From Bacteroidota bacterium (lineage in GTDB: Bacteria; Bacteroidota; Bacteroidia; 2-12-FULL-35-15): a stretch of 64,000 nt of DNA. Within the stretch, counting starts at the first letter, position 1, and each line of letters opens with the position of its first letter. This document shows, piece after piece, positions 1-64,000 of the stretch. The translations under genes were made by a program, and so were the position numbers. The stretch is from the NCBI GenBank assembly GCA_029237775.1, contig JAQZBR010000001.1:1-64000 (forward strand), written 5' to 3'. Below the pieces are notes generated by a model. It had not been told where the DNA came from. It saw only the letters and a list, made by a program, of their open reading frames with translations, and did not search any database.

Positions 1-10
1 CTCTATTAAG

Positions 11-82
<72 letters not shown>

Positions 83-109
83 TTAATGAGAGCATTGAGT
101 TTAAAAAAG

Positions 110-182
110 AGCGGAAGACCGGGCTCGAACCGGCCACCCTCAGCTTGGAAGGCTGACGCTCTACCAAATGAGCTACTTCCGC
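110..182 (-). tRNA. tRNA-Gly (anticodon TCC)
   Basis: The acceptor stem GCGGAAG (111-117) pairs with CTTCCGC (176-182). The anticodon stem is TCAGC/GCTGA around the loop CTTCCAA, giving anticodon TCC (glycine, GGA/GGG). The T loop GGTTCGAGCCC is normal. It is the third tRNA of the cluster in transcription order, 27 bases before tRNA-Thr(GGT). Confidence 0.95.
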
Positions 183-317
183 TTTTATTATTATTCAAAA
201 CTCTTTTAAAAAGAACCCTTACCGGCTATCCGTTTCCAGCGGACAGCGATCCCGAAGGACCATTCTGTTTTAAAACTTTTAAAGAACTATTCTTATTATG
301 ATTCTCTCCTGTAAAAG

Positions 318-398
318 TGGGGAGAGAAGGATTCGAACCTTCGAAGCTTGCGCAACGGATTTACAGTCCGTCCCATTTGGCCACTCTGGTATCTCCCC
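318..398 (-). tRNA. tRNA-Tyr (anticodon GTA)
   Basis: The acceptor stem GGGGAGA/TCTCCCC closes 392-398 with 319-325. The anticodon loop CTGTAAA between ACGGA and TCCGT gives GTA (tyrosine). It has the long variable arm expected of bacterial tRNA-Tyr, which explains its 81-nt length. It is the second tRNA of the cluster in transcription order. The 135-base gap to tRNA-Gly holds no recognisable gene. Confidence 0.95.
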
Positions 399-427
399 GC
401 AAATATCACAAATCACAATAAAATAAG

Positions 428-501
428 AGCCGATGGAGGGATTCGAACCCCCGACCAGCTGATTACAAATCAGCTGCTCTGGCCAACTGAGCTACATCGG
501 C
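428..501 (-). tRNA. tRNA-Thr (anticodon TGT)
   Basis: The acceptor stem GCCGATG/CATCGGC closes 495-501 with 429-435. The anticodon stem GCTGA/TCAGC holds the loop TTTGTAA, so the anticodon is TGT (threonine, ACA/ACG). It is the first tRNA of the cluster, about 70 bases downstream of the promoter predicted at 580-610. Confidence 0.95.
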
Positions 502-579
502 TTATTTTGTAATACCTGATTTCAAAAGAACTTTAAGCTTTTAACTCCCTTTACAGAGAACCCCCTTAAAAAAGGACTG

Positions 580-610
580 CAAATGTAATAAACATTTACT
601 TGTTAACAAA
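580..610 (-). promoter_or_regulatory. promoter of the tRNA cluster
   Basis: On the minus strand TTTG (607-610), a 19-base spacer and TACATTTG (580-587) match the Bacteroidota primary-sigma promoter (-33 TTTG, -7 TAnnTTTG). The box lies just after the hpf terminator and before the first tRNA. Transcription would start near 573. This is the best match to the consensus in the window. Confidence 0.7.
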
Positions 611-630
611 AAAAATAAAGGTTTTTTTCA

Positions 631-663
631 AAAAAAAATGCCCCCGTTTTTAATTGCGGGGGC
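631..663 (-). terminator. rho-independent terminator of hpf
   Basis: A 7-bp GC-rich stem GCCCCCG/CGGGGGC (640-646 with 657-663) is followed on the minus strand by a T tract (forward A run 631-638). It sits 31 bases after the hpf stop and before the tRNA promoter, which separates the two transcription units. Confidence 0.85.
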
Positions 664-694
664 AAATGTATTAAATAGTTTGAATCTACAAGGC

Positions 695-994
695 CTACAT
701 GCCTTTTATTTTTTCTTTATGTTTTTTTACCTGGCTTTTTAATGCGTCAATGCTTGTATCCACAGCCTCTTCGAAGCTTTTACATTGTTTTTTAGCAAAA
801 AGATCATTTCCTGCAATATGTAATTTTATTTCCGCGATCTTGTTATCCGTGCCCTCTGCCTTGTCTATTTTCAGGATCACCTCACTGTTTATTATACCAT
901 CATAATAAAGCGTTAATTTATCCACTCTTTCCTGAACAAATTCCAAAAGCTTCTTATCGGCATCAAAATGCACAGATTGAATTTTAACTGTCAT
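695..994 (-). CDS. hpf: ribosome hibernation-promoting factor, HPF/YfiA family
   Basis: The 99-residue protein has the short-HPF fold: an N-terminal strand with the VHFDAD segment, a central IVILKIDKAEG-like strand, and a lysine-rich C-terminal helix. Known family members bind the 30S subunit in the mRNA/tRNA channel and inactivate ribosomes in stationary phase. The length fits short HPF, which lacks the dimerising C-terminal domain of long HPF. The gene lies between a XerC-like gene and the tRNA cluster, an arrangement common in Bacteroidota. The ATG at 994 is fixed by a canonical Shine-Dalgarno sequence 8 bases upstream, which is unusual in this phylum. A strong terminator follows. Confidence 0.93.
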   Translation of the reverse strand: MTVKIQSVHFDADKKLLEFVQERVDKLTLYYDGIINSEVILKIDKAEGTDNKIAEIKLHIAGNDLFAKKQCKSFEEAVDTSIDALKSQVKKHKEKIKGM

Positions 995-1002
995 AATTTT
1001 TT

Positions 1003-1009
1003 CCTCCTT
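1003..1009 (-). promoter_or_regulatory. canonical Shine-Dalgarno site of hpf
   Basis: The minus strand reads AAGGAGG, 8 bases before the hpf ATG. I found no comparable purine-rich site before the other genes I inspected, such as rpsU, secDF, prfA and mdh. In Bacteroidota ribosomes the anti-SD is usually masked by bS21, bS18 and bS6, so an SD this strong suggests special translational control. Confidence 0.75.
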
Positions 1010-1128
1010 ATTTTTAGTTAAATAGTTATTAGTTAGTGGTTAATCGTCATTGGTAATTTAGGCTGAATTCTCAAAACAGCAAGCTATAATTTGAGTAAAA
1101 AATCATTCCTAAAACTTTAAATGAATTT

Positions 1129-2007
1129 TTATGCTCTCGGATGCGCCTGCTTGTGTATATTCTTTAGCTTCTCCACTGTATTGTGCGTGTATACCTGCGT
1201 GGCAGATAAATTAGCATGTCCTAGCAGTTCCTTTATTGAATTCAGATCAGCCCCATTGTTTAACATGTGTGTAGCAAATGTGTGCCTTAATACATGCGGA
1301 CTTTTTTTATCTATCGTTGTCACAACCGAAAGGTACTGCCTCACAATTTTATATACAAGTTTTTCATACATTTTTTCACCTTTCGCGGTCACAAATAAAT
1401 ATTCATTGTTCTTATCTCCTCTGACCTCTAAATAAGCTGTTATTTTCCGCCCTAACTCATGGCTGAATGGGATAATTCTTTCCTTATTCCGCTTTCCAAG
1501 GACCTTCAGCCTGGAATCATGAAGATCTATATTTAATTGTTTAAGATTGATGAGCTCTGACAGACGCATTCCTGTGGCATAAAACATCTCAATGATCAGC
1601 TGGTTGCGTAATCCTTCCTCATCCGACCCGAATTCAATATTATCCAACAGAAGGTCCATTTTCTCCTTTTCAACGAACACAGGAAGGCGTTTCGAGGTTT
1701 TGGGCGATTGAATCTTCAACATAGGGTTTTCAGTAACTATTCCCTGACGTAAAAGATATTTATAGAATGTTTTGAGAGTGCTTATTTTCCGATTTATTGT
1801 GCGCGTACTGATCTTCTCCTCCATCATTTGCACAATCCATGAACGGATCAACAGGTGGTTCACCTCATCAAGTGCTTTTACCTGATATGCGGATGAAAGA
1901 TAATCGTAGAGATAATTAAGATCAGTGGAATATGCGAGTACAGTATGGGAAGAAAGTCGCTTTTCGAATTGAAGATATTTAAGAAAATTATCCCTGCTGG
2001 CGATCAT
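1129..2007 (-). CDS. xerC: tyrosine recombinase, XerC/XerD family
   Basis: The 292-residue protein has an N-terminal SAM-like core-binding domain (about 1-90) and a C-terminal catalytic domain. All catalytic residues are visible: R148 (ATGMRLSEL), K172, H238 and R241 (HVLRHTFATH), H264 (LLGHANL) and the nucleophile Y273 (QVYTHN). The known role is resolving chromosome dimers at dif. The length and housekeeping position (rpsU-xer-hpf-tRNAs) argue for a cellular Xer protein rather than an element-borne integrase. XerC or XerD cannot be decided from sequence alone. No promoter box was seen close upstream; a near-match (TAACTTTC) lies near 2068. Confidence 0.85.
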   Translation of the reverse strand: MIASRDNFLKYLQFEKRLSSHTVLAYSTDLNYLYDYLSSAYQVKALDEVNHLLIRSWIVQMMEEKISTRTINRKISTLKTFYKYLLRQGIVTENPMLKIQSPKTSKRLPVFVEKEKMDLLLDNIEFGSDEEGLRNQLIIEMFYATGMRLSELINLKQLNIDLHDSRLKVLGKRNKERIIPFSHELGRKITAYLEVRGDKNNEYLFVTAKGEKMYEKLVYKIVRQYLSVVTTIDKKSPHVLRHTFATHMLNNGADLNSIKELLGHANLSATQVYTHNTVEKLKNIHKQAHPRA

Positions 2008-2086
2008 AAGATTTGTGTAACTCTATATGTTAAACGCAACATATGAGGAAAAGTTTTGATTGTACTACGAAAGTTAGCAAAACAAC

Positions 2087-2133
2087 AAAAGGAAAAATTC
2101 ACACTGGTTTTTCCAATGTGAATTTTTCCTTTT
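2087..2133 (-). terminator. long hairpin terminator after rpsU
   Basis: A perfect 17-bp inverted repeat (2087-2103 with 2117-2133) has a 13-base loop. On the minus strand it ends in CCTTTT followed by a mixed T-rich stretch. It lies 21 bases after the rpsU stop and before the xer gene, so it probably ends the rpsU transcript. It could act in both directions. Confidence 0.75.
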
Positions 2134-2154
2134 CAAATATTAAATAGCGAAGAA

Positions 2155-2349
2155 CTAGTCTTCAGCTCCGCGTTGTAATTTCTCTTTGTAAACGGCTTTG
2201 ATCTTTTTCTCGCGAAGAACTACAGATGGTTTAGTGAACTTCTGACGCTCACGTAATTCTTTAACAACACCTGTTTTTTCAAATTTCTTTTTGAATTTCT
2301 TTAGTGCTTTTTCAATTGCTTCGCCTTCTTTAACTTGTACTATTAACAT
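2155..2349 (-). CDS. rpsU: 30S ribosomal protein bS21
   Basis: The 64-residue, very basic protein starts MLIVQVKEGE and has the repeated lysine/phenylalanine helix KKFKKKFEKTGVVKELRERQ typical of bS21. It binds near the 3' end of 16S rRNA. In Bacteroidota it helps sequester the anti-Shine-Dalgarno sequence. Flavobacterial rpsU genes often carry a strong SD, but none is visible here before the ATG at 2349. A TATATTTG box lies 66 bases upstream, with a small hairpin (2392-2396 with 2407-2411) in the leader. Confidence 0.96.
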   Translation of the reverse strand: MLIVQVKEGEAIEKALKKFKKKFEKTGVVKELRERQKFTKPSVVLREKKIKAVYKEKLQRGAED

Positions 2350-2414
2350 TGTATTTTTTGAATTTTAGATTTGTTGAATTCCAGAATTTTACCCGAAACA
2401 TTAAAATCGGGATG

Positions 2415-2422
2415 CAAATATA
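2415..2422 (-). promoter_or_regulatory. -7 box of rpsU
   Basis: TATATTTG on the minus strand matches TAnnTTTG. No clear TTG is found at the -33 spacing. The predicted leader of about 60 bases contains the short hairpin CCCGA/TCGGG (2392-2411). Confidence 0.45.
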
Positions 2423-2466
2423 GGAAATAATTATGAATTACAGATTATGAATTATAAATTTTTCAC

Positions 2467-3606
2467 CTATTTCATGATCTCGCGGGCAATAACCAGCTTC
2501 TGGATCTCGGAAGTTCCTTCCCCGATCGTGCAAAGCTTGGAATCACGGTAATATTTTTCTGCCGGAAAATCCTTTGTATAACCGTATCCACCGAAGATCT
2601 GAACCGCCTCTGTAGAAACCCTTACCGACACTTCCGAAGCGTAATATTTCGCAAAAGCACCTTCTTTGGTCATTTTAAGGCCTTTATTCTTTCTGTCGGC
2701 AGCCATGAACGTCAAAAGCTCTGCAGCTTCGATCTCAGTCGCCATATCAGCTAATTTGAAAGAAATTGCCTGGAACTGAGAAATAGGCTTACCGAACTGT
2801 TCACGCTCCTTAGAATATTTCAATGCAGCATCAAATGCTCCTTTCGCGATTCCCAGCGATAAAGCAGCAATTGAGATACGGCCGCCATCCAACACTTTCA
2901 TTGCCTGAATGAAGCCTTCTCCCTCTTTACCTAACATCTGATCCTTATGAACGCGGCAATTATCAAAGATCAGCTCGGCCGTCTCTGAAGCACGCATTCC
3001 CAGCTTATTTTCTTTCTTACCTGATTTAAAACCCGGGGTTCCTTTTTCGATGATAAAAGCCGACATCCCTTTAGAATCGCCCTTTTCACCAGTACGAACG
3101 ATCACAACCGCCACATCACCTGAAATAGCATGTGTAATAAAATTCTTCGATCCGTTGATCACGAAATGATCACCATCTTTTTTTGCTGTAGTCGTCATCC
3201 CACCGGAATCAGAACCGGTGCCTGTTTCTGTCAATCCCCATGCCCCTATCCATTCTGCGGTGGCTAATTTTGGAAGATATTTTTTCTTTTGCTCTTCGTT
3301 TCCGAAAGCTAAAATATGGCCAGTGCACAATGAATTGTGAGCCGCCATTGATAAACCGATCGAGCCGCAAACTTTTGCAAGTTCAGAGATCGCGGTAACA
3401 TATTCTGTATAAGTAAAACCAGATCCGCCATATTCCTGCGGAACCAAAACACCCATCAACCCAAGCTCTCCAAGCTTTTTAAATACCTGTACGGGAAATT
3501 CCTGTGATTCATCCCACTCCATCATTTTCGGACGGATATGATCATCACCAAATTTCTTTATCATGTCAGCAATCATGTGCTGGTTTTCGTTTGTGCTAAA
3601 ATCCAT
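2467..3606 (-). CDS. acyl-CoA dehydrogenase, short-chain/butyryl type
   Basis: The 379-residue flavoprotein has the full family layout: an N-terminal helical domain, a middle beta domain (WGLTETGTGSDSGG, FVINGSKNFITHA) and a C-terminal helical domain with the FAD-contacting QIFGGYGY. The general base is probably E363 in IGEGTSEIQ near the C terminus. It oxidises acyl-CoA to trans-2-enoyl-CoA and passes electrons to ETF. The frame is open to a TTG at 3636, but the -7 box at 3634-3641 would lie inside that extension. The ATG at 3606 (MDFSTNENQ) is therefore chosen. Substrate chain length is inferred from overall resemblance only. Confidence 0.92.
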   Translation of the reverse strand: MDFSTNENQHMIADMIKKFGDDHIRPKMMEWDESQEFPVQVFKKLGELGLMGVLVPQEYGGSGFTYTEYVTAISELAKVCGSIGLSMAAHNSLCTGHILAFGNEEQKKKYLPKLATAEWIGAWGLTETGTGSDSGGMTTTAKKDGDHFVINGSKNFITHAISGDVAVVIVRTGEKGDSKGMSAFIIEKGTPGFKSGKKENKLGMRASETAELIFDNCRVHKDQMLGKEGEGFIQAMKVLDGGRISIAALSLGIAKGAFDAALKYSKEREQFGKPISQFQAISFKLADMATEIEAAELLTFMAADRKNKGLKMTKEGAFAKYYASEVSVRVSTEAVQIFGGYGYTKDFPAEKYYRDSKLCTIGEGTSEIQKLVIAREIMK

Positions 3607-3633
3607 TGTGTTTGTGTTTTGTTTTAGGAAGGG

Positions 3634-3641
3634 CAAAAATA
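3634..3641 (-). promoter_or_regulatory. -7 box of the acyl-CoA dehydrogenase gene
   Basis: TATTTTTG on the minus strand fits TAnnTTTG and would start RNA near 3627, giving a leader of about 20 bases. No good -33 element is seen. The box supports the downstream start codon at 3606. Confidence 0.4.
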
Positions 3642-3660
3642 TACATTTTATTGATGTACA

Positions 3661-3775
3661 GATACGAATCTGTACGAATTTACATCTACGAATACGAATC
3701 TTTGCGAATAACGAATCTGTGTGTTAAAAAAAGGGAATTACTTCTACGAATACGAATTTATACGAATAACGAATC
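3661..3775. repeat. degenerate ACGAAT repeats, two copies of a ~34-base block
   Basis: ACGAAT occurs many times between 3663 and 3774. Two imperfect copies of a block starting TCTACGAATACGAAT begin at 3685 and 3743, 58 bases apart. The stretch lies between the divergently read acyl-CoA dehydrogenase promoter and the end of apt and codes for nothing plausible. A smaller patch of the same words lies at 22621-22656. Confidence 0.7.
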
Positions 3776-3851
3776 CATATATAAGGGAGGCTTAGATGCA
3801 ACCTCTCTGTGAAACTCTGCTTCTCTGCGTTAAAAATTTGTGAAAGTCTCG

Positions 3852-4379
3852 CTAATACCGCACAAGCGAAATACTGTTTTTAGAGTATTGCTCAAGCTTT
3901 TCAGCTCCTTTCAGGAATTCAAGCTCAACAAGAAAAGCGAACCCGGCAACTTTACCGCCCTGCATTTGTATCAGCCGTGCTGCCGCTTCTGCAGTACCAC
4001 CGGTTGCAAGAAGGTCGTCATGAATCAACACATTCCAGCCGGGCTGAATCTCTTCTTCATGCATCTCCACTTTTGCACTCCCGTACTCAAGCGTGTATTC
4101 ATACGAGATCTTTTTGTAGGGAAGTTTACCTGCTTTACGAACCAGAATAAAAGGGATATTTAATTTATTTGCGAGCGCGAAACCAAAAAGAAATCCACGG
4201 CTTTCAATACCAACAATGGCATCTATTTTATGTGCAGAAAGTTTTTCTACAAAAGTATTTGTGATCTCATTGCACAAGGACTGATCGTGCAGAATCGGAG
4301 TGATATCTTTAAATAAAATTCCCGGTTTTGGGAAGTCTGGAACGTCTCTTATAACACTTTTAATTTTTGACTCTAACAT
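3852..4379 (-). CDS. apt: adenine phosphoribosyltransferase
   Basis: The 175-residue length is typical of Apt. The family opening (IRDVPDFPKPGILFKDITP), the IESRGF loop at 58-63 and the PRPP-binding motif VLIHDDLLATGGT at 117-129 are intact. It makes AMP from adenine and PRPP in purine salvage, in the cytoplasm. It lies downstream of the helix-hairpin-helix gene on the same strand with a 60-base gap. No promoter box was recognised between them, so co-transcription is possible. Confidence 0.96.
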   Translation of the reverse strand: MLESKIKSVIRDVPDFPKPGILFKDITPILHDQSLCNEITNTFVEKLSAHKIDAIVGIESRGFLFGFALANKLNIPFILVRKAGKLPYKKISYEYTLEYGSAKVEMHEEEIQPGWNVLIHDDLLATGGTAEAAARLIQMQGGKVAGFAFLVELEFLKGAEKLEQYSKNSISLVRY

Positions 4380-4439
4380 TTTCGGAATTTTTGATTTGTT
4401 GATTTCCAGAATTCCAGAATCAACAATTCTACAATTCTG

Positions 4440-5360
4440 TCAATCAACGATTAGATAGGGTGCAATTTTACGCAGTGTTTCGTCATCTACCAAATCTGTT
4501 TGCTGAATATCCTGAATAGTTTTGAACTTCCCATGCTGTTTCCTGTAGTTAACAATAGCATTGGCTACATTCCATTTGATATAAGGGCTCTTCAGGTCCT
4601 CTGCCTCGCATTTATTGATATTGATCTTTTTAACCGAAGCGGGATCAACAAACACAAGTTTTTCAATAGAATTGAATTTTTCCTGATCAAATTTCCACAC
4701 TTCCATCAGCTGTTCCTTTGAATGAAAACCACCCAGCGAGTTTCTGTATTTAACTATCGTTTTAGCATAGAAAGGCCCGATTCCCTTAACAGTTGTGAGC
4801 ATAGCAGAATCTGCAGCATTCAGATCCAACAGATCCGGAGCCTTTACAGCTGCTGTTGCCCGCGGACCCTCCACTTTCCCATTTTCAAACACTGCCGGGG
4901 CAGGTTCGATCTGGATATGCTGTTCAAGAGATGCATAAAGTTCGGGCTTCATCCCATAGATCTTTTTGAGATCTTCCTTCTTTTTGAATTTCCCGCCTTT
5001 TGACCGGTAGTTTTTGATGGTCCGGATCTGTTTGTCAGACAGACCTAAGCGTTTCCATTGTTCGTCAGTGAGTTCATTCGGATCAAAATCAAAACGTTCT
5101 GCGATCTGCTTCTCTCCCAGTTTCGTCCTCATCGGCTCGACAAGAATTTCTTCGCCATTGACTTCCGGTTTTCCTGAAATCGCGGCATTCAATACGTCCA
5201 GCTCTTTCCCGAATTTCACCAGGTCAGCCGGGGGTGTATCATGAAAATTTTCAGATACGTTCAGAAATATCAGTAAAACGGTAATAATACTGATAAGCAC
5301 AAACACTCCGTTCCGTTCCCGTTTATTAAAAGTAAGATAGTCGCGTACAACCTGCTTCAT
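4440..5360 (-). CDS. ComEA-like helix-hairpin-helix protein, membrane-anchored
   Basis: The 306-residue protein has one N-terminal membrane segment (about 18-34) and then at least three helix-hairpin-helix units: around 105-150 (IKNYRSKGGKF), around 180-230 (DLNAADSAMLTTVKGIGP, FYAKTIVKYRNSLGGF) and around 245-305 (ININKCEAEDL, IVNYRKQHGKF). The DLNAAD...GIG pattern is the ComEA/HHH_3 signature, known for non-specific DNA binding. The anchor would place the domains outside the cytoplasm. A role in DNA uptake is possible but no other competence gene is in the window. Such proteins are common and mostly uncharacterised in Bacteroidota. Confidence 0.8.
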   Translation of the reverse strand: MKQVVRDYLTFNKRERNGVFVLISIITVLLIFLNVSENFHDTPPADLVKFGKELDVLNAAISGKPEVNGEEILVEPMRTKLGEKQIAERFDFDPNELTDEQWKRLGLSDKQIRTIKNYRSKGGKFKKKEDLKKIYGMKPELYASLEQHIQIEPAPAVFENGKVEGPRATAAVKAPDLLDLNAADSAMLTTVKGIGPFYAKTIVKYRNSLGGFHSKEQLMEVWKFDQEKFNSIEKLVFVDPASVKKININKCEAEDLKSPYIKWNVANAIVNYRKQHGKFKTIQDIQQTDLVDDETLRKIAPYLIVD

Positions 5361-5505
5361 ATTTTAAAAAAAATTAAAATTTTTACCACTCCCTAAATCT
5401 ATTGCGAACCATTATACCAGAATGAAATAATTATACCATCCCTAGTATCGGACCGTTAAAAAAATTGGAGTAGTAAAATTTAATTTTCGTGCTTCCTGTT
5501 CGCGT

Positions 5506-6954
5506 TTAGTCGGCCGGTTGGCGCTTTTGGGTAAGGTAATATACGGGGATTCCCAGTAAGACAATCAAAAGCCCGAATCCTGTATTCTTTGTATCGTAAA
5601 TCATAAGATCAATACAAATAGCTGTTGTTATCAAAATGTATAATGCCGGAATTACCGGATAACCAAAAGCTTTATATGGTCTTTCAGTGTCAGGTTCTTT
5701 TTTCCGAAGAATAAAAATTCCGGCAATGGTTAAAATGTAAAACAACAAGGATGCAAATGTTGCGTAAGTTAGAAGATCGCCATACTTGCCTGACAAACAA
5801 AGAACACAAGCCCATAAACATTGCAGCCACATAGCTTTCGAAGGCACCTGCTTCTCATTTAAAACAGAAGCCTTTCTGAAGAATAAGCCATCTTTAGCCA
5901 TAGCGTAAAATAACCGCGCTCCGGCCAGGATCAAGCCATTGTTGCAGCCAAATGTTGAGATCATGATCAGCACCGCCATCATGTACACAGCAGGATCACC
6001 GAATATCATTGAAGCGGCTGCTGCTCCTACCCTGTCGTTACTCGCATGCATGATCCCTTGTCCTAAAACATCAGTCGCGGCAGGATCTCCCTTCATTGGA
6101 AGCAATGCTAAATATGCAACGTTGGCAAGGATATAGATGATGGTCACTATAAGTGTTCCGAGAAATAAACTGCGGGGAATATTCTTTTTCGGATCTTTTA
6201 TTTCACCTGCAATGAATGTAACATTGTTCCAGGCATCACTTGAAAAAAGTGAGTTAATGATCGTTGCACCCATGGCACCTGCAAGTGCATAACCAGTGAG
6301 TGGAACTATAGTGGCAACACCATCCGTAACGGTGGTTTTACTTGCTTCCCACATGTTATGAAAATTTGCGGCAATCACATCACCTCTGAAACCAATCACT
6401 AATCCCAGAATGATCAGCGCGAACAGCGCAAACAACTTTGCTGAAGTAAAGATCAGCTGAATGCTTTTTCCATTTTGTACACCTCTCGTGTTTATTATGG
6501 TAAGCAAGACAATGCTATCTATAGCGATGAACTGTGCCCACGTGATTTTCCATGTGTCATTGAAAGCAAAAAGAGTGTTGTTCAGCTCAGGAAAAAAGAC
6601 TGCAGTGTATTTTGCAAATGCAACAGCCACTGCTGCGATCACGCCTGTTTGAATTACAGTGAAAACGGTCCATCCATAGAGAAAAGAGATCATCCTACCA
6701 TATGCTCGCTGAATATAAACATATTGCCCGCCCGCATTCGGCATCATCCCAGCAAGCTCACCATAGCTTAATGCTGCGAATACTGTGATTAATCCCGTTA
6801 AAAGCCACAACACCAGCATCCATCCTGCGGAGCCAACATCCCTGGCCATCTGGGACGTAACAATAAAGATTCCTGAACCGATCATCGATCCGGCAACAAT
6901 ACTCGTTGCGTCAATAAGGCCTAATGTGCGTTTTAATTCAGTTTTTTCTGACAT
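5506..6954 (-). CDS. APC-family amino acid permease
   Basis: The 482-residue polytopic protein has about 12 hydrophobic segments. The first carries GSMIGSGIFIV, the substrate-binding unwound-helix motif of the amino acid-polyamine-organocation superfamily. It resembles the L-type (LAT-like) exchanger branch; the substrate cannot be told from sequence. The frame is open to 7017, but the ATG at 6954 (MSEKTELKRTLGL) is preferred because the 21 extra residues are unlike the family. It lies downstream of a second APC permease with a terminator between them, so it is probably transcribed separately. Confidence 0.85.
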   Translation of the reverse strand: MSEKTELKRTLGLIDATSIVAGSMIGSGIFIVTSQMARDVGSAGWMLVLWLLTGLITVFAALSYGELAGMMPNAGGQYVYIQRAYGRMISFLYGWTVFTVIQTGVIAAVAVAFAKYTAVFFPELNNTLFAFNDTWKITWAQFIAIDSIVLLTIINTRGVQNGKSIQLIFTSAKLFALFALIILGLVIGFRGDVIAANFHNMWEASKTTVTDGVATIVPLTGYALAGAMGATIINSLFSSDAWNNVTFIAGEIKDPKKNIPRSLFLGTLIVTIIYILANVAYLALLPMKGDPAATDVLGQGIMHASNDRVGAAAASMIFGDPAVYMMAVLIMISTFGCNNGLILAGARLFYAMAKDGLFFRKASVLNEKQVPSKAMWLQCLWACVLCLSGKYGDLLTYATFASLLFYILTIAGIFILRKKEPDTERPYKAFGYPVIPALYILITTAICIDLMIYDTKNTGFGLLIVLLGIPVYYLTQKRQPAD

Positions 6955-7000
6955 ATGATTTGTTCTTGCAAAAGACGCAAAGAACGCAATTCGGTAGTTT

Positions 7001-7028
7001 ATAAAAAGGGACGACAATTAGTCGTCCC
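7001..7028 (-). terminator. terminator between the two permease genes
   Basis: The 8-bp perfect stem GGGACGAC/GTCGTCCC (7008-7015 with 7021-7028) has loop AATTA. On the minus strand it is followed by TTTTTAT (forward 7001-7007). It lies 11 bases after the stop of the upstream permease gene (7040-8533). Confidence 0.85.
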
Positions 7029-7039
7029 CAGGAAAAAAA

Positions 7040-8533
7040 TTATTTATCCTTATCCGGATTATTCAGCTTACTATTTTTAATACCATATACAAAATAGAAG
7101 ATCACCCCGATTGCCATCCATACTCCCAGTCGGGCCCAATTTGGCCATCCCAAACCGAAGATCATTGCACCGCAAACAACAATTCCAAGAATAGGCACAA
7201 GTGGAACCAATGGCGTTTTGAACTGACGCTTTAATTCAGGATTTTTTACACGCATGATCCATACACCGGCACACACAAGAATAAATGCGAAAAGAGTTCC
7301 GATACTCGTCATATCTCCGACAATATCACCCGGCACAAAAGCAGCGAACAAGCCCACAAATCCCAAAAAGAAAAGATTGGATTTATATGGAGTTCTGTAT
7401 TTAGGGTGAAGGTTAGAGAACATTTTAGGAACAAGACCGTCTACACTCATCGAATAGAACACACGCGACTGTCCCATCAACATTACAAGAATCACTGAAG
7501 AGAACCCTGCAAGAATAGCAACCGTTACCAACTTGGCCAACCATCCGTATTCAAGCATGTATGTATTGATAGCATATGTAACAGAAGCTTCACGGCCATT
7601 GTTACGGAAATCATCCACAGAAGCAACACCTGTTAACACGTGGGCGAATAAAATATAAAGCACAGTACATATCGCCAATGAACCAAGAATCCCGATCGGC
7701 ATATCACGCTTAGGATTTTTTGCTTCCTGGGCAGCAGTTGATACTGCATCGAAACCAATGAATGCGAAGAACACTACTCCTGCTGCACCTAAAATCCCCA
7801 TGATGCCACCGTAATTATGATCCAGTCCGTTCGCATCAGTGTAAATAGTTGCTTCAGGAATATAAGGAGTATGATTTACCGGATTCATATATGACCATCC
7901 GAAAAGGATAAATAAGATAACGATCGAAACTTTAGTGATCACGATTATACCGTTGATCCAGGCCGATTCCTTAGTTCCTTTAATTAAAAGAAAAGAAAGA
8001 AGCGCAATGATGAATAATGCAGGAATATTCATCATTCCATGTCCGATCACAGCACCACTCGCATCCATTATTTTTTCGAAAGGAGAATGACACCATTCGT
8101 ATGGAATGTGCATACCAAAATACTCCAGTAATTTATTCAGATATTCACTCCAGGCAATACCCACGGTAGCTGCACCTAAAGCGTATTCCAAAACAAGATC
8201 CCATCCGATGATCCAGGCAACAAACTCACCCATTGTTGCATAAGAATATGTGTAAGCACTACCTGCAATAGGGATCATTGACGCAAACTCAGCATAACAC
8301 AATCCCGCAAAAGCACATCCCACTGCCGCCACAATAAAACCTATTGTTACTGAAGGCCCTGCATTATCCGCTGCTGCGGCTGCTGTCCTTACAAACAATC
8401 CCGCTCCGATGATCGCCCCGATACCCAATGCAATAAGATTGCCGGCACCAAGTGTTCTTTTCAATCCTTTTTCACTATCATCGGCCTCAGCCATTAATTT
8501 ATCAAGAGGTTTCTTAATACCCAGATTTGCCAT
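7040..8533 (-). CDS. APC-family amino acid permease, CAT-like
   Basis: The 497-residue membrane protein begins with the hydrophilic stretch DDSEKGLKRTLGAGNL and then has the first-helix motif GIGAIIGAGLFV. The pattern of segments, including FFAFIGFDAVSTAAQEAKNP, is that of the cationic amino acid transporter branch of the APC superfamily. Substrate specificity is not decidable here. It is divergent from the nhaD gene. A TATATTTG box lies 26 bases upstream of the ATG, and the transcript probably ends at the hairpin at 7008-7028. Confidence 0.88.
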   Translation of the reverse strand: MANLGIKKPLDKLMAEADDSEKGLKRTLGAGNLIALGIGAIIGAGLFVRTAAAAADNAGPSVTIGFIVAAVGCAFAGLCYAEFASMIPIAGSAYTYSYATMGEFVAWIIGWDLVLEYALGAATVGIAWSEYLNKLLEYFGMHIPYEWCHSPFEKIMDASGAVIGHGMMNIPALFIIALLSFLLIKGTKESAWINGIIVITKVSIVILFILFGWSYMNPVNHTPYIPEATIYTDANGLDHNYGGIMGILGAAGVVFFAFIGFDAVSTAAQEAKNPKRDMPIGILGSLAICTVLYILFAHVLTGVASVDDFRNNGREASVTYAINTYMLEYGWLAKLVTVAILAGFSSVILVMLMGQSRVFYSMSVDGLVPKMFSNLHPKYRTPYKSNLFFLGFVGLFAAFVPGDIVGDMTSIGTLFAFILVCAGVWIMRVKNPELKRQFKTPLVPLVPILGIVVCGAMIFGLGWPNWARLGVWMAIGVIFYFVYGIKNSKLNNPDKDK

Positions 8534-8558
8534 AATGTTTTGTGTTTTGAATGAGTTC

Positions 8559-8590
8559 CAAATATATACAAGATTTAATTACAATAACAA
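8559..8590 (-). promoter_or_regulatory. promoter of the CAT-like permease gene
   Basis: On the minus strand a TTG (8588-8590) and TATATTTG (8559-8566) are 21 bases apart, slightly wider than the ideal spacing. The start would be near 8552, 19 bases before the ATG at 8533. Confidence 0.45.
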
Positions 8591-8635
8591 GAATCACAAT
8601 TCCCTTTTACTATTTTTACAAACAAACATTCACTT

Positions 8636-9916
8636 ATGAACTTCGTCCTGATCAGTGTTTTTATAGCCGGATATTTATTAATTGCGTTTGAGAGCACAGT
8701 CAAAATCAACAAGGCTGCAAGCGCACTTTTGACAGGTGCTATCTGCTGGGCAGTTTATTCCCTCGTGGGGCCGGAACATGAATTTGTTAATGATCAATTA
8801 TCAGAGCACCTGAGCGGGATAGCAGGAATCCTGTTTTTTCTTATGGGTGCCATGACAATTGTAGAAATAATTGACGCACATGATGGCTTTGATGTAATCA
8901 CTTCGATGATAACAACAAGAAGTAAAAAGAAACTCTTGTATACCCTTTGCATTCTGGCTTTTTTCCTATCAGCAATTCTCGATAACCTTACTACTACCAT
9001 CGTGATGATCTCACTTTTGCGCAAGCTCACTGAAGATCGTAATGAGCGACTTTTGTTTTCAGGAATGATAGTAATTGCAGCAAATGCCGGTGGTGCATGG
9101 AGCCCGATCGGAGATGTAACAACAACAATGTTATGGATCGGAGGACAAATCACTGCAACGAATATTATTTATAAACTTTTTATTCCAAGTTTGCTATGCC
9201 TTTTTGTTCCTCTCCTTATAATGTCGCTAAGAATGAAAGGTAAGATGAAAGAAATATTTTCGATGAAAGAATCAAAGAACAGAACGACTCTGTTTGAAAG
9301 AAGATTAGTACTTGTTATTGGCCTGGCAAGTTTGATCTTTGTGCCTGTCTTTAAAACATGGACACATCTTCCGCCATTCATGGGTGTTCTGGCAGGACTT
9401 GGCGTATTATGGGCTGTGACCGAAATATTGCACCTTAATAAAGAGAAGGAGGATAAAGGTGCATTGTCGGTTGCAAACGCTTTACAGAAAATTGATGTCC
9501 CGAGCATTCTTTTCTTTTTAGGAATTCTCATCGCTATTTCATCATTAGAATCAACTGGAATTCTTTCATCCTTTGCACGACTGATGGATGATCGTATCGG
9601 CAACCTGAATGTAATTATTCCGCTCATTGGAGTTCTATCTGCGATTATTGATAATGTCCCCTTAGTAGCAGCATCAATGGGAATGTATGATCTTATAAGT
9701 TATCCGCCCGATTCATATCTGTGGGAATTTTTAGCTTACTGTACAGGTACAGGGGGAAGCATCCTGATCATTGGTTCAGCAGCAGGTGTGGTTGCAATGG
9801 GAATGGAAAAGATCAGTTTCATGTGGTATCTGAAAAGGATCTCCTTACTTGCATTTGCCGGCTATATTGCCGGTGCTGCGTATTATATGGCGAGCGCCTA
9901 TTTTTTCCAGGCCTGA
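8636..9916 (+). CDS. nhaD: Na+/H+ antiporter, NhaD type
   Basis: The 426-residue integral membrane protein of the ion-transporter superfamily has about 12 hydrophobic segments and the NhaD-like sequences LDNLTTTIVMISLLRK, NAGGAWSPIGDVTTTMLW and IIDNVPLVAASMGMY. Each half has one conserved Asp-Asn pair in a re-entrant region (AILDNLTT and AIIDNVPL), where known relatives bind Na+. It expels Na+ in exchange for protons across the inner membrane. The next gene starts 24 bases after its stop on the same strand, so it probably heads an operon with two phosphatase genes. Confidence 0.88.
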   Translation: MNFVLISVFIAGYLLIAFESTVKINKAASALLTGAICWAVYSLVGPEHEFVNDQLSEHLSGIAGILFFLMGAMTIVEIIDAHDGFDVITSMITTRSKKKLLYTLCILAFFLSAILDNLTTTIVMISLLRKLTEDRNERLLFSGMIVIAANAGGAWSPIGDVTTTMLWIGGQITATNIIYKLFIPSLLCLFVPLLIMSLRMKGKMKEIFSMKESKNRTTLFERRLVLVIGLASLIFVPVFKTWTHLPPFMGVLAGLGVLWAVTEILHLNKEKEDKGALSVANALQKIDVPSILFFLGILIAISSLESTGILSSFARLMDDRIGNLNVIIPLIGVLSAIIDNVPLVAASMGMYDLISYPPDSYLWEFLAYCTGTGGSILIIGSAAGVVAMGMEKISFMWYLKRISLLAFAGYIAGAAYYMASAYFFQA

Positions 9917-9940
9917 TTCAAATTATCCTATATTTGATTG

Positions 9941-12109
9941 ATGAGAAAAATTTTATGTTTTCTTTTGCTGATGTTATCCTGTCTTTTCTCTCAGGCACAA
10001 AACACACCTTTCTTTCACCTTGATTCCCTTCATTCAAAAGATAAAAGCTCCTATAACGAACCTGGCGTTCCGCTGGAACTATCGTGGCGGTATCACAAGG
10101 GAGACGACAAACAGTGGGCTGATAACGCCTTCAATGACAGCAGCTGGGAATTTCTGGAGCCTTTGATGGATTTAAAATCCATACCCGAAAAAACATTTGA
10201 AGGGATAGGCTGGTTTAGGCTCCATATAGTGCTTGACTCTGCTCTGATCGATTCTAATCTTGCGCTTATGGTCACCCAGAACGGGGCATCGGAAATTTAT
10301 CTCGATGGCAAACTCATTCATAAATTCGGAAAAATAAACAGGGATTCAACACTGCTCGAAGAACATTACGACCCGCAGGAAGTCCCGGTGGATATCCGAT
10401 TTGAGAAAACAAGATCACATGTCTTAGCTGTTCGCTATTCGGATTCCAAAGCAATTTATAATCATAAAAACAACCTTGCACATACTTCAGGTTTCAGTAT
10501 GAAGATCGGGCTACTGCGTGATAGTATTTTCCAAAAATATAGCGGTTCAAACATTACCACAGGCATCTTCATCTTCTATTTTACTTTCTTTCTTGCCTTG
10601 AGCTTTTTGCACTTTATGTTCTTCATTTTCTACCGTGCGAATCGATCCAATCTTTATTACAGCATCTTTGCTGCCGCATTTGGAACAGTGTTTATTTTTA
10701 TTATTATACAAAAGAACTTTACCATTCCCGACTTTATCCTTACTACGCGACATCTCTTCGGATTCCTTCCCGACATCTACATACCCGCTCTGCTTGCAAT
10801 GCTATACACTATCTTCAACTCAAGGATTCCAAAGATATTCTGGATCTGGATGATTCTTTTCGTCACCGATTTTATCCTTAATCTTTTTCACACAGAGATA
10901 CCGTATTTAGGTTATGTGATCTATGCATTGTTCGTGGTAGAATCATTGCGGATAATTATCACTGCAATCATTCAGAAGCGGGAAGGCTCCTGGATCATAG
11001 GAAGCGGTATTATAGTAACCGTTATTTTCTTCACGCTCTTCTTTGTTCTATCTGCATTAGGCGAGATCAATTTCAGCGCTAATGGCTGGAAAGGATTGAT
11101 CATTGGCTTACTTGTGATTTATGCAACATTGAGCATCCCTTTATCAATGACTGTTTATCTTGCACGTGACTTTGCAAAAACAAGCAGGGATCTTTCAAAA
11201 AAACTAGTTGAGGTAGAGACATTGTCGGCAAGATCAATTGAACAGGAAAAAGAAAAGCAAAAGATCCTTGAAACTCAGAAAGAGATGCTCGAGGCACAGG
11301 TTGTTGAACGAACATTTAAAATTTCGGAGCAGAAAAAGCTCATTGAAGAAAAAAACAAGGATATCACCGACAGTATCAATTATGCTAAACGAATTCAGGA
11401 TGCGATCCTGCCTGCCAAAGAATTAAAGTATAAAATATTCAGCAATGCTTTTGTTTTGTTTAAGCCGAAGGATATTGTCAGCGGAGACTTTTACTGGTTT
11501 GCCGAAAAGGATGGCAAACGCTTGATCGCTGCTTGTGATTGCACAGGGCATGGAGTTCCGGGAGCATTGATGAGCATGATCGGCAATAATATTTTGAATC
11601 AGATCGTGGTAGAAAGCGGCATCACTGCAACGGATAAAATCCTTGAACTACTGAATAAAGAAATCCGAAAAGCATTGAAACAGGATGGTTTTGAAGCAAC
11701 CAAAGACGGGATGGACATTGCACTACTCTGTTTTAACAGTGATTCCGAAATTGAATATTCCGGAGCTCAGAGGCCGCTGTGGATAGTGCATAACAATGAG
11801 ATCAAAGAAATAAAAGCCGACAAACAATCAATCGGAGGCTTGCAGAACGAAACAGAAAAAACATTCAATAAACACATCGTCCATTTGCAAAAAGGAGATA
11901 GTATTTATATCTTTTCTGACGGATACGTAGATCAGTTTGGCGGCACAGAAGGAAAAAAATTCATGAGCAAGCAATTAAAGAGTATTCTTTTGAATATTCA
12001 CCATCTGCCTATACTCCAACAGGAGAAGTTCCTTGACGACACCATCGAAAACTGGAAATCTGACAAAGAACAGATTGATGACATATTAGTAATAGGAATC
12101 AAAATATGA
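9941..12109 (+). CDS. 7TM membrane sensor with SpoIIE/PP2C phosphatase domain
   Basis: This 722-residue protein has a signal peptide (ends FSQAQ), an extracytoplasmic jelly-roll-like domain (about 30-190), seven hydrophobic helices (about 200-410, the 7TMR-DISM arrangement), a coiled coil (about 415-485) and a SpoIIE phosphatase domain (about 490-722). The PP2C metal and active-site segments are present: SGDFYWF, DCTGHGVPGALMS, DGMDIALLCF and FSDGYVDQFGG. Known relatives dephosphorylate anti-sigma antagonists, but the partner is not in this window. The start is ATG 9941; a TTG lies directly before it. The stop overlaps the next start by 4 bases (ATGA), so translation is probably coupled. Confidence 0.88.
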   Translation: MRKILCFLLLMLSCLFSQAQNTPFFHLDSLHSKDKSSYNEPGVPLELSWRYHKGDDKQWADNAFNDSSWEFLEPLMDLKSIPEKTFEGIGWFRLHIVLDSALIDSNLALMVTQNGASEIYLDGKLIHKFGKINRDSTLLEEHYDPQEVPVDIRFEKTRSHVLAVRYSDSKAIYNHKNNLAHTSGFSMKIGLLRDSIFQKYSGSNITTGIFIFYFTFFLALSFLHFMFFIFYRANRSNLYYSIFAAAFGTVFIFIIIQKNFTIPDFILTTRHLFGFLPDIYIPALLAMLYTIFNSRIPKIFWIWMILFVTDFILNLFHTEIPYLGYVIYALFVVESLRIIITAIIQKREGSWIIGSGIIVTVIFFTLFFVLSALGEINFSANGWKGLIIGLLVIYATLSIPLSMTVYLARDFAKTSRDLSKKLVEVETLSARSIEQEKEKQKILETQKEMLEAQVVERTFKISEQKKLIEEKNKDITDSINYAKRIQDAILPAKELKYKIFSNAFVLFKPKDIVSGDFYWFAEKDGKRLIAACDCTGHGVPGALMSMIGNNILNQIVVESGITATDKILELLNKEIRKALKQDGFEATKDGMDIALLCFNSDSEIEYSGAQRPLWIVHNNEIKEIKADKQSIGGLQNETEKTFNKHIVHLQKGDSIYIFSDGYVDQFGGTEGKKFMSKQLKSILLNIHHLPILQQEKFLDDTIENWKSDKEQIDDILVIGIKI

Positions 12110-14079
12110 TTTTACGTTTAATTAAATATTTATTCGTTTGTCTGCTTTTCTGCAAAACAACTACCGCCTTGTCGCAGAATAAGGTTACAGATTCTCTGGA
12201 GAAGATACTGTCAGCGAACCCTCCCGACAGCACACGCGTTAAATTATACATACAATTATCAAAGGCTTGTAAAGAGAATAACACTCAAAAAGCATTTGAA
12301 TATCTGAACCAGGCGATATCATTGGCGCATGCAAAAGGTTTTAAAAGATCAGAAGGGCTTGCACATAATGCCATAGGCGACCTTTATTGGTTTGCCGGTG
12401 ACTACTCCACGACTTCTGATCATTATTTTAAAGCTTTAAAGATCTTTGAAGACTTACATGACAAGGACGGGATAGCAGAATGCTATCGAAATATCGGCTG
12501 GATCTATCAGGGGCAAAAAAACTTCACACTTACATTAAATTACTACAAGAAATCCCTTGAGTTGAATCAGGAACTTAATAATTTGAAAGCCCTTGTGGCT
12601 AATTATGATGACCTGAGCATTCTTTATAAAATGATGAAGAAGTATGATCTCGCGCTGGAGTTTTCACACCGCACTATCCTTCTTGCAGACTCGATAGGCA
12701 ATAAAAAAGGTGTTGCAACTGGATACGGCAATCTGGGCGGGCTTTATCTTGAAATGGGGAATTATGATCTTGCGATCGAAGCTCTCAAAAAGTCAACAGA
12801 CCTTCATATTAACCTCGATGATCATTACAATACTGCTGAATGTTACAACGCTTTGTCATCGGCATACATCAAAAGACGCAAACCTGAGGAAGCCATCAAA
12901 TGTGCGGAAATCGCATTACAGATCGGCAGGGATTATCACTATAAAACTATTGTAGCTGAAGCTTACATGGAGCTTGCAAACGGATATGCTGCAGCAAAAA
13001 GGTATGAAGAGGCAAATAAGAATCTTGAAGCATTTATCATGCTGCAGGATTCCATTTACAATGAGAACAACAGTGAACAGATCAATGAAATGTCGGCTAA
13101 ATATGAATCCGAAAAGAAGGAGCTGATGATAAATTCACTGGAAAAGAATAAAGCCCTTTCGGAGGAAAAGCTTGAGCAGGAAAAAACATTCAAGATCTAC
13201 CTTATTATTTTCTGTGTGCTGATTGCGGCATTCGCCTTCTTTCTTTTCAGGGGAAACGTTGCGAAGAAAAAAGCGAACATGGAGCTTTCCAAGGCCTATG
13301 AAGAAATAGAAATTAAGAATAAGGATATTTCAGACAGCATCAATTATGCAAGGCAGATCCAGACGGCCAGATTGCCCAATCCAGACAGGATCCTGCATTT
13401 TCTTCCGCAGACATTCGGCTTGTATAAACCGAAAGATGTTGTAAGCGGAGATTTTTACTGGTTTGCAGAACATGAAAACGGGAAGATATTGTTAGCAGCT
13501 GCTGATTGTACAGGCCACGGGATTCCGGGTGCTTTTATGAGTATGATCGGCATCGATGAATTAAATCATGCATCTCTCGAAAAGAGATTGAGCGATCCAT
13601 CGGAAATACTTTCCCTTGTAAATGTTGGAGTAAAAAAAGCTTTGCGTCAGAACGAAGAAAATTCAATGTCGCGTGACGGGATGGATATAGCGCTTTGCAT
13701 CTTCGATCTGAAAAACAATACGCTTGAATATGCCGGGGCAAATCGCCCGTTATATTATATCAGAAATAGTGAACTGATAGAATTAGCTCCAACAAAAGCT
13801 GCTATCGGAGGACTCACCGATAACGCACAGGTATTTAAAAGCCACAGGGTAGAATTGCAAAAGGATGATATGATCTACATTTTCACGGATGGATTTGCAG
13901 ATCAGTTTGGCGGGCCTCAAGGAAAAAAATTCATGACAAAACGCTTCAAGGAATTGCTTTTATCGATACATAAAAAACCTATTCCGGAACAGGAAAAAGA
14001 ACTGGAGCAGGCATTGCTTGACTGGCAGGAAAATAATAGCCAGGTGGACGATATACTTGTGTTGGGAGTTAGGTGGTAA
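12106..14079 (+). CDS. TPR sensor with SpoIIE/PP2C phosphatase domain
   Basis: The 657-residue protein has a signal peptide (ends TALSQN), about six to seven TPR units (about 35-330, for example AECYRNIGWIYQGQKNF and ATGYGNLGGLYLEMGNY), a coiled coil, one membrane helix (about 362-382) and a second coiled coil with the KNKDISDSINYARQIQ linker. A SpoIIE domain follows (about 430-657) with SGDFYWF, DCTGHGIPGAFMS, DGMDIALCIF and FTDGFADQFGG. The linker and phosphatase closely resemble those of the previous gene, while the sensor part is different. The TPRs are predicted to be periplasmic. The 4-base overlap implies coupled translation with the 7TM paralogue. Confidence 0.88.
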   Translation: MILRLIKYLFVCLLFCKTTTALSQNKVTDSLEKILSANPPDSTRVKLYIQLSKACKENNTQKAFEYLNQAISLAHAKGFKRSEGLAHNAIGDLYWFAGDYSTTSDHYFKALKIFEDLHDKDGIAECYRNIGWIYQGQKNFTLTLNYYKKSLELNQELNNLKALVANYDDLSILYKMMKKYDLALEFSHRTILLADSIGNKKGVATGYGNLGGLYLEMGNYDLAIEALKKSTDLHINLDDHYNTAECYNALSSAYIKRRKPEEAIKCAEIALQIGRDYHYKTIVAEAYMELANGYAAAKRYEEANKNLEAFIMLQDSIYNENNSEQINEMSAKYESEKKELMINSLEKNKALSEEKLEQEKTFKIYLIIFCVLIAAFAFFLFRGNVAKKKANMELSKAYEEIEIKNKDISDSINYARQIQTARLPNPDRILHFLPQTFGLYKPKDVVSGDFYWFAEHENGKILLAAADCTGHGIPGAFMSMIGIDELNHASLEKRLSDPSEILSLVNVGVKKALRQNEENSMSRDGMDIALCIFDLKNNTLEYAGANRPLYYIRNSELIELAPTKAAIGGLTDNAQVFKSHRVELQKDDMIYIFTDGFADQFGGPQGKKFMTKRFKELLLSIHKKPIPEQEKELEQALLDWQENNSQVDDILVLGVRW

Positions 14080-14112
14080 GTTGTACTAGATGGTAGGAAG
14101 CAGGAAGTAAGT

Positions 14113-14160
14113 TATAGGCAATAGGCAATAAAAAAACAATAGACAATAGACAATAGACAA
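14113..14160. repeat. heptamer tandem repeats AATAGGC and ACAATAG
   Basis: Two adjoining runs of 7-base units fill the gap between convergent genes. The first is about two and a half copies of AATAGGC (14113-14130). The second has three full copies of ACAATAG plus ACAA (14136-14160). The tract is non-coding and low in complexity, and slippage could change its copy number. Confidence 0.75.
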
Positions 14161-14231
14161 TCAAAAAATAAACAAATAAAAAGCGTAGTAGAAGCGGAAC
14201 TATTTCAACAACAAACCACAAACACTTTCCC

Positions 14232-15143
14232 TTATTTCAATTGCGCATTCAGGATCTTTAACCCTTCTTCAAAAGAATGTGGATTATAACCAAGATCTTT
14301 TCTTGCTTTATCAATTACAAAACCTGTGCGTGGCGGGCGTTTCGCAGCCTGATTGAGCGTATTTGACTTTGATGGAGTTATTAATGATTTGTCGAGCTTC
14401 CAGAAATCAGCAACTTTATAAACCAGGTCAAGCACGCTGTATGTTTCAGGACCGGATAAATGATAGATACCTGTAGCACCTTTATCTGCGATCAGAATAC
14501 AACCATCTGCAAGATCTTCGGCAAGCGTTGGAGCACGGAACTGGTCATCCACCACATTTATTTTTTGCCCTTTGCTTAATGCATCCTTTGCCCATAAAAC
14601 AATGTTCGAACGACTCATATTATCAACTATCCCGTAAACAATAATAGTGCGCGCAATAGCCCATTTTACTTCACTTTGTTGGAGGACCTTTTCTGACTCG
14701 TGTTTGGAATATGCATAATAGCTAAGTGGATTAGGCTCATCGGTCTCGACATAGGCAGCCCCCTTCTCTCCGTCAAAAACAAAATCGGTGCTCAGATGTA
14801 TAAAATGAAGGTCAGTTTTAAAGTTCCCTTCTATCACATCTACAAAATTCTGAACGCCTTTAACGTTGATTGCAAAACACTCTTCCTTGCGCGATTCGCA
14901 AGCATCCACGTTGGTCATTGCCGCTGTGTTGATGACCACATCCGGCTTATGTTTTTTAAGAACAGCTTCTACTTCCTCTTTTTTTGATATATCAAGTGAT
15001 TCATATTTATAACCACTTTTCTCCATCAAACGATTTTCTCCCGATGAAGTCGCTATGATCTCAACATCTTTTCTTTTTAATAAAGCATAAACTATTTTCT
15101 GCCCTAAAAGGCCATTACTTCCGGTGATCAGGATCTTTTTCAT
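14232..15143 (-). CDS. RmlD-like SDR sugar-nucleotide reductase
   Basis: The 303-residue Rossmann protein has the NAD(P) motif GSNGLLGQKI at 8-17, the INTAAMTNVDACE segment and the YAYSKHESEK catalytic Tyr-Lys pair. This is the extended SDR/RmlD pattern of dTDP-4-dehydrorhamnose reductase. No other rhamnose-pathway gene is nearby, so the exact substrate is uncertain. The related family also contains the MAT2B/RmlD-like proteins. It is convergent with the phosphatase operon. Confidence 0.8.
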   Translation of the reverse strand: MKKILITGSNGLLGQKIVYALLKRKDVEIIATSSGENRLMEKSGYKYESLDISKKEEVEAVLKKHKPDVVINTAAMTNVDACESRKEECFAINVKGVQNFVDVIEGNFKTDLHFIHLSTDFVFDGEKGAAYVETDEPNPLSYYAYSKHESEKVLQQSEVKWAIARTIIVYGIVDNMSRSNIVLWAKDALSKGQKINVVDDQFRAPTLAEDLADGCILIADKGATGIYHLSGPETYSVLDLVYKVADFWKLDKSLITPSKSNTLNQAAKRPPRTGFVIDKARKDLGYNPHSFEEGLKILNAQLK

Positions 15144-15215
15144 AATAAGTAAATCTGATTTAAAATTTTAGTCAACCACCCCAACCCTCCTGGGAGGAGG
15201 GAGAATAACAAACAT

Positions 15216-16223
15216 TTAAACGAACAATTCTTTAAGTGCATTGATCTGCTCAGTGGTACCAAGTACAAATAACTTAGCATCCGGGATGATCATTGTATCT
15301 GCATTCGGATTAATTACATAATCCCCCTTCGCAGTTTTAAAGCCAATGATATTTGCACCGGAGCGGTTTCTGACTTCAAGTTCGCGGATAGTTTTATTCT
15401 GGAATTTCTCAGAAAGGTTGGCGAAGGTGATCTCTTCGAGGCGAATATTATCTCCACCTTGTCCGGTTATAAAATCTACGAACTCCATTACATCCGGCTT
15501 CATCACCAGCGATGCCATATGTGCTCCGCCTATCTTATCAGGCATGATCACATTATCGGCACCTGCAAGCTTCAACTTCTTATCGGAATTATCTTCTGAT
15601 GCACGGGATATTATATTCAGCTTCGGATTGAGTGTTTTAGCAGACAGCACAATAAACAGATTATCTGCATCAACCGGAAGGGTGGTGATTACGGCTTTCG
15701 CCTTGGCAATTCCGGCTCTTTCCAGAACTTCATCATGCGTTGCATCACCGTGAACCACAAGATCGGAATGACGATGTGTTATGGTATCGATCACTTCTTT
15801 CTTTTCTTCGATCACCACAAAACGCGTGTTATGCTTTTTGAGCACATGAGCAGCCTGTTTACCATTTCTTCCAAACCCACAAATGATCACATGACCCTCT
15901 AACTTTTCTATTGCTGCAGTCACCTTGTAATATTTAAAATAGTGATTAAACTCTCCGTCCGCAATGTATTTTGAAATTGAAGCAGCGGCATAAGCAAATG
16001 TACCAAAACTTGTGATAATTAAAAAGGCGGTGAACATGCGGCCGCCCTCGGACAATGGATGGACTTCCTGAAAACCAACGGTAGCTACCGTTATAACGGT
16101 CATATAAAATGCATCGAGGATATTATAGCCTTCGATTAAAATGAATCCTACCACACCTGTACACATGATCAGAAAGATCAGAGCAAGGGAAATATAAATC
16201 TTGGAAAAATGACGGATACCCAA
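15216..16223 (-). CDS. potassium channel with RCK (TrkA-N/TrkA-C) domains
   Basis: The 335-residue protein has two membrane helices (about 8-30 and 62-85) flanking a pore loop. A cytoplasmic TrkA-N Rossmann domain (about 108-225, IICGFGRNGKQA) and a TrkA-C domain (about 250-335) follow. This is the MthK-like two-helix ligand-gated K+ channel layout. The pore filter reads TVATVGFQE, whereas classical channels have TVGYGD. The only start that keeps the first helix is TTG at 16223; an in-frame stop lies a few codons upstream and the next Met is inside the helix. It is 35 bases after the PspC-like gene and likely co-transcribed. Confidence 0.85.
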   Translation of the reverse strand: MGIRHFSKIYISLALIFLIMCTGVVGFILIEGYNILDAFYMTVITVATVGFQEVHPLSEGGRMFTAFLIITSFGTFAYAAASISKYIADGEFNHYFKYYKVTAAIEKLEGHVIICGFGRNGKQAAHVLKKHNTRFVVIEEKKEVIDTITHRHSDLVVHGDATHDEVLERAGIAKAKAVITTLPVDADNLFIVLSAKTLNPKLNIISRASEDNSDKKLKLAGADNVIMPDKIGGAHMASLVMKPDVMEFVDFITGQGGDNIRLEEITFANLSEKFQNKTIRELEVRNRSGANIIGFKTAKGDYVINPNADTMIIPDAKLFVLGTTEQINALKELFV

Positions 16224-16258
16224 AAGAAAGGAATTTGATAGTTAGCAGGAAAGTTTAA

Positions 16259-16489
16259 TCAGAGATCCCAAACACTTCTGCGCTTGTTCTTTAAAGGTTT
16301 AAAGTAGTGCTTATGCTCAAGAATAAAAGCCATGATAAAATACAAGATCACCGGAGACCCTACTGTAAAAAACGACAGGTAAATAAAATACATCCTTATC
16401 GTGGTTGTATTGATCCCGAGTTTTTTGCCCCACCAGGAGCAAACACCAAAAGCTTTTGTTTCGAACCAGTTTTGAATGTATTTGAGCAT
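16259..16489 (-). CDS. PspC-domain small membrane protein
   Basis: The 76-residue protein has the PspC-like N-terminal portion (AFGVCSWWGKKLGINTTTIRMYFIY) and one hydrophobic hairpin (about 36-58), ending in a basic tail. Known PspC proteins act in the phage-shock envelope-stress response, but this short form is common in Bacteroidota and its role is unknown. It lies 25 bases after the DUF2851 gene and 35 bases before the K+ channel gene, all on the minus strand, suggesting a three-gene operon. Confidence 0.7.
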   Translation of the reverse strand: MLKYIQNWFETKAFGVCSWWGKKLGINTTTIRMYFIYLSFFTVGSPVILYFIMAFILEHKHYFKPLKNKRRSVWDL

Positions 16490-16514
16490 TGAGGAGATTT
16501 TTAGCTGCTCTAAA

Positions 16515-17789
16515 TTAGGAATTTTTCAGCAAATAATTGCCTATGCTACATGTTAAACATTTTTTTGCAGAACAATACTCATTTTTTAGCTGAAGCAGGG
16601 CCTGAGTGGAATAAGCTGAGCTAACCGGCAATTTATGTTCTTTCCATTTTTTTATGATGATATTATTTTCGCCTTTCAACGTTTCCATAAAGAATAAAGC
16701 CCTTTCAACAAAACTCTCAATTCCCTTTTGTTTTCCATAGGTAAAAAGAAAGGGAACAACAGTATTGATAATGATATTATCTGCACTATTCTCCCCCAAG
16801 TGCTTTTCCCGGACATCAGATGCTTTATCAAAAAGATAATGGGTGTTCCAGTAAGGAGACACCTGAACCAGAAACATATTCCGGAGCTCATCACTTGTCG
16901 ATACTTCGAGGGTACTTGAGAATAGATTATTAGAGGAAAACAAGAAAGAAGCAAACTGGGCAATTCGGATCGTAGGAAAATTCACAGGCCGCATTCTGAG
17001 GAATTTCCAGAGATGACCCTGAATGTTCTGTAGCTTATGCTTATGTTTTAAGTATAAGTATTCATTTTGCAAACACGCGGGATATGGATCCTCAAAATGC
17101 TCATTCAGCATTCCGGCCTGCCCGAACAGCAAAGCTTCCATTTGCAGCAAGCTTGTTTTTTGTCGTGACAAAATATTTAAAGGAAGTGATTTGGCAAGCA
17201 ATTCAAAAGGTTCGGCATTGATCTTAAAGCCGAAGTTGCGTGCAAGCAGCTGGTAAAAGGTTTCTTCCCAGTTATTATTGTTCAATGATAAGCTGTTTAG
17301 GATAGCGGCAGACTTTCTTTCCAGGCGTTCCAGCAGTAGCTTGTCAAGCGTGTTTTGCAGGATCAAGGGGGAAACTGTTGCGACCTGATTCGAACATGGG
17401 ATCCAATCGGAGTTGGATTTAAATTTAAGATAGTTCTCATAAACTTTTCTGTCGATCTTATCCCCTATCTCTATGGTAGGAATCTCTTCACCGGATTCCC
17501 TGAACAGTTTTTTATCCGCAGTGTTCACAACATGCAGAATTATATTATCATAAGCCTTGTCAGATTGATGATGGTGGCGGTCCCAATCGCTTGAATTAAT
17601 ATGAACTTCAACATTACCAGCCCAGGTAGTGTCTCCAATTAGGACTTTAGCATTAAAAAAATCCGGGCCTGAGTCGAAATTATGATCACCACTTTTCAGA
17701 ATGATGACTTTCTCATTATTTGATGTCAGAAGTGCCTTTTGATCAAACAAGCGGAACTTCCATACGTAGTGTAAGAACTCTTCTGTCAT
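16515..17789 (-). CDS. DUF2851 family protein
   Basis: The 424-residue protein begins EEFLHYVWKFRLFD and contains DSGPDFFNAKVLIG, WAGNVEVHINSSDWDRH and HHQSDKAYDNIILHVV, the conserved N-terminal block of DUF2851. The function of this Bacteroidota-wide family is unknown. The acidic and histidine residues in that block look like a possible metal or nuclease site, but this is inference. The C terminus carries a cysteine pair (KKCLTC). It is the first gene of a likely operon with the PspC-like protein and the K+ channel. Confidence 0.85.
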   Translation of the reverse strand: MTEEFLHYVWKFRLFDQKALLTSNNEKVIILKSGDHNFDSGPDFFNAKVLIGDTTWAGNVEVHINSSDWDRHHHQSDKAYDNIILHVVNTADKKLFRESGEEIPTIEIGDKIDRKVYENYLKFKSNSDWIPCSNQVATVSPLILQNTLDKLLLERLERKSAAILNSLSLNNNNWEETFYQLLARNFGFKINAEPFELLAKSLPLNILSRQKTSLLQMEALLFGQAGMLNEHFEDPYPACLQNEYLYLKHKHKLQNIQGHLWKFLRMRPVNFPTIRIAQFASFLFSSNNLFSSTLEVSTSDELRNMFLVQVSPYWNTHYLFDKASDVREKHLGENSADNIIINTVVPFLFTYGKQKGIESFVERALFFMETLKGENNIIIKKWKEHKLPVSSAYSTQALLQLKNEYCSAKKCLTCSIGNYLLKNS

Positions 17790-17861
17790 AAGGCGGCTAA
17801 GATATATACCGCACCTAAACAGCCGTTACAAAAACATTCTGGTTTTAAGGTTTCGGATCGA

Positions 17862-18104
17862 TCAGGAGATCATATTCCGGGGTACAGCTTTGTATTTGCG
17901 AAGACGGCTCAGATCATTTATTACCCTGATTTTTTCAATCCTGTTCTTTTCAAGTGAATAATACATTTCAATGAACCTGTCATCTAAAGCATACAATGAA
18001 ACATCAAAATTATTCAATTCGATCGAATCAATGAACTTACCCTCATCCCATAAAATATCAGCTTTCTGGCTTACCGGCAGCTGATCATAATTCTTCGCAG
18101 TCAT
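17862..18104 (-). CDS. small protein of unknown function
   Basis: An 80-residue, charged, soluble protein without signal peptide or membrane helix. It contains DQLPVSQKADILWDEGKFI and a C-terminal basic part (LSRLRKYKAVPRN). Small proteins with this 'YDQLP...KADILW' opening recur in Bacteroidota, but no function is known to me. The ATG at 18104 is followed by regular coding sequence. It stands alone, with 72 bases to DUF2851 and 115 to the response regulator. Confidence 0.65.
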   Translation of the reverse strand: MTAKNYDQLPVSQKADILWDEGKFIDSIELNNFDVSLYALDDRFIEMYYSLEKNRIEKIRVINDLSRLRKYKAVPRNMIS

Positions 18105-18219
18105 AATAGTTTTCTAATTTTAATTAATTTACTCTGCGAAGTTACTCCGCTTTTAAGCCATGAGAAAGGCTTTTCGGTGAGCGTAGCTTTTATCCTGCCA
18201 GGAGCGCGGCTTTGCCGGG

Positions 18220-18624
18220 TCAGGCATAACCCTGTGGCGAATAACTGCAAATCACTTTTCTCAACGTGTTGACAGTATCTTCAAAAAAAACAGGCTTCTC
18301 TATACAATCCTTAACTCCCATACTTGCCGCTTTTGATTTATCCTCAGCGCTGGTATAAGTTGAATAAACAACAATCGGAATTTCATGATAGGTTGATAAC
18401 ATACGAATCCTGGAAAGGAATTCCATTCCGTTCATTCTAGGCATGTTCATATCAAGGAAAATTAGGTCTGGTTTAAATAGCCTTAACTTCTCCAACGCGT
18501 TCACGCCATCTTTCGCTATTGAAAGGAAAATAGACTTGTCAACAACCTTTAATGCGTTGTTAAAAATGTACTGATCATCCGGATCATCATCGACAAGTAA
18601 AATTGTGGTAAGTGTATTACTCAT
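18220..18624 (-). CDS. single-domain response regulator (receiver only)
   Basis: The 134-residue protein is one CheY-like receiver domain. It has the acidic pocket D12-D14, phosphoacceptor D58 (LIFLDMNMP), switch Ser/Thr at 88-89 (VVYST) and K110 (IEKP). No output domain is present. Receivers with the LVDDDPDDQYIF opening are frequent in Bacteroidota and often pass phosphate within phosphorelays. No histidine kinase is adjacent, so the partner is unknown. Confidence 0.92.
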   Translation of the reverse strand: MSNTLTTILLVDDDPDDQYIFNNALKVVDKSIFLSIAKDGVNALEKLRLFKPDLIFLDMNMPRMNGMEFLSRIRMLSTYHEIPIVVYSTYTSAEDKSKAASMGVKDCIEKPVFFEDTVNTLRKVICSYSPQGYA

Positions 18625-18733
18625 AGCCGTAAGTTTTAAGTAAATTTATGGCTGAAGGAATGATTCAAAGATGCATTTCGGTAAAAGCCGAAAAAAAAGG
18701 GTTAAAAAGGCATGTCAAAAAGCCAGTGGTTTT

Positions 18734-19075
18734 CTATATGCTGCCGGGATAAAAATCATAATTGAGAACAAAATCAAAATCCACGTTCTTATGAGAGAGA
18801 ACCCTTATCTTTATTTCTTTTGAGCTTTCCGGAACGGGGAAGACCGCGCCATTCCCCCGATAGAACAAGACCTCGCCTTGTTTCGGATCGGAAACCACAT
18901 TTTTAAATGTTAAATTATAAATCTCAGGATGCTTGGGAAAAACCAATTCAAATTCCAGCCACTCATGATTCTCAAAACCCTTACTGAACAATACGCCAAG
19001 AAGTCTTATAGTTTTTTTGTCTTTTATTGAAACTAATTTTTCGCACGAAGAATTGCTGAATTTTTGGATTGGCAT
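18734..19075 (-). CDS. protein of unknown function
   Basis: A predicted 113-residue protein, beta-rich by inspection (HEWLEFELVF, EIYNLTFKNV, KEIKIRVLSH, FDFVLNYDFYPGS), with no signal peptide. The frame is open to a TTG at 19150, but the first ATG at 19075 (MPIQKFSNS) is the better start. I recognise no family. It is divergent from the Crp/Fnr regulator gene 146 bases away. Confidence 0.55.
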   Translation of the reverse strand: MPIQKFSNSSCEKLVSIKDKKTIRLLGVLFSKGFENHEWLEFELVFPKHPEIYNLTFKNVVSDPKQGEVLFYRGNGAVFPVPESSKEIKIRVLSHKNVDFDFVLNYDFYPGSI

Positions 19076-19221
19076 GTTGTTTTTTATAGGTGTAGTAGAA
19101 GTTATTTCTGAGAAAGTTTCCGACTTTCCATTTATTGGTGAAGAGCCCAAATTTACTCAGTTTAAAGCATACTTCGTTTGAGGCAAATCAACGCAAAGGT
19201 TGATTAAAATCAAGTTTTAAA

Positions 19222-19956
19222 ATGTTTAATTCTATTAATTTTGCAGCTATGCCCAGCTCGTTTGGATTTCCAGTAGATAAGTTTCATTTCCGTTCGGATT
19301 CAGTTATTCCGGGTTTGCCAAAAACGGAACTGAAATTTCTGGAATCTAAAATGGTTACGAATAAATTTAAAAAGGGAAAAACGGTTTTCAGCGAAGGTTC
19401 CTATCCCTCCGGTGTGTTTTATCTTCTCAAAGGCAAGATCAAAAAATACAAATCCAATAATAATGGCAAAGAACAGATCATTACTATCTGTGGTGACGGA
19501 GAGATCCTTGGTTATCCTGCTTTGTTAAGCGGGGAAGCATTTCCGGACTCAGCGATAACCCTTGAAGATTCATTGGTTGCTTTTATTCCAAAGGACGATT
19601 TCATGAAACTACTGAATGAATCACCGATCCTTTGCAATCGACTGCTGAAAAGCCTCAGCCATAAATTCAGTGTTATGGAAAACATAATTGTGGCTTTTGC
19701 TCATAAAACAGTAAGAGAAAGATTGGCTTTAAGCCTATTGATCCTTATTGAAAAGTTCAGAGAAAAAGGAAAAGACAGTAAAAAGACTGAGATCATATTA
19801 TCCAGGGAAGATCTTGCCAACTTTGTAGGAACAGCTGTTGAAACGTTGGTACGTCTTATAAAAGAATTTAAAGATGAGGGGTATATTGAAACCGAAGGGA
19901 AAAAGATCCGGGTGTTAAACCTGAAGGAGATGGTGAGGATGGCCAATGTATATTAA
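19222..19956 (+). CDS. Crp/Fnr-family transcriptional regulator
   Basis: The protein of 244 residues has an N-terminal cyclic-nucleotide-binding beta-roll (about 35-150) and a C-terminal winged helix (about 165-240). The recognition region is LSREDLANFVGTAVETLVRLIKEF. There are no clustered cysteines for an FNR-type iron-sulphur cluster. The effector is unknown; such regulators in Bacteroidota often do not bind cAMP. The start is uncertain. ATG 19222 is the first, but a TAATTTTG box at 19236-19243 lies inside that extension and ends 6 bases before the second ATG (19249), which would give 235 residues. A terminator follows the stop. Confidence 0.88.
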   Translation: MFNSINFAAMPSSFGFPVDKFHFRSDSVIPGLPKTELKFLESKMVTNKFKKGKTVFSEGSYPSGVFYLLKGKIKKYKSNNNGKEQIITICGDGEILGYPALLSGEAFPDSAITLEDSLVAFIPKDDFMKLLNESPILCNRLLKSLSHKFSVMENIIVAFAHKTVRERLALSLLILIEKFREKGKDSKKTEIILSREDLANFVGTAVETLVRLIKEFKDEGYIETEGKKIRVLNLKEMVRMANVY

Positions 19957-19984
19957 AAAAGGAGCTTGAACGGGCTCCTTTTTT
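19955..19984. terminator. bidirectional terminator
   Basis: AAAAAAGGAGC (19955-19965) pairs with GCTCCTTTTTT (19974-19984) around an 8-base loop. It sits between the convergent Crp/Fnr and lipocalin-like genes and has T tracts on both strands. Confidence 0.9.
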
Positions 19985-19989
19985 AATGA

Positions 19990-20421
19990 TCAGATCTTTT
20001 GGAAGGTCAGATAATCTGTACCTCCATCGCCACCGCTCACATGTTTCAATTCTATCGATGATTTGCTGCCATTTACTATGATCCAGTCTTCACTTAATTC
20101 ATCAAGAGGGGCCGAACTGAAATTAATATTCATTTTTGTTTTGCTGTTGTCGGTTCCTGTGGACCATGTTCCTTTCACTGTGGAATTTCCTTTTGTAGCG
20201 GTAACAGTGTTATCCGTATTAAATACGAATACGTAACCATCAAAATGCCCCGTTTCATCCTTATCGTCTTCCTTAAATGATGAAACTTTCCATTTCCCTT
20301 CGTTAATGTAATTTTCAGCCAGTTTATAGGCGATTTCCTGCTGTTTCTCCTTCGTACACGACTGTAACCCCGCTGATCCAATAAGTACCGCTGTCACAAA
20401 TATTTTAACTGAATTTTTCAT
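19990..20421 (-). CDS. lipocalin-like lipoprotein
   Basis: The 143-residue protein has a lipoprotein signal with the cysteine at about 22 (GLQSCTKEK), then a beta-rich domain containing GKWKVSSF and KGTWST. This is the common Bacteroidota lipocalin-like pattern with a GxW motif after the first helix. It is predicted to be anchored at the outer or inner membrane. The ligand is unknown. A TAATTTTG box lies about 30 bases upstream, and transcription ends at the shared hairpin. Confidence 0.7.
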   Translation of the reverse strand: MKNSVKIFVTAVLIGSAGLQSCTKEKQQEIAYKLAENYINEGKWKVSSFKEDDKDETGHFDGYVFVFNTDNTVTATKGNSTVKGTWSTGTDNSKTKMNINFSSAPLDELSEDWIIVNGSKSSIELKHVSGGDGGTDYLTFQKI

Positions 20422-20447
20422 TGTTGTAGTTTTAATGGATATAGAAA

Positions 20448-20455
20448 CAAAATTA
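20448..20455 (-). promoter_or_regulatory. -7 box of the lipocalin-like gene
   Basis: TAATTTTG on the minus strand matches TAnnTTTG, with a start near 20441, 20 bases before the ATG at 20421. No clear -33 element is seen. Confidence 0.4.
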
Positions 20456-20545
20456 CACCCACTTTTATTGCATTGAGATCATTAATCGTTGAACTGAAGT
20501 ATAATTGGCCTAAACACTTGATACATTCAGGTGTTTACTTTATAT

Positions 20546-20553
20546 TAAATTTG
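20546..20553 (+). promoter_or_regulatory. -7 box of the DinB-like gene
   Basis: TAAATTTG matches TAnnTTTG and would start RNA near 20560, giving a 14-base leader to the ATG at 20574. No convincing -33 TTG is found at 18-21 bases. Confidence 0.45.
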
Positions 20554-20573
20554 CATAACCAAAATCTGATTTT

Positions 20574-21077
20574 ATGTACAAAAAACATCTGATAGAAAAC
20601 ATTGAAAGGGAGATTACTTTATTAAAAGCAATGATCCCGTTGATCAAACCTGAGGACCTTGGGTTCCGGCCTGTTGAAAAAGTAAGAAGCACTTATGAAT
20701 TGATGCAATACCTTTCCAGCATTGGCGGTGTGATCTTTCGCTGGATGATCAAAAATGACATCACTGCTGAAGTACGTGCAGAAATAGCTGAGCACAGAAA
20801 AACCTTAACAATAGAAAACTTCTCTGACAGACTGGATAATGAATTACGGGTAATGAAAATGTACCTGAGTGAATTAAGTGATGCTGATCTGTTGAGCGTT
20901 GAGGTTGAACTGCCATGGAAAGAAAAAATGGTACTTGGCTCTGCCATTATCAACTGTCCGATCAAATGGCTTGCAACGTATCGAATGGAGCTTTTCCTTT
21001 ATCTGAAAATGAATGGGAATGCATCTATTGGAACGAAGGAGGCCTGGGTTCCTTTAGATCTAAGACAACCGGCATAA
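20574..21077 (+). CDS. DinB-fold protein lacking the metal-binding histidines
   Basis: The 167-residue protein looks like a DinB/YfiT four-helix-bundle family member: an N-terminal helix, a TYELMQYLSSIGG second helix, and a late helix followed by LFLYLKMNG, the usual end of this domain. The three metal-ligand histidines normal in DinB (one in helix 2, two in helix 4) are absent; those positions read Q/Y and K/Y. It is therefore probably not a metal-dependent thiol transferase. A terminator hairpin follows at once. Confidence 0.65.
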   Translation: MYKKHLIENIEREITLLKAMIPLIKPEDLGFRPVEKVRSTYELMQYLSSIGGVIFRWMIKNDITAEVRAEIAEHRKTLTIENFSDRLDNELRVMKMYLSELSDADLLSVEVELPWKEKMVLGSAIINCPIKWLATYRMELFLYLKMNGNASIGTKEAWVPLDLRQPA

Positions 21078-21108
21078 AAAAAAGCTCTTCAGAAATGAAG
21101 AGCTTTTT
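21078..21108. terminator. bidirectional terminator
   Basis: AAAAAGCTCTTC and GAAGAGCTTTTT form a 12-bp stem (about 21079-21090 with 21097-21108) around AGAAAT. It lies between the convergent DinB-like and TPR genes. Confidence 0.9.
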
Positions 21109-21113
21109 AAATT

Positions 21114-21767
21114 TTAACCCGGCAGCCTCGCAATATGCTTATCCATTTGCTGGATCTGCTTAACTATCTCGGCTGTTTTAGGTTTTAAAGCTTTTGCCTT
21201 TCTGAAATATTCCTTACCGATCTTGTTTTGTTTCCTTTGGATCTCAATTGAAGACAATTGTAAATAACATGCTGCGAGGCTTTCCTTATCCGGAATCCCT
21301 GCTTTAACTGCAGCCATAAGATTCTGACGGGCTTCTTTCATTTCACCTTTCTTCAGCTGGATAAAAGCCAACTGCATGAGGTTTGTACCTTCCATGTCTC
21401 CTACGATCTTTGATTTTGTATTCAGACTTTTACGGATATTTTTTTCCGCTGTAGCGTAATCATCAGTCGCGAGAGATAGATTACTTTGAATCATGTAATA
21501 AGCGGAACGGATCGGTTTGAAAAGCAAACGCGGAAATTTGATCATGCGGATGTATTTCATTGCAAGTTCCGGATCACCTTCAGTAACCGCTTCCTGAACA
21601 AGGCGCATAGTACCCATCATAAAATAGAGTAAAAGCGAAATACCGGCCAGGATGTAACAGATCCATGCGGAAACTGCATCATGGCTTACATGCGCCCAAA
21701 TTCCCAAACCAATCAAAACAATAATTATCGGTAAGCGGTAAATAATGTAAAATCTTAAAATTTTCAT
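21114..21767 (-). CDS. membrane-anchored TPR-like protein of unknown function
   Basis: The 217-residue protein has two N-terminal membrane helices (about 8-25 and 32-52) and then TPR-like helical repeats (about 60-205, for example AEKNIRKSLNTKSK and LQLSSIEIQRKQNKIG). The repeat part would be cytoplasmic if both ends are inside. It starts 15 bases after the pyrF stop and is likely co-transcribed with it. No function is known to me. Confidence 0.7.
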   Translation of the reverse strand: MKILRFYIIYRLPIIIVLIGLGIWAHVSHDAVSAWICYILAGISLLLYFMMGTMRLVQEAVTEGDPELAMKYIRMIKFPRLLFKPIRSAYYMIQSNLSLATDDYATAEKNIRKSLNTKSKIVGDMEGTNLMQLAFIQLKKGEMKEARQNLMAAVKAGIPDKESLAACYLQLSSIEIQRKQNKIGKEYFRKAKALKPKTAEIVKQIQQMDKHIARLPG

Positions 21768-21782
21768 AATTCTTTTTTAAAA

Positions 21783-22607
21783 TTAGTTAATATGTGCGTT
21801 TAAATACTCAGCCATTTCCTGCTGCAATTTTTGAGCTTCAACTCTCGCTTTATCAGCGAAATCAGGGCCCGAGCCTGCGTATATAATTCCTCTCGAAGAA
21901 TTGACAAGAAGTCCGCATTGCTTATTCATTCCATGCTTCGCAACCTCTTTCAGGCTTCCTCCCTGAGCTCCGACACCCGGAACCAGAAGAAAACTATCAG
22001 GAACTTCTTTACGGATCTCAGAGAACATTTCGGCTTTTGTGGCGCCAACAACATACATCATGTTATCAGGATTTCCCCAGAATGAAGAAGACTTTAAAAC
22101 CTGTTTAAACAGAGGAAGCTCATTCAAGTTCTGTGATTGAAAATCCTTCGAACCGGAATTTGAAGTCAGCGCGAGAAGTATCACCCACTTATTTTTGTAT
22201 TCAAGAAAAGGAGTAACGCTGTCTTCACCCATGTAAGGTGCCACAGTAATTGAATCGAAATCCAGGTTCTCAAGAAATGCCTTCGCATACATTTTAGAAG
22301 TGTTTCCGATATCCCCACGTTTTGCATCTGCAATGGTAAACTGGTCCGGATACTTATCGTTAAGGTACCTGATTGTTTTTTCAAGACTGATCCATCCCTT
22401 TACACCTTGTGTTTCATAGAAAGCCATGTTTGGCTTGTACGACACGCATAAATCATGCGTAGCATCGATGATCTGTTTATTGAATTCGAAAACAGGATCC
22501 GCTTCTGAAAGCAGATGCGCAGGGATCTTTGTAATATCGGTGTCAAGACCGATACATAAAAAACTTTTCTTACGTTTTATATTTTCAAATAATTCTGACC
22601 TTGTCAT
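21783..22607 (-). CDS. pyrF: orotidine 5'-phosphate decarboxylase, type 2
   Basis: The 274-residue TIM-barrel protein has [10 protein letters not shown] at 16-25, the catalytic DAKRGDI at 94-100 and the phosphate-binding end VPGVGAQGG with VNSSRGI. The length of about 270 marks the long type (PyrF group 2), common in Bacteroidota. It converts OMP to UMP in the cytoplasm. It is followed by a TPR gene and preceded by prfA. The order purM, lipoprotein, prfA, pyrF resembles a conserved Bacteroidota cluster. Confidence 0.95.
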
Positions 22608-22620
22608 GCTATGAAATACT

Positions 22621-22656
22621 GGTACGGATTACGAATAAATATGAATTTACGAATCT
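22621..22656. repeat. small patch of ACGAAT-like words
   Basis: The words ACGGATTACGAAT, ATGAAT and TTACGAATC in the pyrF leader resemble the longer ACGAAT array at 3661-3775. The patch is short and degenerate. Confidence 0.45.
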
Positions 22657-22783
22657 GTTGTTGTAAGAATTTTTGTGCGTACTAAACTCTATTTGTTCTT
22701 TTAGCGTAATTAGGATGTGTTTGCAAATTGCCGTCAAGCTCTGAACCACAAACAGCAAACTCTTCACAAGTATACCATGTACA

Positions 22784-23860
22784 TTACACCGTCATCCCAC
22801 CCTCTTTCAACCGTTCTGTATTTTCCGCCAGTTGAAGGGCATCGATCATATTCTGGATCTTACCATCCATAAAATCCGTAAGATTATAAAGTGTAAGATT
22901 GATACGATGATCGGTGATCCTGTTTTGTGGATAGTTGTAAGTACGGATCTTTTCTGAACGATCACCTGTTGCTACAATTGTTTTTCTTCTTTTAGAAATT
23001 GCATCCAGGTGCTTTTGCATTTCGATATCATACAACTTCGTTCTCAGCATCTGCATAGCTAACTCGCGGTTTCCGAGCTGGGATCTGTCCTGCTGACAAA
23101 CCACGACAATACCCGTAGGTTTATGCGTAAGCTGAACTTTCGTCTCTACTTTATTTACATTCTGTCCACCGGCTCCACCTGAACGTGATGTCTGCATTTC
23201 AATATCACCGGGATTTAACACAACATCCACCTCATCAGCTTCGGGCATCACAAGCACTGTAGCCGCGGAAGTATGAACGCGCCCCATTGTTTCTGTCAGA
23301 GGCACACGCTGAACGCGATGCACACCGGCTTCGAACTTAAGCATTCCGTATGCCCCGTCAGCGTTGACATTAATAATTACTTCCTTGTAACCACCCATTG
23401 TTCCCGGATTGGAATCAACCACTTCATATCTCAGGCCCCTCTCTTCCATATATCTTGTATACATTCTGAAAAGATCTCCTGCAAAGATACTCGCCTCATC
23501 TCCTCCTGTGCCTGCACGGATTTCCAAAACTGCGTTACGCGCATCTTCCGGATCTTTAGGTACCAGCATCTGACGAATATCCTCTTCCATTTTATCCTTT
23601 TTTGGAAGTAGTTCGTCAAGATCCATCTTTGCCATTTCTCTCATCTCCTCATCCTTCTCATCGGCAAGAACTGATTTATTGAACTCAATATTCTCAACCA
23701 CATTCTTATATTCATGGTAAGCATTTACCACAGCAGTAAGATCTTTATACTCTTTATTGAATTTTTTAAATTCTTTCATGTCGCCAATAACTTTGGGATC
23801 AGAAAGCTTCTGCTCTACTTCTTCCCAACGTCTTTTTATGGCTGCTAATTTCTCTAACAC
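22784..23860 (-). CDS. prfA: peptide chain release factor 1
   Basis: The 358-residue protein has the class-I release factor layout. The stop-codon-reading tripeptide is PLT at 187-189, at the position of the PxT motif of RF1, and the peptidyl-hydrolysis motif GGQ is at 231-233, followed by NVNKVET. It ends translation at UAA and UAG. The start is a GTG at 23860 ([11 protein letters not shown], read as Met), which matches the family N terminus. No Shine-Dalgarno site or -7 box is seen close upstream. Confidence 0.96.
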
Positions 23861-23880
23861 TGTACTTAAAATTTAATTTT

Positions 23881-24208
23881 CTATGCCTGTTTTTTCGAGG
23901 GGCGAAGATACGAAAAAAAGGCTGGAAAATGGCTATGAAATGACGTGGATTCTCCACTTACGTTGGAGTAAAAGTCGAAGATTATACTCGTTGAAATTTA
24001 CAAGCTGCGTTGATGGGAACCCCGAATGTAATCGGGGCAGGCGCTGACTTATTAAGATTTTTATGATCTAAAAGGATTGATTGTCTTCGACAATTATGAA
24101 AAAATTATGATTTGACCGCTGCCTGGCTTTGCCGAAAGCGCATTCGTCAAATAAGACAGTGATCCCTCCCTGACTTCCTTACATTTAACTTTTAACCTTA
24201 AACATTCT
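23881..24208. other. intergenic region without recognised gene
   Basis: The gap before prfA has no plausible coding frame. It contains one small hairpin, CCCCGA/TCGGGG (24020-24025 with 24032-24037), and no match to a tRNA, riboswitch or promoter that I can defend. It may hold the 3' end of the upstream transcript. Confidence 0.5.
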
Positions 24209-25381
24209 CTACTGCAGAATATTTTTATTTGCCCAGATAATCTCTTTAACCATTCCTTTTAACGTCTGTCCTGCTTTAAAGATCATGTCAAAATTCGGGG
24301 GAAACGGTACCGGTTTTCTGCCGAGCTTACTTTTCGACTCAGGTTTTAAGGCATTCAGATCACCGATTGCTGTTGCTGAAGAGTATTCAAAGAAATTTTC
24401 AGCGGCAATAGGATTTGTTTTGATCAGCTGATCTGTATTGTTATTGATATAGTCTAATGTTCCACCGATGATCGCTTTTTTACTTTGATAGGTTTCGATC
24501 AAAGTACATTTAATGGTTTTATATTTTGGTTTTTTAATATCATTTCCGAGTGAATCTTTTTTCACATTCCCGCGTGCATCAAGTTCGTATTCATAACCAT
24601 CCTGAACTTCTTTGGTTTCCAGTGTGTTGATCTCTTTCAAGTTTTCAGGCGAGACATCAATTTGTTTCATGTTCACAAGAATGGTGTAATCATAATGGCG
24701 CTGTTTATTTTCTTTTGTCTCATACAAAAGCCAGTCAGCATTGAGATCACTAAGACTGATTTTCGTAAGCTCATCTTCAAAATTAGGAGGCAACGGAATT
24801 CCCGTTTTATTCTGCATTTTAAACAGCACATAGCTGGAACCATTTGCCCTGGCAGTTCTTATAAGGTCATCAACATCTTTATAGTTTGAATAATAATTTC
24901 TGATCTGCATTAATTCAGAATAGGCTTTTCGAGCATCCATCTTATCTTTTTTGTCGAGTAAAGATTTTGCATGTGCATAAAAATATTCAGCAGCTTTCTG
25001 TTTAGCATTTATTATTTCCTGATCGTAATTAAGGATCTCAAAGTAGGCTGTTTCACCGTTACTTTTAAACTTCAATGGCAACAATGGTTTTACGCGCTCC
25101 TGCCGGTAACTCATTTGCGTATACAATGCAAAGATCTTATCCCAGTTATCCGGAGTACCATCCGCTTTTAAGAACTGAATTTTTTCTTTGTCGCGGTCAT
25201 TGGCTTTCTTGTAAGCCTTCTGCAAAACAGAGATCTCTTTTTCTTTAGTTGGATTTCGCTTTAGCTTTTTAATAGATTTGTTAATAGCCTGGTCGTAATT
25301 GCCGCTGTTCAGCATCTTTCGAGAGCTCTGACATGCGGAGAGAAAAGCTACAATGGAGAAGAAAAATAAAAATTTTTTCAT
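24209..25381 (-). CDS. lipoprotein of unknown function between purM and prfA
   Basis: The 390-residue protein has a lipoprotein signal peptide (FLSACQSSRK, cysteine about 17). A TPR-like helical part follows (GNYDQAINKSIKKLKRNP, about 25-180) and then a beta-rich part (about 185-330) with YDYTILVNMKQI. The C terminus is LKGMVKEIIWANKNILQ. I recognise no named family. The start is ATG 25381; the frame extends two codons to a TTG. It follows purM by 64 bases but also has its own -7 box. Confidence 0.7.
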   Translation of the reverse strand: MKKFLFFFSIVAFLSACQSSRKMLNSGNYDQAINKSIKKLKRNPTKEKEISVLQKAYKKANDRDKEKIQFLKADGTPDNWDKIFALYTQMSYRQERVKPLLPLKFKSNGETAYFEILNYDQEIINAKQKAAEYFYAHAKSLLDKKDKMDARKAYSELMQIRNYYSNYKDVDDLIRTARANGSSYVLFKMQNKTGIPLPPNFEDELTKISLSDLNADWLLYETKENKQRHYDYTILVNMKQIDVSPENLKEINTLETKEVQDGYEYELDARGNVKKDSLGNDIKKPKYKTIKCTLIETYQSKKAIIGGTLDYINNNTDQLIKTNPIAAENFFEYSSATAIGDLNALKPESKSKLGRKPVPFPPNFDMIFKAGQTLKGMVKEIIWANKNILQ

Positions 25382-25409
25382 AAACAAGTTCTTGGATAAA
25401 TCAGCCTTG

Positions 25410-25417
25410 CAAAAATA
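25410..25417 (-). promoter_or_regulatory. -7 box of the lipoprotein gene
   Basis: TATTTTTG on the minus strand fits TAnnTTTG and gives a leader of about 22 bases to ATG 25381. No clear -33 element is seen. Confidence 0.4.
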
Positions 25418-25445
25418 AAACCAAAGCTGATCTGTCTTCTGCTAC

Positions 25446-26627
25446 TTAATATTCAAATGTACCGTTTTCAGAAATAATTGTGAGTTTGTTGCCTTCAGAA
25501 TCTTCTACACGTCCGACAATCTTCGCATCCACATTGAATGATTTTGAAATTTCAATCAATTCTGCCGCTATATCTTTCGACACATAAAGCTCCATCCGGT
25601 GGCCCATGTTAAACACTTTATACATCTCTTTCCAATCAGTACCACTCTGTTCATGGATCATTTTAAATAATGGAGGTACAGGAAAAAGTGAATCTTTGAT
25701 TATATGAACGTTATCAACGAAATGCAAGACTTTGGTTTGTGCTCCACCGCTGCAATGCACCATTCCATGAATGTCTTTACGATATTTATCGAGGATCTTT
25801 TTAATGATTGGAGCATAGGTCCTTGTTGGCGATAAAACCATTTTTCCGGCTGTAACAGATTCTGGAGAGGCAATGCCAGTTTTTATTTTGTCTGTAAGTT
25901 TTATCTTGCCTGAATACACAAGATCTTCCGGCACGGCTGCATCATAGCTCTCCGGATATTTTTTCGCTAGTGCTTTTTCGAAAACATCATGTCTGGCGGA
26001 AGTTAAACCATTACTCCCCATTCCACCATTGTACTCCGATTCGTAGCTTGCTTTTCCATAAGATGCAAGTCCAACGATCACATCACCCGGACGAATATTA
26101 CTGTTATCGATCACATCACTGCGTTTCATTCTGCAAACAACCGTTGAATCAACGATAAGTGTGCGTACAAGATCACCGACATCAGCAGTTTCGCCCCCGG
26201 TTGAGTAAATTCCGATTCCATAACTTCGTAGTTGTTCAAGCACCTCTTCCGTACCATTTATGATTCCCGAGATCACCTCAGCCGGGATCAGGTTTTTATT
26301 TCTTCCTATCGTGGATGAAAGAAGAATGTTATCGATAGCTCCGACACAAAGAAGGTCATCTGTATTCATAATGATGGCATCCTGTGCTATTCCTTTCCAA
26401 ACAGAGAGATCACCTGTCTCCTTCCAGTATGCATAAGCGAGAGAGGATTTTGTGCCTGCTCCATCAGCATGCATAACGATACAGTAATTCTCATCCCCAC
26501 TTAAATGATCCGGAACAATTTTACAGAAGGCTTTGGGAAAAAGGCCTTTGTCTATCTTAGAAATGGCCGCATGCACATCTTCCTTTGAAGCTGAAACACC
26601 ACGTTGATTATATCTGTTGTCTGACAT
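25446..26627 (-). CDS. purM: phosphoribosylaminoimidazole (AIR) synthase
   Basis: The 393-residue PurM/ThiL-superfamily protein contains HADGAGTKSSLAY, MNTDDLLCVGA, the glycine-rich STGGETADV and the HCSGGAQTKV segment that binds substrate and ATP. It is longer than E. coli PurM (345 residues), as expected for the Bacteroidota form. It converts FGAM to AIR in purine synthesis. It lies upstream of the lipoprotein, prfA and pyrF genes, so purine and pyrimidine genes share the neighbourhood. No promoter box was recognised close to its ATG. Confidence 0.93.
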   Translation of the reverse strand: MSDNRYNQRGVSASKEDVHAAISKIDKGLFPKAFCKIVPDHLSGDENYCIVMHADGAGTKSSLAYAYWKETGDLSVWKGIAQDAIIMNTDDLLCVGAIDNILLSSTIGRNKNLIPAEVISGIINGTEEVLEQLRSYGIGIYSTGGETADVGDLVRTLIVDSTVVCRMKRSDVIDNSNIRPGDVIVGLASYGKASYESEYNGGMGSNGLTSARHDVFEKALAKKYPESYDAAVPEDLVYSGKIKLTDKIKTGIASPESVTAGKMVLSPTRTYAPIIKKILDKYRKDIHGMVHCSGGAQTKVLHFVDNVHIIKDSLFPVPPLFKMIHEQSGTDWKEMYKVFNMGHRMELYVSKDIAAELIEISKSFNVDAKIVGRVEDSEGNKLTIISENGTFEY

Positions 26628-26686
26628 TAAAAATTCAAAAAGTTAAAGGTTAAAAGTTAAACGTGCCTGCACCGGTTAAAGGAAAA

Positions 26687-26716
26687 AAAAACATCCCGGC
26701 AAATGTCGGGATGTTT
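26687..26716. terminator. terminator of the PorE-like gene
   Basis: ACATCCCG (26691-26698) pairs with CGGGATGT (26707-26714), extended by A/T pairs, with an A run at 26683-26690 that gives a T tract on the minus strand. It lies between the end of the PorE-like gene (26754) and the purM start. Confidence 0.85.
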
Positions 26717-26753
26717 TCGTTTTCTTGCCTGAGAAGAAACCAGTTTTTATTCA

Positions 26754-28853
26754 CTATTCTTCTTCTTCCTCAGTTTTAGGCTTAGGAGTTTCTGTTTTAG
26801 GAACTTCTTTCGGAGCGTTAGGATCAACGAAATCTTTACTTAATACAGAGAACACAGTACGTCTGTTTTTTTGCATCAGAGCCTCAAATTCTTCTTTAGG
26901 CTTACCTTTAGTTGTTTTGTTGATATATGCTTCGGACAATGTGTACATAACTTTACCGTCAGCATCCTTAACCTCAAGTGGTGCTTTTTCACCGTAACCT
27001 TTTGCTTTTAAACGAGCTGGGTTAATTCCTTTTGAAATCAGGTAATCAACGCAGGATTTAGCACGTGCCTCAGATAATTTCTGGTTAGCAGCGTCTGAAC
27101 CACGGAAATCGGTGTGAGAACTTAACTCGATCACGAAAGTTGGGTTATCAAGCAATGTCTGGTATAAGAAATCCAATGAATCTTTAGACTCAGGACGTAA
27201 GTCAGCTTTACCCAAATCGTACAATACATCCGGGAAACGGATAAAACGCTCAATAGGAACAAGACAGAAATCATGTTTGAATGTTTTTGCTTCTTCAACA
27301 CCAACTGTGGTTTCTTTAGCTTTATCCGAGCTGCTTAGGAATCCTTGTGGTGCCTGAGTCGTTTTAACATCATTAGCGACACTTGCAGTAATGATATAAG
27401 AAGTGTTAGGATTCACGTAACGTGCTGAACCATTTTCAGCGAATTTGTAGTGACCTGCTGCATCTGTTTTTGTTTCAACTGATGATCCGTCAGAACCAAC
27501 AAGTTTGATAGTTACACCAGGGATAGTTTCTTTGAACTTACAGTCAGTGATATCACCTTCAATAGTAAACAACAACGGAGGTAAAACAAATGACCAGATA
27601 TCATCAGCTCCTTTTGAAGTTTCGCGATTAGATGACAAGTAACCTCTTTCTTTTTTTCCTTCGAATACAATTCCGAAATCATCACCTGCTGAATTGATAG
27701 GAAATTTCATGTTAGTAACGTTTGCCCACTGATCTTCGCCTTTTTTCTCAGCTCTGAAGATATCAAGACCACCCATTCCTAAGTGGCCGTTAGAAGAGAA
27801 ATATAAAGTTCCGTCTTCGTGGATGTAAGGAAACACATCATTCCCCGCAGTATTGATTCCAGGCCCTAAGTTAACAGGTGTACCCCATTTAGCGCCTTTT
27901 TTATCATATTTGGAATACCAGATATCGTTTTCTCCCTGACCGCCAGGCATGTTTGAAGAGAAGAACAATGTTGTTCCATCAGAAGAAATTGATGGGGAAG
28001 CATATTTAAGAGTATCAATGCAAAAAGCAATTTTAACAGGATCACCCCATGTGTTACCTTTTTTAGTTGCAGTCCATAACTGATTGAACATTTGTTCGTT
28101 CTTCTGAACAAGACAACGTGTGAAGATAAGCATGTCACCTTTTTTAGTCATCGCAGAAAGACCTTCGTTATCTTTAGTGTTTACAGGCTCAGCTAATGCA
28201 ACAGGAGTGCTCCATTTACCGTTCTTATCCATGTTAGTTTCAAAGATATCGCTGTAAAGCTCACCGTTCGTTGCATCGATTGTGCTTCCTGTAACGCCAG
28301 GACGCATTGATGTAAAGTAGATCTTATTATATTTTTTATCAGCATACATTGGAGCGAAATCAGGATCCTTTGTATTGATCTGAGCCAGATTCTCTACTTT
28401 GTAACGAGTTGGAGTATCTTTCCATTTCTGAGCAAGCTCACATGCTTTAGCGCCATCTTCACCGCGTGGATCTGAAGGAACCGCTTTCTTATAATTGTTA
28501 TATTCAATAAGAGCTTCGTTATATTTTTCCTGCGCTTTCTTTGCATCTGCAAGATACAAGGTTGCTTTAGGATCAGTATAATTAGCTTTGATCGCTTTGA
28601 TATACCATGCTTCGGCCTGCTTAGGATCATTGATCATTCTGTAACATTCAGCAGTTCTGAAAATGATAAATGCCTTATCTTCTTTCTTCTTCGCTTTTGT
28701 ATACGCCTTCTTGTAAAGCTCAATCGCATTGAAATACTCCATGTTATCGTATGCTTTGTCGGCATCTTTGGAGAAGTTCTTTTGGGCTACAGCAGTGGTG
28801 GCGAAGAATAGGATTATAGCTAACCCAGCAGTTAATTTAGTAAGGATCTTCAT
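26754..28853 (-). CDS. PorE-like OmpA-family protein (TPR, propeller, CNA-B-like, OmpA)
   Basis: The 699-residue protein has a signal peptide (ends AVAQK), TPR repeats (about 25-140), a PD40-type beta-propeller (about 160-425), a carboxypeptidase regulatory-like domain (about 435-530) and an OmpA C-terminal domain (about 545-660) with SSHTDFRGSDA and LSEARAKSCVDYL, the peptidoglycan-binding residues. The same domain order occurs in PorE of the T9SS, which links the secretion complex to the cell wall. Unlike that lipoprotein, no lipobox cysteine is visible. The tail ends in PKTEEEEE. PorE-like paralogues are common, so the name is an inference. T9SS substrates lie within 6 kb. Confidence 0.75.
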   Translation of the reverse strand: MKILTKLTAGLAIILFFATTAVAQKNFSKDADKAYDNMEYFNAIELYKKAYTKAKKKEDKAFIIFRTAECYRMINDPKQAEAWYIKAIKANYTDPKATLYLADAKKAQEKYNEALIEYNNYKKAVPSDPRGEDGAKACELAQKWKDTPTRYKVENLAQINTKDPDFAPMYADKKYNKIYFTSMRPGVTGSTIDATNGELYSDIFETNMDKNGKWSTPVALAEPVNTKDNEGLSAMTKKGDMLIFTRCLVQKNEQMFNQLWTATKKGNTWGDPVKIAFCIDTLKYASPSISSDGTTLFFSSNMPGGQGENDIWYSKYDKKGAKWGTPVNLGPGINTAGNDVFPYIHEDGTLYFSSNGHLGMGGLDIFRAEKKGEDQWANVTNMKFPINSAGDDFGIVFEGKKERGYLSSNRETSKGADDIWSFVLPPLLFTIEGDITDCKFKETIPGVTIKLVGSDGSSVETKTDAAGHYKFAENGSARYVNPNTSYIITASVANDVKTTQAPQGFLSSSDKAKETTVGVEEAKTFKHDFCLVPIERFIRFPDVLYDLGKADLRPESKDSLDFLYQTLLDNPTFVIELSSHTDFRGSDAANQKLSEARAKSCVDYLISKGINPARLKAKGYGEKAPLEVKDADGKVMYTLSEAYINKTTKGKPKEEFEALMQKNRRTVFSVLSKDFVDPNAPKEVPKTETPKPKTEEEEE

Positions 28854-28967
28854 ATCTGTGTTTAGGTTTAAACTTGGAATTAATGGGTGCTAAAATAAAG
28901 AAATATTTGAAACAAAAAAATCTTTCTGTTTTTTTTATTTACCGTCAAATAAGCCTTTTCAGAAGAC

Positions 28968-29001
28968 GAATCCCCTGAAAATACTAATCTTCAGGGGATT
29001 C
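28968..29001 (-). terminator. hairpin after glutamine synthetase III
   Basis: A perfect 12-bp stem GAATCCCCTGAA/TTCAGGGGATTC (28968-28979 with 28990-29001) lies 13 bases after the glnN stop. A T tract is weak on the minus strand, so it may work as an mRNA 3' end or a leaky terminator. Confidence 0.6.
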
Positions 29002-29013
29002 ACAAACTTAATC

Positions 29014-31203
29014 TTACTTTGTAAACAACAATTCTCGGTATTTAGGCAATGGCCAGCTCTCGTCATCCACGATAAGCTCGAGCTTATCAACGTTGTAACG
29101 TATGTCATCAAAATACGATTTAACATCATCACAATAAGCAATCGCCTGCTTTTTAACATCTGTCAGCTTATTTGCTTTCTTTCGCGCTTCCGTCATTGCA
29201 TCCACCTTTGTTTTGATAATGTTAATGTGCTCAGAGATCGCTGAGATCATGTCAAGCTGGATCTGTGCAACTTTTTTATACTCTGCTCCAGCAAAGATCT
29301 CTTTTAAACCTCTTACATTTTCAACAAGCGAACCCTGATATTTGATAGCAGTGGGAATGATATGATTCAATGCAAGGTCGGCCATCACGCGTGATTCTAT
29401 CTGAATTTTTTTAGTGTATGTTTCAAGATAGATATCGTAACGTGCATGCTGCTCACGTTCTGTCATAATGTTATTACGCGTGAAAAGATCCATTGTTTGT
29501 TTTGAAACGAATGCACCTAACGCGAGCGGAGTTGTTTTGATATTTGACAATCCTCTTTTCTCAGCTTCTTTCACCCATTCGTCACCATAACCATTTCCTT
29601 CAAAACGGATCTTTTTCGAGGCAACAATATAATTTCTTAATACCTGGAAGATCGCTTCATCTTTATCCACATCCTTAGCCATTATCGCATCAACATCACC
29701 TTTGAATTTGATGAGCTGATCTGCCATGATTGTGTTCATCACAGTCATCGGGCCTGCACAATTCTGCGAAGAACCTACCGCTCTGAATTCAAATTTATTT
29801 CCGGTAAATGCAAAAGGAGAAGTACGATTACGATCGGTATTGTCCAATAAAATATCAGGGATCTTACCTACACCTAACTTTAGCGCAGTCTTCTCATCAG
29901 GGCTCATTTTCCCTGATTTCACCTTTGATTCTAACTCATCAAGCACATTTGACAACTGAGTTCCAAGGAATGTTGACATGATAGCAGGAGGCGCTTCGTT
30001 TGCTCCTAAGCGGTGATCATTGTTTGCACCTGCAATTGATGCTCTCAGAAGATCAGCATTATCATGTACAGCTTTAACTGTATTTATAAAAAATGTAAGG
30101 AATTGAAGATTTGTTTTTGGAGTTTTTCCCGGGCTTAATAAATTCTTTCCCGTGTTTGTTCCAAGGCTCCAGTTATTGTGCTTACCACTTCCGTTAACAC
30201 CGGCAAATGGCTTTTCATGAAGTAATACGCGAAAACTATGTCTGCGCGCGACTTTTTCCATCACATCCATCAATAACTGATTATGATCAACAGCAAGATT
30301 ACACTCTTCAAATACGGGTGCACACTCGAACTGATTAGGAGCAACCTCATTATGACGGGTTTTGATAGGAATGCCGAGTTTCAGCGACTCGATCTCAAAA
30401 TCACGCATAAATGATGTAGCGCGATCAGGAATAGATCCGAAATAATGATCTTCCAATTGTTGCCCTTTCGCAGGTGTATGACCAAACAAGGTTCTGCCGG
30501 TCATTGCCAGATCCGGACGCGCATTGAATAATGCTTCATCAATAAGGAAATATTCCTGCTCCCATCCTAAGGTCGCAGTTACTTTAGTTACATTTTTATC
30601 AAAATACTGGCAAACATCCACCGCAGCCTTATCAAGGGCGTGTAATGCTTTTAGTAATGGCGTTTTAAAATCCAGCGCCTCACCTGTATATGCAACGAAA
30701 ATTGTAGGAATACAAAGTGTTTTCCCGATTACGAATGCAGGTGATGTAGGATCCCAGGCAGTGTAACCACGCGCTTCGAAAGTATTACGGATACCTCCGT
30801 TTGGAAATGAAGATGCGTCAGGTTCCTGCTGAACAAGTTGTCCGCCTCCAAAACGCTCAATAGCTCTTCCGCCTTCTGTAGGCTCAAAGAATGCATCATG
30901 CTTTTCAGCGGTTGTACCTGTCAATGGCTGAAACCAGTGAGTATAATGTGTTGCACCTTTAGCATTCGCCCATGCTTTCATGCTTGAAGCCACCTGATCA
31001 GCCATTTTGCGGTCGATCTGTGTTCCTTGCTGCATAGCGGACATAACACTCGAAAATGCTTCTTCGGAAAGGTACTCACGCATGGCATCTATACCGAAAA
31101 CATTCTCTCCAAAAAATTCGGAAACTTTGTTACTCGGCAACACTACGTTTACCGGAGTTCTTGTCATAACAGCTTCTAGAGCTTTAAATCTGTGAAATGC
31201 CAT
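29014..31203 (-). CDS. glnN: glutamine synthetase type III
   Basis: The 729-residue length and the start MAFHRFKALEAV are those of the long GSIII family of Bacteroidota and cyanobacteria. It has the conserved GSIII N-terminal region (FGENVFGIDAMREYL) and the glutamate/ATP site segments NQFECAPVFEE, HEKPFAGVNGSGKHNNWSLG and NRTSPFAFTGNKFEFRAVGSS. It makes glutamine from glutamate, ammonia and ATP. It stands alone on the minus strand, with a possible -7 box about 90 bases upstream and a hairpin after the stop. Confidence 0.96.
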   Translation of the reverse strand: MAFHRFKALEAVMTRTPVNVVLPSNKVSEFFGENVFGIDAMREYLSEEAFSSVMSAMQQGTQIDRKMADQVASSMKAWANAKGATHYTHWFQPLTGTTAEKHDAFFEPTEGGRAIERFGGGQLVQQEPDASSFPNGGIRNTFEARGYTAWDPTSPAFVIGKTLCIPTIFVAYTGEALDFKTPLLKALHALDKAAVDVCQYFDKNVTKVTATLGWEQEYFLIDEALFNARPDLAMTGRTLFGHTPAKGQQLEDHYFGSIPDRATSFMRDFEIESLKLGIPIKTRHNEVAPNQFECAPVFEECNLAVDHNQLLMDVMEKVARRHSFRVLLHEKPFAGVNGSGKHNNWSLGTNTGKNLLSPGKTPKTNLQFLTFFINTVKAVHDNADLLRASIAGANNDHRLGANEAPPAIMSTFLGTQLSNVLDELESKVKSGKMSPDEKTALKLGVGKIPDILLDNTDRNRTSPFAFTGNKFEFRAVGSSQNCAGPMTVMNTIMADQLIKFKGDVDAIMAKDVDKDEAIFQVLRNYIVASKKIRFEGNGYGDEWVKEAEKRGLSNIKTTPLALGAFVSKQTMDLFTRNNIMTEREQHARYDIYLETYTKKIQIESRVMADLALNHIIPTAIKYQGSLVENVRGLKEIFAGAEYKKVAQIQLDMISAISEHINIIKTKVDAMTEARKKANKLTDVKKQAIAYCDDVKSYFDDIRYNVDKLELIVDDESWPLPKYRELLFTK

Positions 31204-31292
31204 CTTGGGTTAGGTTAAAAGTTATAAGTTAATAGTAAATCGATCTGTGTGTTAAAAAATAGTGAAATCAAGAAAAGTTGAACTATTTTTCA

Positions 31293-31300
31293 CAAAAGTA
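31293..31300 (-). promoter_or_regulatory. possible -7 box of glnN
   Basis: TACTTTTG on the minus strand fits TAnnTTTG, about 90 bases before the ATG at 31203. The leader would be about 83 bases long. No -33 element is evident. Confidence 0.3.
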
Positions 31301-31455
31301 TTAAAAAGGAGGGGGTGCGAGAAGGAAAAATGCATATTTTTTATCAACACCCCTCCATTTTAGATGTTAATAGTGAGAAAATATCAAAATTTTCAAGAGA
31401 AGATGAAAGGAATTGGTTTCGGGACCAGTGTGAATTAACGTTTAACCATTAACTT

Positions 31456-31980
31456 TCATTCCAATCCGTAGGAAAGTTGGCCTTTAATGACCCTGGCTGC
31501 CGAAGTGTAAGTATGCGCAGTTACTTTTTTCTTATCCATGATGTGCTGCACATTCCAGCCACGAAATTTCAGATAATCGGAAACTAAAGCACGGTGGCAG
31601 CTCCACCACAACGCCTCGGAACACATGTATGCTACGGCAGTTTTCTTTGCGAACTTTTCAAGTTCCTTGATGGCATCCCTGAAAGTTTTAGTTTCCATGT
31701 GATCAGCATAACCCCTGAATGCGGGTAGCCTCCAGGCTATATTTTTCGAATCAGGAAGAGGTTTGCGCCTTCCGCCTAACTCTTTCATATGCACATATTT
31801 GATTCCGTAGGCCTTTAATGCTTCTTCCAGATGTTCTTTATTAAAATGGGAGAACAGACGTGAACCGGGATAATTCCTTATATCCACCAGCACTTTAATG
31901 CCGGCACTTTGCAGCATCTCCACAAACTCCTCAAAAGTGCGTGTTGAATGTCCAATGGTATATATCTTAGGCTTTAGCAT
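31456..31980 (-). CDS. DUF488 family protein
   Basis: The 174-residue protein has the DUF488 opening IYTIGHSTRTFEEF, the VDIRNYPGSR segment and the cysteine site AYMCSEALWWSCHRALVSDYL. The conserved Cys and Arg pattern suggests an enzymatic site, but the function is not established. The frame is open to 32043, but that extension runs through the terminator of the adhesin gene, so the ATG at 31980 (MLKPKIYTIGHS) is the start. It is read in the same direction as the adhesin gene but is insulated from it. Confidence 0.85.
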   Translation of the reverse strand: MLKPKIYTIGHSTRTFEEFVEMLQSAGIKVLVDIRNYPGSRLFSHFNKEHLEEALKAYGIKYVHMKELGGRRKPLPDSKNIAWRLPAFRGYADHMETKTFRDAIKELEKFAKKTAVAYMCSEALWWSCHRALVSDYLKFRGWNVQHIMDKKKVTAHTYTSAARVIKGQLSYGLE

Positions 31981-31996
31981 ACTCAACCGAAGGCAC

Positions 31997-32034
31997 AAAA
32001 AAAATGCGCCAATCTTATCCGATTGGCGCATTTT
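31997..32034. terminator. strong terminator of the giant adhesin gene
   Basis: A perfect 14-bp stem AAAATGCGCCAATC/GATTGGCGCATTTT (32001-32014 with 32021-32034) around TTATCC lies 20 bases after the adhesin stop codon. The forward A run at 31997-32004 gives a T tract on the minus strand. It excludes the longer start of the DUF488 gene. Confidence 0.92.
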
Positions 32035-32054
32035 ATTTTTCAATACTTATAATT

Positions 32055-35000
32055 CTATCGTAAAAGCTGAATGAATCCGGTGTAATTGTACTCTTTACCA
32101 TCCTGAGCTTTCACATCCAAAATGTAGTAGTAAGTACCTGCTGAAACTTCCACACCACTCGAGGTACGTCCATCCCACCCTTCAGCAATGTTTGACCAGT
32201 CGTAGATCTTTAAGCCCCAACGATCATAGATCGTTCCTTTGAGGCTTTCTGCTCCGGTTGACAATACTTTGAACTGGTCATTGATACCGTCACTATTCGG
32301 TGTGAAGATATTAGGAATCACCAAAGTATAGTCATCAAGAACTATAATTGTAGCATAAGCAGTGTCAGGACAAGATAGATTGTCTGATGCTATCAACGAT
32401 ACAGTATAAGTTCCCGGAGTAACATAGATATCTGATGCATCCAATGTAGAAGCACCGAAACCGTCACCAAAATTCCAGATATATGTATTAGCATTCTGGC
32501 TTGAATTGGTAAAGTTTACAGTTAACGGATGCGTACCTGTTGTAGGATCAGCTGTGAAAGATGCAACCGGAGATGGAGAACCGGTTACGACTACGGAATC
32601 AATTCCGACACATCCGGTTGTATTATCTGCAACCGTTATTGTATAAGTACCCGCAGAGCCCACCGTTGGAGCTGTAGATGTTCCATTTGATATTATTGAA
32701 CCTGTAGACGTTGTCCAGGTATAAGTAATGGAAGCCCCGCTGGCAGATAATGAACCATCTAATGGTACTGAAGATATTCCGCAACCTATCATTTGTGTAT
32801 TTCCTGCATCGGCAAAAGGTGCTGAATTAATTGTAATTGTCACCGCAGTTGCAGGACTCGTACAACCTCCAACAGTTTCCGTAACATAATAAGTATCAGT
32901 TACTAAAGTCGATGGTGTATAGCTTGCATTGGATGATAACAGAAGAGTTAGTGCCGCATCATCATACCAGTTAAATGTCCCACCTGTTCCTGTTGCTGTA
33001 ACAGCACCAATTGCTGCACCCGGGCAATAAGCTGCACCGGTTGCCGTAGGCGCATTTGGCGGTGTAGGTGACGTGATCACATACGGACCTGCATCAGTTG
33101 ATGTACATCCTGAAAGATTTACAGTGATATTACTGTAGCTTCCCTGTCCTAAACCTGTAATTACGATATTACCCGTTGCATCTGAAGTCATAACTCCGGG
33201 ACCCACTATTGTTGCACCGTTCAAATATCCGATATTATAAACAGTGTTAGGAGATAAACCTGACAATGTGATCGTTCCGTTGGAACCACCGCATGTTGTT
33301 GGGTTTGCTGCCACAGATGTAAACACAGGCGCACTCGGATCAGTGAGTGTGAATGGTCCTGCAATTGTAGTGCTGCAACCTAAAAGGTTAGCAATCACAT
33401 CACTGTAGGTTCCCTGAGATAATCCTGTAATAACAATATTACCGGAAGCATTACTTGTCATTGAAACCGGCCCGACAGCAGTTGCCCCGTTAGAATATGT
33501 AATATCATAAGCAGTGTTTGCTGTTAAACCTGTCAATGTTAAAGTTCCATCAGTTCCAGTACACGTTGTCGGGTTAGCGGATGTAACCGTAAACACCGGT
33601 GCATTTGGATCGCTTAAAATAAACGGTCCTGCATTATTTGTACTACATCCTGTAAGCTCAACCGTCACATTGCTGTACGACCCCTGACCTAAACCGGTGA
33701 TAGTGATACCACCACTTGCATTAGTTGTCAGAGCCGTTGGGCCCACAGTCGTTGCACCATTTGAATAAGTAACATTATAGGAGGTTGATGCAATTAAACC
33801 TGTCAATGAAATCGTCCCGTCTGTGCCTCCGCAAGTGGTAGGATTAGTAGTCGATACAGTAAAGACAGGGGTGTTAGGATCAAATAAGACAAATGGACCG
33901 GCACTTGTTGTGCTACATGCCGTCAGCTCGACAGTAATAGCACTGTAAGAGCCCTGACCCAGTCCGGAGATAACAATATCACCGCTGGCATTTGAGGTCA
34001 TACTTGCAGGACCAACCACCGTTGCACCAAATGAATAAGTTACATTATAAGATGTGGTTGCATTCAAACCGGAAAGCGTAAGCGATCCGTCTGTTCCGCC
34101 ACAAGATGTAGGATTCACAGAAGACACGATAAATGTAGGCGCTGCAGGATCAACCAGGTTGGACGCAGTAGGTTCTGTAGTGCTGCAACCTGCTAACTCA
34201 ACAGTTATAGCTGTGTAGGTACCCTGAGTTAATCCGGTAATCGCGATTGAACCGGTCGCATCAGTTGTCAGAGATGTAGGTCCAACCACTGCAGTTCCGT
34301 TAAAATACGACACATTGTAAGCTGTTGAAGGCGTCAAACCGGATAATGTGATCGTTCCCTCTGAACCACCACAAGTAGTAGGGTTTGAAGAAGCAACATT
34401 AAATACCGGAGCGCCAGGCTCTGTTAAAGTATAAGGTCCGCCATCAGTTGTATTACATCCTGCTATTCCTACAATGATATTTGAATAGCTGCCTTGCGAA
34501 AGGCCTGTAATAACTATATTACCTGAAGCATCCGAGGTTAAAGAAGCAGGACCAACCATCGTGGCGCCATTCATATAAGTAACGGTGTAAACAGAACTTG
34601 CAGTCAAGCCAGAGATTGTTAACGTTCCGTCAGTTCCTCCGCAAGATGTTGGGTTAGCAGTTGTAACCGTGAATACCGGTGGATTAGGATCTGTAAGAGT
34701 GTAAGTGCCGGCATCAGTAGTACTGCATCCCGCCAGTTCAGCCATAATAGCATTATAGCTTCCCTGAACAAGTCCTGTAATAATAATATTCCCGCTTGCA
34801 TCAGATGTTAAGGCAGTAGGGCCAACAGTGCTTGTGCCATTTGAATATGATACATTGTAAGAGGTATTTGCAGTTAAACCACTCAAAGTGATTGTACCTT
34901 CTGAACCACCGCAGGTTGTAGGGTTCGTAGAGCTCACGGTAAATACAGGAAGAGGATTAACAGAAATTGTTCCTGTAGTAGAAGTCTGGGCACATGTTCC

Positions 35001-38000
35001 GCTTGTATTTACGGTGTAGGTGAAAACTCCCGATACTGAAGGTGTTCCGCTGATAGTTAATATACCACCTGTTACCGATCCGGTAACACCTGCAGGCAAG
35101 CCTGCAACAGTAGCACCCGTTCCGCCACCAGCGATGCTATAAGTGATATCTGTGATCAGAGTGTTTATACATAATGTTTGAGCAGTTGTAGCTGCAGCAG
35201 AAGTCAACGTGATAGTCGCATCAGGATTAACAGTTATTGTACCGGTAGCTGAAGACTGAACACATGTTCCGGTTGTATTAACTGTATAGTTAAATGTACC
35301 TGTGACCGATGGTATTCCGCTGATGGTAAATGTTCCACCTGAGAATGAGCCGGACACGCCTGCCGGCAAACCTGAAACAGTTGCTCCTGTACCTCCACCA
35401 CTTATTGAATAGGTGATATTGGTAATTGCAGTATTGATACATAAGGACTGGCCGTCTGTGGCAACCGCAGAACTTAATGTGATGGTTGCATCCGGATTAA
35501 CAGTGATCGTACCGCTTGCAGAAACCTGGGCACATGTTCCTGTGGTATTCACGGTATAGTTGAAAGTTCCTGCCGCTGTTGCTGTTCCGCTGATACTGAA
35601 TGTTCCGGCAGAGAATGAGCCGGTCAGACCTGCAGGCAAACCTGTAACCGTTCCGCCTGTACCGCCACCACCAATCGCATAAGTAATATTGGTTATTGCA
35701 GTATTGATACATAAGGACTGTGTGTTTGTACCTACTGCAGATGACAGCGTGATAGTAGCATCAGGGTTTACAATTATAGTTCCGCTTGAAGAAACCTGAG
35801 CGCAGGTACCTGTTGTATTTACCGTATAACTGAATGTTCCCGTTACGCTTGGAGCTCCGCTGATGGTGAAAGTACCGCCTGCGAATGAACCGGTTACACC
35901 TGCCGGTAAACCTGTTACAGTAGCACCCGTTCCGCCACCGGAAACGGTATACGTGATATTAGTGATCGCAGTATTTACACAAAGCGACTGGCTCGTTGTT
36001 GCAGCTGCAGAGGATAATGCAATTGCGGCATTAGGATTAATTGTGATCGAACCTGTCGCAGAAGTTTGTGCACATGAACCTGTTGTATTAACGGTATAGT
36101 TGAAAGTTCCCGTTACTGATGGTGTTCCGTTTATAGTAAAGGTACCTGAAGAGAATGAACCTGAAACACCGGCAGGTAAACCTGTAACGGTTCCGCCAGT
36201 TCCACCGCCACCGATCGCATAAGTAATATTAGTTATTGCTGCGGTAGCACAAATGGTTTGCGCATCTGTTGCAGCGGCAGAAGATAAAGAGATTGTAGCA
36301 TTAGGGTTAACTGTAACAGTAACTGTTCCTGCAGGACTGACACATGAACCTACGCTTGCCGTCACTGAATAAACCCCGGTCATTGCTGTTGTAACAGAAG
36401 GACGAGTTACCGATGATCCTGTGGCAGAGAATCCGCCCGGACCTGACCAAGTGTAAGTTTCTCCACCTACAGGCGAAGCAACAGAAAGGGTAAGGGTATT
36501 ACCCGCGCAAATCGGGTTTGGACTTGCGTTAGCAGTTGGCATTGCAGGTGCTCCTGCAGCGCTAATAGAAATTACTCCACCGCTTGTAGTACATCCTGCC
36601 GAGTTCATAACGACTATGTTATAAGAACCTGCAGCTAGGTTTGTGAAAGCGTTTGTTGCTACAAAAGTGGTTCCCCCGTTAATTGAGTAGGTTAAACCTG
36701 TTCCGGTAGCAACTATAGTGATCGTACCATTATTTGCACCGCAAGATGTTTCATTTGTAAATGGCGCTGACGTTATAACAGGCACTGGATTAACAGTAAT
36801 GGTTCCTGAAGCAGTGACCTGGTTACATGTTCCTGTTGTAGTTACAGTATAATTAAAGGTTCCTGAAGCAGATGGAGTTCCACTTATAGTGAAAGTTCCT
36901 GCAGAGAAAGAACCGCTCACACCGGCAGGTAAACCGGCAACCGTTGCTCCGGTTCCGCCCCCTCCAATAGAATAAGTAATATTCGTAATCGCGTTATTGA
37001 TACACAGCGTTTGTGATGTGGTTGCTGCTGCAGATGTTAAAGCTATAGTTGCATTTGGATTTATAGTGATACTACCGGTCGCTGAAGTCTGAGTACAGAT
37101 ACCTGTGGTGTTAACAGTATAATTGAAAGTACCGGTCGCAGTCGGAGTACCGCTGATGGTGAAAGTTCCACCGGCAAACGAACCTGTTACACCTGCAGGT
37201 AATCCTGTTACAGTTCCGCCTGTTCCGCCCCCACCAATTGAATAAGTAATATTAGTGATTGGAGCAGTTAAGCATATTGTCTGAGCATTTGTTGCTGCTG
37301 CAGATGTCAATGAAATTGTTGCATTCGGATTAACAGTAATTGTTCCTGTTGCTGTTACAGCAGCGCAAGGGCCGCTTGTAGTAACAGTGTAGCTGAAAGG
37401 ACTTCCCACAGTTGTGGACGGAGATCCGCTGATGGTAAATACACCGCTTGAAAATGAACCTGTCACACCTGCAGGGAGACCACTAACAGTAGCACCTGTT
37501 GCGCTTCCGCCAACAGCATATGTAATATTGTTTATTGCAGTATTGATACAAACTGTCTGAGCATTAGTTGCGGCAGCAGAGGTCAAACTGATCGTGGATG
37601 AAGGAGTGACAGTAATCGTTCCTGTAGCAGTTACCACCGCACAAGGTCCGGTTGTAGAGACAGTGTAGCTGAACGGGCTTCCTACAGTTGTGCTTGGAGT
37701 TCCGCTGATCGTGAATACACCACCGGCAAACGAACCTGTGACACCAGCAGGTAAACCTGAAACTGTTGCCCCGGTAGCGCTACCACCTACAGCGTAAGTA
37801 ATGTTTGTGATAGGATTGTTAATACAAACCGTTTGAGCGTTCGTTGCAGCTGCAGAAGATAAAGATATGGTTGAAGCTGGTCTAACGGTAATGGTTCCTG
37901 TGGCAGTTGCCGGAGGACATCCTCCCGTTGTAGTTACAGTATAATTGAATGTTCCGCTTGCTGTTGGAGTGCCGCTAATTGTAACAACATTCCCCGCCCA

Positions 38001-39569
38001 GGATCCAGTAACACCGGCCGGCAAACCTGAGAAGGTTGCTCCGGTTGCTCCGGTAGTTGCTAAAGTGATATTGGTCATAGCCGTGTTGATACAAACGGTT
38101 GGACTTGTACCTGCAGCAATTGTATTTACCGGATTTACGGTAATCACCACATTATCTGTCATGGTACATTGCTGATCTGTAGCGGTAAGGGTGAATGTAA
38201 CAGGACCTGTTACACCTGCGGGGGGTGTAAATGTAGGAGTTAACGAGGTGGTACTTGAGAGCCCCGCTAATGCAGCGGCCGGACTGGCTGTCCAGGCGAC
38301 TGTAGTTGCACCGTTATTATTTAAATAAGAACCACTTAAAGCAACAGAACTGTTTGAACAAACGGAATTATCGGTCCCCGCATTCACAGTCATCAAACAG
38401 CAGTAAACGGTTGCATTGTATGTGTCCGGTAAATCGGCAACACACCCAACGCTTGTCCAACTACCAATTTCTCCATCTGCATAAGTCTTTATAGAAACTC
38501 CACAATCCGGATTTGTAGCACAATTCGTTGTTACTGTCAAATTAAAACAAACTGACCAGGTCAGTCCACTTGTCGCTCCTTCGCATGAGCCCATCCCTGA
38601 AGAACACATACCATTCGCATCTCCCCATGAGTTATCCGGATCCAATCCCGCTGGTTGACTAAAGAACCAACCCGCTCCGACATTAGCACCCGTACTATTA
38701 TAAGTTACACTACCGGATGGCCACCACGCCCACGCTCCAGAACAATAATTTCCGGCCTGAGCTAAAGCGGTTGTAACTGTAGGTTGTCCTGTAACAGAGA
38801 ACGAAGAAGCATCCCAGCAATCACCAAATGTTGGAACAATCCCTTGTAACCAGTTACAGTTTGTCTGAGTATATTGGTTAATTGTATAGCAGAATCGAAC
38901 TGTCTCTCCCGGTAAATATGGCCCATTCAGTGGAGAACCCATTGATGTCGAACTAGGTACTAAAGTAGCATTAAGATTACATGCAGAGTTGTCGGCTTGC
39001 GGGGTCACACAAACATTAAAAGTTCCCGTTTGGCCGGCAGGTGCGGAAACACCAATAAGTATTGTTGTTCCGTTATTTGGGACGGCCATGTTTCCGGAAA
39101 CAGATCCTCCAGCTCCCGAATAACATTCATTGTTATCGTCATAGATTGTGAATGTACTACAGTCTGTTGTGCTATATACGGCAAATGTAGGGTTCGTTGT
39201 TGAACTTGATACGTTGATCTGAAGGGTAGACGTACCCACCGGTGGAACTACCGAATACCAGATTGTCGGGTTGGGTAAGTCATAACAATTGTTCCCGAGG
39301 AAATCCGGGCCCGCAGTCTGACTTGCATCATTACATTGAACAGGTGCACAAATTTGTGTACCAAGCGTTGTTAAAGTGATTGCAATAGGTGATGCACATG
39401 AAGTTGCATTACATGGTGCTCTCAACGCAAATTCTCCCGTCTGAAAAGGATTGACCAAATTATTAGTTGCTACAAATATTTGGGGATTTTCTTTCGTCTG
39501 CCCAAATAACTGTACTTGCAAGGTAACTAGTGACATTAACACTAATAATAGATGCTGCGTTTTTTTCAT
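32055..39569 (-). CDS. giant T9SS type B adhesin with 90-residue repeats
   Basis: The 2504-residue surface protein has a signal peptide (ends QLFGQT) and a Cys-rich N-terminal region (about 25-478). Family A repeats lie at 479-926 and 1088-1537, separated at 927-1087 by a SprB-like unit plus an Ig-like domain. Seven family B repeats (1538-2167), an Ig-like and a second domain (about 2168-2330), a PKD domain (about 2331-2410) and a C-terminal T9SS type B sorting domain (IPNIFTPNSDGINDQFKV, YDRWG, GWDG, GTYYYIL) follow. The sorting domain indicates export by the type IX system and cell-surface attachment. Each repeat has two conserved cysteines. The function is probably adhesion or gliding, by analogy. 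Confidence 0.88.
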   Translation of the reverse strand: MKKTQHLLLVLMSLVTLQVQLFGQTKENPQIFVATNNLVNPFQTGEFALRAPCNATSCASPIAITLTTLGTQICAPVQCNDASQTAGPDFLGNNCYDLPNPTIWYSVVPPVGTSTLQINVSSSTTNPTFAVYSTTDCSTFTIYDDNNECYSGAGGSVSGNMAVPNNGTTILIGVSAPAGQTGTFNVCVTPQADNSACNLNATLVPSSTSMGSPLNGPYLPGETVRFCYTINQYTQTNCNWLQGIVPTFGDCWDASSFSVTGQPTVTTALAQAGNYCSGAWAWWPSGSVTYNSTGANVGAGWFFSQPAGLDPDNSWGDANGMCSSGMGSCEGATSGLTWSVCFNLTVTTNCATNPDCGVSIKTYADGEIGSWTSVGCVADLPDTYNATVYCCLMTVNAGTDNSVCSNSSVALSGSYLNNNGATTVAWTASPAAALAGLSSTTSLTPTFTPPAGVTGPVTFTLTATDQQCTMTDNVVITVNPVNTIAAGTSPTVCINTAMTNITLATTGATGATFSGLPAGVTGSWAGNVVTISGTPTASGTFNYTVTTTGGCPPATATGTITVRPASTISLSSAAATNAQTVCINNPITNITYAVGGSATGATVSGLPAGVTGSFAGGVFTISGTPSTTVGSPFSYTVSTTGPCAVVTATGTITVTPSSTISLTSAAATNAQTVCINTAINNITYAVGGSATGATVSGLPAGVTGSFSSGVFTISGSPSTTVGSPFSYTVTTSGPCAAVTATGTITVNPNATISLTSAAATNAQTICLTAPITNITYSIGGGGTGGTVTGLPAGVTGSFAGGTFTISGTPTATGTFNYTVNTTGICTQTSATGSITINPNATIALTSAAATTSQTLCINNAITNITYSIGGGGTGATVAGLPAGVSGSFSAGTFTISGTPSASGTFNYTVTTTGTCNQVTASGTITVNPVPVITSAPFTNETSCGANNGTITIVATGTGLTYSINGGTTFVATNAFTNLAAGSYNIVVMNSAGCTTSGGVISISAAGAPAMPTANASPNPICAGNTLTLSVASPVGGETYTWSGPGGFSATGSSVTRPSVTTAMTGVYSVTASVGSCVSPAGTVTVTVNPNATISLSSAAATDAQTICATAAITNITYAIGGGGTGGTVTGLPAGVSGSFSSGTFTINGTPSVTGTFNYTVNTTGSCAQTSATGSITINPNAAIALSSAAATTSQSLCVNTAITNITYTVSGGGTGATVTGLPAGVTGSFAGGTFTISGAPSVTGTFSYTVNTTGTCAQVSSSGTIIVNPDATITLSSAVGTNTQSLCINTAITNITYAIGGGGTGGTVTGLPAGLTGSFSAGTFSISGTATAAGTFNYTVNTTGTCAQVSASGTITVNPDATITLSSAVATDGQSLCINTAITNITYSISGGGTGATVSGLPAGVSGSFSGGTFTISGIPSVTGTFNYTVNTTGTCVQSSATGTITVNPDATITLTSAAATTAQTLCINTLITDITYSIAGGGTGATVAGLPAGVTGSVTGGILTISGTPSVSGVFTYTVNTSGTCAQTSTTGTISVNPLPVFTVSSTNPTTCGGSEGTITLSGLTANTSYNVSYSNGTSTVGPTALTSDASGNIIITGLVQGSYNAIMAELAGCSTTDAGTYTLTDPNPPVFTVTTANPTSCGGTDGTLTISGLTASSVYTVTYMNGATMVGPASLTSDASGNIVITGLSQGSYSNIIVGIAGCNTTDGGPYTLTEPGAPVFNVASSNPTTCGGSEGTITLSGLTPSTAYNVSYFNGTAVVGPTSLTTDATGSIAITGLTQGTYTAITVELAGCSTTEPTASNLVDPAAPTFIVSSVNPTSCGGTDGSLTLSGLNATTSYNVTYSFGATVVGPASMTSNASGDIVISGLGQGSYSAITVELTACSTTSAGPFVLFDPNTPVFTVSTTNPTTCGGTDGTISLTGLIASTSYNVTYSNGATTVGPTALTTNASGGITITGLGQGSYSNVTVELTGCSTNNAGPFILSDPNAPVFTVTSANPTTCTGTDGTLTLTGLTANTAYDITYSNGATAVGPVSMTSNASGNIVITGLSQGTYSDVIANLLGCSTTIAGPFTLTDPSAPVFTSVAANPTTCGGSNGTITLSGLSPNTVYNIGYLNGATIVGPGVMTSDATGNIVITGLGQGSYSNITVNLSGCTSTDAGPYVITSPTPPNAPTATGAAYCPGAAIGAVTATGTGGTFNWYDDAALTLLLSSNASYTPSTLVTDTYYVTETVGGCTSPATAVTITINSAPFADAGNTQMIGCGISSVPLDGSLSASGASITYTWTTSTGSIISNGTSTAPTVGSAGTYTITVADNTTGCVGIDSVVVTGSPSPVASFTADPTTGTHPLTVNFTNSSQNANTYIWNFGDGFGASTLDASDIYVTPGTYTVSLIASDNLSCPDTAYATIIVLDDYTLVIPNIFTPNSDGINDQFKVLSTGAESLKGTIYDRWGLKIYDWSNIAEGWDGRTSSGVEVSAGTYYYILDVKAQDGKEYNYTGFIQLLR
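33069..34958 (-). repeat. seven exact-length 270-bp repeats (family B)
   Basis: The block is 1890 bp, exactly 7 x 270 bp, coding for 90-residue units with no length change. A unit reads like NPTTCGGTDGTLTLSGLTA, then a YxVTYxNGATxVGP core, then GLGQGSYS and a C-terminal GCSTT. Each has one Cys near position 15 and one near 75. Confidence 0.9.
34959..36308 (-). repeat. five exact-length 270-bp repeats (family A, second set)
   Basis: The block is 1350 bp, exactly 5 x 270 bp. A unit contains NPDATITLSSA, LCINTAITNITY, GLPAGVSGSFS, TFTISGTPS and FNYTVNTTGTC. Two Cys positions (about 20 and 79) are conserved. The third and fourth units are the most alike by eye, suggesting recent duplication. Confidence 0.9.
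36792..38135 (-). repeat. five repeats of family A (first set, variable length)
   Basis: Five units of 84, 92, 92, 90 and 90 residues, in the same family as the set at 34959-36308. The two 92-residue units share an extra GSPF-type insertion (TTVGSPFSYTV) that the rest lack. The set is separated from the second set by a 161-residue SprB/Ig-like spacer at 36309-36791. Confidence 0.88.
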
Positions 39570-39815
39570 TTGTGAATGGAGTATTATAGTCCGTAGTGTT
39601 TAGATCCCTTATCGCCTATCTGATAAATAAAGAATTTTAAGCGCTAAATATAAAAAATATTTATGTTAAAAATCAAACTTATTTAACATTTCTGATCCCA
39701 CACTTCCTTAAACCGTGTTATAAAACCTTTAAAATCATTGATATACAACGCGGGTAGCCGAATGGGGAATAAAGGGACAAAATGAATTTAAGTGCTGCTC
39801 CCCGTGCGAAATTGA

Positions 39816-39823
39816 TATATTTG
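39816..39823 (+). promoter_or_regulatory. -7 box of the membrane/spermidine-synthase-like gene
   Basis: TATATTTG matches TAnnTTTG and would start RNA near 39830, 9 bases before the ATG at 39839. No clear -33 TTG is seen at the expected distance. Confidence 0.5.
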
Positions 39824-39838
39824 CAAAAAAATCGATCA

Positions 39839-42800
39839 ATGTCAACTATACGATTAAGGTTCTTATTCATATGCGCCTTATTTGTTTTGTCCGGAATTGC
39901 TGCTCTTATCTATCAGGTCGTTTGGTTTAAACAGCTTTCATATTTTTTAGGAAACACCACTTATTCCCAATCTATAGTTTTAGCAACCTATATGGGTGGG
40001 TTAGCATTAGGCGCATGGTATTGGGGAAAGAAAGCAGACAGCTTCAAAAATACTCTCCTTCTATTTGCTGTCTTAGAAATTGCTCTTTCAATTTATTGTT
40101 TTTGTTATGTTCCGATTTTTTCTTTCATTGAAAAGAATTTTATCACGATAGTTGCTTCAAACAACTGGTCGAGCGATAGTTACACCGTTTTGCTTATAAA
40201 ATTCTTTGTAAGCGGCTCTACCATTCTACTTCCAACCTTTTTAATGGGTGGAACGTTACCGGTTTTAGTAAAATTCCTGAGTTCTAAATTGGATGAAGTC
40301 GGCAAAAATGTTTCTGTTTTGTATTTCATCAACAGTTTAGGGGCAGTGATAGGCACTGTTTTATCGGGTTTGTATCTTATTCAGACTTTCGGCCTGTTAA
40401 AAACAACATATTTTGCAGCTTCCGTAGAATTGCTGGTAGGCTTAACGAGTCTTTATCTTTCCAGGCATATAGTTGATCCACCGAAAAATGAGTCAGCTGA
40501 GACGAAACGAAAATCAGGCAAAAAAGACTTTCTCATTTCTGAAGGTCAGCTCAAATTAGTTTTAAGAATTGCCGCCCTTTCAGGCTTCAGTGCCATGGCG
40601 TATGAGGTAGTATGGCTGCGTTTGCTGATACCAATTCTAAGTTCCTCCACATATTCATTCACACTTATTTTAGCAGCATTTATCAGCGGAATAACGTTAG
40701 GAAGTTACTTAACTTACCGGTATCATTCCAGAATAAAAAATCCACTGCTTTTTGTCGGGAACTGCCAGTTCGCAATAGTCATTTCAATTTTTCTCACCCT
40801 GCCTTTATATGAATATCTTCCATATGAAATATGGAAAGCTGCAAGTGGACCACCCCAGCTGCCGCATGACTATTCGTATTATCTGTTCATCCAATTTACC
40901 TTTGTATTTCTCGCTCTCGTAATTCCCACAATTTTTATGGGAATGTCCTTGCCGGTTCTGAGCCGCGTAGCTGTCGACAAAGTGGAAGACAGCGGGAAAA
41001 CAATAGGAAAAATTTTTGCGCTCAATACGTTGGGGACAGTTCTCGGTGCGCTTGTAGCAGGTTTGTTCCTTATTCCCGCTTTCGGAATACTAACAACAAT
41101 AATAATTGCACTGGCCATAAACCTCTTTTTATCATTCGCAGTTTATCTTCAAAAAGACTTTATTTCCCTGAGATACAAAACGGCACTCGGTTCCTTGTTG
41201 CTGATTTGTGGAATTTTCTTTTTCAGGAACGTTAAGGCAGAATCGTGGGCCTATCCTATCATGTTATCTCAGGTGCCACGTGAAATCAACCGACACGCTC
41301 CTCCGGCTACATACAAAGAATTCATCTCAACCATTAAGAAAGGAAATAAAATACTTTACTATAAAGAAGGAATCGGTGGAACCATTGTAGTTGGGGTGAA
41401 TAAAAATCAAATTTACCTTTCCACTAATGGAAAAGCGGATGCCAATTCTGTTACAGACCTCAGAACCCAGGTATCACTTGGCTTAACCCCGGTTATACTG
41501 CATCCGAAAGCAGAGAGGGTTTTTGTCATCGGATATGGAGCGGGTACAACGATCGGGTATGCCATGACGCATCCGAATGTGAAACATGCGGAAGTTGCTG
41601 AAATATCTGCAGAAGTTATTGAAGCATCACAACATTTCAAAGGGATCAACGAGCAACCCCTTAAAAGAAAAAATCTTAAAGTAATAAAGGATGACGGTGT
41701 TTCTGCCTTACGGCTTTCTTCAAATAAATATGATGTAATTATCAGTCAACCATCAAATCCATGGTCAGCTGGGGTTGGCAATTTGTTTACAAAAGAATTC
41801 TTTTCTGATTGTAAAGACAAACTGAATCCAGGCGGGTACGTTGCCCAATGGTTTAGTTATTATGAAATGGACGACAGAAGTCTTAAGCTTATTTTAAGAA
41901 CGGCCCTTGGTGAATTTAAACATGTGAGTCTATGGCACATTGGAACATCCGATATTCTTTTATTATGTTCTGAAACACCGTTCAATTTTAATCTGGAAAC
42001 AATTGAGAACAATTATAATGCAGTTGCGGATAAATTAGGAAACATCAACATACATACGTTCAGCACGTTTTTATCCCAACAACTTACCTCATCAACAAAA
42101 GGGATTCACGACTATGCTTCAACAGGACCGATTAACACAGAAGATCATCCTTTGCTCGAATTATGGGCGCCAAAAGCCTTTTATTATAATTCAGAACCTG
42201 CAGAATTCGTTGTTTTAGATGAAAGAAAAAAGTTTGAAAGCAGCAGTCTCTTATTAAAAAGTTATATGCAGCAAAACGGTGGATTGACACAAAACGAAGT
42301 CCTGCAAACAGGATTATTCCAATCAATTGGCGGCTGCAAGGAGCTTGCATTTTACATGGCTGATCTCAATCCTGAAATTTACATGATGTGGTACCGAAAA
42401 GCCTTAGATGCAGGAGATAAGATAAGGGCACAGGAATACCTGGATCTGGCCTCAGCTAAAGGAGTGATTGAAAAAGATATTGTTCAGAAGGAAGGTGGTG
42501 TTGCCTCAGCCAAAGAACCAATTTCAGGGCTAAACCAAAGCTCGGGCAGTTCGGATCTATATTATCAAAACGGCACCTTACTGCTTAATTCCAATCAGCT
42601 CGAGGGAGCTGCTGCTGCTTTTGAAAAGGCTATTGAATTAAATTCTAAAAATATTGATGCGTATATAAATTTAGCTATTGTGCGGGGGAAACAACAGAAT
42701 TACAAAACTGTTATTTCAATACTGGATAAAGCAAATCTGATCTCGGATAATAATGCGAAAGTCTTTTTTAATCGCGGTTATGCGAAGGGATTTATAAATG

Positions 42801-42991
42801 ATTTTGAAGGTGCGGTGAAGGATTTCAGCAAAGTACTCGAACTGGATCCGAATAACGGGCAAACCTACGTTCTAAGAGGAAGAGCGTACAGCGCAATGGG
42901 TAAATTAACAGAAGCATGTGCTGATTTTTCAAAAGCAAGGGCTATGAATGTACCCGGAGCTCTGGAATCACTCCGTCAATTTTGCCAGTAA
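39839..42991 (+). CDS. fused polytopic membrane/spermidine synthase-like/TPR protein
   Basis: The 1050-residue protein has two related membrane halves (about 1-200 and 240-455), each opening with a similar motif (GIAALIYQVVWFKQLSY and GFSAMAYEVVWLRLL). A Rossmann methyltransferase-like domain follows (about 520-760) with VIGYGAGTTIGYAM and IISQPSNPWSAGVGNLF. Three TPRs end it (about 930-1045). This is the family often annotated as fused MFS/spermidine synthase. The catalytic Asp of true spermidine synthases is replaced in IISQPSNPW, so it may not make spermidine. The start at 39839 is supported by the -7 box; the frame is open to 39782. Confidence 0.8.
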   Translation: MSTIRLRFLFICALFVLSGIAALIYQVVWFKQLSYFLGNTTYSQSIVLATYMGGLALGAWYWGKKADSFKNTLLLFAVLEIALSIYCFCYVPIFSFIEKNFITIVASNNWSSDSYTVLLIKFFVSGSTILLPTFLMGGTLPVLVKFLSSKLDEVGKNVSVLYFINSLGAVIGTVLSGLYLIQTFGLLKTTYFAASVELLVGLTSLYLSRHIVDPPKNESAETKRKSGKKDFLISEGQLKLVLRIAALSGFSAMAYEVVWLRLLIPILSSSTYSFTLILAAFISGITLGSYLTYRYHSRIKNPLLFVGNCQFAIVISIFLTLPLYEYLPYEIWKAASGPPQLPHDYSYYLFIQFTFVFLALVIPTIFMGMSLPVLSRVAVDKVEDSGKTIGKIFALNTLGTVLGALVAGLFLIPAFGILTTIIIALAINLFLSFAVYLQKDFISLRYKTALGSLLLICGIFFFRNVKAESWAYPIMLSQVPREINRHAPPATYKEFISTIKKGNKILYYKEGIGGTIVVGVNKNQIYLSTNGKADANSVTDLRTQVSLGLTPVILHPKAERVFVIGYGAGTTIGYAMTHPNVKHAEVAEISAEVIEASQHFKGINEQPLKRKNLKVIKDDGVSALRLSSNKYDVIISQPSNPWSAGVGNLFTKEFFSDCKDKLNPGGYVAQWFSYYEMDDRSLKLILRTALGEFKHVSLWHIGTSDILLLCSETPFNFNLETIENNYNAVADKLGNINIHTFSTFLSQQLTSSTKGIHDYASTGPINTEDHPLLELWAPKAFYYNSEPAEFVVLDERKKFESSSLLLKSYMQQNGGLTQNEVLQTGLFQSIGGCKELAFYMADLNPEIYMMWYRKALDAGDKIRAQEYLDLASAKGVIEKDIVQKEGGVASAKEPISGLNQSSGSSDLYYQNGTLLLNSNQLEGAAAAFEKAIELNSKNIDAYINLAIVRGKQQNYKTVISILDKANLISDNNAKVFFNRGYAKGFINDFEGAVKDFSKVLELDPNNGQTYVLRGRAYSAMGKLTEACADFSKARAMNVPGALESLRQFCQ

Positions 42992-43036
42992 TCCTATTTA
43001 ACTTAACGCGAGGGATTTAAATCCTACGACTTACAC

Positions 43037-43369
43037 CTAAGGCTTCAAAGTGTCCTCAATCGTTTTCCCTTCATCAGCGATAGCCTGGTTCACATTAGCG
43101 ACCTGCCGTTTAATGCTATCACCTGCTTTATCAATCTCCGATTGAATTTCGGAAGTATGCTTTTTTATTTCAGAGGTAAAGCCGTCTGTACTCTTGGTGA
43201 TCTCATTCTGAATCTGTGCCTTTGCATCATTGATCTCACGCAGCCCTCTCCCCAGGCCCTTTGCCAGCTCAGGAAGCTTGTCGGAACCAAAGAACAACAG
43301 AATGACCAAAACAATGATGAAAGCTTCACCACCGCCCAGATTTAAAAACAAAAAAACTGTGTTTAACAT
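43037..43369 (-). CDS. Sec-independent (Tat) translocase TatA/TatB-like protein
   Basis: The 110-residue protein has a short N-terminal membrane helix (about 12-29, AFIIVLVILLFFGSDKLPELA) with the FG hinge, followed by an amphipathic helix (KGLGRGLREINDAKAQI) and a long charged tail of heptad-like helices. Tat A/B proteins form the twin-arginine export complex. No TatC gene is in the window. The tail (about 60-110) is longer than in minimal TatA. A -7 box lies 19 bases upstream of the ATG. Confidence 0.85.
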   Translation of the reverse strand: MLNTVFLFLNLGGGEAFIIVLVILLFFGSDKLPELAKGLGRGLREINDAKAQIQNEITKSTDGFTSEIKKHTSEIQSEIDKAGDSIKRQVANVNQAIADEGKTIEDTLKP

Positions 43370-43387
43370 TTCAGAAAATTAACAGCA

Positions 43388-43395
43388 CAAAGTTA
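43388..43395 (-). promoter_or_regulatory. -7 box of the tatA-like gene
   Basis: TAACTTTG on the minus strand fits TAnnTTTG, with a start near 43381 and a 12-base leader to the ATG at 43369. Confidence 0.45.
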
Positions 43396-43513
43396 CGGAA
43401 AATTCGTCTTGGAGATTTTTAAAAGGAAAACATATTGACTTACTTTATATGTAGCGTGCCGGTTTGCAGTAATTGTAACGCAGAAAATATAATCTTGGAA
43501 GAAATAGCAGCAT

Positions 43514-43545
43514 AAAAAAACCCGGTATCACATGACACCGGGTTT
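43514..43545. terminator. terminator of secDF
   Basis: AAACCCGGT (43518-43526) pairs with ACCGGGTTT (43537-43545). A run of seven forward A bases (43514-43520) gives a T tract on the minus strand. It lies just after the secDF stop at 43564. Confidence 0.9.
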
Positions 43546-43563
43546 CCATTTTATGTAAGCGAA

Positions 43564-46500
43564 TTATGCTTTTACAGGAGCAGGTACTTTATCTGCTTTT
43601 TCTTTTTCAAGATCGATAACAATCGGTGTTGCAATACAAATTGAAGAGTAAGTACCGATTACGATACCGATCAACAACGCGAATGAAAATCCTTTGATCG
43701 TTACACCACCGAAAATAAAGATCGCCAATAATACAAAGAAGATAGTCAATGAAGTATTGATCGTACGGCTTAAGGTACTGTTCAAGGCAAAATTGATCAC
43801 TCTTACTCTTTCGTTCTTATCAAGGTCAGTTTTGTTACGCTCAGTCAAGTATTCGCGGATCCTGTCAAACACAACCACAGTATCAGTCATTGAGTAACTC
43901 ATTACAGTTAAGATCGCGGCAATGAAATCCTGGGTGATCTCCAGAGAGAAAGGCAGAATACCGTCAAAAATAAGATAGAATGAAAGAACCATTGCAACGT
44001 CATGGAATAATGCGACAACCGCACCTAAACCATACTGCCATTTTTTGAATCGAACAAAAATGAAAACAAACATCACAAGACAGGATAGTAATACTGCCCA
44101 GATCGCTTTCGCTTTAATATCGCGTGACATGGTCTCCCCTACTTTATCAGAGGACATTATCTGATATTTAGTTCCAAGGGTCTTAAGACCTTCGTTAAGT
44201 TTGCCTTCAACGTTTGCTTCTGCATCAGCAGATGCATCTTCGATCAGGTAAGTAGTCGTGATACGAAGCTGAGTGCTCGATCCGTACGTCTTAACTTCAG
44301 GAGCTTCACCGAAGCTTGCGGTTAAAGCTTTATTCACTTCTTCAGTTGTTTTAAGATCATCAAAACGAACTACGTAAGAACGGCCTCCTTTAAAATCAAC
44401 ACCTAATCTGAATCCACCTTTCTGCACGTAACAGAAAATACCCGCAGCGATAACAAGAGCGGAAAACAAATAATAGAACTTACGTTTTCCAACGAAATCG
44501 ATATTGATCTTCTTGAAAGCGTTTGCTGTTGCAGGAATTGAGAAAGAAATCGCTTTGTTCTTATTTAACCAACGGTCAAATACAAGTCGTGTGATGAAGA
44601 TCGCACAGAACAACGAAGAAATGATACCGATGATAAGCGTTGTTGCAAATCCCTGGATAGGACCTGTTCCGAACACATATAAAATGATACCTAACAATAA
44701 TCCTGTTACGTGTGAATCGATAACCGATGACATTGCATTTTTATAACCTTCTTTGATTGCCTGAGCAGTTGACTTTCCAAGAGCAAGCTCTTCACGTACA
44801 CGTTCGAAGATCAGGATGTTCGCATCCACCGACATCGCAATCGTTAATACGATACCGGCAATACCAGGAAGCGTTAATACCGCCTGGAATGAAGCAAGGA
44901 TACCAACAACAAAGAAGTTATTGATGATCATCGCAAGATCGGCAACCCAGCCTGCTTTGCTGTAATATAATCCCATGAACACAAGGACAAGCAATAATGC
45001 GATCACGGTAGATAAAAGACCTTTGCTCACAGCTTCTGCCCCTAACACCGGACCAACAACTGTTTCCTGTACGATGTGTGCAGGTGCAGGTAACTTACCA
45101 GCTTTTAAGATATTCACTAAATCGTCTGCCTCCTCATTCGTGAATTGACCTGTGATAGAAGAAACACCACCGGAGATCTCATTCTGAACTGTAGGGAATG
45201 AATAAACACTGTTATCAAGAACGATGGCAATAGACTTACCGATGTTTGCAGCAGTTAAACGTTTCCACTCCTGTCCTGCCTCAGCTGTCATCGACATAGA
45301 GATCTGTGGAGATCCGCCACCTGCCTGATCAAATACTTTACGTGCATCAACAATGATATCACCGGATAATGGCGCTTTACCTTCCCTGTTTGAAGTACGG
45401 ATAGCTATTAACTGAACAGTGGTTTCTTCCTTATCAATAGCTTTGAATGTCCAAGCGAAGCGGGTTCCTTTTTTGAATAAAGCTTTTACTTTAGGATTAT
45501 TCAAATACGTATTCACTTTTGCTGTATCAGGTATTGCAGCATAACCAACAACAGGTCCACGACCTAATACCGGCTGCCCTTTTTCATCGCGGTTGATCGC
45601 TGCATTTAAAACTGCGAAAAGCGGATTCTCCTTACGCAAACGTGCAATAGTATCAGCACGCGTTTCACCGCCTTTAACTGAATCTGTTTCATCTTTACCT
45701 AACTGTGAAGCTAATGATTTAGCTGAGTCTGCACCAGACTTAATAGTGTCAGGCTTAGCCACTTTATCATCAACAACAAGAGGAGTTATTTTTGATGTGT
45801 CATTTGATGCAAGCTTCGAAGAATCAACAGGAGTTAAAATCTCCTTCAAACGAGTGTTTGCTTTTTCAAGTAATGGATAGATCTCTTCGTTATCAAAAGT
45901 TTCCCAGAACTCAAGGTTTGCAGTTCCCTGTAATAGTTTCTCAACACGTCTTTTATCAGTAATGCCCGGAAGCTCGATAAGGATACGGCCGGAAGATGAT
46001 AAACGCTGAATGTTCGGCTGAGTTACCCCGAACTTGTCGATACGTGCGCGTAAAGTATTTTCAGAAGTTGCAATAGCATCCTCGATGCGCTCGCGTAAGA
46101 ATTTTAATACCTCTTCGTTCGAAGTATTGAAATCGATTTTCCCTTTTAATTCAATTGTCTGGAAGTTTGTTGCAAGCTTTCCGTTCGGGTTGATCCTGTT
46201 ATATTCTTCACCAAAAATAGTTACAAAGTCTTTTGTAGATGTTCTTTGGATTTCCTGAGCTTTTGCAAGTGCAGCAACAAACGAAGGATCGTTACTGTTG
46301 TTTGATAAACCTTTGATGATCTCCCCGATTGATACTTCAAGCGTTACGTTCATACCGCCCTTTAAATCCAGACCAAGATTCAGCTGACGCTTTTTTACAT
46401 CATCATAAGTATATTGAGCGATTCCCAGATCGATCACTGTCTTTTTGTTCAGGGAATCAAGGTAAGCGTTGCGCTTCATGTTCTCAACAGAATCGATATA

Positions 46501-46680
46501 GGTTCTTTCCGAGCCCGAAGCTTTTGCTGCCTCTACTACTTCCGGTTGAGACACATAATTCAATGCGAAAGCATCTGCATCCTTTCCTATACCACCGGCA
46601 ACCCAGGTGAACATTAAATAATAAGCACATGCAAGTGCCAGTAAAATTGCAAACAGCCTAATCGCTCCTTTATTCTGCAT
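43564..46680 (-). CDS. secDF: protein translocase SecDF (fused)
   Basis: The 1038-residue membrane protein fuses SecD and SecF, the usual form in Bacteroidota. The SecD half has LGLDLKGGMNVTLEV near residue 105, the periplasmic P1 region with a Ser/Asp/Lys-rich insert (about 300-370), and the membrane motif SVDANILIFERVREEL. The SecF half has GVDFKGGRSYVVRF and YSMTDTVVVFDRIREYL. SecDF uses the proton motive force to help Sec-dependent export, which the large secreted proteins here would need. It stands alone, with a promoter about 100 bases upstream and a terminator after it. Confidence 0.96.
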   Translation of the reverse strand: MQNKGAIRLFAILLALACAYYLMFTWVAGGIGKDADAFALNYVSQPEVVEAAKASGSERTYIDSVENMKRNAYLDSLNKKTVIDLGIAQYTYDDVKKRQLNLGLDLKGGMNVTLEVSIGEIIKGLSNNSNDPSFVAALAKAQEIQRTSTKDFVTIFGEEYNRINPNGKLATNFQTIELKGKIDFNTSNEEVLKFLRERIEDAIATSENTLRARIDKFGVTQPNIQRLSSSGRILIELPGITDKRRVEKLLQGTANLEFWETFDNEEIYPLLEKANTRLKEILTPVDSSKLASNDTSKITPLVVDDKVAKPDTIKSGADSAKSLASQLGKDETDSVKGGETRADTIARLRKENPLFAVLNAAINRDEKGQPVLGRGPVVGYAAIPDTAKVNTYLNNPKVKALFKKGTRFAWTFKAIDKEETTVQLIAIRTSNREGKAPLSGDIIVDARKVFDQAGGGSPQISMSMTAEAGQEWKRLTAANIGKSIAIVLDNSVYSFPTVQNEISGGVSSITGQFTNEEADDLVNILKAGKLPAPAHIVQETVVGPVLGAEAVSKGLLSTVIALLLVLVFMGLYYSKAGWVADLAMIINNFFVVGILASFQAVLTLPGIAGIVLTIAMSVDANILIFERVREELALGKSTAQAIKEGYKNAMSSVIDSHVTGLLLGIILYVFGTGPIQGFATTLIIGIISSLFCAIFITRLVFDRWLNKNKAISFSIPATANAFKKINIDFVGKRKFYYLFSALVIAAGIFCYVQKGGFRLGVDFKGGRSYVVRFDDLKTTEEVNKALTASFGEAPEVKTYGSSTQLRITTTYLIEDASADAEANVEGKLNEGLKTLGTKYQIMSSDKVGETMSRDIKAKAIWAVLLSCLVMFVFIFVRFKKWQYGLGAVVALFHDVAMVLSFYLIFDGILPFSLEITQDFIAAILTVMSYSMTDTVVVFDRIREYLTERNKTDLDKNERVRVINFALNSTLSRTINTSLTIFFVLLAIFIFGGVTIKGFSFALLIGIVIGTYSSICIATPIVIDLEKEKADKVPAPVKA

Positions 46681-46776
46681 AATGATGTTTAATTAAATTA
46701 TTGTGTGTGTGAAATATCTCTAATTTGAAACAATTAACCGGTACAGTTAATTCCTAATTTTTCCAAATTAAGGCTG

Positions 46777-46807
46777 CAAATATAGAATAACAATTATTAT
46801 TTACCAA
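46777..46807 (-). promoter_or_regulatory. promoter of secDF
   Basis: On the minus strand TTG (46805-46807), a 20-base spacer and TATATTTG (46777-46784) fit the Bacteroidota promoter. Transcription would start near 46770, giving a 90-base leader. Confidence 0.55.
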
Positions 46808-46865
46808 TTTTATCGGAATTATACCTAAATCGGGTTAATTTTAGATTCTTAACATACGAATTGTT

Positions 46866-46873
46866 TAGCTTTG
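46866..46873 (+). promoter_or_regulatory. -7 box of the FG-GAP protein gene
   Basis: TAGCTTTG fits TAnnTTTG and would start RNA near 46880, 12 bases before ATG 46892. It lies inside the longer frame starting at 46871, so the shorter start is preferred. Confidence 0.45.
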
Positions 46874-46891
46874 TTTCCTATCTGTCACCAA

Positions 46892-49696
46892 ATGAAAAAA
46901 ATAATTCTTCACACTGTTTTTCTTAGTTTTTGCTTCTCAACGGTGCTTAATTCACAACCTTTTTTTAAACGGTACGATAGTGTTGAAGTAAGGATCAATT
47001 CTTCTTATATAACTAACCCCTGGGCGGGCGGATTGAATTTCGCGCAAAACTCCGCGATCGATCTTAATCAGGATGGCATAAAAGATCTGTTCACTTTTGA
47101 CAAAACAGGGAATAAGGTCCGGACCTTCATTAACCATGGCACGCCTAACACCGTAGATTATAAATATGATGCATCTTACGAAAGTAAATTCCCGAAATTG
47201 CAGGAATGGGCATTGCTTCATGATTACAACAACGATGGTAAAGAGGATATTTTTTCGTACTCCTGGGTAGGGGGCGGTTTCGATGTTTACAAGAACATAT
47301 CAACTATTGCCGGTGGACTTGCTTTCCAACTTGTGATGACGCAGCAAAAATCGATTTATAACCCAAGCCGTTTCAGTAATGCCAGCGCAAATGTCCCTAT
47401 TCCCGATGCCGGTGTGTCCGCTTCCTGGGATGGAAACTCCGGAACCTTTGCAAGCCTTCCTATCAATGTTACTTCTTTACTTAATAACAACTGGCATTTC
47501 AGTTCTGTTCTTCTGAACATCAATCACCCGAATACAGACGACCTGACCGTTTACCTCGTCAACCCTTGCGGAAATAAAATCAAACTGATAAAAAATGCAG
47601 GTGGAAGCGGTGACAATTTTACCAATACAGCCTTCGAGCCGGCCTTAACAAATATCATCGGAAGCGTGGGCAACAATACCGCACCGTTTTCAGGAAGTTA
47701 TGCTCCCGAGGCCGGACAAGCGGCATGGCCCGCTTTTTTAAATTGTGCTTCTCCAAACGGGCCATGGACATTGAGAGTGGGTGATCAAACTCCCGGCAAT
47801 ACGGGTACATTAACAAACTGGTCGATCTCATTCTACTCCCCTACTAATACTGCACCTTATGGCTTAGTGAACCTCTTCGTAAGCTCCGTTGATATTCCCG
47901 CTTTCAGCGACATTGATAACGATGGCGACACTGATGTAGTGACATTTGCCATAACAGGTTCATTCATGGAATATCACCAGAATCAGAGCATGGAGATTTA
48001 CGGGGTTCCGGATAGCCTTGTGTTCGCTTTAAAAAACCCTTGCTGGGGCTATGCTTCAGAAGATGCCATGAGCAATGATTATACCCTTCATGCAGCTTGT
48101 CCTTACACCAACGTTTCAAATCCAGGCATTATAGAAAACAATAATTCTGAGCCCGATCGTTCAGGGGAAAGGCATTCAGGCTCCTGCCAGCTTTGCCTGG
48201 ACCTCGACAATGATGGAGATAAGGAATATGTGGTTGGGGATGTCTCCTATCCAAGTCTTACAATGCTCACAAATGGTGGTACTCCGCGAGCAGGGATCTT
48301 TTCCGCTAGGGATACAGCCTTTCCTTCCAACAACAGCAATACGCTGCCAGTTGATCTTACTTTGTTTCCCTGTGCATATTACCTTGATGTAAATAATGAT
48401 GGATTAAAAGACCTGATCGTGAGCCCCAATGCACCAAATGCATCTGAGAATTTCAACTCCCAGGTTTTTTATCAGAACACAGGAACAAATACGCAACCTG
48501 TGTTTGATTACATACAGTCGAATCTCTTACAGGATAATATGATAGAGGTTGGAGAAGGTGCATATCCCGTGTTTTTTGACTATGATAACGATGGATTGAA
48601 AGATCTTTTTATTGGAAATTATGGATACTATGCTGCAAACGGATTTCAGCATAAAATAGCGCAGTTCAAAAATACAGGAACTGCAAGCGAACCAAAATTC
48701 GAACTCATTACCCGTGATTATGATGGTTATGACGGAACCCATGTGCCTTTTAGTTCTTCCTCGTACAACATCACGAACATGGTTCCTGCATTCGGTGATC
48801 TGGATATGGATGGCGATGCCGACATGATCATCGGAGGTGCTGACGGGCGGCTGCACTATTTTCAGAATATCGCAACGGCAGGGAGCATTGCTAATTTCGT
48901 TCTTACGCAGGCTAACTTAAAAAACTCTTCAGGACGACTGATTGACGTGGGCGACTATGCCGCACCGCAAATTTTTGATGTTGATAATGATGGAAAGAAT
49001 GATATCATTATCGGATCAAGCTCCGGCCGTTTAAGTTACTTTCATCACACTGGAAGTGTGACATCTTCGGTTCCGCGTATGGACTCAATCACCAATTTCC
49101 TGGGGAAATTCCGCGTAAACCAGCCGAACTATTTCACAGGATATAGCTTTCCCTTCATGTTCAGGGAGGCGGGCAACACTAAGTTATTATGCGGTACGCA
49201 ACTCGGCTATCTAAGGAAGTATGGAAACATTGATGGAAACTTAACCGGAACATTTACCCTTAATGACTCCACTTACTTAAATATACGGGAGGGAGAACGC
49301 ACTGCACTTTGTGGCGCAGATGTGAACAATGACGGCCTGATGGATGTGGTGATTGGAAATTATCAGGGTGGTGTTGCATTTTATAAAGGAGTGAATTCAT
49401 TGGTCACAACAGGAGACGTAAATTCTCTCAACCATTGGAATATGGAAGCGTTCCCGAATCCCTCAAACAATTTATTGAACATTATCATCACGAATGATCT
49501 TCCGGGTAATTACAGAATTGACATTTTTAATATGTTAGGGCAATCTGTTTTGAATCAACAATTCGCAACTAATTCGATAACATTGAACACTTCGCAACTT
49601 AAGCAGGGAATTTATCTTTGCAAAGTTTCCGAGCTGAATGAAACCGGGGCCATTAAACCCGGCTCATTGGTAAAACGTATCGTTATCCAGCATTAA
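46892..49696 (+). CDS. T9SS type A secreted FG-GAP/VCBS-repeat protein
   Basis: The 934-residue protein has a signal peptide (ends LNSQP). FG-GAP/VCBS-type units with DxDxDG-like calcium loops recur throughout (about nine, for example DLNQDGIKD, DYNNDGKED, DIDNDGDTD, DVDNDGKND). A proprotein-convertase P-type domain (about 160-320, LNINHPNTDDLTVYLVNP, GTLTNWSISFYSP) is inserted among them. The C terminus is a type A T9SS sorting domain (MEAFPNPSNN, YRIDIFNMLGQSV, LNTSQLKQGIYLCKV). It is a predicted cell-surface or secreted calcium-binding beta-propeller protein. The ATG at 46892 is supported by the -7 box; a TTG at 46871 would add seven residues. Confidence 0.88.
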   Translation: MKKIILHTVFLSFCFSTVLNSQPFFKRYDSVEVRINSSYITNPWAGGLNFAQNSAIDLNQDGIKDLFTFDKTGNKVRTFINHGTPNTVDYKYDASYESKFPKLQEWALLHDYNNDGKEDIFSYSWVGGGFDVYKNISTIAGGLAFQLVMTQQKSIYNPSRFSNASANVPIPDAGVSASWDGNSGTFASLPINVTSLLNNNWHFSSVLLNINHPNTDDLTVYLVNPCGNKIKLIKNAGGSGDNFTNTAFEPALTNIIGSVGNNTAPFSGSYAPEAGQAAWPAFLNCASPNGPWTLRVGDQTPGNTGTLTNWSISFYSPTNTAPYGLVNLFVSSVDIPAFSDIDNDGDTDVVTFAITGSFMEYHQNQSMEIYGVPDSLVFALKNPCWGYASEDAMSNDYTLHAACPYTNVSNPGIIENNNSEPDRSGERHSGSCQLCLDLDNDGDKEYVVGDVSYPSLTMLTNGGTPRAGIFSARDTAFPSNNSNTLPVDLTLFPCAYYLDVNNDGLKDLIVSPNAPNASENFNSQVFYQNTGTNTQPVFDYIQSNLLQDNMIEVGEGAYPVFFDYDNDGLKDLFIGNYGYYAANGFQHKIAQFKNTGTASEPKFELITRDYDGYDGTHVPFSSSSYNITNMVPAFGDLDMDGDADMIIGGADGRLHYFQNIATAGSIANFVLTQANLKNSSGRLIDVGDYAAPQIFDVDNDGKNDIIIGSSSGRLSYFHHTGSVTSSVPRMDSITNFLGKFRVNQPNYFTGYSFPFMFREAGNTKLLCGTQLGYLRKYGNIDGNLTGTFTLNDSTYLNIREGERTALCGADVNNDGLMDVVIGNYQGGVAFYKGVNSLVTTGDVNSLNHWNMEAFPNPSNNLLNIIITNDLPGNYRIDIFNMLGQSVLNQQFATNSITLNTSQLKQGIYLCKVSELNETGAIKPGSLVKRIVIQH

Positions 49697-49700
49697 TAAT

Positions 49701-49708
49701 TACATTTG
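49701..49708 (+). promoter_or_regulatory. -7 box abutting the His/Cys-rich gene
   Basis: TACATTTG fits TAnnTTTG but ends only 6 bases before the ATG at 49714, so RNA would start at about the first codon. Either the mRNA is nearly leaderless or the match is chance. No -33 element was found at the right spacing. Confidence 0.35.
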
Positions 49709-49713
49709 CACCG

Positions 49714-50028
49714 ATGCAAAAAAGAGTAAAAACATATTTATCCGTTTTTCTTTTATTCCTGTTCCTCTTTCCTATGGCAGAGAAACAGGTGCATGCATTT
49801 AATCATCACACGGATGAACATTGCTCTTCCAGTGACAAACATTTTCACGAAGAAGAACATAGCTGCAACATCTGCGATTTTAATTTCACCGATTCTGCTC
49901 TTTGTCCTGAGGATGAAATTTCATTTTCTCTTGCTGTAATTTCTTCTGACTACAACACTTATTCTGAAAACAATTATTCAGAAAAAGCCTTCTATCTTCT
50001 TTCCTCCCGAGGACCTCCCCGCGCTTGA
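49714..50028 (+). CDS. secreted His/Cys-rich mini-protein, possible metal handling
   Basis: The 104-residue protein has an N-terminal signal sequence or membrane helix (about 7-22). Residues 27-54 hold seven His (27, 31, 32, 36, 43, 45, 49) and three Cys (37, 51, 54), the last two as CNIC. The remaining half is acidic and beta/loop-like, ending SSRGPPRA. Small exported H/C-rich proteins just before TonB receptors suggest metal sensing or scavenging, but this is inference. The start is near a -7 box, and the downstream TonB receptor gene begins 65 bases after the stop on the same strand. Confidence 0.65.
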   Translation: MQKRVKTYLSVFLLFLFLFPMAEKQVHAFNHHTDEHCSSSDKHFHEEEHSCNICDFNFTDSALCPEDEISFSLAVISSDYNTYSENNYSEKAFYLLSSRGPPRA

Positions 50029-50092
50029 TCTTTAAAGTTAATCCTGAATGCATATCAGGAAAAATCGTCTTTAAACATCAATTTTTTCTAAA

Positions 50093-52531
50093 ATGAAAAT
50101 TTACATTCATTGCATTTTTGCAATACTCTTTTTATATATTACTACGAACGCATTTTCTGCAGATGAGCGTAAAGGGAAAACTACCTTAACGGGAAAAATA
50201 ACAGATAAACAAACGGGGCTGACAGTTCCCGGTGCAGGAATCTACTTTCCGGATATCAAGACTGCAGCTGTAAGTAATGCAGAGGGTGTATATTTTATCG
50301 ACAACCTTCCTCAGTCAAGGCTCCTAATACAAGTGAGTTTCGTAGGGTATAAAACCATAATCGAAACTATTGATCTTTCCACCACCACGCAAAAGGATTT
50401 TGCGCTTGAAATTTCTGTGAAAGAAATCAATGAAATAGTGATCACCGGTCATTCACAAGCAGGGGAAAGAAATCGAACACCGACTCCAATTTCCCTGATA
50501 TCGAAATCTGAGCTTACACAAAACACCTCAACAAATATTATTGACGCAATCGCGAAACAGCCGGGAATTTCGCAAATCACGACAGGTTCAGGAATATCCA
50601 AACCTGTTATCCGCGGCCTTGGCTACAACAGGGTTGTCCTTGTAAATGATGGCATCCGTCAGGAAGGACAACAGTGGGGAGATGAACATGGAATTGAGAT
50701 AGATGAGTTTTCAGTGAACCGGATTGAGATCCTGAAAGGCCCTGCAAGCTTATCATACGGCTCCGATGCGATTGCAGGTGTTATTAATATTCTGAGCCAG
50801 GTCAATGTCCCGCAGGGAACTATTAATGGCGGATTAATTGCCGATTATCAAACCAACAATGGCTGTATGGCTTATTCTGCAAATATTGCAGGCAACATGA
50901 AAGGAATGATCTGGAATGTGAGATACAGCAATAAACTTGCGCATGCCTATCATAACAAATATGACGGTTATGTTTATAATTCCGGCTACAAAGAAAATAC
51001 GGTAAGCGGGATCATTGGTGTCAACAAAGCATGGGGATATTCCCATCTGCATTTCAGTGTCTATGATTTCATTCCGGGATTGATAGAAGGAAACAGAGAC
51101 AGCGCAAGCGGAAAATTCACTAGGGAATTTGTAAAAGATGACAGTGTTATCATCAGTGAAATCGTACCTGAAGAAGATCTGAATTCTTATGACATCCGCT
51201 TACCCTTTCAGAAAATCCTACATTATAAAGCGATACTAAACAACAGTTTTGTTGTTAAGAACGGCAGCGTCAAAACCGTTCTCGGCTTTCAGCAAAACCA
51301 GCGTAAAGAATTCGGTGATGTAATTAATCCTGACAGGTTTGGCCTGTACTTTTTTATGAATACAGTAAACTATGATCTGCGATATATTCTGCCAGAAAGG
51401 AATGGATGGGACATATCTTTTGGTGTAAACGGGATGCAGCAGCAATCACAAAATAAAGGTACCGAATTTTTAGTTCCTGAATATTCCCTGTTTGATATCG
51501 GGGGATTTACGATCATAAAAAAAACGTTAGGTAAATTTGACTTTGCTGGTGGTGTTCGTTATGACAGTCGTCTACAGCAAACAAAAGACCTTTACCTGAA
51601 CGCACAGGATGAAATCTCAAATGCAAATGACACCGGAGCATATCAGAAATTCACCGGTCTTTCAAAAAATTTTAAAGGCATTTCGGGAAGCCTGGGTGCA
51701 ACTTATCAGGTAAACGACAAATTATTTTTTAAAGCAAATGCGGCAAAAGGATATCGTGCACCAAATATTGCAGAGCTTGGAAGCAATGGGCAACATGAAG
51801 GAACAATGCGATACGAAATAGGAAATGCTTATCTGAAACCGGAAAGTAGTTTTCAGCTTGATCTTTCAGCAGGCATAAATACTGAGCATGTCAGCGCTGA
51901 AATAGATCTTTTCAGCAACACCATCAGTGATTTTATTTTTTCGCGAAAACTAAACTCTCAATCAGGAAGTGATTCAATCAGGGACGGAGCAATAGCATTT
52001 GAATTTGTTTCGGGGAAAGCAAACTTGAATGGTGGCGAGATCATGATCGATATTCATCCGCACCCACTCGACTGGCTGCATTTTGAAAATTCCTTTTCAT
52101 ATGTTCAATCTGAACAAAAAGGAGTGCCCGACTCCACCAGATATCTACCGTACACGCCACCGGCCAAACTTCAATCAGAATTAAAAGCAGATATAAAAAA
52201 GACGGGTAAATTCATGAGCAACACATTTATTCAGTTTGGAATGGAAACATATTTTGAACAGGATAAATTCTATTCAGCCTATCAAACTGAAACAGCAACT
52301 CCGGGATACACTTTACTGAATGCTGGTATCGGGACAACTTTCGTTTCGGGAACAACAACTCTTTGCACAGTAATAATCAATGCAAACAACATTACTGATG
52401 AAGCTTATCAAAGTCACCTCAGCAGATTAAAGTATGGAAATATAAATTATGCAACCGGAAGAACTGGTGTTTTTAACATGGGGAGAAATTTTAATTTCAA
52501 ACTTATTATTCCATTAAGCTTTAAGAAATAA
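50093..52531 (+). CDS. TonB-dependent outer-membrane receptor
   Basis: The 812-residue protein has a signal peptide (ends TNAFSAD), a carboxypeptidase regulatory-like domain (about 28-110), a plug domain (about 120-240, VIRGLGYNRVVLVNDGIRQEG, VNRIEILKGPASLSYGSDAIAGVINIL) and a 22-strand type barrel ending NFNFKLIIPLSFKK. It would take up a scarce substrate across the outer membrane with TonB energy. The His/Cys-rich gene upstream points to a metal or metal complex, though the substrate is unknown. No TonB, ExbB or ExbD gene is in the window. No promoter was seen in the 65-base gap to the upstream gene. Confidence 0.9.
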   Translation: MKIYIHCIFAILFLYITTNAFSADERKGKTTLTGKITDKQTGLTVPGAGIYFPDIKTAAVSNAEGVYFIDNLPQSRLLIQVSFVGYKTIIETIDLSTTTQKDFALEISVKEINEIVITGHSQAGERNRTPTPISLISKSELTQNTSTNIIDAIAKQPGISQITTGSGISKPVIRGLGYNRVVLVNDGIRQEGQQWGDEHGIEIDEFSVNRIEILKGPASLSYGSDAIAGVINILSQVNVPQGTINGGLIADYQTNNGCMAYSANIAGNMKGMIWNVRYSNKLAHAYHNKYDGYVYNSGYKENTVSGIIGVNKAWGYSHLHFSVYDFIPGLIEGNRDSASGKFTREFVKDDSVIISEIVPEEDLNSYDIRLPFQKILHYKAILNNSFVVKNGSVKTVLGFQQNQRKEFGDVINPDRFGLYFFMNTVNYDLRYILPERNGWDISFGVNGMQQQSQNKGTEFLVPEYSLFDIGGFTIIKKTLGKFDFAGGVRYDSRLQQTKDLYLNAQDEISNANDTGAYQKFTGLSKNFKGISGSLGATYQVNDKLFFKANAAKGYRAPNIAELGSNGQHEGTMRYEIGNAYLKPESSFQLDLSAGINTEHVSAEIDLFSNTISDFIFSRKLNSQSGSDSIRDGAIAFEFVSGKANLNGGEIMIDIHPHPLDWLHFENSFSYVQSEQKGVPDSTRYLPYTPPAKLQSELKADIKKTGKFMSNTFIQFGMETYFEQDKFYSAYQTETATPGYTLLNAGIGTTFVSGTTTLCTVIINANNITDEAYQSHLSRLKYGNINYATGRTGVFNMGRNFNFKLIIPLSFKK

Positions 52532-52579
52532 TAAATTTTTACAACCTGTATATCATAGTGTCAGAAAATATATCTTCAT

Positions 52580-52587
52580 TACCTTTG
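52580..52587 (+). promoter_or_regulatory. possible -7 box of the CnaB-like lipoprotein gene
   Basis: TACCTTTG fits TAnnTTTG and would start RNA near 52594, 3 to 9 bases before the candidate ATGs (52597 and 52603). No -33 element is seen, so the gene may instead be read from the receptor transcript. Confidence 0.35.
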
Positions 52588-52602
52588 AAGAAAACCATGA
52601 CG

Positions 52603-52971
52603 ATGTTAAAATTCAACTTTAGATATTTACTTATCCCTGTTTTTTTAATTCTTTTAATTGGCTGTCGCAAGGAAGGTACCGGAGGGAAATCAGCTGTAAG
52701 CGGAACTGTCATGCATCATGAAAAGATAATTCCCAATGCAGTTGTTTACATAAAATATGGTGCTAAAGAGCTGCCAGGAACTGAAGGTTCATCCTACGAT
52801 GCGTCAACAACGGCAGATGCAAACGGTCATTATGAATTTAAAGACCTTCGTAAAGGGGATTATTTCCTTTACGGAATTGGAATTGATGGTCAGGAAATAG
52901 TGAAAGGCGGAATTTCAATAAACTTAAAATATAACAAGGAAAAATCGGTCGATGTCCCTGTAACTGAATAA
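52603..52971 (+). CDS. CnaB-like/carboxypeptidase-regulatory lipoprotein
   Basis: The 122-residue lipoprotein has a lipobox LLIGCRKEG and then one carboxypeptidase regulatory-like beta-sandwich (AVSGTVMHHEKIIPNAVVYIKYG, TADANGHYEFKDLRKGDYFLYGI). It is predicted to sit on the outer membrane facing the periplasm or surface. It follows the TonB receptor gene by 71 bases, so it may help that system. The frame is open to a GTG at 52558, but the signal peptide fits ATG 52603 (or 52597) better. A hairpin terminator follows. Confidence 0.7.
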   Translation: MLKFNFRYLLIPVFLILLIGCRKEGTGGKSAVSGTVMHHEKIIPNAVVYIKYGAKELPGTEGSSYDASTTADANGHYEFKDLRKGDYFLYGIGIDGQEIVKGGISINLKYNKEKSVDVPVTE

Positions 52972-52992
52972 AGCTTCTCAGCCTAGATTTGC

Positions 52993-53020
52993 AACACTCT
53001 TCATTTGAAGAGTGTTTTTA
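52993..53020 (+). terminator. terminator of the TonB-receptor unit
   Basis: A perfect 10-bp stem AACACTCTTC/GAAGAGTGTT (52993-53002 with 53007-53016) around ATTT is followed by TTTAT. It lies 21 bases after the lipoprotein stop. Its loop overlaps the -33 element of the next promoter. Confidence 0.85.
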
Positions 53021-53033
53021 TTTCGTAACTTTG
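53004..53033 (+). promoter_or_regulatory. promoter of the cytochrome/propeller gene
   Basis: TTTG (53004-53007), 18 bases and TAACTTTG (53026-53033) fit the Bacteroidota promoter. RNA would start near 53040, 11 bases before ATG 53051. It is nested within the terminator hairpin. Confidence 0.6.
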
Positions 53034-53050
53034 AGAATCAACGGTTGTTC

Positions 53051-54514
53051 ATGAAGATCTCTCTGAAAAAAGTTTCCTATATTTTATTCTCATTTTTTTG
53101 CTGCAGCTTATTCATTACATGCAGCAATGAAAAAGGTATTCCTGATTACAACAGCTATCCTGATGATGTCGGGAAATTAATATTCACCAAATGTGCCACT
53201 TCCGGATGCCATAACGAGCAGAGTAAGGCAGCTGCAGCAGGATTGTCTTTGCAAAGCTGGGATGATCTGTTTAAAGGTGGAAACAGCGGGCCTGCAGTGA
53301 TTCCATACCGGAGTGATTACAGTACACTGTTCTATTTCACAAATACTTTTTCAGACCTGGGTGTCACGTTGAAACCAACAATGCCTTACAACAAACCGGC
53401 ATTATCAAGAGAAGAAGTGTTAATGCTGAAGAACTGGATAGATGCTGGCGCTCCAAACCGGGATGGCGTTGTCAAATTTTCTGATGACCCTTCGCGCAAA
53501 AAATATTATGTAACCAATCAGGGATGTGATGTTGTTACGGTATTTGACCAACAAAGCGGATTGCCTATGAGATATATTACTGTCGGGCAATCGGGCTCGA
53601 CAGAGTCACCACATGCTGTTAAAGTTTCACCTGATAAGAAATACTGGTTTGTTTTATCTCTTAACGGAAGTTATCTTGAAAAATATAATGCTGTTGATGA
53701 TTCCTATGCCGGCCGTGCTTATATAGGTGCCGGGTACTGGAACGCTTTTACCATTTCACCCAATTCACAAAAAGCTTATTGCACTGACCTGTCATCATCG
53801 GGTAAAGTTGCAACAGTAGATCTTAATACTTTAACCTGTGATACGATCCGGGGCTTTTCGTTTCCTCATGGTATAGCTGTGAATGCTTCCGGTGATACGT
53901 TATTGGTAACGCAACAAATTGGAAGCAGCAAGCTTTATAAGATCCCTGCATTTGATTTTTTCGGCACGAGCGAAATCAATTTATTCTCCACGCCACCATC
54001 CTTGCCTCTTAATCCTCATGAAGTTGTTTATTCACCAGACGGCTCGAAGTATTATGTATCCTGTCAGGGTACAAATGAAGTTCGCGTATTCTCAAGCGGC
54101 ACAGATGCATTCATCACCAGCATTGCAGTCGGAACCTCTCCTACGGAAATGGCATTTTCCAATTCATCTCCTTATCTTTTTGTTTCCTGTACAGAAGATG
54201 AAACTAATTTCCCCGGTAAACGAGGCTCCGTGGCAGTGATCAATTATCAGACAAACACTTTAATAAAATATATCTACGCGGGATGGCAGCCGCATGGTAT
54301 AGCGGTTGACGATGCTAAAAAACTTGTGGTTGTCGGAAACAGAAACTATGCTATGGATGGCCCATCACCTCATCATGCAGGAGAATGTGGAGGCAGGAAC
54401 GGGTATATCACTTTTATAAATATCACTACCCTGAGTATGGTAACACTCCCCGGTAGTTCTTCTGCCAAAAAAATTGAAGTTTCTGTAGACCCTTACTCCA
54501 TAGGGATCAGGTAG
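53051..54514 (+). CDS. lipoprotein with CX4CH haem motif and YVTN-type beta-propeller
   Basis: The 487-residue protein has a lipobox (LFITCSNEK), a c-type cytochrome-like domain (about 30-145) with C48-ATSG-C53-H54 and a distal Met segment (TMPYNKPALSREEV, NWIDAGAP), then a beta-propeller (about 155-480) with YVTN-like blades (YVTNQGCDVVTVFDQQSG, YYVSCQGTNEVRVFSSG). The haem motif is CX4CH rather than CXXCH. It is probably surface or periplasmic and may take part in electron transfer or metal/ligand binding. The start at 53051 is fixed by promoter and lipobox; the frame is open to 53012. The stop is 2 bases from the convergent neighbour's stop. Confidence 0.78.
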   Translation: MKISLKKVSYILFSFFCCSLFITCSNEKGIPDYNSYPDDVGKLIFTKCATSGCHNEQSKAAAAGLSLQSWDDLFKGGNSGPAVIPYRSDYSTLFYFTNTFSDLGVTLKPTMPYNKPALSREEVLMLKNWIDAGAPNRDGVVKFSDDPSRKKYYVTNQGCDVVTVFDQQSGLPMRYITVGQSGSTESPHAVKVSPDKKYWFVLSLNGSYLEKYNAVDDSYAGRAYIGAGYWNAFTISPNSQKAYCTDLSSSGKVATVDLNTLTCDTIRGFSFPHGIAVNASGDTLLVTQQIGSSKLYKIPAFDFFGTSEINLFSTPPSLPLNPHEVVYSPDGSKYYVSCQGTNEVRVFSSGTDAFITSIAVGTSPTEMAFSNSSPYLFVSCTEDETNFPGKRGSVAVINYQTNTLIKYIYAGWQPHGIAVDDAKKLVVVGNRNYAMDGPSPHHAGECGGRNGYITFINITTLSMVTLPGSSSAKKIEVSVDPYSIGIR

Positions 54515-54516
54515 TG

Positions 54517-54954
54517 TTATTTTTTTTTCGGGTATTTAAATCGGACTACTTTTTTTTCATAATCAATCACAGCATTGTATTTTAAAAGAATGTCACTTCC
54601 AAGAACTCCTTCAACGGGTTTTAATCCTATTTGCTGATACGAACTGTTCACGTGTGAAAGATCAAGAAGCACGGTTGTATAATCCAAAACCAACAGGTCA
54701 CCCATCAACAGTTTTTTTAAAATCGTTGTATGACTTTCCATAGTGTTTGTTCCCAGACCGCTGGAAAGCTTATCATGTATTTTAAAATCGCTTTCCTTCA
54801 CATATTTTGAAACACGGGATTTATCAAGTACGGTTTTAGAAGCACCTGTATCGATAATAAGTTGTGCCGTTTTTCCATTGATCTTTACTTTCAGCATAAG
54901 GTGAAAGCCTTCAGCGTCAAGAGTCAGAATTTTAAAAGGTACTGTAGTAACCAT
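54517..54954 (-). CDS. retropepsin-like aspartic protease
   Basis: The 145-residue protein carries the single-site retropepsin motif IDTGASKTVLD (D35-T36-G37-A38) and the second-half strand with GVLGSDILLKYNAVIDY, as in the PF13650/gag-asp family. It has no signal peptide and would form a homodimer, as known for retropepsins. The function is unclear. The gene overlaps no other and starts just after the mdh terminator, so it is probably expressed by read-through or an unseen promoter. Confidence 0.82.
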   Translation of the reverse strand: MVTTVPFKILTLDAEGFHLMLKVKINGKTAQLIIDTGASKTVLDKSRVSKYVKESDFKIHDKLSSGLGTNTMESHTTILKKLLMGDLLVLDYTTVLLDLSHVNSSYQQIGLKPVEGVLGSDILLKYNAVIDYEKKVVRFKYPKKK

Positions 54955-54966
54955 ATATGTTGTTTC

Positions 54967-54998
54967 AAAAAAAAGTCCCGCCAGAGCGGGACTTTTTT
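54967..54998. terminator. terminator of mdh
   Basis: GTCCCGC (54975-54981) pairs with GCGGGAC (54986-54992), with A and T runs on the two sides that allow termination on both strands. It lies 16 bases after the mdh stop. Confidence 0.9.
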
Positions 54999-55013
54999 TA
55001 TTTATTCATTTTA

Positions 55014-55958
55014 TTACTTTGCTACAGAAGCGTTCATATTATCTAAAACATCCATCACTTCCTTCACAGCCTTCGCTGATTCGTTAAGCAATTTCTTTTC
55101 ATCATCATTCAGCTTCAGTTCGATGATCTTTTCAATACCTTTTTTACCTAATACAACAGGCACTCCAAGGTAGATATCTTTCAAGCCATATTCCCCCTGA
55201 AGCCATGCACAAACAGGGAAAATTCTTTTCTGATCACGTACGATCGCTTCAACCATTTGAGCAGCTGATGCGCCCGGAGCATACCAAGCAGATGTACCAA
55301 GTAAGTTAACGATCTCACCACCGCCTTTTTTCGTGCGTTCAATGATCGCATCTAGTTTGTCTTTAGCAACAAGCTCTGTTACAGGGATACCTGCAACAGT
55401 TGTATAACGAGGCAATGGAACCATTGTATCTCCATGTCCACCCATTAATACAGCCTGAATGTCTTTCGGAGAACAGTTCAATTCCTCAGCAAGGAAGGCA
55501 CGGTAACGTGCAGTATCAAGGATTCCCGCCATTCCGAATACACGGCTAGGATCGATCTTTGCAGTTAGATATGCGCAGTACGTCATTACATCCAGTGGAT
55601 TGGAAACAATGATGATAATTGCGTTCGGAGAATATTTCAGAATGTTTTCAGTAACACCTTTCACAATTCCTGCATTTGTTGAAATAAGGTCATCACGGCT
55701 CATGCCCGGTTTACGCGGCAAACCCGAAGTGATAACAACTACATCCGAATTTGCTGTCTTTGTATAATCATTTGTTGAACCGGTAATACGTGTATCATAA
55801 AGATTTACCGGTGCTGTCTGCCAGATATCAAGTGCTTTACCTTCAGCAAAATTTTCTTTGATGTCAAGCAAAACAACCTCATTAGCTAATTCTTTATGCG
55901 CGATAACATCTGCACAAGTTGCACCTACATTACCAGCTCCTACTACAGTTACTTTCAT
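55014..55958 (-). CDS. mdh: malate dehydrogenase
   Basis: The 314-residue LDH/MDH-family protein has the NAD motif GAGNVG at 7-12, the catalytic-loop arginines in SGLPRKPGMSRDD, the IIVSNPLDVMTYCAY strand and the catalytic His in MGGHGDTMVPL. Arg in GLPRKPG rather than Gln marks malate rather than lactate as substrate. It interconverts malate and oxaloacetate in the citric acid cycle. The gene stands alone on the minus strand, divergent from the small gene at 56218, and ends in a strong terminator. Confidence 0.96.
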   Translation of the reverse strand: MKVTVVGAGNVGATCADVIAHKELANEVVLLDIKENFAEGKALDIWQTAPVNLYDTRITGSTNDYTKTANSDVVVITSGLPRKPGMSRDDLISTNAGIVKGVTENILKYSPNAIIIIVSNPLDVMTYCAYLTAKIDPSRVFGMAGILDTARYRAFLAEELNCSPKDIQAVLMGGHGDTMVPLPRYTTVAGIPVTELVAKDKLDAIIERTKKGGGEIVNLLGTSAWYAPGASAAQMVEAIVRDQKRIFPVCAWLQGEYGLKDIYLGVPVVLGKKGIEKIIELKLNDDEKKLLNESAKAVKEVMDVLDNMNASVAK

Positions 55959-56217
55959 TGTATTTTGATTTAAGTGAATTTTTTATTTTTACGGATGCTA
56001 AATTAGGAAAGAAACTATTACATATAATGGATTTTTTCAACAGAATATATAATTACTAACATTTTTTAAAAAAATGCAACTTAAACGCGCTCCGGTGCAT
56101 CTACAAAGCACTATCTTATATTTTAATTTTAATAAGAATATAAACATGTAATTATCAGTATTTATATCCTTATTTTTATTTTTTACAAATCAACTGAAAA
56201 CCTCAAATTCTGTACTT

Positions 56218-56589
56218 ATGATCAGCACAAGTCAATTTAAATTTTTCTCTGTATTTATTCTTCTTGTATTTATTGAGACGGGGCTATTCGCGCAAACTTC
56301 AAAACCTCATTTTGAAATAAAAAATGCAAAAGATCAAAAGGAGGCTGCAATATTTTATAATTCACTGAAAGATATGGATCTGGAACAATTCCGCTTTTAC
56401 AGTGAACGAAGAGTGATCAGTTGTGTAAACAGTGCGGTCACCATTGAGCTTTACTCTGCCAAGGAATTACTCGATCTTTATCAGAGGCCTGTTCACGATG
56501 CAAACATCCGAGACAACAAAGCTTTAAAAACAATTGAATTTATATACTATCCTGAAGCAGGAATCGCAAAAGCAATAATTAAGAATTAA
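56218..56589 (+). CDS. secreted protein of unknown function, 123 residues
   Basis: The predicted protein has a signal peptide (about 1-26, ending GLFAQT) and a soluble domain with SAKELLDLYQRPVHDANIR and a C-terminal FIYYPEAGIAKAIIKN. I recognise no family. It ends 21 bases before the giant SprB-like gene on the same strand, so it is probably co-transcribed with it and could be a chaperone or accessory of that protein. The start at 56218 (MISTSQFK) gives the full signal sequence. Confidence 0.7.
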   Translation: MISTSQFKFFSVFILLVFIETGLFAQTSKPHFEIKNAKDQKEAAIFYNSLKDMDLEQFRFYSERRVISCVNSAVTIELYSAKELLDLYQRPVHDANIRDNKALKTIEFIYYPEAGIAKAIIKN

Positions 56590-56610
56590 TATCCCCTAAG
56601 TTTTAATTGT

Positions 56611-59600
56611 ATGAAAAAATTATCTGGTCTTTTGTTACTGTCTGTACTGTACGTTTCTTCATTGTACAGCCAAAATTACAACATGGGTAACCTTGGAAGT
56701 GTTTCCGGTGCTTGCGGTGGAAACTTTTATGACAGCGGAGGAAATGGCGGTGCTTATTCCAGCAGTGAAACGTATACAGCCACTTTTTGTGCGCCTGCCG
56801 GACAATACATAACATTTAATTTCAGCTCTTTTTCCACTGAAAGCAGCTATGACTTCTTGTACATCTACAACGGACCCAACACTTCATCTCCTTCCATCGG
56901 AACGTATGCAGGAACCAATAGTCCAGGAGTTGTTACTTCAACACTGGGTGGTTGCATCACCTTTCGTTTTACAACTGATGGAAGCGTTACTTATCCGGGC
57001 TGGGCTGCATCCATTACCTGCAGTGCAACACCACCGCCACCGCCACCACCAGTACCGGGAGCATGCTCTGCTGCTCAGCCCTTCTGTACAGGTTCAGGTG
57101 TCACTTTCCCGGCATCCACAGGAACTACAGCTCAAACAGGACCTAACTACGGATGCCTTATTTCACAACCGAATCCCGCTTGGTATTATCTACAGATATC
57201 ACAGGCAGGAAACATTAACATCAATTTATCGAACAGCGCCAACCTGGATATCGATTTTGCTGCATGGGGGCCTTTTACAAGCCAGAGCGCAATGTGCGCA
57301 GGTGTTACGGCAGCTCCGATGGATTGTAGTTTCTCGACAGCGTCTACAGAGCAAGTTAACATTGCAGGAGCTACAGTCGGACAATGGTATATGGTTTTAA
57401 TCACCAACTATTCAAATCAGCCAACCAACATATCAGCAACAACAGCGGGCGGTACGACAGGTGCAACAAACTGTAACATTCTTTGTAACATGACCAGCCT
57501 GACAGCTGTCCCGGGAGCCTGTGCTCCTGCAACAAATACATACAGCGTAACCGGTTCAATCGGATTTCAATATCCTCCGACCTCAGGAACGTTAATCGTA
57601 AGCAGCAGCTGTGGCGGAAGTGTAAGCATTCCCGCTCCATGGACCACACCAATCAGCTATACGTTACCGAATTTAACTCCCACAGGCGGGGCCTGCAGTA
57701 TTACCGCTACGTTTTCCGCGGATCCAACATGTACATTGACTCAGGCTTATACCTCACCTGCACCATGTAACTCATGCACAGCAACCGCTTCTAATACCGG
57801 AGCATATTGTGCAGGAAGTACCATACAGCTTAATTCAACAGGTGGCGGGACATACAGCTGGTCAGGCCCTTCTTCTTTTTCGTCTACAGCACAAAATCCA
57901 ACAAGGCCGTCCTCAACAACCGCCATGGCAGGAACATACACCGTTACTGTAACAAATGGTTCCGCAGTTTGTACATCTACCACTGCAGTTGTAGTGAATC
58001 CATTACCTGTGATCACTGCTCCGGCCAACGTTTCGGTTTGTGCAGGAATAGCTATCCCCGCTCAAACATTTACCAGCACTCCTGTGGGTGCCACTTATGC
58101 CTGGACCAATTCCAATCCGGCTATTGGGCTCCCTGCCAGCGGAACAGGACCTGTCACCGGATTTACGGGAACCAATACAACAGGCTCACCAATATCAGGA
58201 ACGATTACTGTCACTCCTACTTTAGCGGGATGTGTGGGTACACCCATAACATATACGATCACGATCAACCCTATTCCCACTTCAACTTTTACTCAGTCAA
58301 CTAACCAGTGTCTTTCAGGAAACACCTTTAATTTCACAAACACCGGAGTAAATGGTACATCGCAAACATGGACGTTTGCAAGCGGAACACCGGGAACTTC
58401 AACTGCTGTAAGTCCAACAGGAATTACTTATGCTGCCGCGGGGACATACACTGTAACTCACATAGTGACTGCAGCTGGCGGATGCTCTTCAACAACAACT
58501 TCTACCGTAACAATATTTGCAGCGCCTACAGGATTAAATGCGACCACAGGCCCTGCAACATGCGGAGCCAACAACGGAACAATAACGATTACCGGAGGTA
58601 TCGGAGGAGCATCTCCCTACACTTATTCTGTTGACGGAGGCGCATTTTCCACTACTACTACCTATACAGGACAATCTGCAGGCAGTCATACCATTATTGT
58701 CAGAGATGCAAATGGATGTACATATACTACAACTGTTAACGTGGCTACTTCTGCGGGACCTACCGCACTTGCAGTTAGCTCAGTAAATTCAACTTGCGGG
58801 GCATCAAACGGGATCATAAATATAGGGGCGACAACAGGAGGTACCGGCCCCTTCACCTATTCAGTTAATTCCAGTGCATTCACTTCAACAACAAGTTATA
58901 CCGGATTTGCTGCGGGCACTTATTCGGTAATAGTGAAGGATGCCAATGGTTGTACCTTCACGACTTCGGTGACGGTAACAAACACCCCCGGGCCAACCGC
59001 TCTGGCAACAACACCTTCCAACACATCCTGTGGCTTAAGCACGGGATCGATCTCTATTGGTTCAGCAACGGGCGGAACAGCGCCTTACACATATTCTTTT
59101 AACGGAAGTGCTTATACTACGACAACGTCCTATACAGGACTTGCAGCGGGAACCTACACCATTATCGTGCATGATGCCAACAACTGTGCGTTTACAGTTA
59201 ATCCGGTTGTAGGTAACAATGCAGGACCAACTGCAGTCGTTAAAACTCCCGGCAACTCAACGTGCGGAAACAGTAATGGGACAATAACACTTGGTGCGGT
59301 AACCGGTGGAACAGCACCGTACACATATTCTGTTGCGGGAAGCGCGTTCTCTTCAACAACAAACTATACAGGCTACGCTGCCGGAACATACACGGTTATT
59401 GTAAAAGATGCTAACGGCTGTACTTTCAGCAGTACGGTAACTATTACGGATACACCAGGGCCAACAGCTATCGCTTCAACTACAGGAAACTCCAGCTGCG
59501 GAGCAACTAACGGAACAATTACTTTGGGTGCAGTAACCGGTGGAGTTCCGCCATACACATATTCGGTTAATTCAAGTGCATTTAGCAGCAGCACTGCTTA

Positions 59601-62600
59601 TACCGGGTTTGCGGCAGGATCATATTCAATAATTGTGAAGGATGCCAATGGTTGTACATTCACAACGTCAGCCACCGTAAACAATTCTTCCGGCCCTACA
59701 GCATTAGCTGTAAGTTCTACAGCCGCTAATTGTGGATTAAGCAACGGATCGGTAACCATCGGTGGAACAACGGGAGGACTTGCGCCATACACCTATTCAT
59801 ATAATGGTGGCGCTTATTCTTCCACAACAATTTATTCAGGCCAAGCCGCAGGTACATACAATGTTTCGGTAAAAGATGCCAATGGTTGTACTTACGCAAC
59901 AACGGTCACGGTTGCGAACACACCGGGACCGACAGCACTCGCTACTACTACAACCAACTCTACATGCGGAACGGCAAATGGATCGGTGAGCATTGGAGCA
60001 GTAACAGGAGGAAACCCTGTATATACCTATTCAATTAATGCAAGCCCTTTCACAGGATCTACCAACTATACAGGCCTTGCTGCAGGAACATACACTGTCA
60101 CTGTCAAAGATGCAAACGGATGTACCTTTGCTGTTAATCCAGTCGTAAGCAACACACCGGGACCTACAGCTCAGATCGCAACATCTGTTAACTCAACCTG
60201 TGGATTAAGCAACGGCTCAATAACAGCAGGCACAACAACAGGGGGAACATCTCCTTATACGTTCTCCTTTAACGGAAGTGCTTTTTCAAGCACTGTTAAC
60301 TTTACAGCATTAGCCGCAGGAACATACACCCTGACGGTTAAAGATGCGAATGGCTGTACTTTTACAATTAATCCGACAGTTGCAAACACTCCGGGTCCAA
60401 CAGCACAGGCGACAACCACTGTAAATGCTACCTGCGGAAACGCAAACGGGACAGTAAATGTGGGCGCTACAACCGGAGGCACACCTCCGTATACTTTTTC
60501 TTTTGACGGAGGAGGATTTACAAGCACTACAAGTTACACGGGTTTAGCTTCTGGTCCACACACGCTGATCGTTAATGATGCAAACGGATGTGCATTCACT
60601 GTGAACCCAAACATCGGAAGCACACCCGGACCAACAGCAATCGCAAGAACTATTACTAACTCAACTTGTGGTGCGGCCAACGGTGCTATAACATTAGGTG
60701 CAGTTACAGGCGGTACGGCTCCATACACCTTCTCAGTTAACGGAAGTACATTCACAACCACGACTTCGTACACAGGGCTTTTGGCAAACACTTATCCGGT
60801 TATTGTCCAGGATGCAAACGGTTGCCAGTTCACAACTTCAGCTACTGTTGTAGATATGAGCGGCCTGGTTGCAAGTATCACTTCTCAAACGGATGTTGGC
60901 TGCAACGGAGGCACAAATGGGAGTGTAACAGTTACAGCTTCAGGTTCAACAGGTCCGTACAGCTATTCTTTGAACGGAGGCGCTTTTGGTGCAACTAACA
61001 CATTCGGCTCACTGGCAGCGGGCAACAACACAATCACTGCAAAAGATGCGAATGGATGTACGATAGCAGTCCCTGTGACAATAGCTCAGCCTGCAGTGCT
61101 TACCGGAATAATTGCAACACAAACCAATGTGCTTTGCTTCGGCCAGAATACAGGTGCTGTCACAGTCACAGCAGGCGGAGGCGTTTCACCATATACATAC
61201 TCCATTAACGGAGGTGCATTTGGAGCAAGTGCAAGTTTTACAGGACAAAATGCGGGGTCACATCCCGTAGTAATTAAAGACGCAAATGGTTGTACAGTGA
61301 ATGTGCCTGTAACCATTACAGAACCAACAGCTCTTACTCTCACCACTTCATCGGTGAACGCAATTTGCACCGCGGCTAATGGATCTGCCTCGGTTGTGGC
61401 AAACGGTGCAACACCGGCCTATGCTTATTTATGGACTCCTGGCAACCAGGTTACAGCGACAGCCGGCAACATTACTGCAGGAAATTATTCTGTATTAGTA
61501 ACCGATTTTAATGGCTGTACGCAAACCGCAAATGTGAGTGTCGGCTCGAATCCTGGCGGAAGTGCGGTAATTTCTTCTTTCAGCAATATTACCTGCAATG
61601 GTGCAAACGATGGAACTGCAACAGTTTCAATGGGCGGTGCCTCAACACCTCCATTTACATATACATGGTCTCCGTCAGCACAAGCTACCGCAAATGCTAC
61701 GGGCTTATTACCGGGAACCTATAATGTAACAGTAACAGATGGAAATGGATGTATTGCGACAGCAAGCACTGTAATTACTGAACCGTCAGTGATAACAAAT
61801 TCATTTACCAACACGAACGTATCGTGTAATGGTGGCTCTGATGGAACTTCTCAGGTTAATCCTGCAGGAGGCACTCCTCCATACTCGTATTTCTGGACTC
61901 CTGGCGGACAAGTCAGCCAGACAGCTTCCGGACTTACAGCAGGAACCTACTCTTGCCTGATCACAGATGCTAACGGATGTACTAAAACAGTAACTACAAG
62001 TATTACGCAACCTCCTGCAATGACTGTTACAGAAACACATGTAGATGCTAATTGTAATCTATCAAACGGAAGTGTGACTGTTTCAGCTGCAGGTGGTGCC
62101 GGCTCTTACACTTATAGCTGGAACACAACTCCTGTTCAGGGAACAGCTACGGTTAACTCTTTAGCCGCAGGTACTTATGTAGTGCTGGTAAAAGACGCGA
62201 ATCTTTGCTCTCAGACTCTTTCGGTTACGATCGACAATTTATCCGGACCTGTAGCCAGCATAGTTAGCAGTACCAATGTTTCCTGTAACGGTGAGAACGA
62301 TGGTGCTGTAACCGCAACAGTATCCGGAGGCACTGCACCGTTTACGTATTCCTGGGCTCCTTCAGGTGGAGGTCTTCCCTCAGCAAGTAATCTTACTGCA
62401 GGCAGTTATACTTTAACAGCAACGGATATTAACGGGTGCTCTGCATCCACTTCCGTTACTATCACCGAACCATTGATACTGGCTATTGCCACCACTGCAA
62501 CAAATCCAAGCTGCGCAGGTCAATGCAACGGAACGATCATGACTTCAACAACCGGTGGAACAGCACCATATACTTATTTATGGTCTCCCGGAGGTTTAAC

Positions 62601-64000
62601 TACGCCAAACGCAAACGCTCTTTGTGCAGGAAGTTATACGCTACAAGTTACTGACAACAATGGATGTATAGTTTATAAAAACTTAACACTTACTGATCCA
62701 CCAGCAATCACAGCCAGTACAACAACCACAAACATCACCTGCAGCGGATTATGTAACGGAAGTGCAACAGCGAATGCTCTTTCCGGAACAGGTCCTTTCA
62801 CGTATCTATGGACTGATCAGAATGCTCAGACAACACAAACCGCTACCGGAATTTGTGCCGGGACTTACAGCGTGACAGTTACAGATGCCAGCGGTTGTAG
62901 CACGATCGCTCAGGCAACGATAACCACACCATCCACACTTGCATTATCGATCACTTCATTTGGAAATGTTTCCTGCTTCGGGGCGTGTGATGGTTTTGCA
63001 ACGTCTGCAGTAAGCGGTGGGTCTGCTCCTTTCTCTTATAACTGGATGCCGGGAGGTACTGCCGGAGGTACTGTGAATAATCTTTGCGCAGCTACATATA
63101 CAGTAACGGTTACCGATGCTAACGGTTGTACTGCAAGCACAAATGTTACCATTACGCAGCCGAATCCTTTGGTAGCGTCTATCAGCAATACGGATATTAG
63201 CTGTTACGGTGAATGTAACGCAGAAGCAACAGCCGTTTATACGGGTGGTACCGGACCATATACCTTTTTATGGACTCCTTCATTGCAGACCACCCCAACA
63301 GCAATGGGGCTTTGTGCAGGGATTCACAACCTTTCTATAACTGATAACAATGGCTGTACAGCGAATGCTTCTGTTGTGATCGCTGAACCTACTGTTCTCG
63401 CGGTATCAACGACAACGACCAATTCAAGCTGTGGAAATCCTGACGGGACAGCATGCGCTGCAGTGATCGGTGGATCACCACCATTTACTTATTCATGGAA
63501 TGATCCGGGGATACAGCAAACCAGCTGCGCATCAAATCTTAATGCAGGAGTTTACACCATCTCCATCACCGATAATAATGGTTGCAGCGTTACGAATGTT
63601 GCAAATGTAAACGATAACCTTGCGCCTGTAGTTACTATTCCGGTAAGCTCAGACGTAACATGTAGCGGCCTGGCTAACGGAAGCGCACAGGGAAATATAA
63701 CCGGAGGTATTCTTCCTTATAGCATCAACTGGATTCCGGGCTCGCAGAATACATTGTTTGTAAACAACTTGCAAGGAGGTATCTACTCCATGGTTGTTAC
63801 CGATTCGGTTGGTTGTGTAGGATCTGCTTCAATAACTATAAATGAACCATCTGCTTTAATAAGCGGTATCACATCTTCTTTCAGCACAAGCTGTAATCTG
63901 GTTTGTGATGGTTCTGCAACGGTATTGGCCGGAGGAGGAACAGCTCCATACACTTATCTTTGGAATGATGTGAACACCCAGTCCACCTCAACAGCGAATG
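56611..64000 (+). CDS. giant SprB-repeat adhesin, 5' part (runs off the window)
   Basis: The frame stays open from ATG 56611 to the right edge (2463 codons, no stop). It has a signal peptide (about 1-20, SSLYSQN), a CUB-like domain (about 25-135, with FLYIYNGPNTSS), a Pro-rich linker (about 140-150) and a Cys-rich domain (about 150-290). Ig-like and PKD-like domains follow (about 380-640), then about 24 SprB-type repeats from about residue 637. It resembles SprB, the gliding adhesin exported by the T9SS, but the C-terminal sorting domain lies outside the window. The small secreted gene upstream may belong to the same unit. Confidence 0.85.
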   Translation, partial: MKKLSGLLLLSVLYVSSLYSQNYNMGNLGSVSGACGGNFYDSGGNGGAYSSSETYTATFCAPAGQYITFNFSSFSTESSYDFLYIYNGPNTSSPSIGTYAGTNSPGVVTSTLGGCITFRFTTDGSVTYPGWAASITCSATPPPPPPPVPGACSAAQPFCTGSGVTFPASTGTTAQTGPNYGCLISQPNPAWYYLQISQAGNININLSNSANLDIDFAAWGPFTSQSAMCAGVTAAPMDCSFSTASTEQVNIAGATVGQWYMVLITNYSNQPTNISATTAGGTTGATNCNILCNMTSLTAVPGACAPATNTYSVTGSIGFQYPPTSGTLIVSSSCGGSVSIPAPWTTPISYTLPNLTPTGGACSITATFSADPTCTLTQAYTSPAPCNSCTATASNTGAYCAGSTIQLNSTGGGTYSWSGPSSFSSTAQNPTRPSSTTAMAGTYTVTVTNGSAVCTSTTAVVVNPLPVITAPANVSVCAGIAIPAQTFTSTPVGATYAWTNSNPAIGLPASGTGPVTGFTGTNTTGSPISGTITVTPTLAGCVGTPITYTITINPIPTSTFTQSTNQCLSGNTFNFTNTGVNGTSQTWTFASGTPGTSTAVSPTGITYAAAGTYTVTHIVTAAGGCSSTTTSTVTIFAAPTGLNATTGPATCGANNGTITITGGIGGASPYTYSVDGGAFSTTTTYTGQSAGSHTIIVRDANGCTYTTTVNVATSAGPTALAVSSVNSTCGASNGIINIGATTGGTGPFTYSVNSSAFTSTTSYTGFAAGTYSVIVKDANGCTFTTSVTVTNTPGPTALATTPSNTSCGLSTGSISIGSATGGTAPYTYSFNGSAYTTTTSYTGLAAGTYTIIVHDANNCAFTVNPVVGNNAGPTAVVKTPGNSTCGNSNGTITLGAVTGGTAPYTYSVAGSAFSSTTNYTGYAAGTYTVIVKDANGCTFSSTVTITDTPGPTAIASTTGNSSCGATNGTITLGAVTGGVPPYTYSVNSSAFSSSTAYTGFAAGSYSIIVKDANGCTFTTSATVNNSSGPTALAVSSTAANCGLSNGSVTIGGTTGGLAPYTYSYNGGAYSSTTIYSGQAAGTYNVSVKDANGCTYATTVTVANTPGPTALATTTTNSTCGTANGSVSIGAVTGGNPVYTYSINASPFTGSTNYTGLAAGTYTVTVKDANGCTFAVNPVVSNTPGPTAQIATSVNSTCGLSNGSITAGTTTGGTSPYTFSFNGSAFSSTVNFTALAAGTYTLTVKDANGCTFTINPTVANTPGPTAQATTTVNATCGNANGTVNVGATTGGTPPYTFSFDGGGFTSTTSYTGLASGPHTLIVNDANGCAFTVNPNIGSTPGPTAIARTITNSTCGAANGAITLGAVTGGTAPYTFSVNGSTFTTTTSYTGLLANTYPVIVQDANGCQFTTSATVVDMSGLVASITSQTDVGCNGGTNGSVTVTASGSTGPYSYSLNGGAFGATNTFGSLAAGNNTITAKDANGCTIAVPVTIAQPAVLTGIIATQTNVLCFGQNTGAVTVTAGGGVSPYTYSINGGAFGASASFTGQNAGSHPVVIKDANGCTVNVPVTITEPTALTLTTSSVNAICTAANGSASVVANGATPAYAYLWTPGNQVTATAGNITAGNYSVLVTDFNGCTQTANVSVGSNPGGSAVISSFSNITCNGANDGTATVSMGGASTPPFTYTWSPSAQATANATGLLPGTYNVTVTDGNGCIATASTVITEPSVITNSFTNTNVSCNGGSDGTSQVNPAGGTPPYSYFWTPGGQVSQTASGLTAGTYSCLITDANGCTKTVTTSITQPPAMTVTETHVDANCNLSNGSVTVSAAGGAGSYTYSWNTTPVQGTATVNSLAAGTYVVLVKDANLCSQTLSVTIDNLSGPVASIVSSTNVSCNGENDGAVTATVSGGTAPFTYSWAPSGGGLPSASNLTAGSYTLTATDINGCSASTSVTITEPLILAIATTATNPSCAGQCNGTIMTSTTGGTAPYTYLWSPGGLTTPNANALCAGSYTLQVTDNNGCIVYKNLTLTDPPAITASTTTTNITCSGLCNGSATANALSGTGPFTYLWTDQNAQTTQTATGICAGTYSVTVTDASGCSTIAQATITTPSTLALSITSFGNVSCFGACDGFATSAVSGGSAPFSYNWMPGGTAGGTVNNLCAATYTVTVTDANGCTASTNVTITQPNPLVASISNTDISCYGECNAEATAVYTGGTGPYTFLWTPSLQTTPTAMGLCAGIHNLSITDNNGCTANASVVIAEPTVLAVSTTTTNSSCGNPDGTACAAVIGGSPPFTYSWNDPGIQQTSCASNLNAGVYTISITDNNGCSVTNVANVNDNLAPVVTIPVSSDVTCSGLANGSAQGNITGGILPYSINWIPGSQNTLFVNNLQGGIYSMVVTDSVGCVGSASITINEPSALISGITSSFSTSCNLVCDGSATVLAGGGTAPYTYLWNDVNTQSTSTAN
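58519..64000 (+). repeat. about 24 SprB-type repeats in three subfamilies
   Basis: Units of about 76-78 residues (230-235 bp) follow one another. Units 1-10 (58519-60870) share TCGxxNGxIxIGAxTGGTxPYTY and KDANGCTF, with a GPTA junction. Units 11-12 (60871-61335) have NGGAFGA-like cores. Units 13-24 (61336 onward) have YLWTPGG-like cores and shorter junctions. Nearly every unit keeps two Cys, one near TC/SC and one in NGC. The array continues past the window. Confidence 0.88.

Follow-up and report, generated by a model that had tools for sequence, protein, structure and literature searches.

The question raised by this locus is whether a small His/Cys-rich protein, encoded directly before a TonB-dependent receptor, carries a metal to that receptor or controls its expression. 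The window (the whole stretch of 64,000 nucleotides that was analysed) holds four plus-strand genes in a row, encoding the mini-protein, the receptor, a small lipoprotein and a lipoprotein with a CX4CH motif. A first-pass annotation had described these four genes as one possible metal or cofactor uptake locus, and all four were recovered at the same coordinates (Table 1).

Table 1. Coordinates of the genes, motifs and predicted regulatory elements of the locus in the window.
Feature	Position	Strand	Remark
−7 element TACATTTG	49701..49708	+	Bacteroidota TAnnTTTG type; 5 nt 5' of the mini-protein ATG
Mini-protein gene	49714..50028	+	104 aa; hydrophobic export signal at the N-terminus; proposed leader (uORF) of the metal-sensing arrest-peptide type
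Putative metal-ligand segment of the mini-protein	49792..49875	+	H27-x3-H31-x5-C37-x5-H43-x7-C51-x2-C54; invariant in the 24-sequence alignment
R99-G-P-P102 codons	50008..50019	+	Proposed ribosome-arrest motif; 2 residues before the protein end
Predicted RNA stem-loop in the gap	50025..50081	+	5' arm includes the mini-protein stop; U6 (50082-50087) and then the receptor start lie 3' of it
TonB-dependent receptor, ZnuD-like	50093..52531	+	812 aa; without a promoter element of its own
E198-H199 codons	50684..50689	+	Counterpart of the ZnuD plug-loop zinc ligands Asp99-His100; alignment to 4rdr
H568 codon	51794..51796	+	Counterpart of the ZnuD zinc ligand His499; alignment to 4rdr
−7 element TACCTTTG	52580..52587	+	Before the small lipoprotein (neighbouring module)
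Small CarboxypepD_reg-like lipoprotein	52597..52971	+	Partner of the propeller gene; judged outside the mini-protein/receptor unit
Intrinsic terminator 3' of the small lipoprotein	52993..53016	+	
−7 element TAACTTTG	53026..53033	+	Before the propeller gene
Lipoprotein, PSCyt1-type CX4CH cytochrome domain and beta-propeller	53051..54514	+	Judged outside the unit

Gene content and transcription units

The domain search gave the receptor a Plug domain (PF07715, 74.6 bits), a barrel (PF00593, 100 bits) and a CarbopepD_reg domain. The small lipoprotein showed a weak CarboxypepD_reg/SdrD_B match, and the last gene a PSCyt1 match of 25.6 bits (cut-off 22) together with NHL/YVTN propeller repeats; its haem motif reads C-A-T-S-G-C-H. 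The mini-protein gave chance matches only in Pfam and NCBIfam (Nodulin_late, 0.005). Upstream of it, positions 46889-49696 encode an FG-GAP protein with a proprotein-convertase P-domain and a type IX secretion tail, the stop of which lies 17 nt 5' of the mini-protein ATG; homologues of this protein adjoin the mini-protein upstream in many same-genus loci, with no evident functional link. On the other side of the four genes, a single-domain clan-AA aspartic protease gene (54517-54954, minus strand) is kept beside a malate dehydrogenase gene in several same-genus loci.

Elements of the TAnnTTTG type were observed before the mini-protein, lipoprotein and propeller genes, but none upstream of the receptor; 2% of random 60-nt stretches of the window have one. 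Among 101 homologous loci, 40 had the element no more than 45 nt from the start of the mini-protein gene, usually at a distance of 3–14 nt, where 3.3 would be expected; before the gene that follows the mini-protein it was absent in all 84 cases. As the promoter element precedes the first gene and none precedes the next one, the small ORF appears to carry the promoter and the receptor to depend on it. The element positions thus point to a transcription unit made of these two genes. The separate promoter that had been proposed for the propeller gene agrees with its −7 element, whereas the proposed transcript of genes one to three is doubtful, because the lipoprotein gene has a −7 element of its own.

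This bears on the idea of a single four-gene system for a metal or cofactor, in which reduction or sensing of the imported metal would fall to the CX4CH lipoprotein. The genes share a strand and adjoin one another in the window, and at least 10 same-genus genomes have the propeller gene no more than about 17 kb from the mini-protein gene. However, separate promoters and a terminator divide the genes. The propeller was found in 35 of 59 relatives; in the remaining propeller-bearing ones it lies far from the mini-protein gene or on another contig, and it also occurs in genomes in which no mini-protein homologue was found. It pairs with the small lipoprotein and not with the receptor: the two recur as a pair, in many cases accompanied by a CDFCGC-x-MGITPYDNQS protein and in some by MbnP and MauG-type genes. 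The nearness of the propeller to the mini-protein gene is local synteny and no evidence of joint function, and a single four-gene system is very unlikely.

The family that starts with ...CDFCGC[FY]MGITPYDNQS adjoins the lipoprotein/propeller pair in locus L031 (9004-10140) and has counterparts in L032, L035 and L049. It showed no Pfam match and is possibly an outer-membrane protein with a Cys cluster.

The mini-protein family and its known counterparts

A single-sequence search of 148 related genomes detected strong homologues of the mini-protein in most same-genus members and, at lower scores, further ones across many families of the class; with the alignment as query, 55 of 395 genomes of the phylum had matches. 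By these matches the 104-residue protein belongs to a Bacteroidota-wide family; the 27 loci from the closer alignment come nearly all from metagenome assemblies labelled Bacteroidetes or Bacteroidota. Across 24 aligned homologues, 26–50% identical to the window protein, H27, H31, C37, H43, C51, C54, R99, P101 and P102 were invariant. The His/Cys-rich stretch singled out by the first-pass annotation is therefore not a chance composition, and the C-terminal RGPP, which had gone unmentioned there, is equally part of the family pattern. By inspection, the window protein and all 24 aligned homologues begin with a basic and then hydrophobic N-terminus.

In the window the layout is CXXC-44-RGPP-2-stop. 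The spacing from CXXC to R[AGS]PP was 43–45 residues in 79 of the 87 homologues (out of 101) in which it could be measured, and the residues in between are unconserved. Of 101 homologues, 98 had R[AGS]PP 2–5 residues before the protein end, a count biased toward the motif because the profile was built from RxPP-containing sequences; RxPP was also present in the first hits of the single-sequence search. Several more distant homologues (L081-L086, L089) lack the second Cys of CXXC and keep R[AG]PP and the receptor, giving a natural variant of the putative sensor site. Another locus (L040, 5992-9389) showed a doubled leader, with one TonB receptor flanked by two mini-protein genes, each with a downstream gene.

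The closest published parallel is CruR of Bordetella pertussis (BP2923, DUF2946), an exported leader upstream of the bfrG/crtA TonB receptor (PMC9426467, PMC12992588). In CruR, 45 residues separate CXXC from RAPP, which stands three residues before the C-terminus; when the nascent chain senses copper, the arrest is relieved, and Rho then ends transcription before the receptor (PMC9426467). The arrest was seen in vitro with the first Pro of the motif in the P site, and RGPP was the strongest arrest motif (EMBO J 2025, PMC12992588). Leaders with RAPP or RGPP linked to TonB receptors occur throughout Gram-negatives (PMC12992588). Like CruR, the mini-protein is first in a TonB-receptor operon, is predicted to be exported, and carries CXXC and, two to five residues before the C-terminus, R-A/G-P-P, with a spacing of 44 residues against 45. 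Unlike CruR, it has extra invariant His and Cys residues, a zinc-type receptor and zinc neighbours, and its gap to the receptor is A/T-rich and 64 nt long, compared with 162 GC-rich nt.

The DUF2946 profile (PF11162) matched above cut-off in 0 of 59 relatives. Its sub-threshold matches fell on the mini-protein ORFs with the C-terminal end of the profile aligned, and weak DUF2946 Pfam matches were seen in 7 of 24 homologues (best E 0.0018). By analogy, the mini-protein most likely works like CruR; with no DUF2946 match above the cut-off, the likeness is not taken as evidence of common descent.

CutF of Rhodobacter capsulatus works in a related manner via a stem-loop; it carries CxxxC and activates a copper oxidase on copper addition, and the published list of CutF-like proteins already includes many Bacteroidota proteins, zinc being undiscussed there (PMC9973294). 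With CutF the mini-protein shares its small size, predicted export, a metal motif, a C-terminal PP motif, a position directly upstream of the gene that would be regulated, and a stem-loop in the gap. It differs in its CXXC and in its target, an uptake receptor. The SecM, ApdA, ApdP and RQH family of RAPP/RGPP arrest peptides controls sec/yidC genes and senses export (PMC10987492, PMC12992588); its members, too, are exported leaders with a C-terminal R-[AG]-P-P, but the mini-protein adds a putative metal site and has a metal receptor as its proposed target. The earlier remark that this was not a described system is accordingly half right: the regulatory principle has been published, while the zinc context was not found in the papers that could be searched.

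An export signal, a His/Cys-rich segment and an operon shared with an uptake receptor would also suit a metal-binding chaperone, mature and either periplasmic or secreted, that passes metal to or from the receptor. This is how the first-pass annotation had understood the mini-protein; RGPP would then be coincidental. Such a role leaves unexplained why R-x-P-P is invariant so near the stop, why the spacing stays at 43–45 residues over an otherwise unconserved stretch, and why promoters are found before the leader only. Moreover, CruR and CutF were undetectable as stable exported proteins (PMC9426467, PMC9973294). We consider the chaperone quite improbable. Because the CXXC-spacing-RxPP layout and the operon with a TonB receptor match CruR, the mini-protein most likely serves as a regulatory leader that acts as an arrest peptide, not as a metal shuttle.

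The receptor, the downstream genes and the metal

Among 102 mini-protein loci (window included), a same-strand gene followed within 450 nt in 100. A TonB receptor was present in the downstream gene string in 86 loci and was the immediate next gene in 67; of the receptor-less loci, most head other zinc genes. Homologues scattered away from TonB receptors, which would have spoken against the proposed link, were thus not the pattern observed, and the assignment as a metal-uptake locus was upheld with the mini-protein and receptor as its conserved unit. The expected recurrence beside TonB receptors was found, but that beside CX4CH propellers amounted to local synteny.

The best solved-structure match of the receptor was ZnuD, with 70 bits compared with 48 bits for PhuR. 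In ZnuD of Neisseria meningitidis the zinc ligands are Asp99, His100 and His499, with Glu340 as the fourth (PDB 4rdr, PMC4557270). The window receptor shares the plug and barrel and matched three of the four ligands, with E198, H199 and H568 at the places of D99, H100 and H499; E198 is conservative for Asp99, and the Glu340 region fell outside the local alignment. It differs from ZnuD in an extra N-terminal CarbopepD_reg domain and in scoring below the NCBIfam cut-off, and ZnuD has no known arrest-peptide leader. The 86 receptors linked to mini-proteins had E or D at the first plug site in 80, H at the second in 80 and H at the His499 site in 72; [DE]H plus H was retained in 71. Within the genome of the window, which has 19 TonB receptors, only the window receptor has the ZnuD-ligand residues and only it has an upstream RxPP leader.

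The subfamily scores could be taken to mean that haem or an iron chelate is the substrate of the receptor and that the leader senses iron, haem or the redox state. The best NCBIfam scores were those of haemoglobin/hemin receptors (160 and 151 bits), higher than that of ZnuD (NF038289, 97 bits, cut-off 950), and the genome encodes one Fur-family regulator. All of these scores are below cut-off, the haem-receptor scores far below, and the same cause had led to ZnuD itself being initially annotated, wrongly, as a haem receptor. ZnuD gave the best structural match, and the downstream clusters that were examined showed no gene family for haem or iron. Haem or iron is the least probable of the readings considered here.

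The sole Fur-family regulator found in the genome (contig C8, 128126-128485) lies beside a STAS-domain protein gene and purA. Searches of the same genome, 97% complete, gave no ZnuA, which counts against the zinc reading. Canonical Zur boxes (TGTTATA-n-ATAACA types) were unenriched upstream of the leader; Zur sites of Bacteroidota may differ.

Genes behind the homologous leaders were mainly of zinc type. ZnuA-ZnuB followed the leader in five loci (L047, L062, L123, L136, L137), with an ABC ATPase between ZnuA and ZnuB in the last three, and a ZigA-type GTPase in four (L056, L060, L101, L109; 539 bits). An AztD-like protein came after the receptor in five loci (L099, L100, L102, L103, L104; 3e-23). 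Five further loci (L090, L092, L098, L115, L124) had ABC-2 transporters with DUF3526 permeases, which, by analogy only, recall the Zur-regulated znuGHI genes of Caulobacter (PMC4176598). Copper-related targets were confined to two sister species (L032, L042), where MbnP and a di-haem CCP/MauG gene of MbnH type stand directly behind the receptor; this pair lies far from any methanobactin genes seen.

Two other protein types were observed in these gene strings. An unclassified protein of about 390 residues lies between the leader and ZnuA-ZnuB in all five ZnuA-ZnuB loci; one such protein was searched, without a Pfam or NCBIfam match, and an outer-membrane location, as a new outer-membrane zinc component, is possible. 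In 15 loci (including L034, L045, L046, L049, L057, L065 and L079-L081), where the leader precedes a second receptor subtype, that receptor is followed by a lipoprotein of about 190 residues; it has no Pfam match and is a candidate zinc-binding partner.

The MbnP/MbnH neighbours had made copper our first reading, which was demoted by the ZnuA-ZnuB, ZigA and AztD-like genes and by the aligned ZnuD ligands. Copper would leave the leader-peptide mechanism unchanged, the metal being sensed and imported as in Bordetella CruR-BfrG. CXXC is a classical copper site, and mixed His/Cys sites are common for zinc. All experimentally studied relatives sense copper (PMC9426467, PMC9973294), and CruR operons also carry MbnPH-like genes (PMC9426467), as do L032 and L042 after the receptor. 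However, copper-linked RAPP leaders were reported absent from Bacteroidota (PMC12992588), the receptor is ZnuD-like with three of the four ligands matched, homologous leaders in several families are linked to zinc genes, and the conserved site comprises CXXC plus four or more His/Cys. Copper is therefore unlikely. We consider that the metal is probably zinc, not the copper of the known relatives, because the receptor resembles ZnuD in its ligands and alone among the 19 combines these with an RxPP leader, because homologous leaders head zinc genes and AztD-like genes follow receptors, and because the conserved site mixes His and Cys rather than offering CXXC alone.

Proposed regulation and its meaning

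The gap between leader and receptor is predicted to fold with −15.4 kcal/mol (z −3.2), a value reached by 3 of 200 shuffles, and the stem-loop is a possible attenuator or lock on the initiation region. The mean z was −2.02 in the genus of the window, and the closest relative (L031) showed a comparable arrangement with a different sequence. Over 85 loci, gaps of the family showed no excess of structure over control gaps (mean z −1.48 and −1.20, respectively). A conserved RNA structure of the gap is unsupported family-wide, though the fold of the window itself is significant.

Taken together, the sequence comparisons make it probable that the mini-protein is a regulatory leader of the CruR/CutF type, with the ZnuD-like receptor as its target in one transcription unit, and that a metal, most likely zinc, would control a ribosome stall. 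We infer the arrest, the metal binding, the direction of control and the attenuation or occlusion output. When the metal is scarce, the ribosome would stall on RGPP near the end of the mini-protein, and the receptor would be expressed. By analogy with CruR, the first Pro of RGPP (50014-50016) would be the P-site codon, which would place the leading edge of the stalled ribosome at about 50030, so that the stop codon and the base of the stem-loop would be covered.

When the metal is sufficient, it would bind the His/Cys segment of the nascent chain. This segment ends 47 residues before the P-site residue and should lie just outside the exit tunnel. Zinc-driven folding, or export held up by the metal, may pull on the arrested chain and change the arrest; the gap would then form the stem-loop, or Rho would act, and the receptor would be shut down. 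This output step could be attenuation, Rho-dependent termination or an occluded start region. The metal should turn the receptor off, since the receptor is an uptake receptor.

A wider reading is plausible but falls a little short of probable. It holds that a zinc-sensing nascent arrest peptide controls zinc uptake in Bacteroidota, acting on ZnuD-type receptors and, in certain lineages, on operons of ZnuA-ZnuB or ZigA. Such a peptide would be a translational counterpart of Zur, the first zinc arrest peptide and the main zinc switch of the window genome, in which a single Fur-family protein was found and the leader lacks a canonical Zur box upstream. No report of a nascent chain that senses zinc was found in the literature that could be searched, and within that literature the zinc link and the extended His/Cys sensor of the Bacteroidota branch appear new.

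Zinc control in Bacteroidota is poorly described. If the proposal is true, the zinc regulon of the phylum would gain a sequence signature (His/Cys motif, 44 residues, R[AG]PP, stop), and zinc receptors could easily be told from look-alike haem receptors by their leader ORF. The locus would also offer a testable case of metal-driven co-translational folding on an arrested ribosome.
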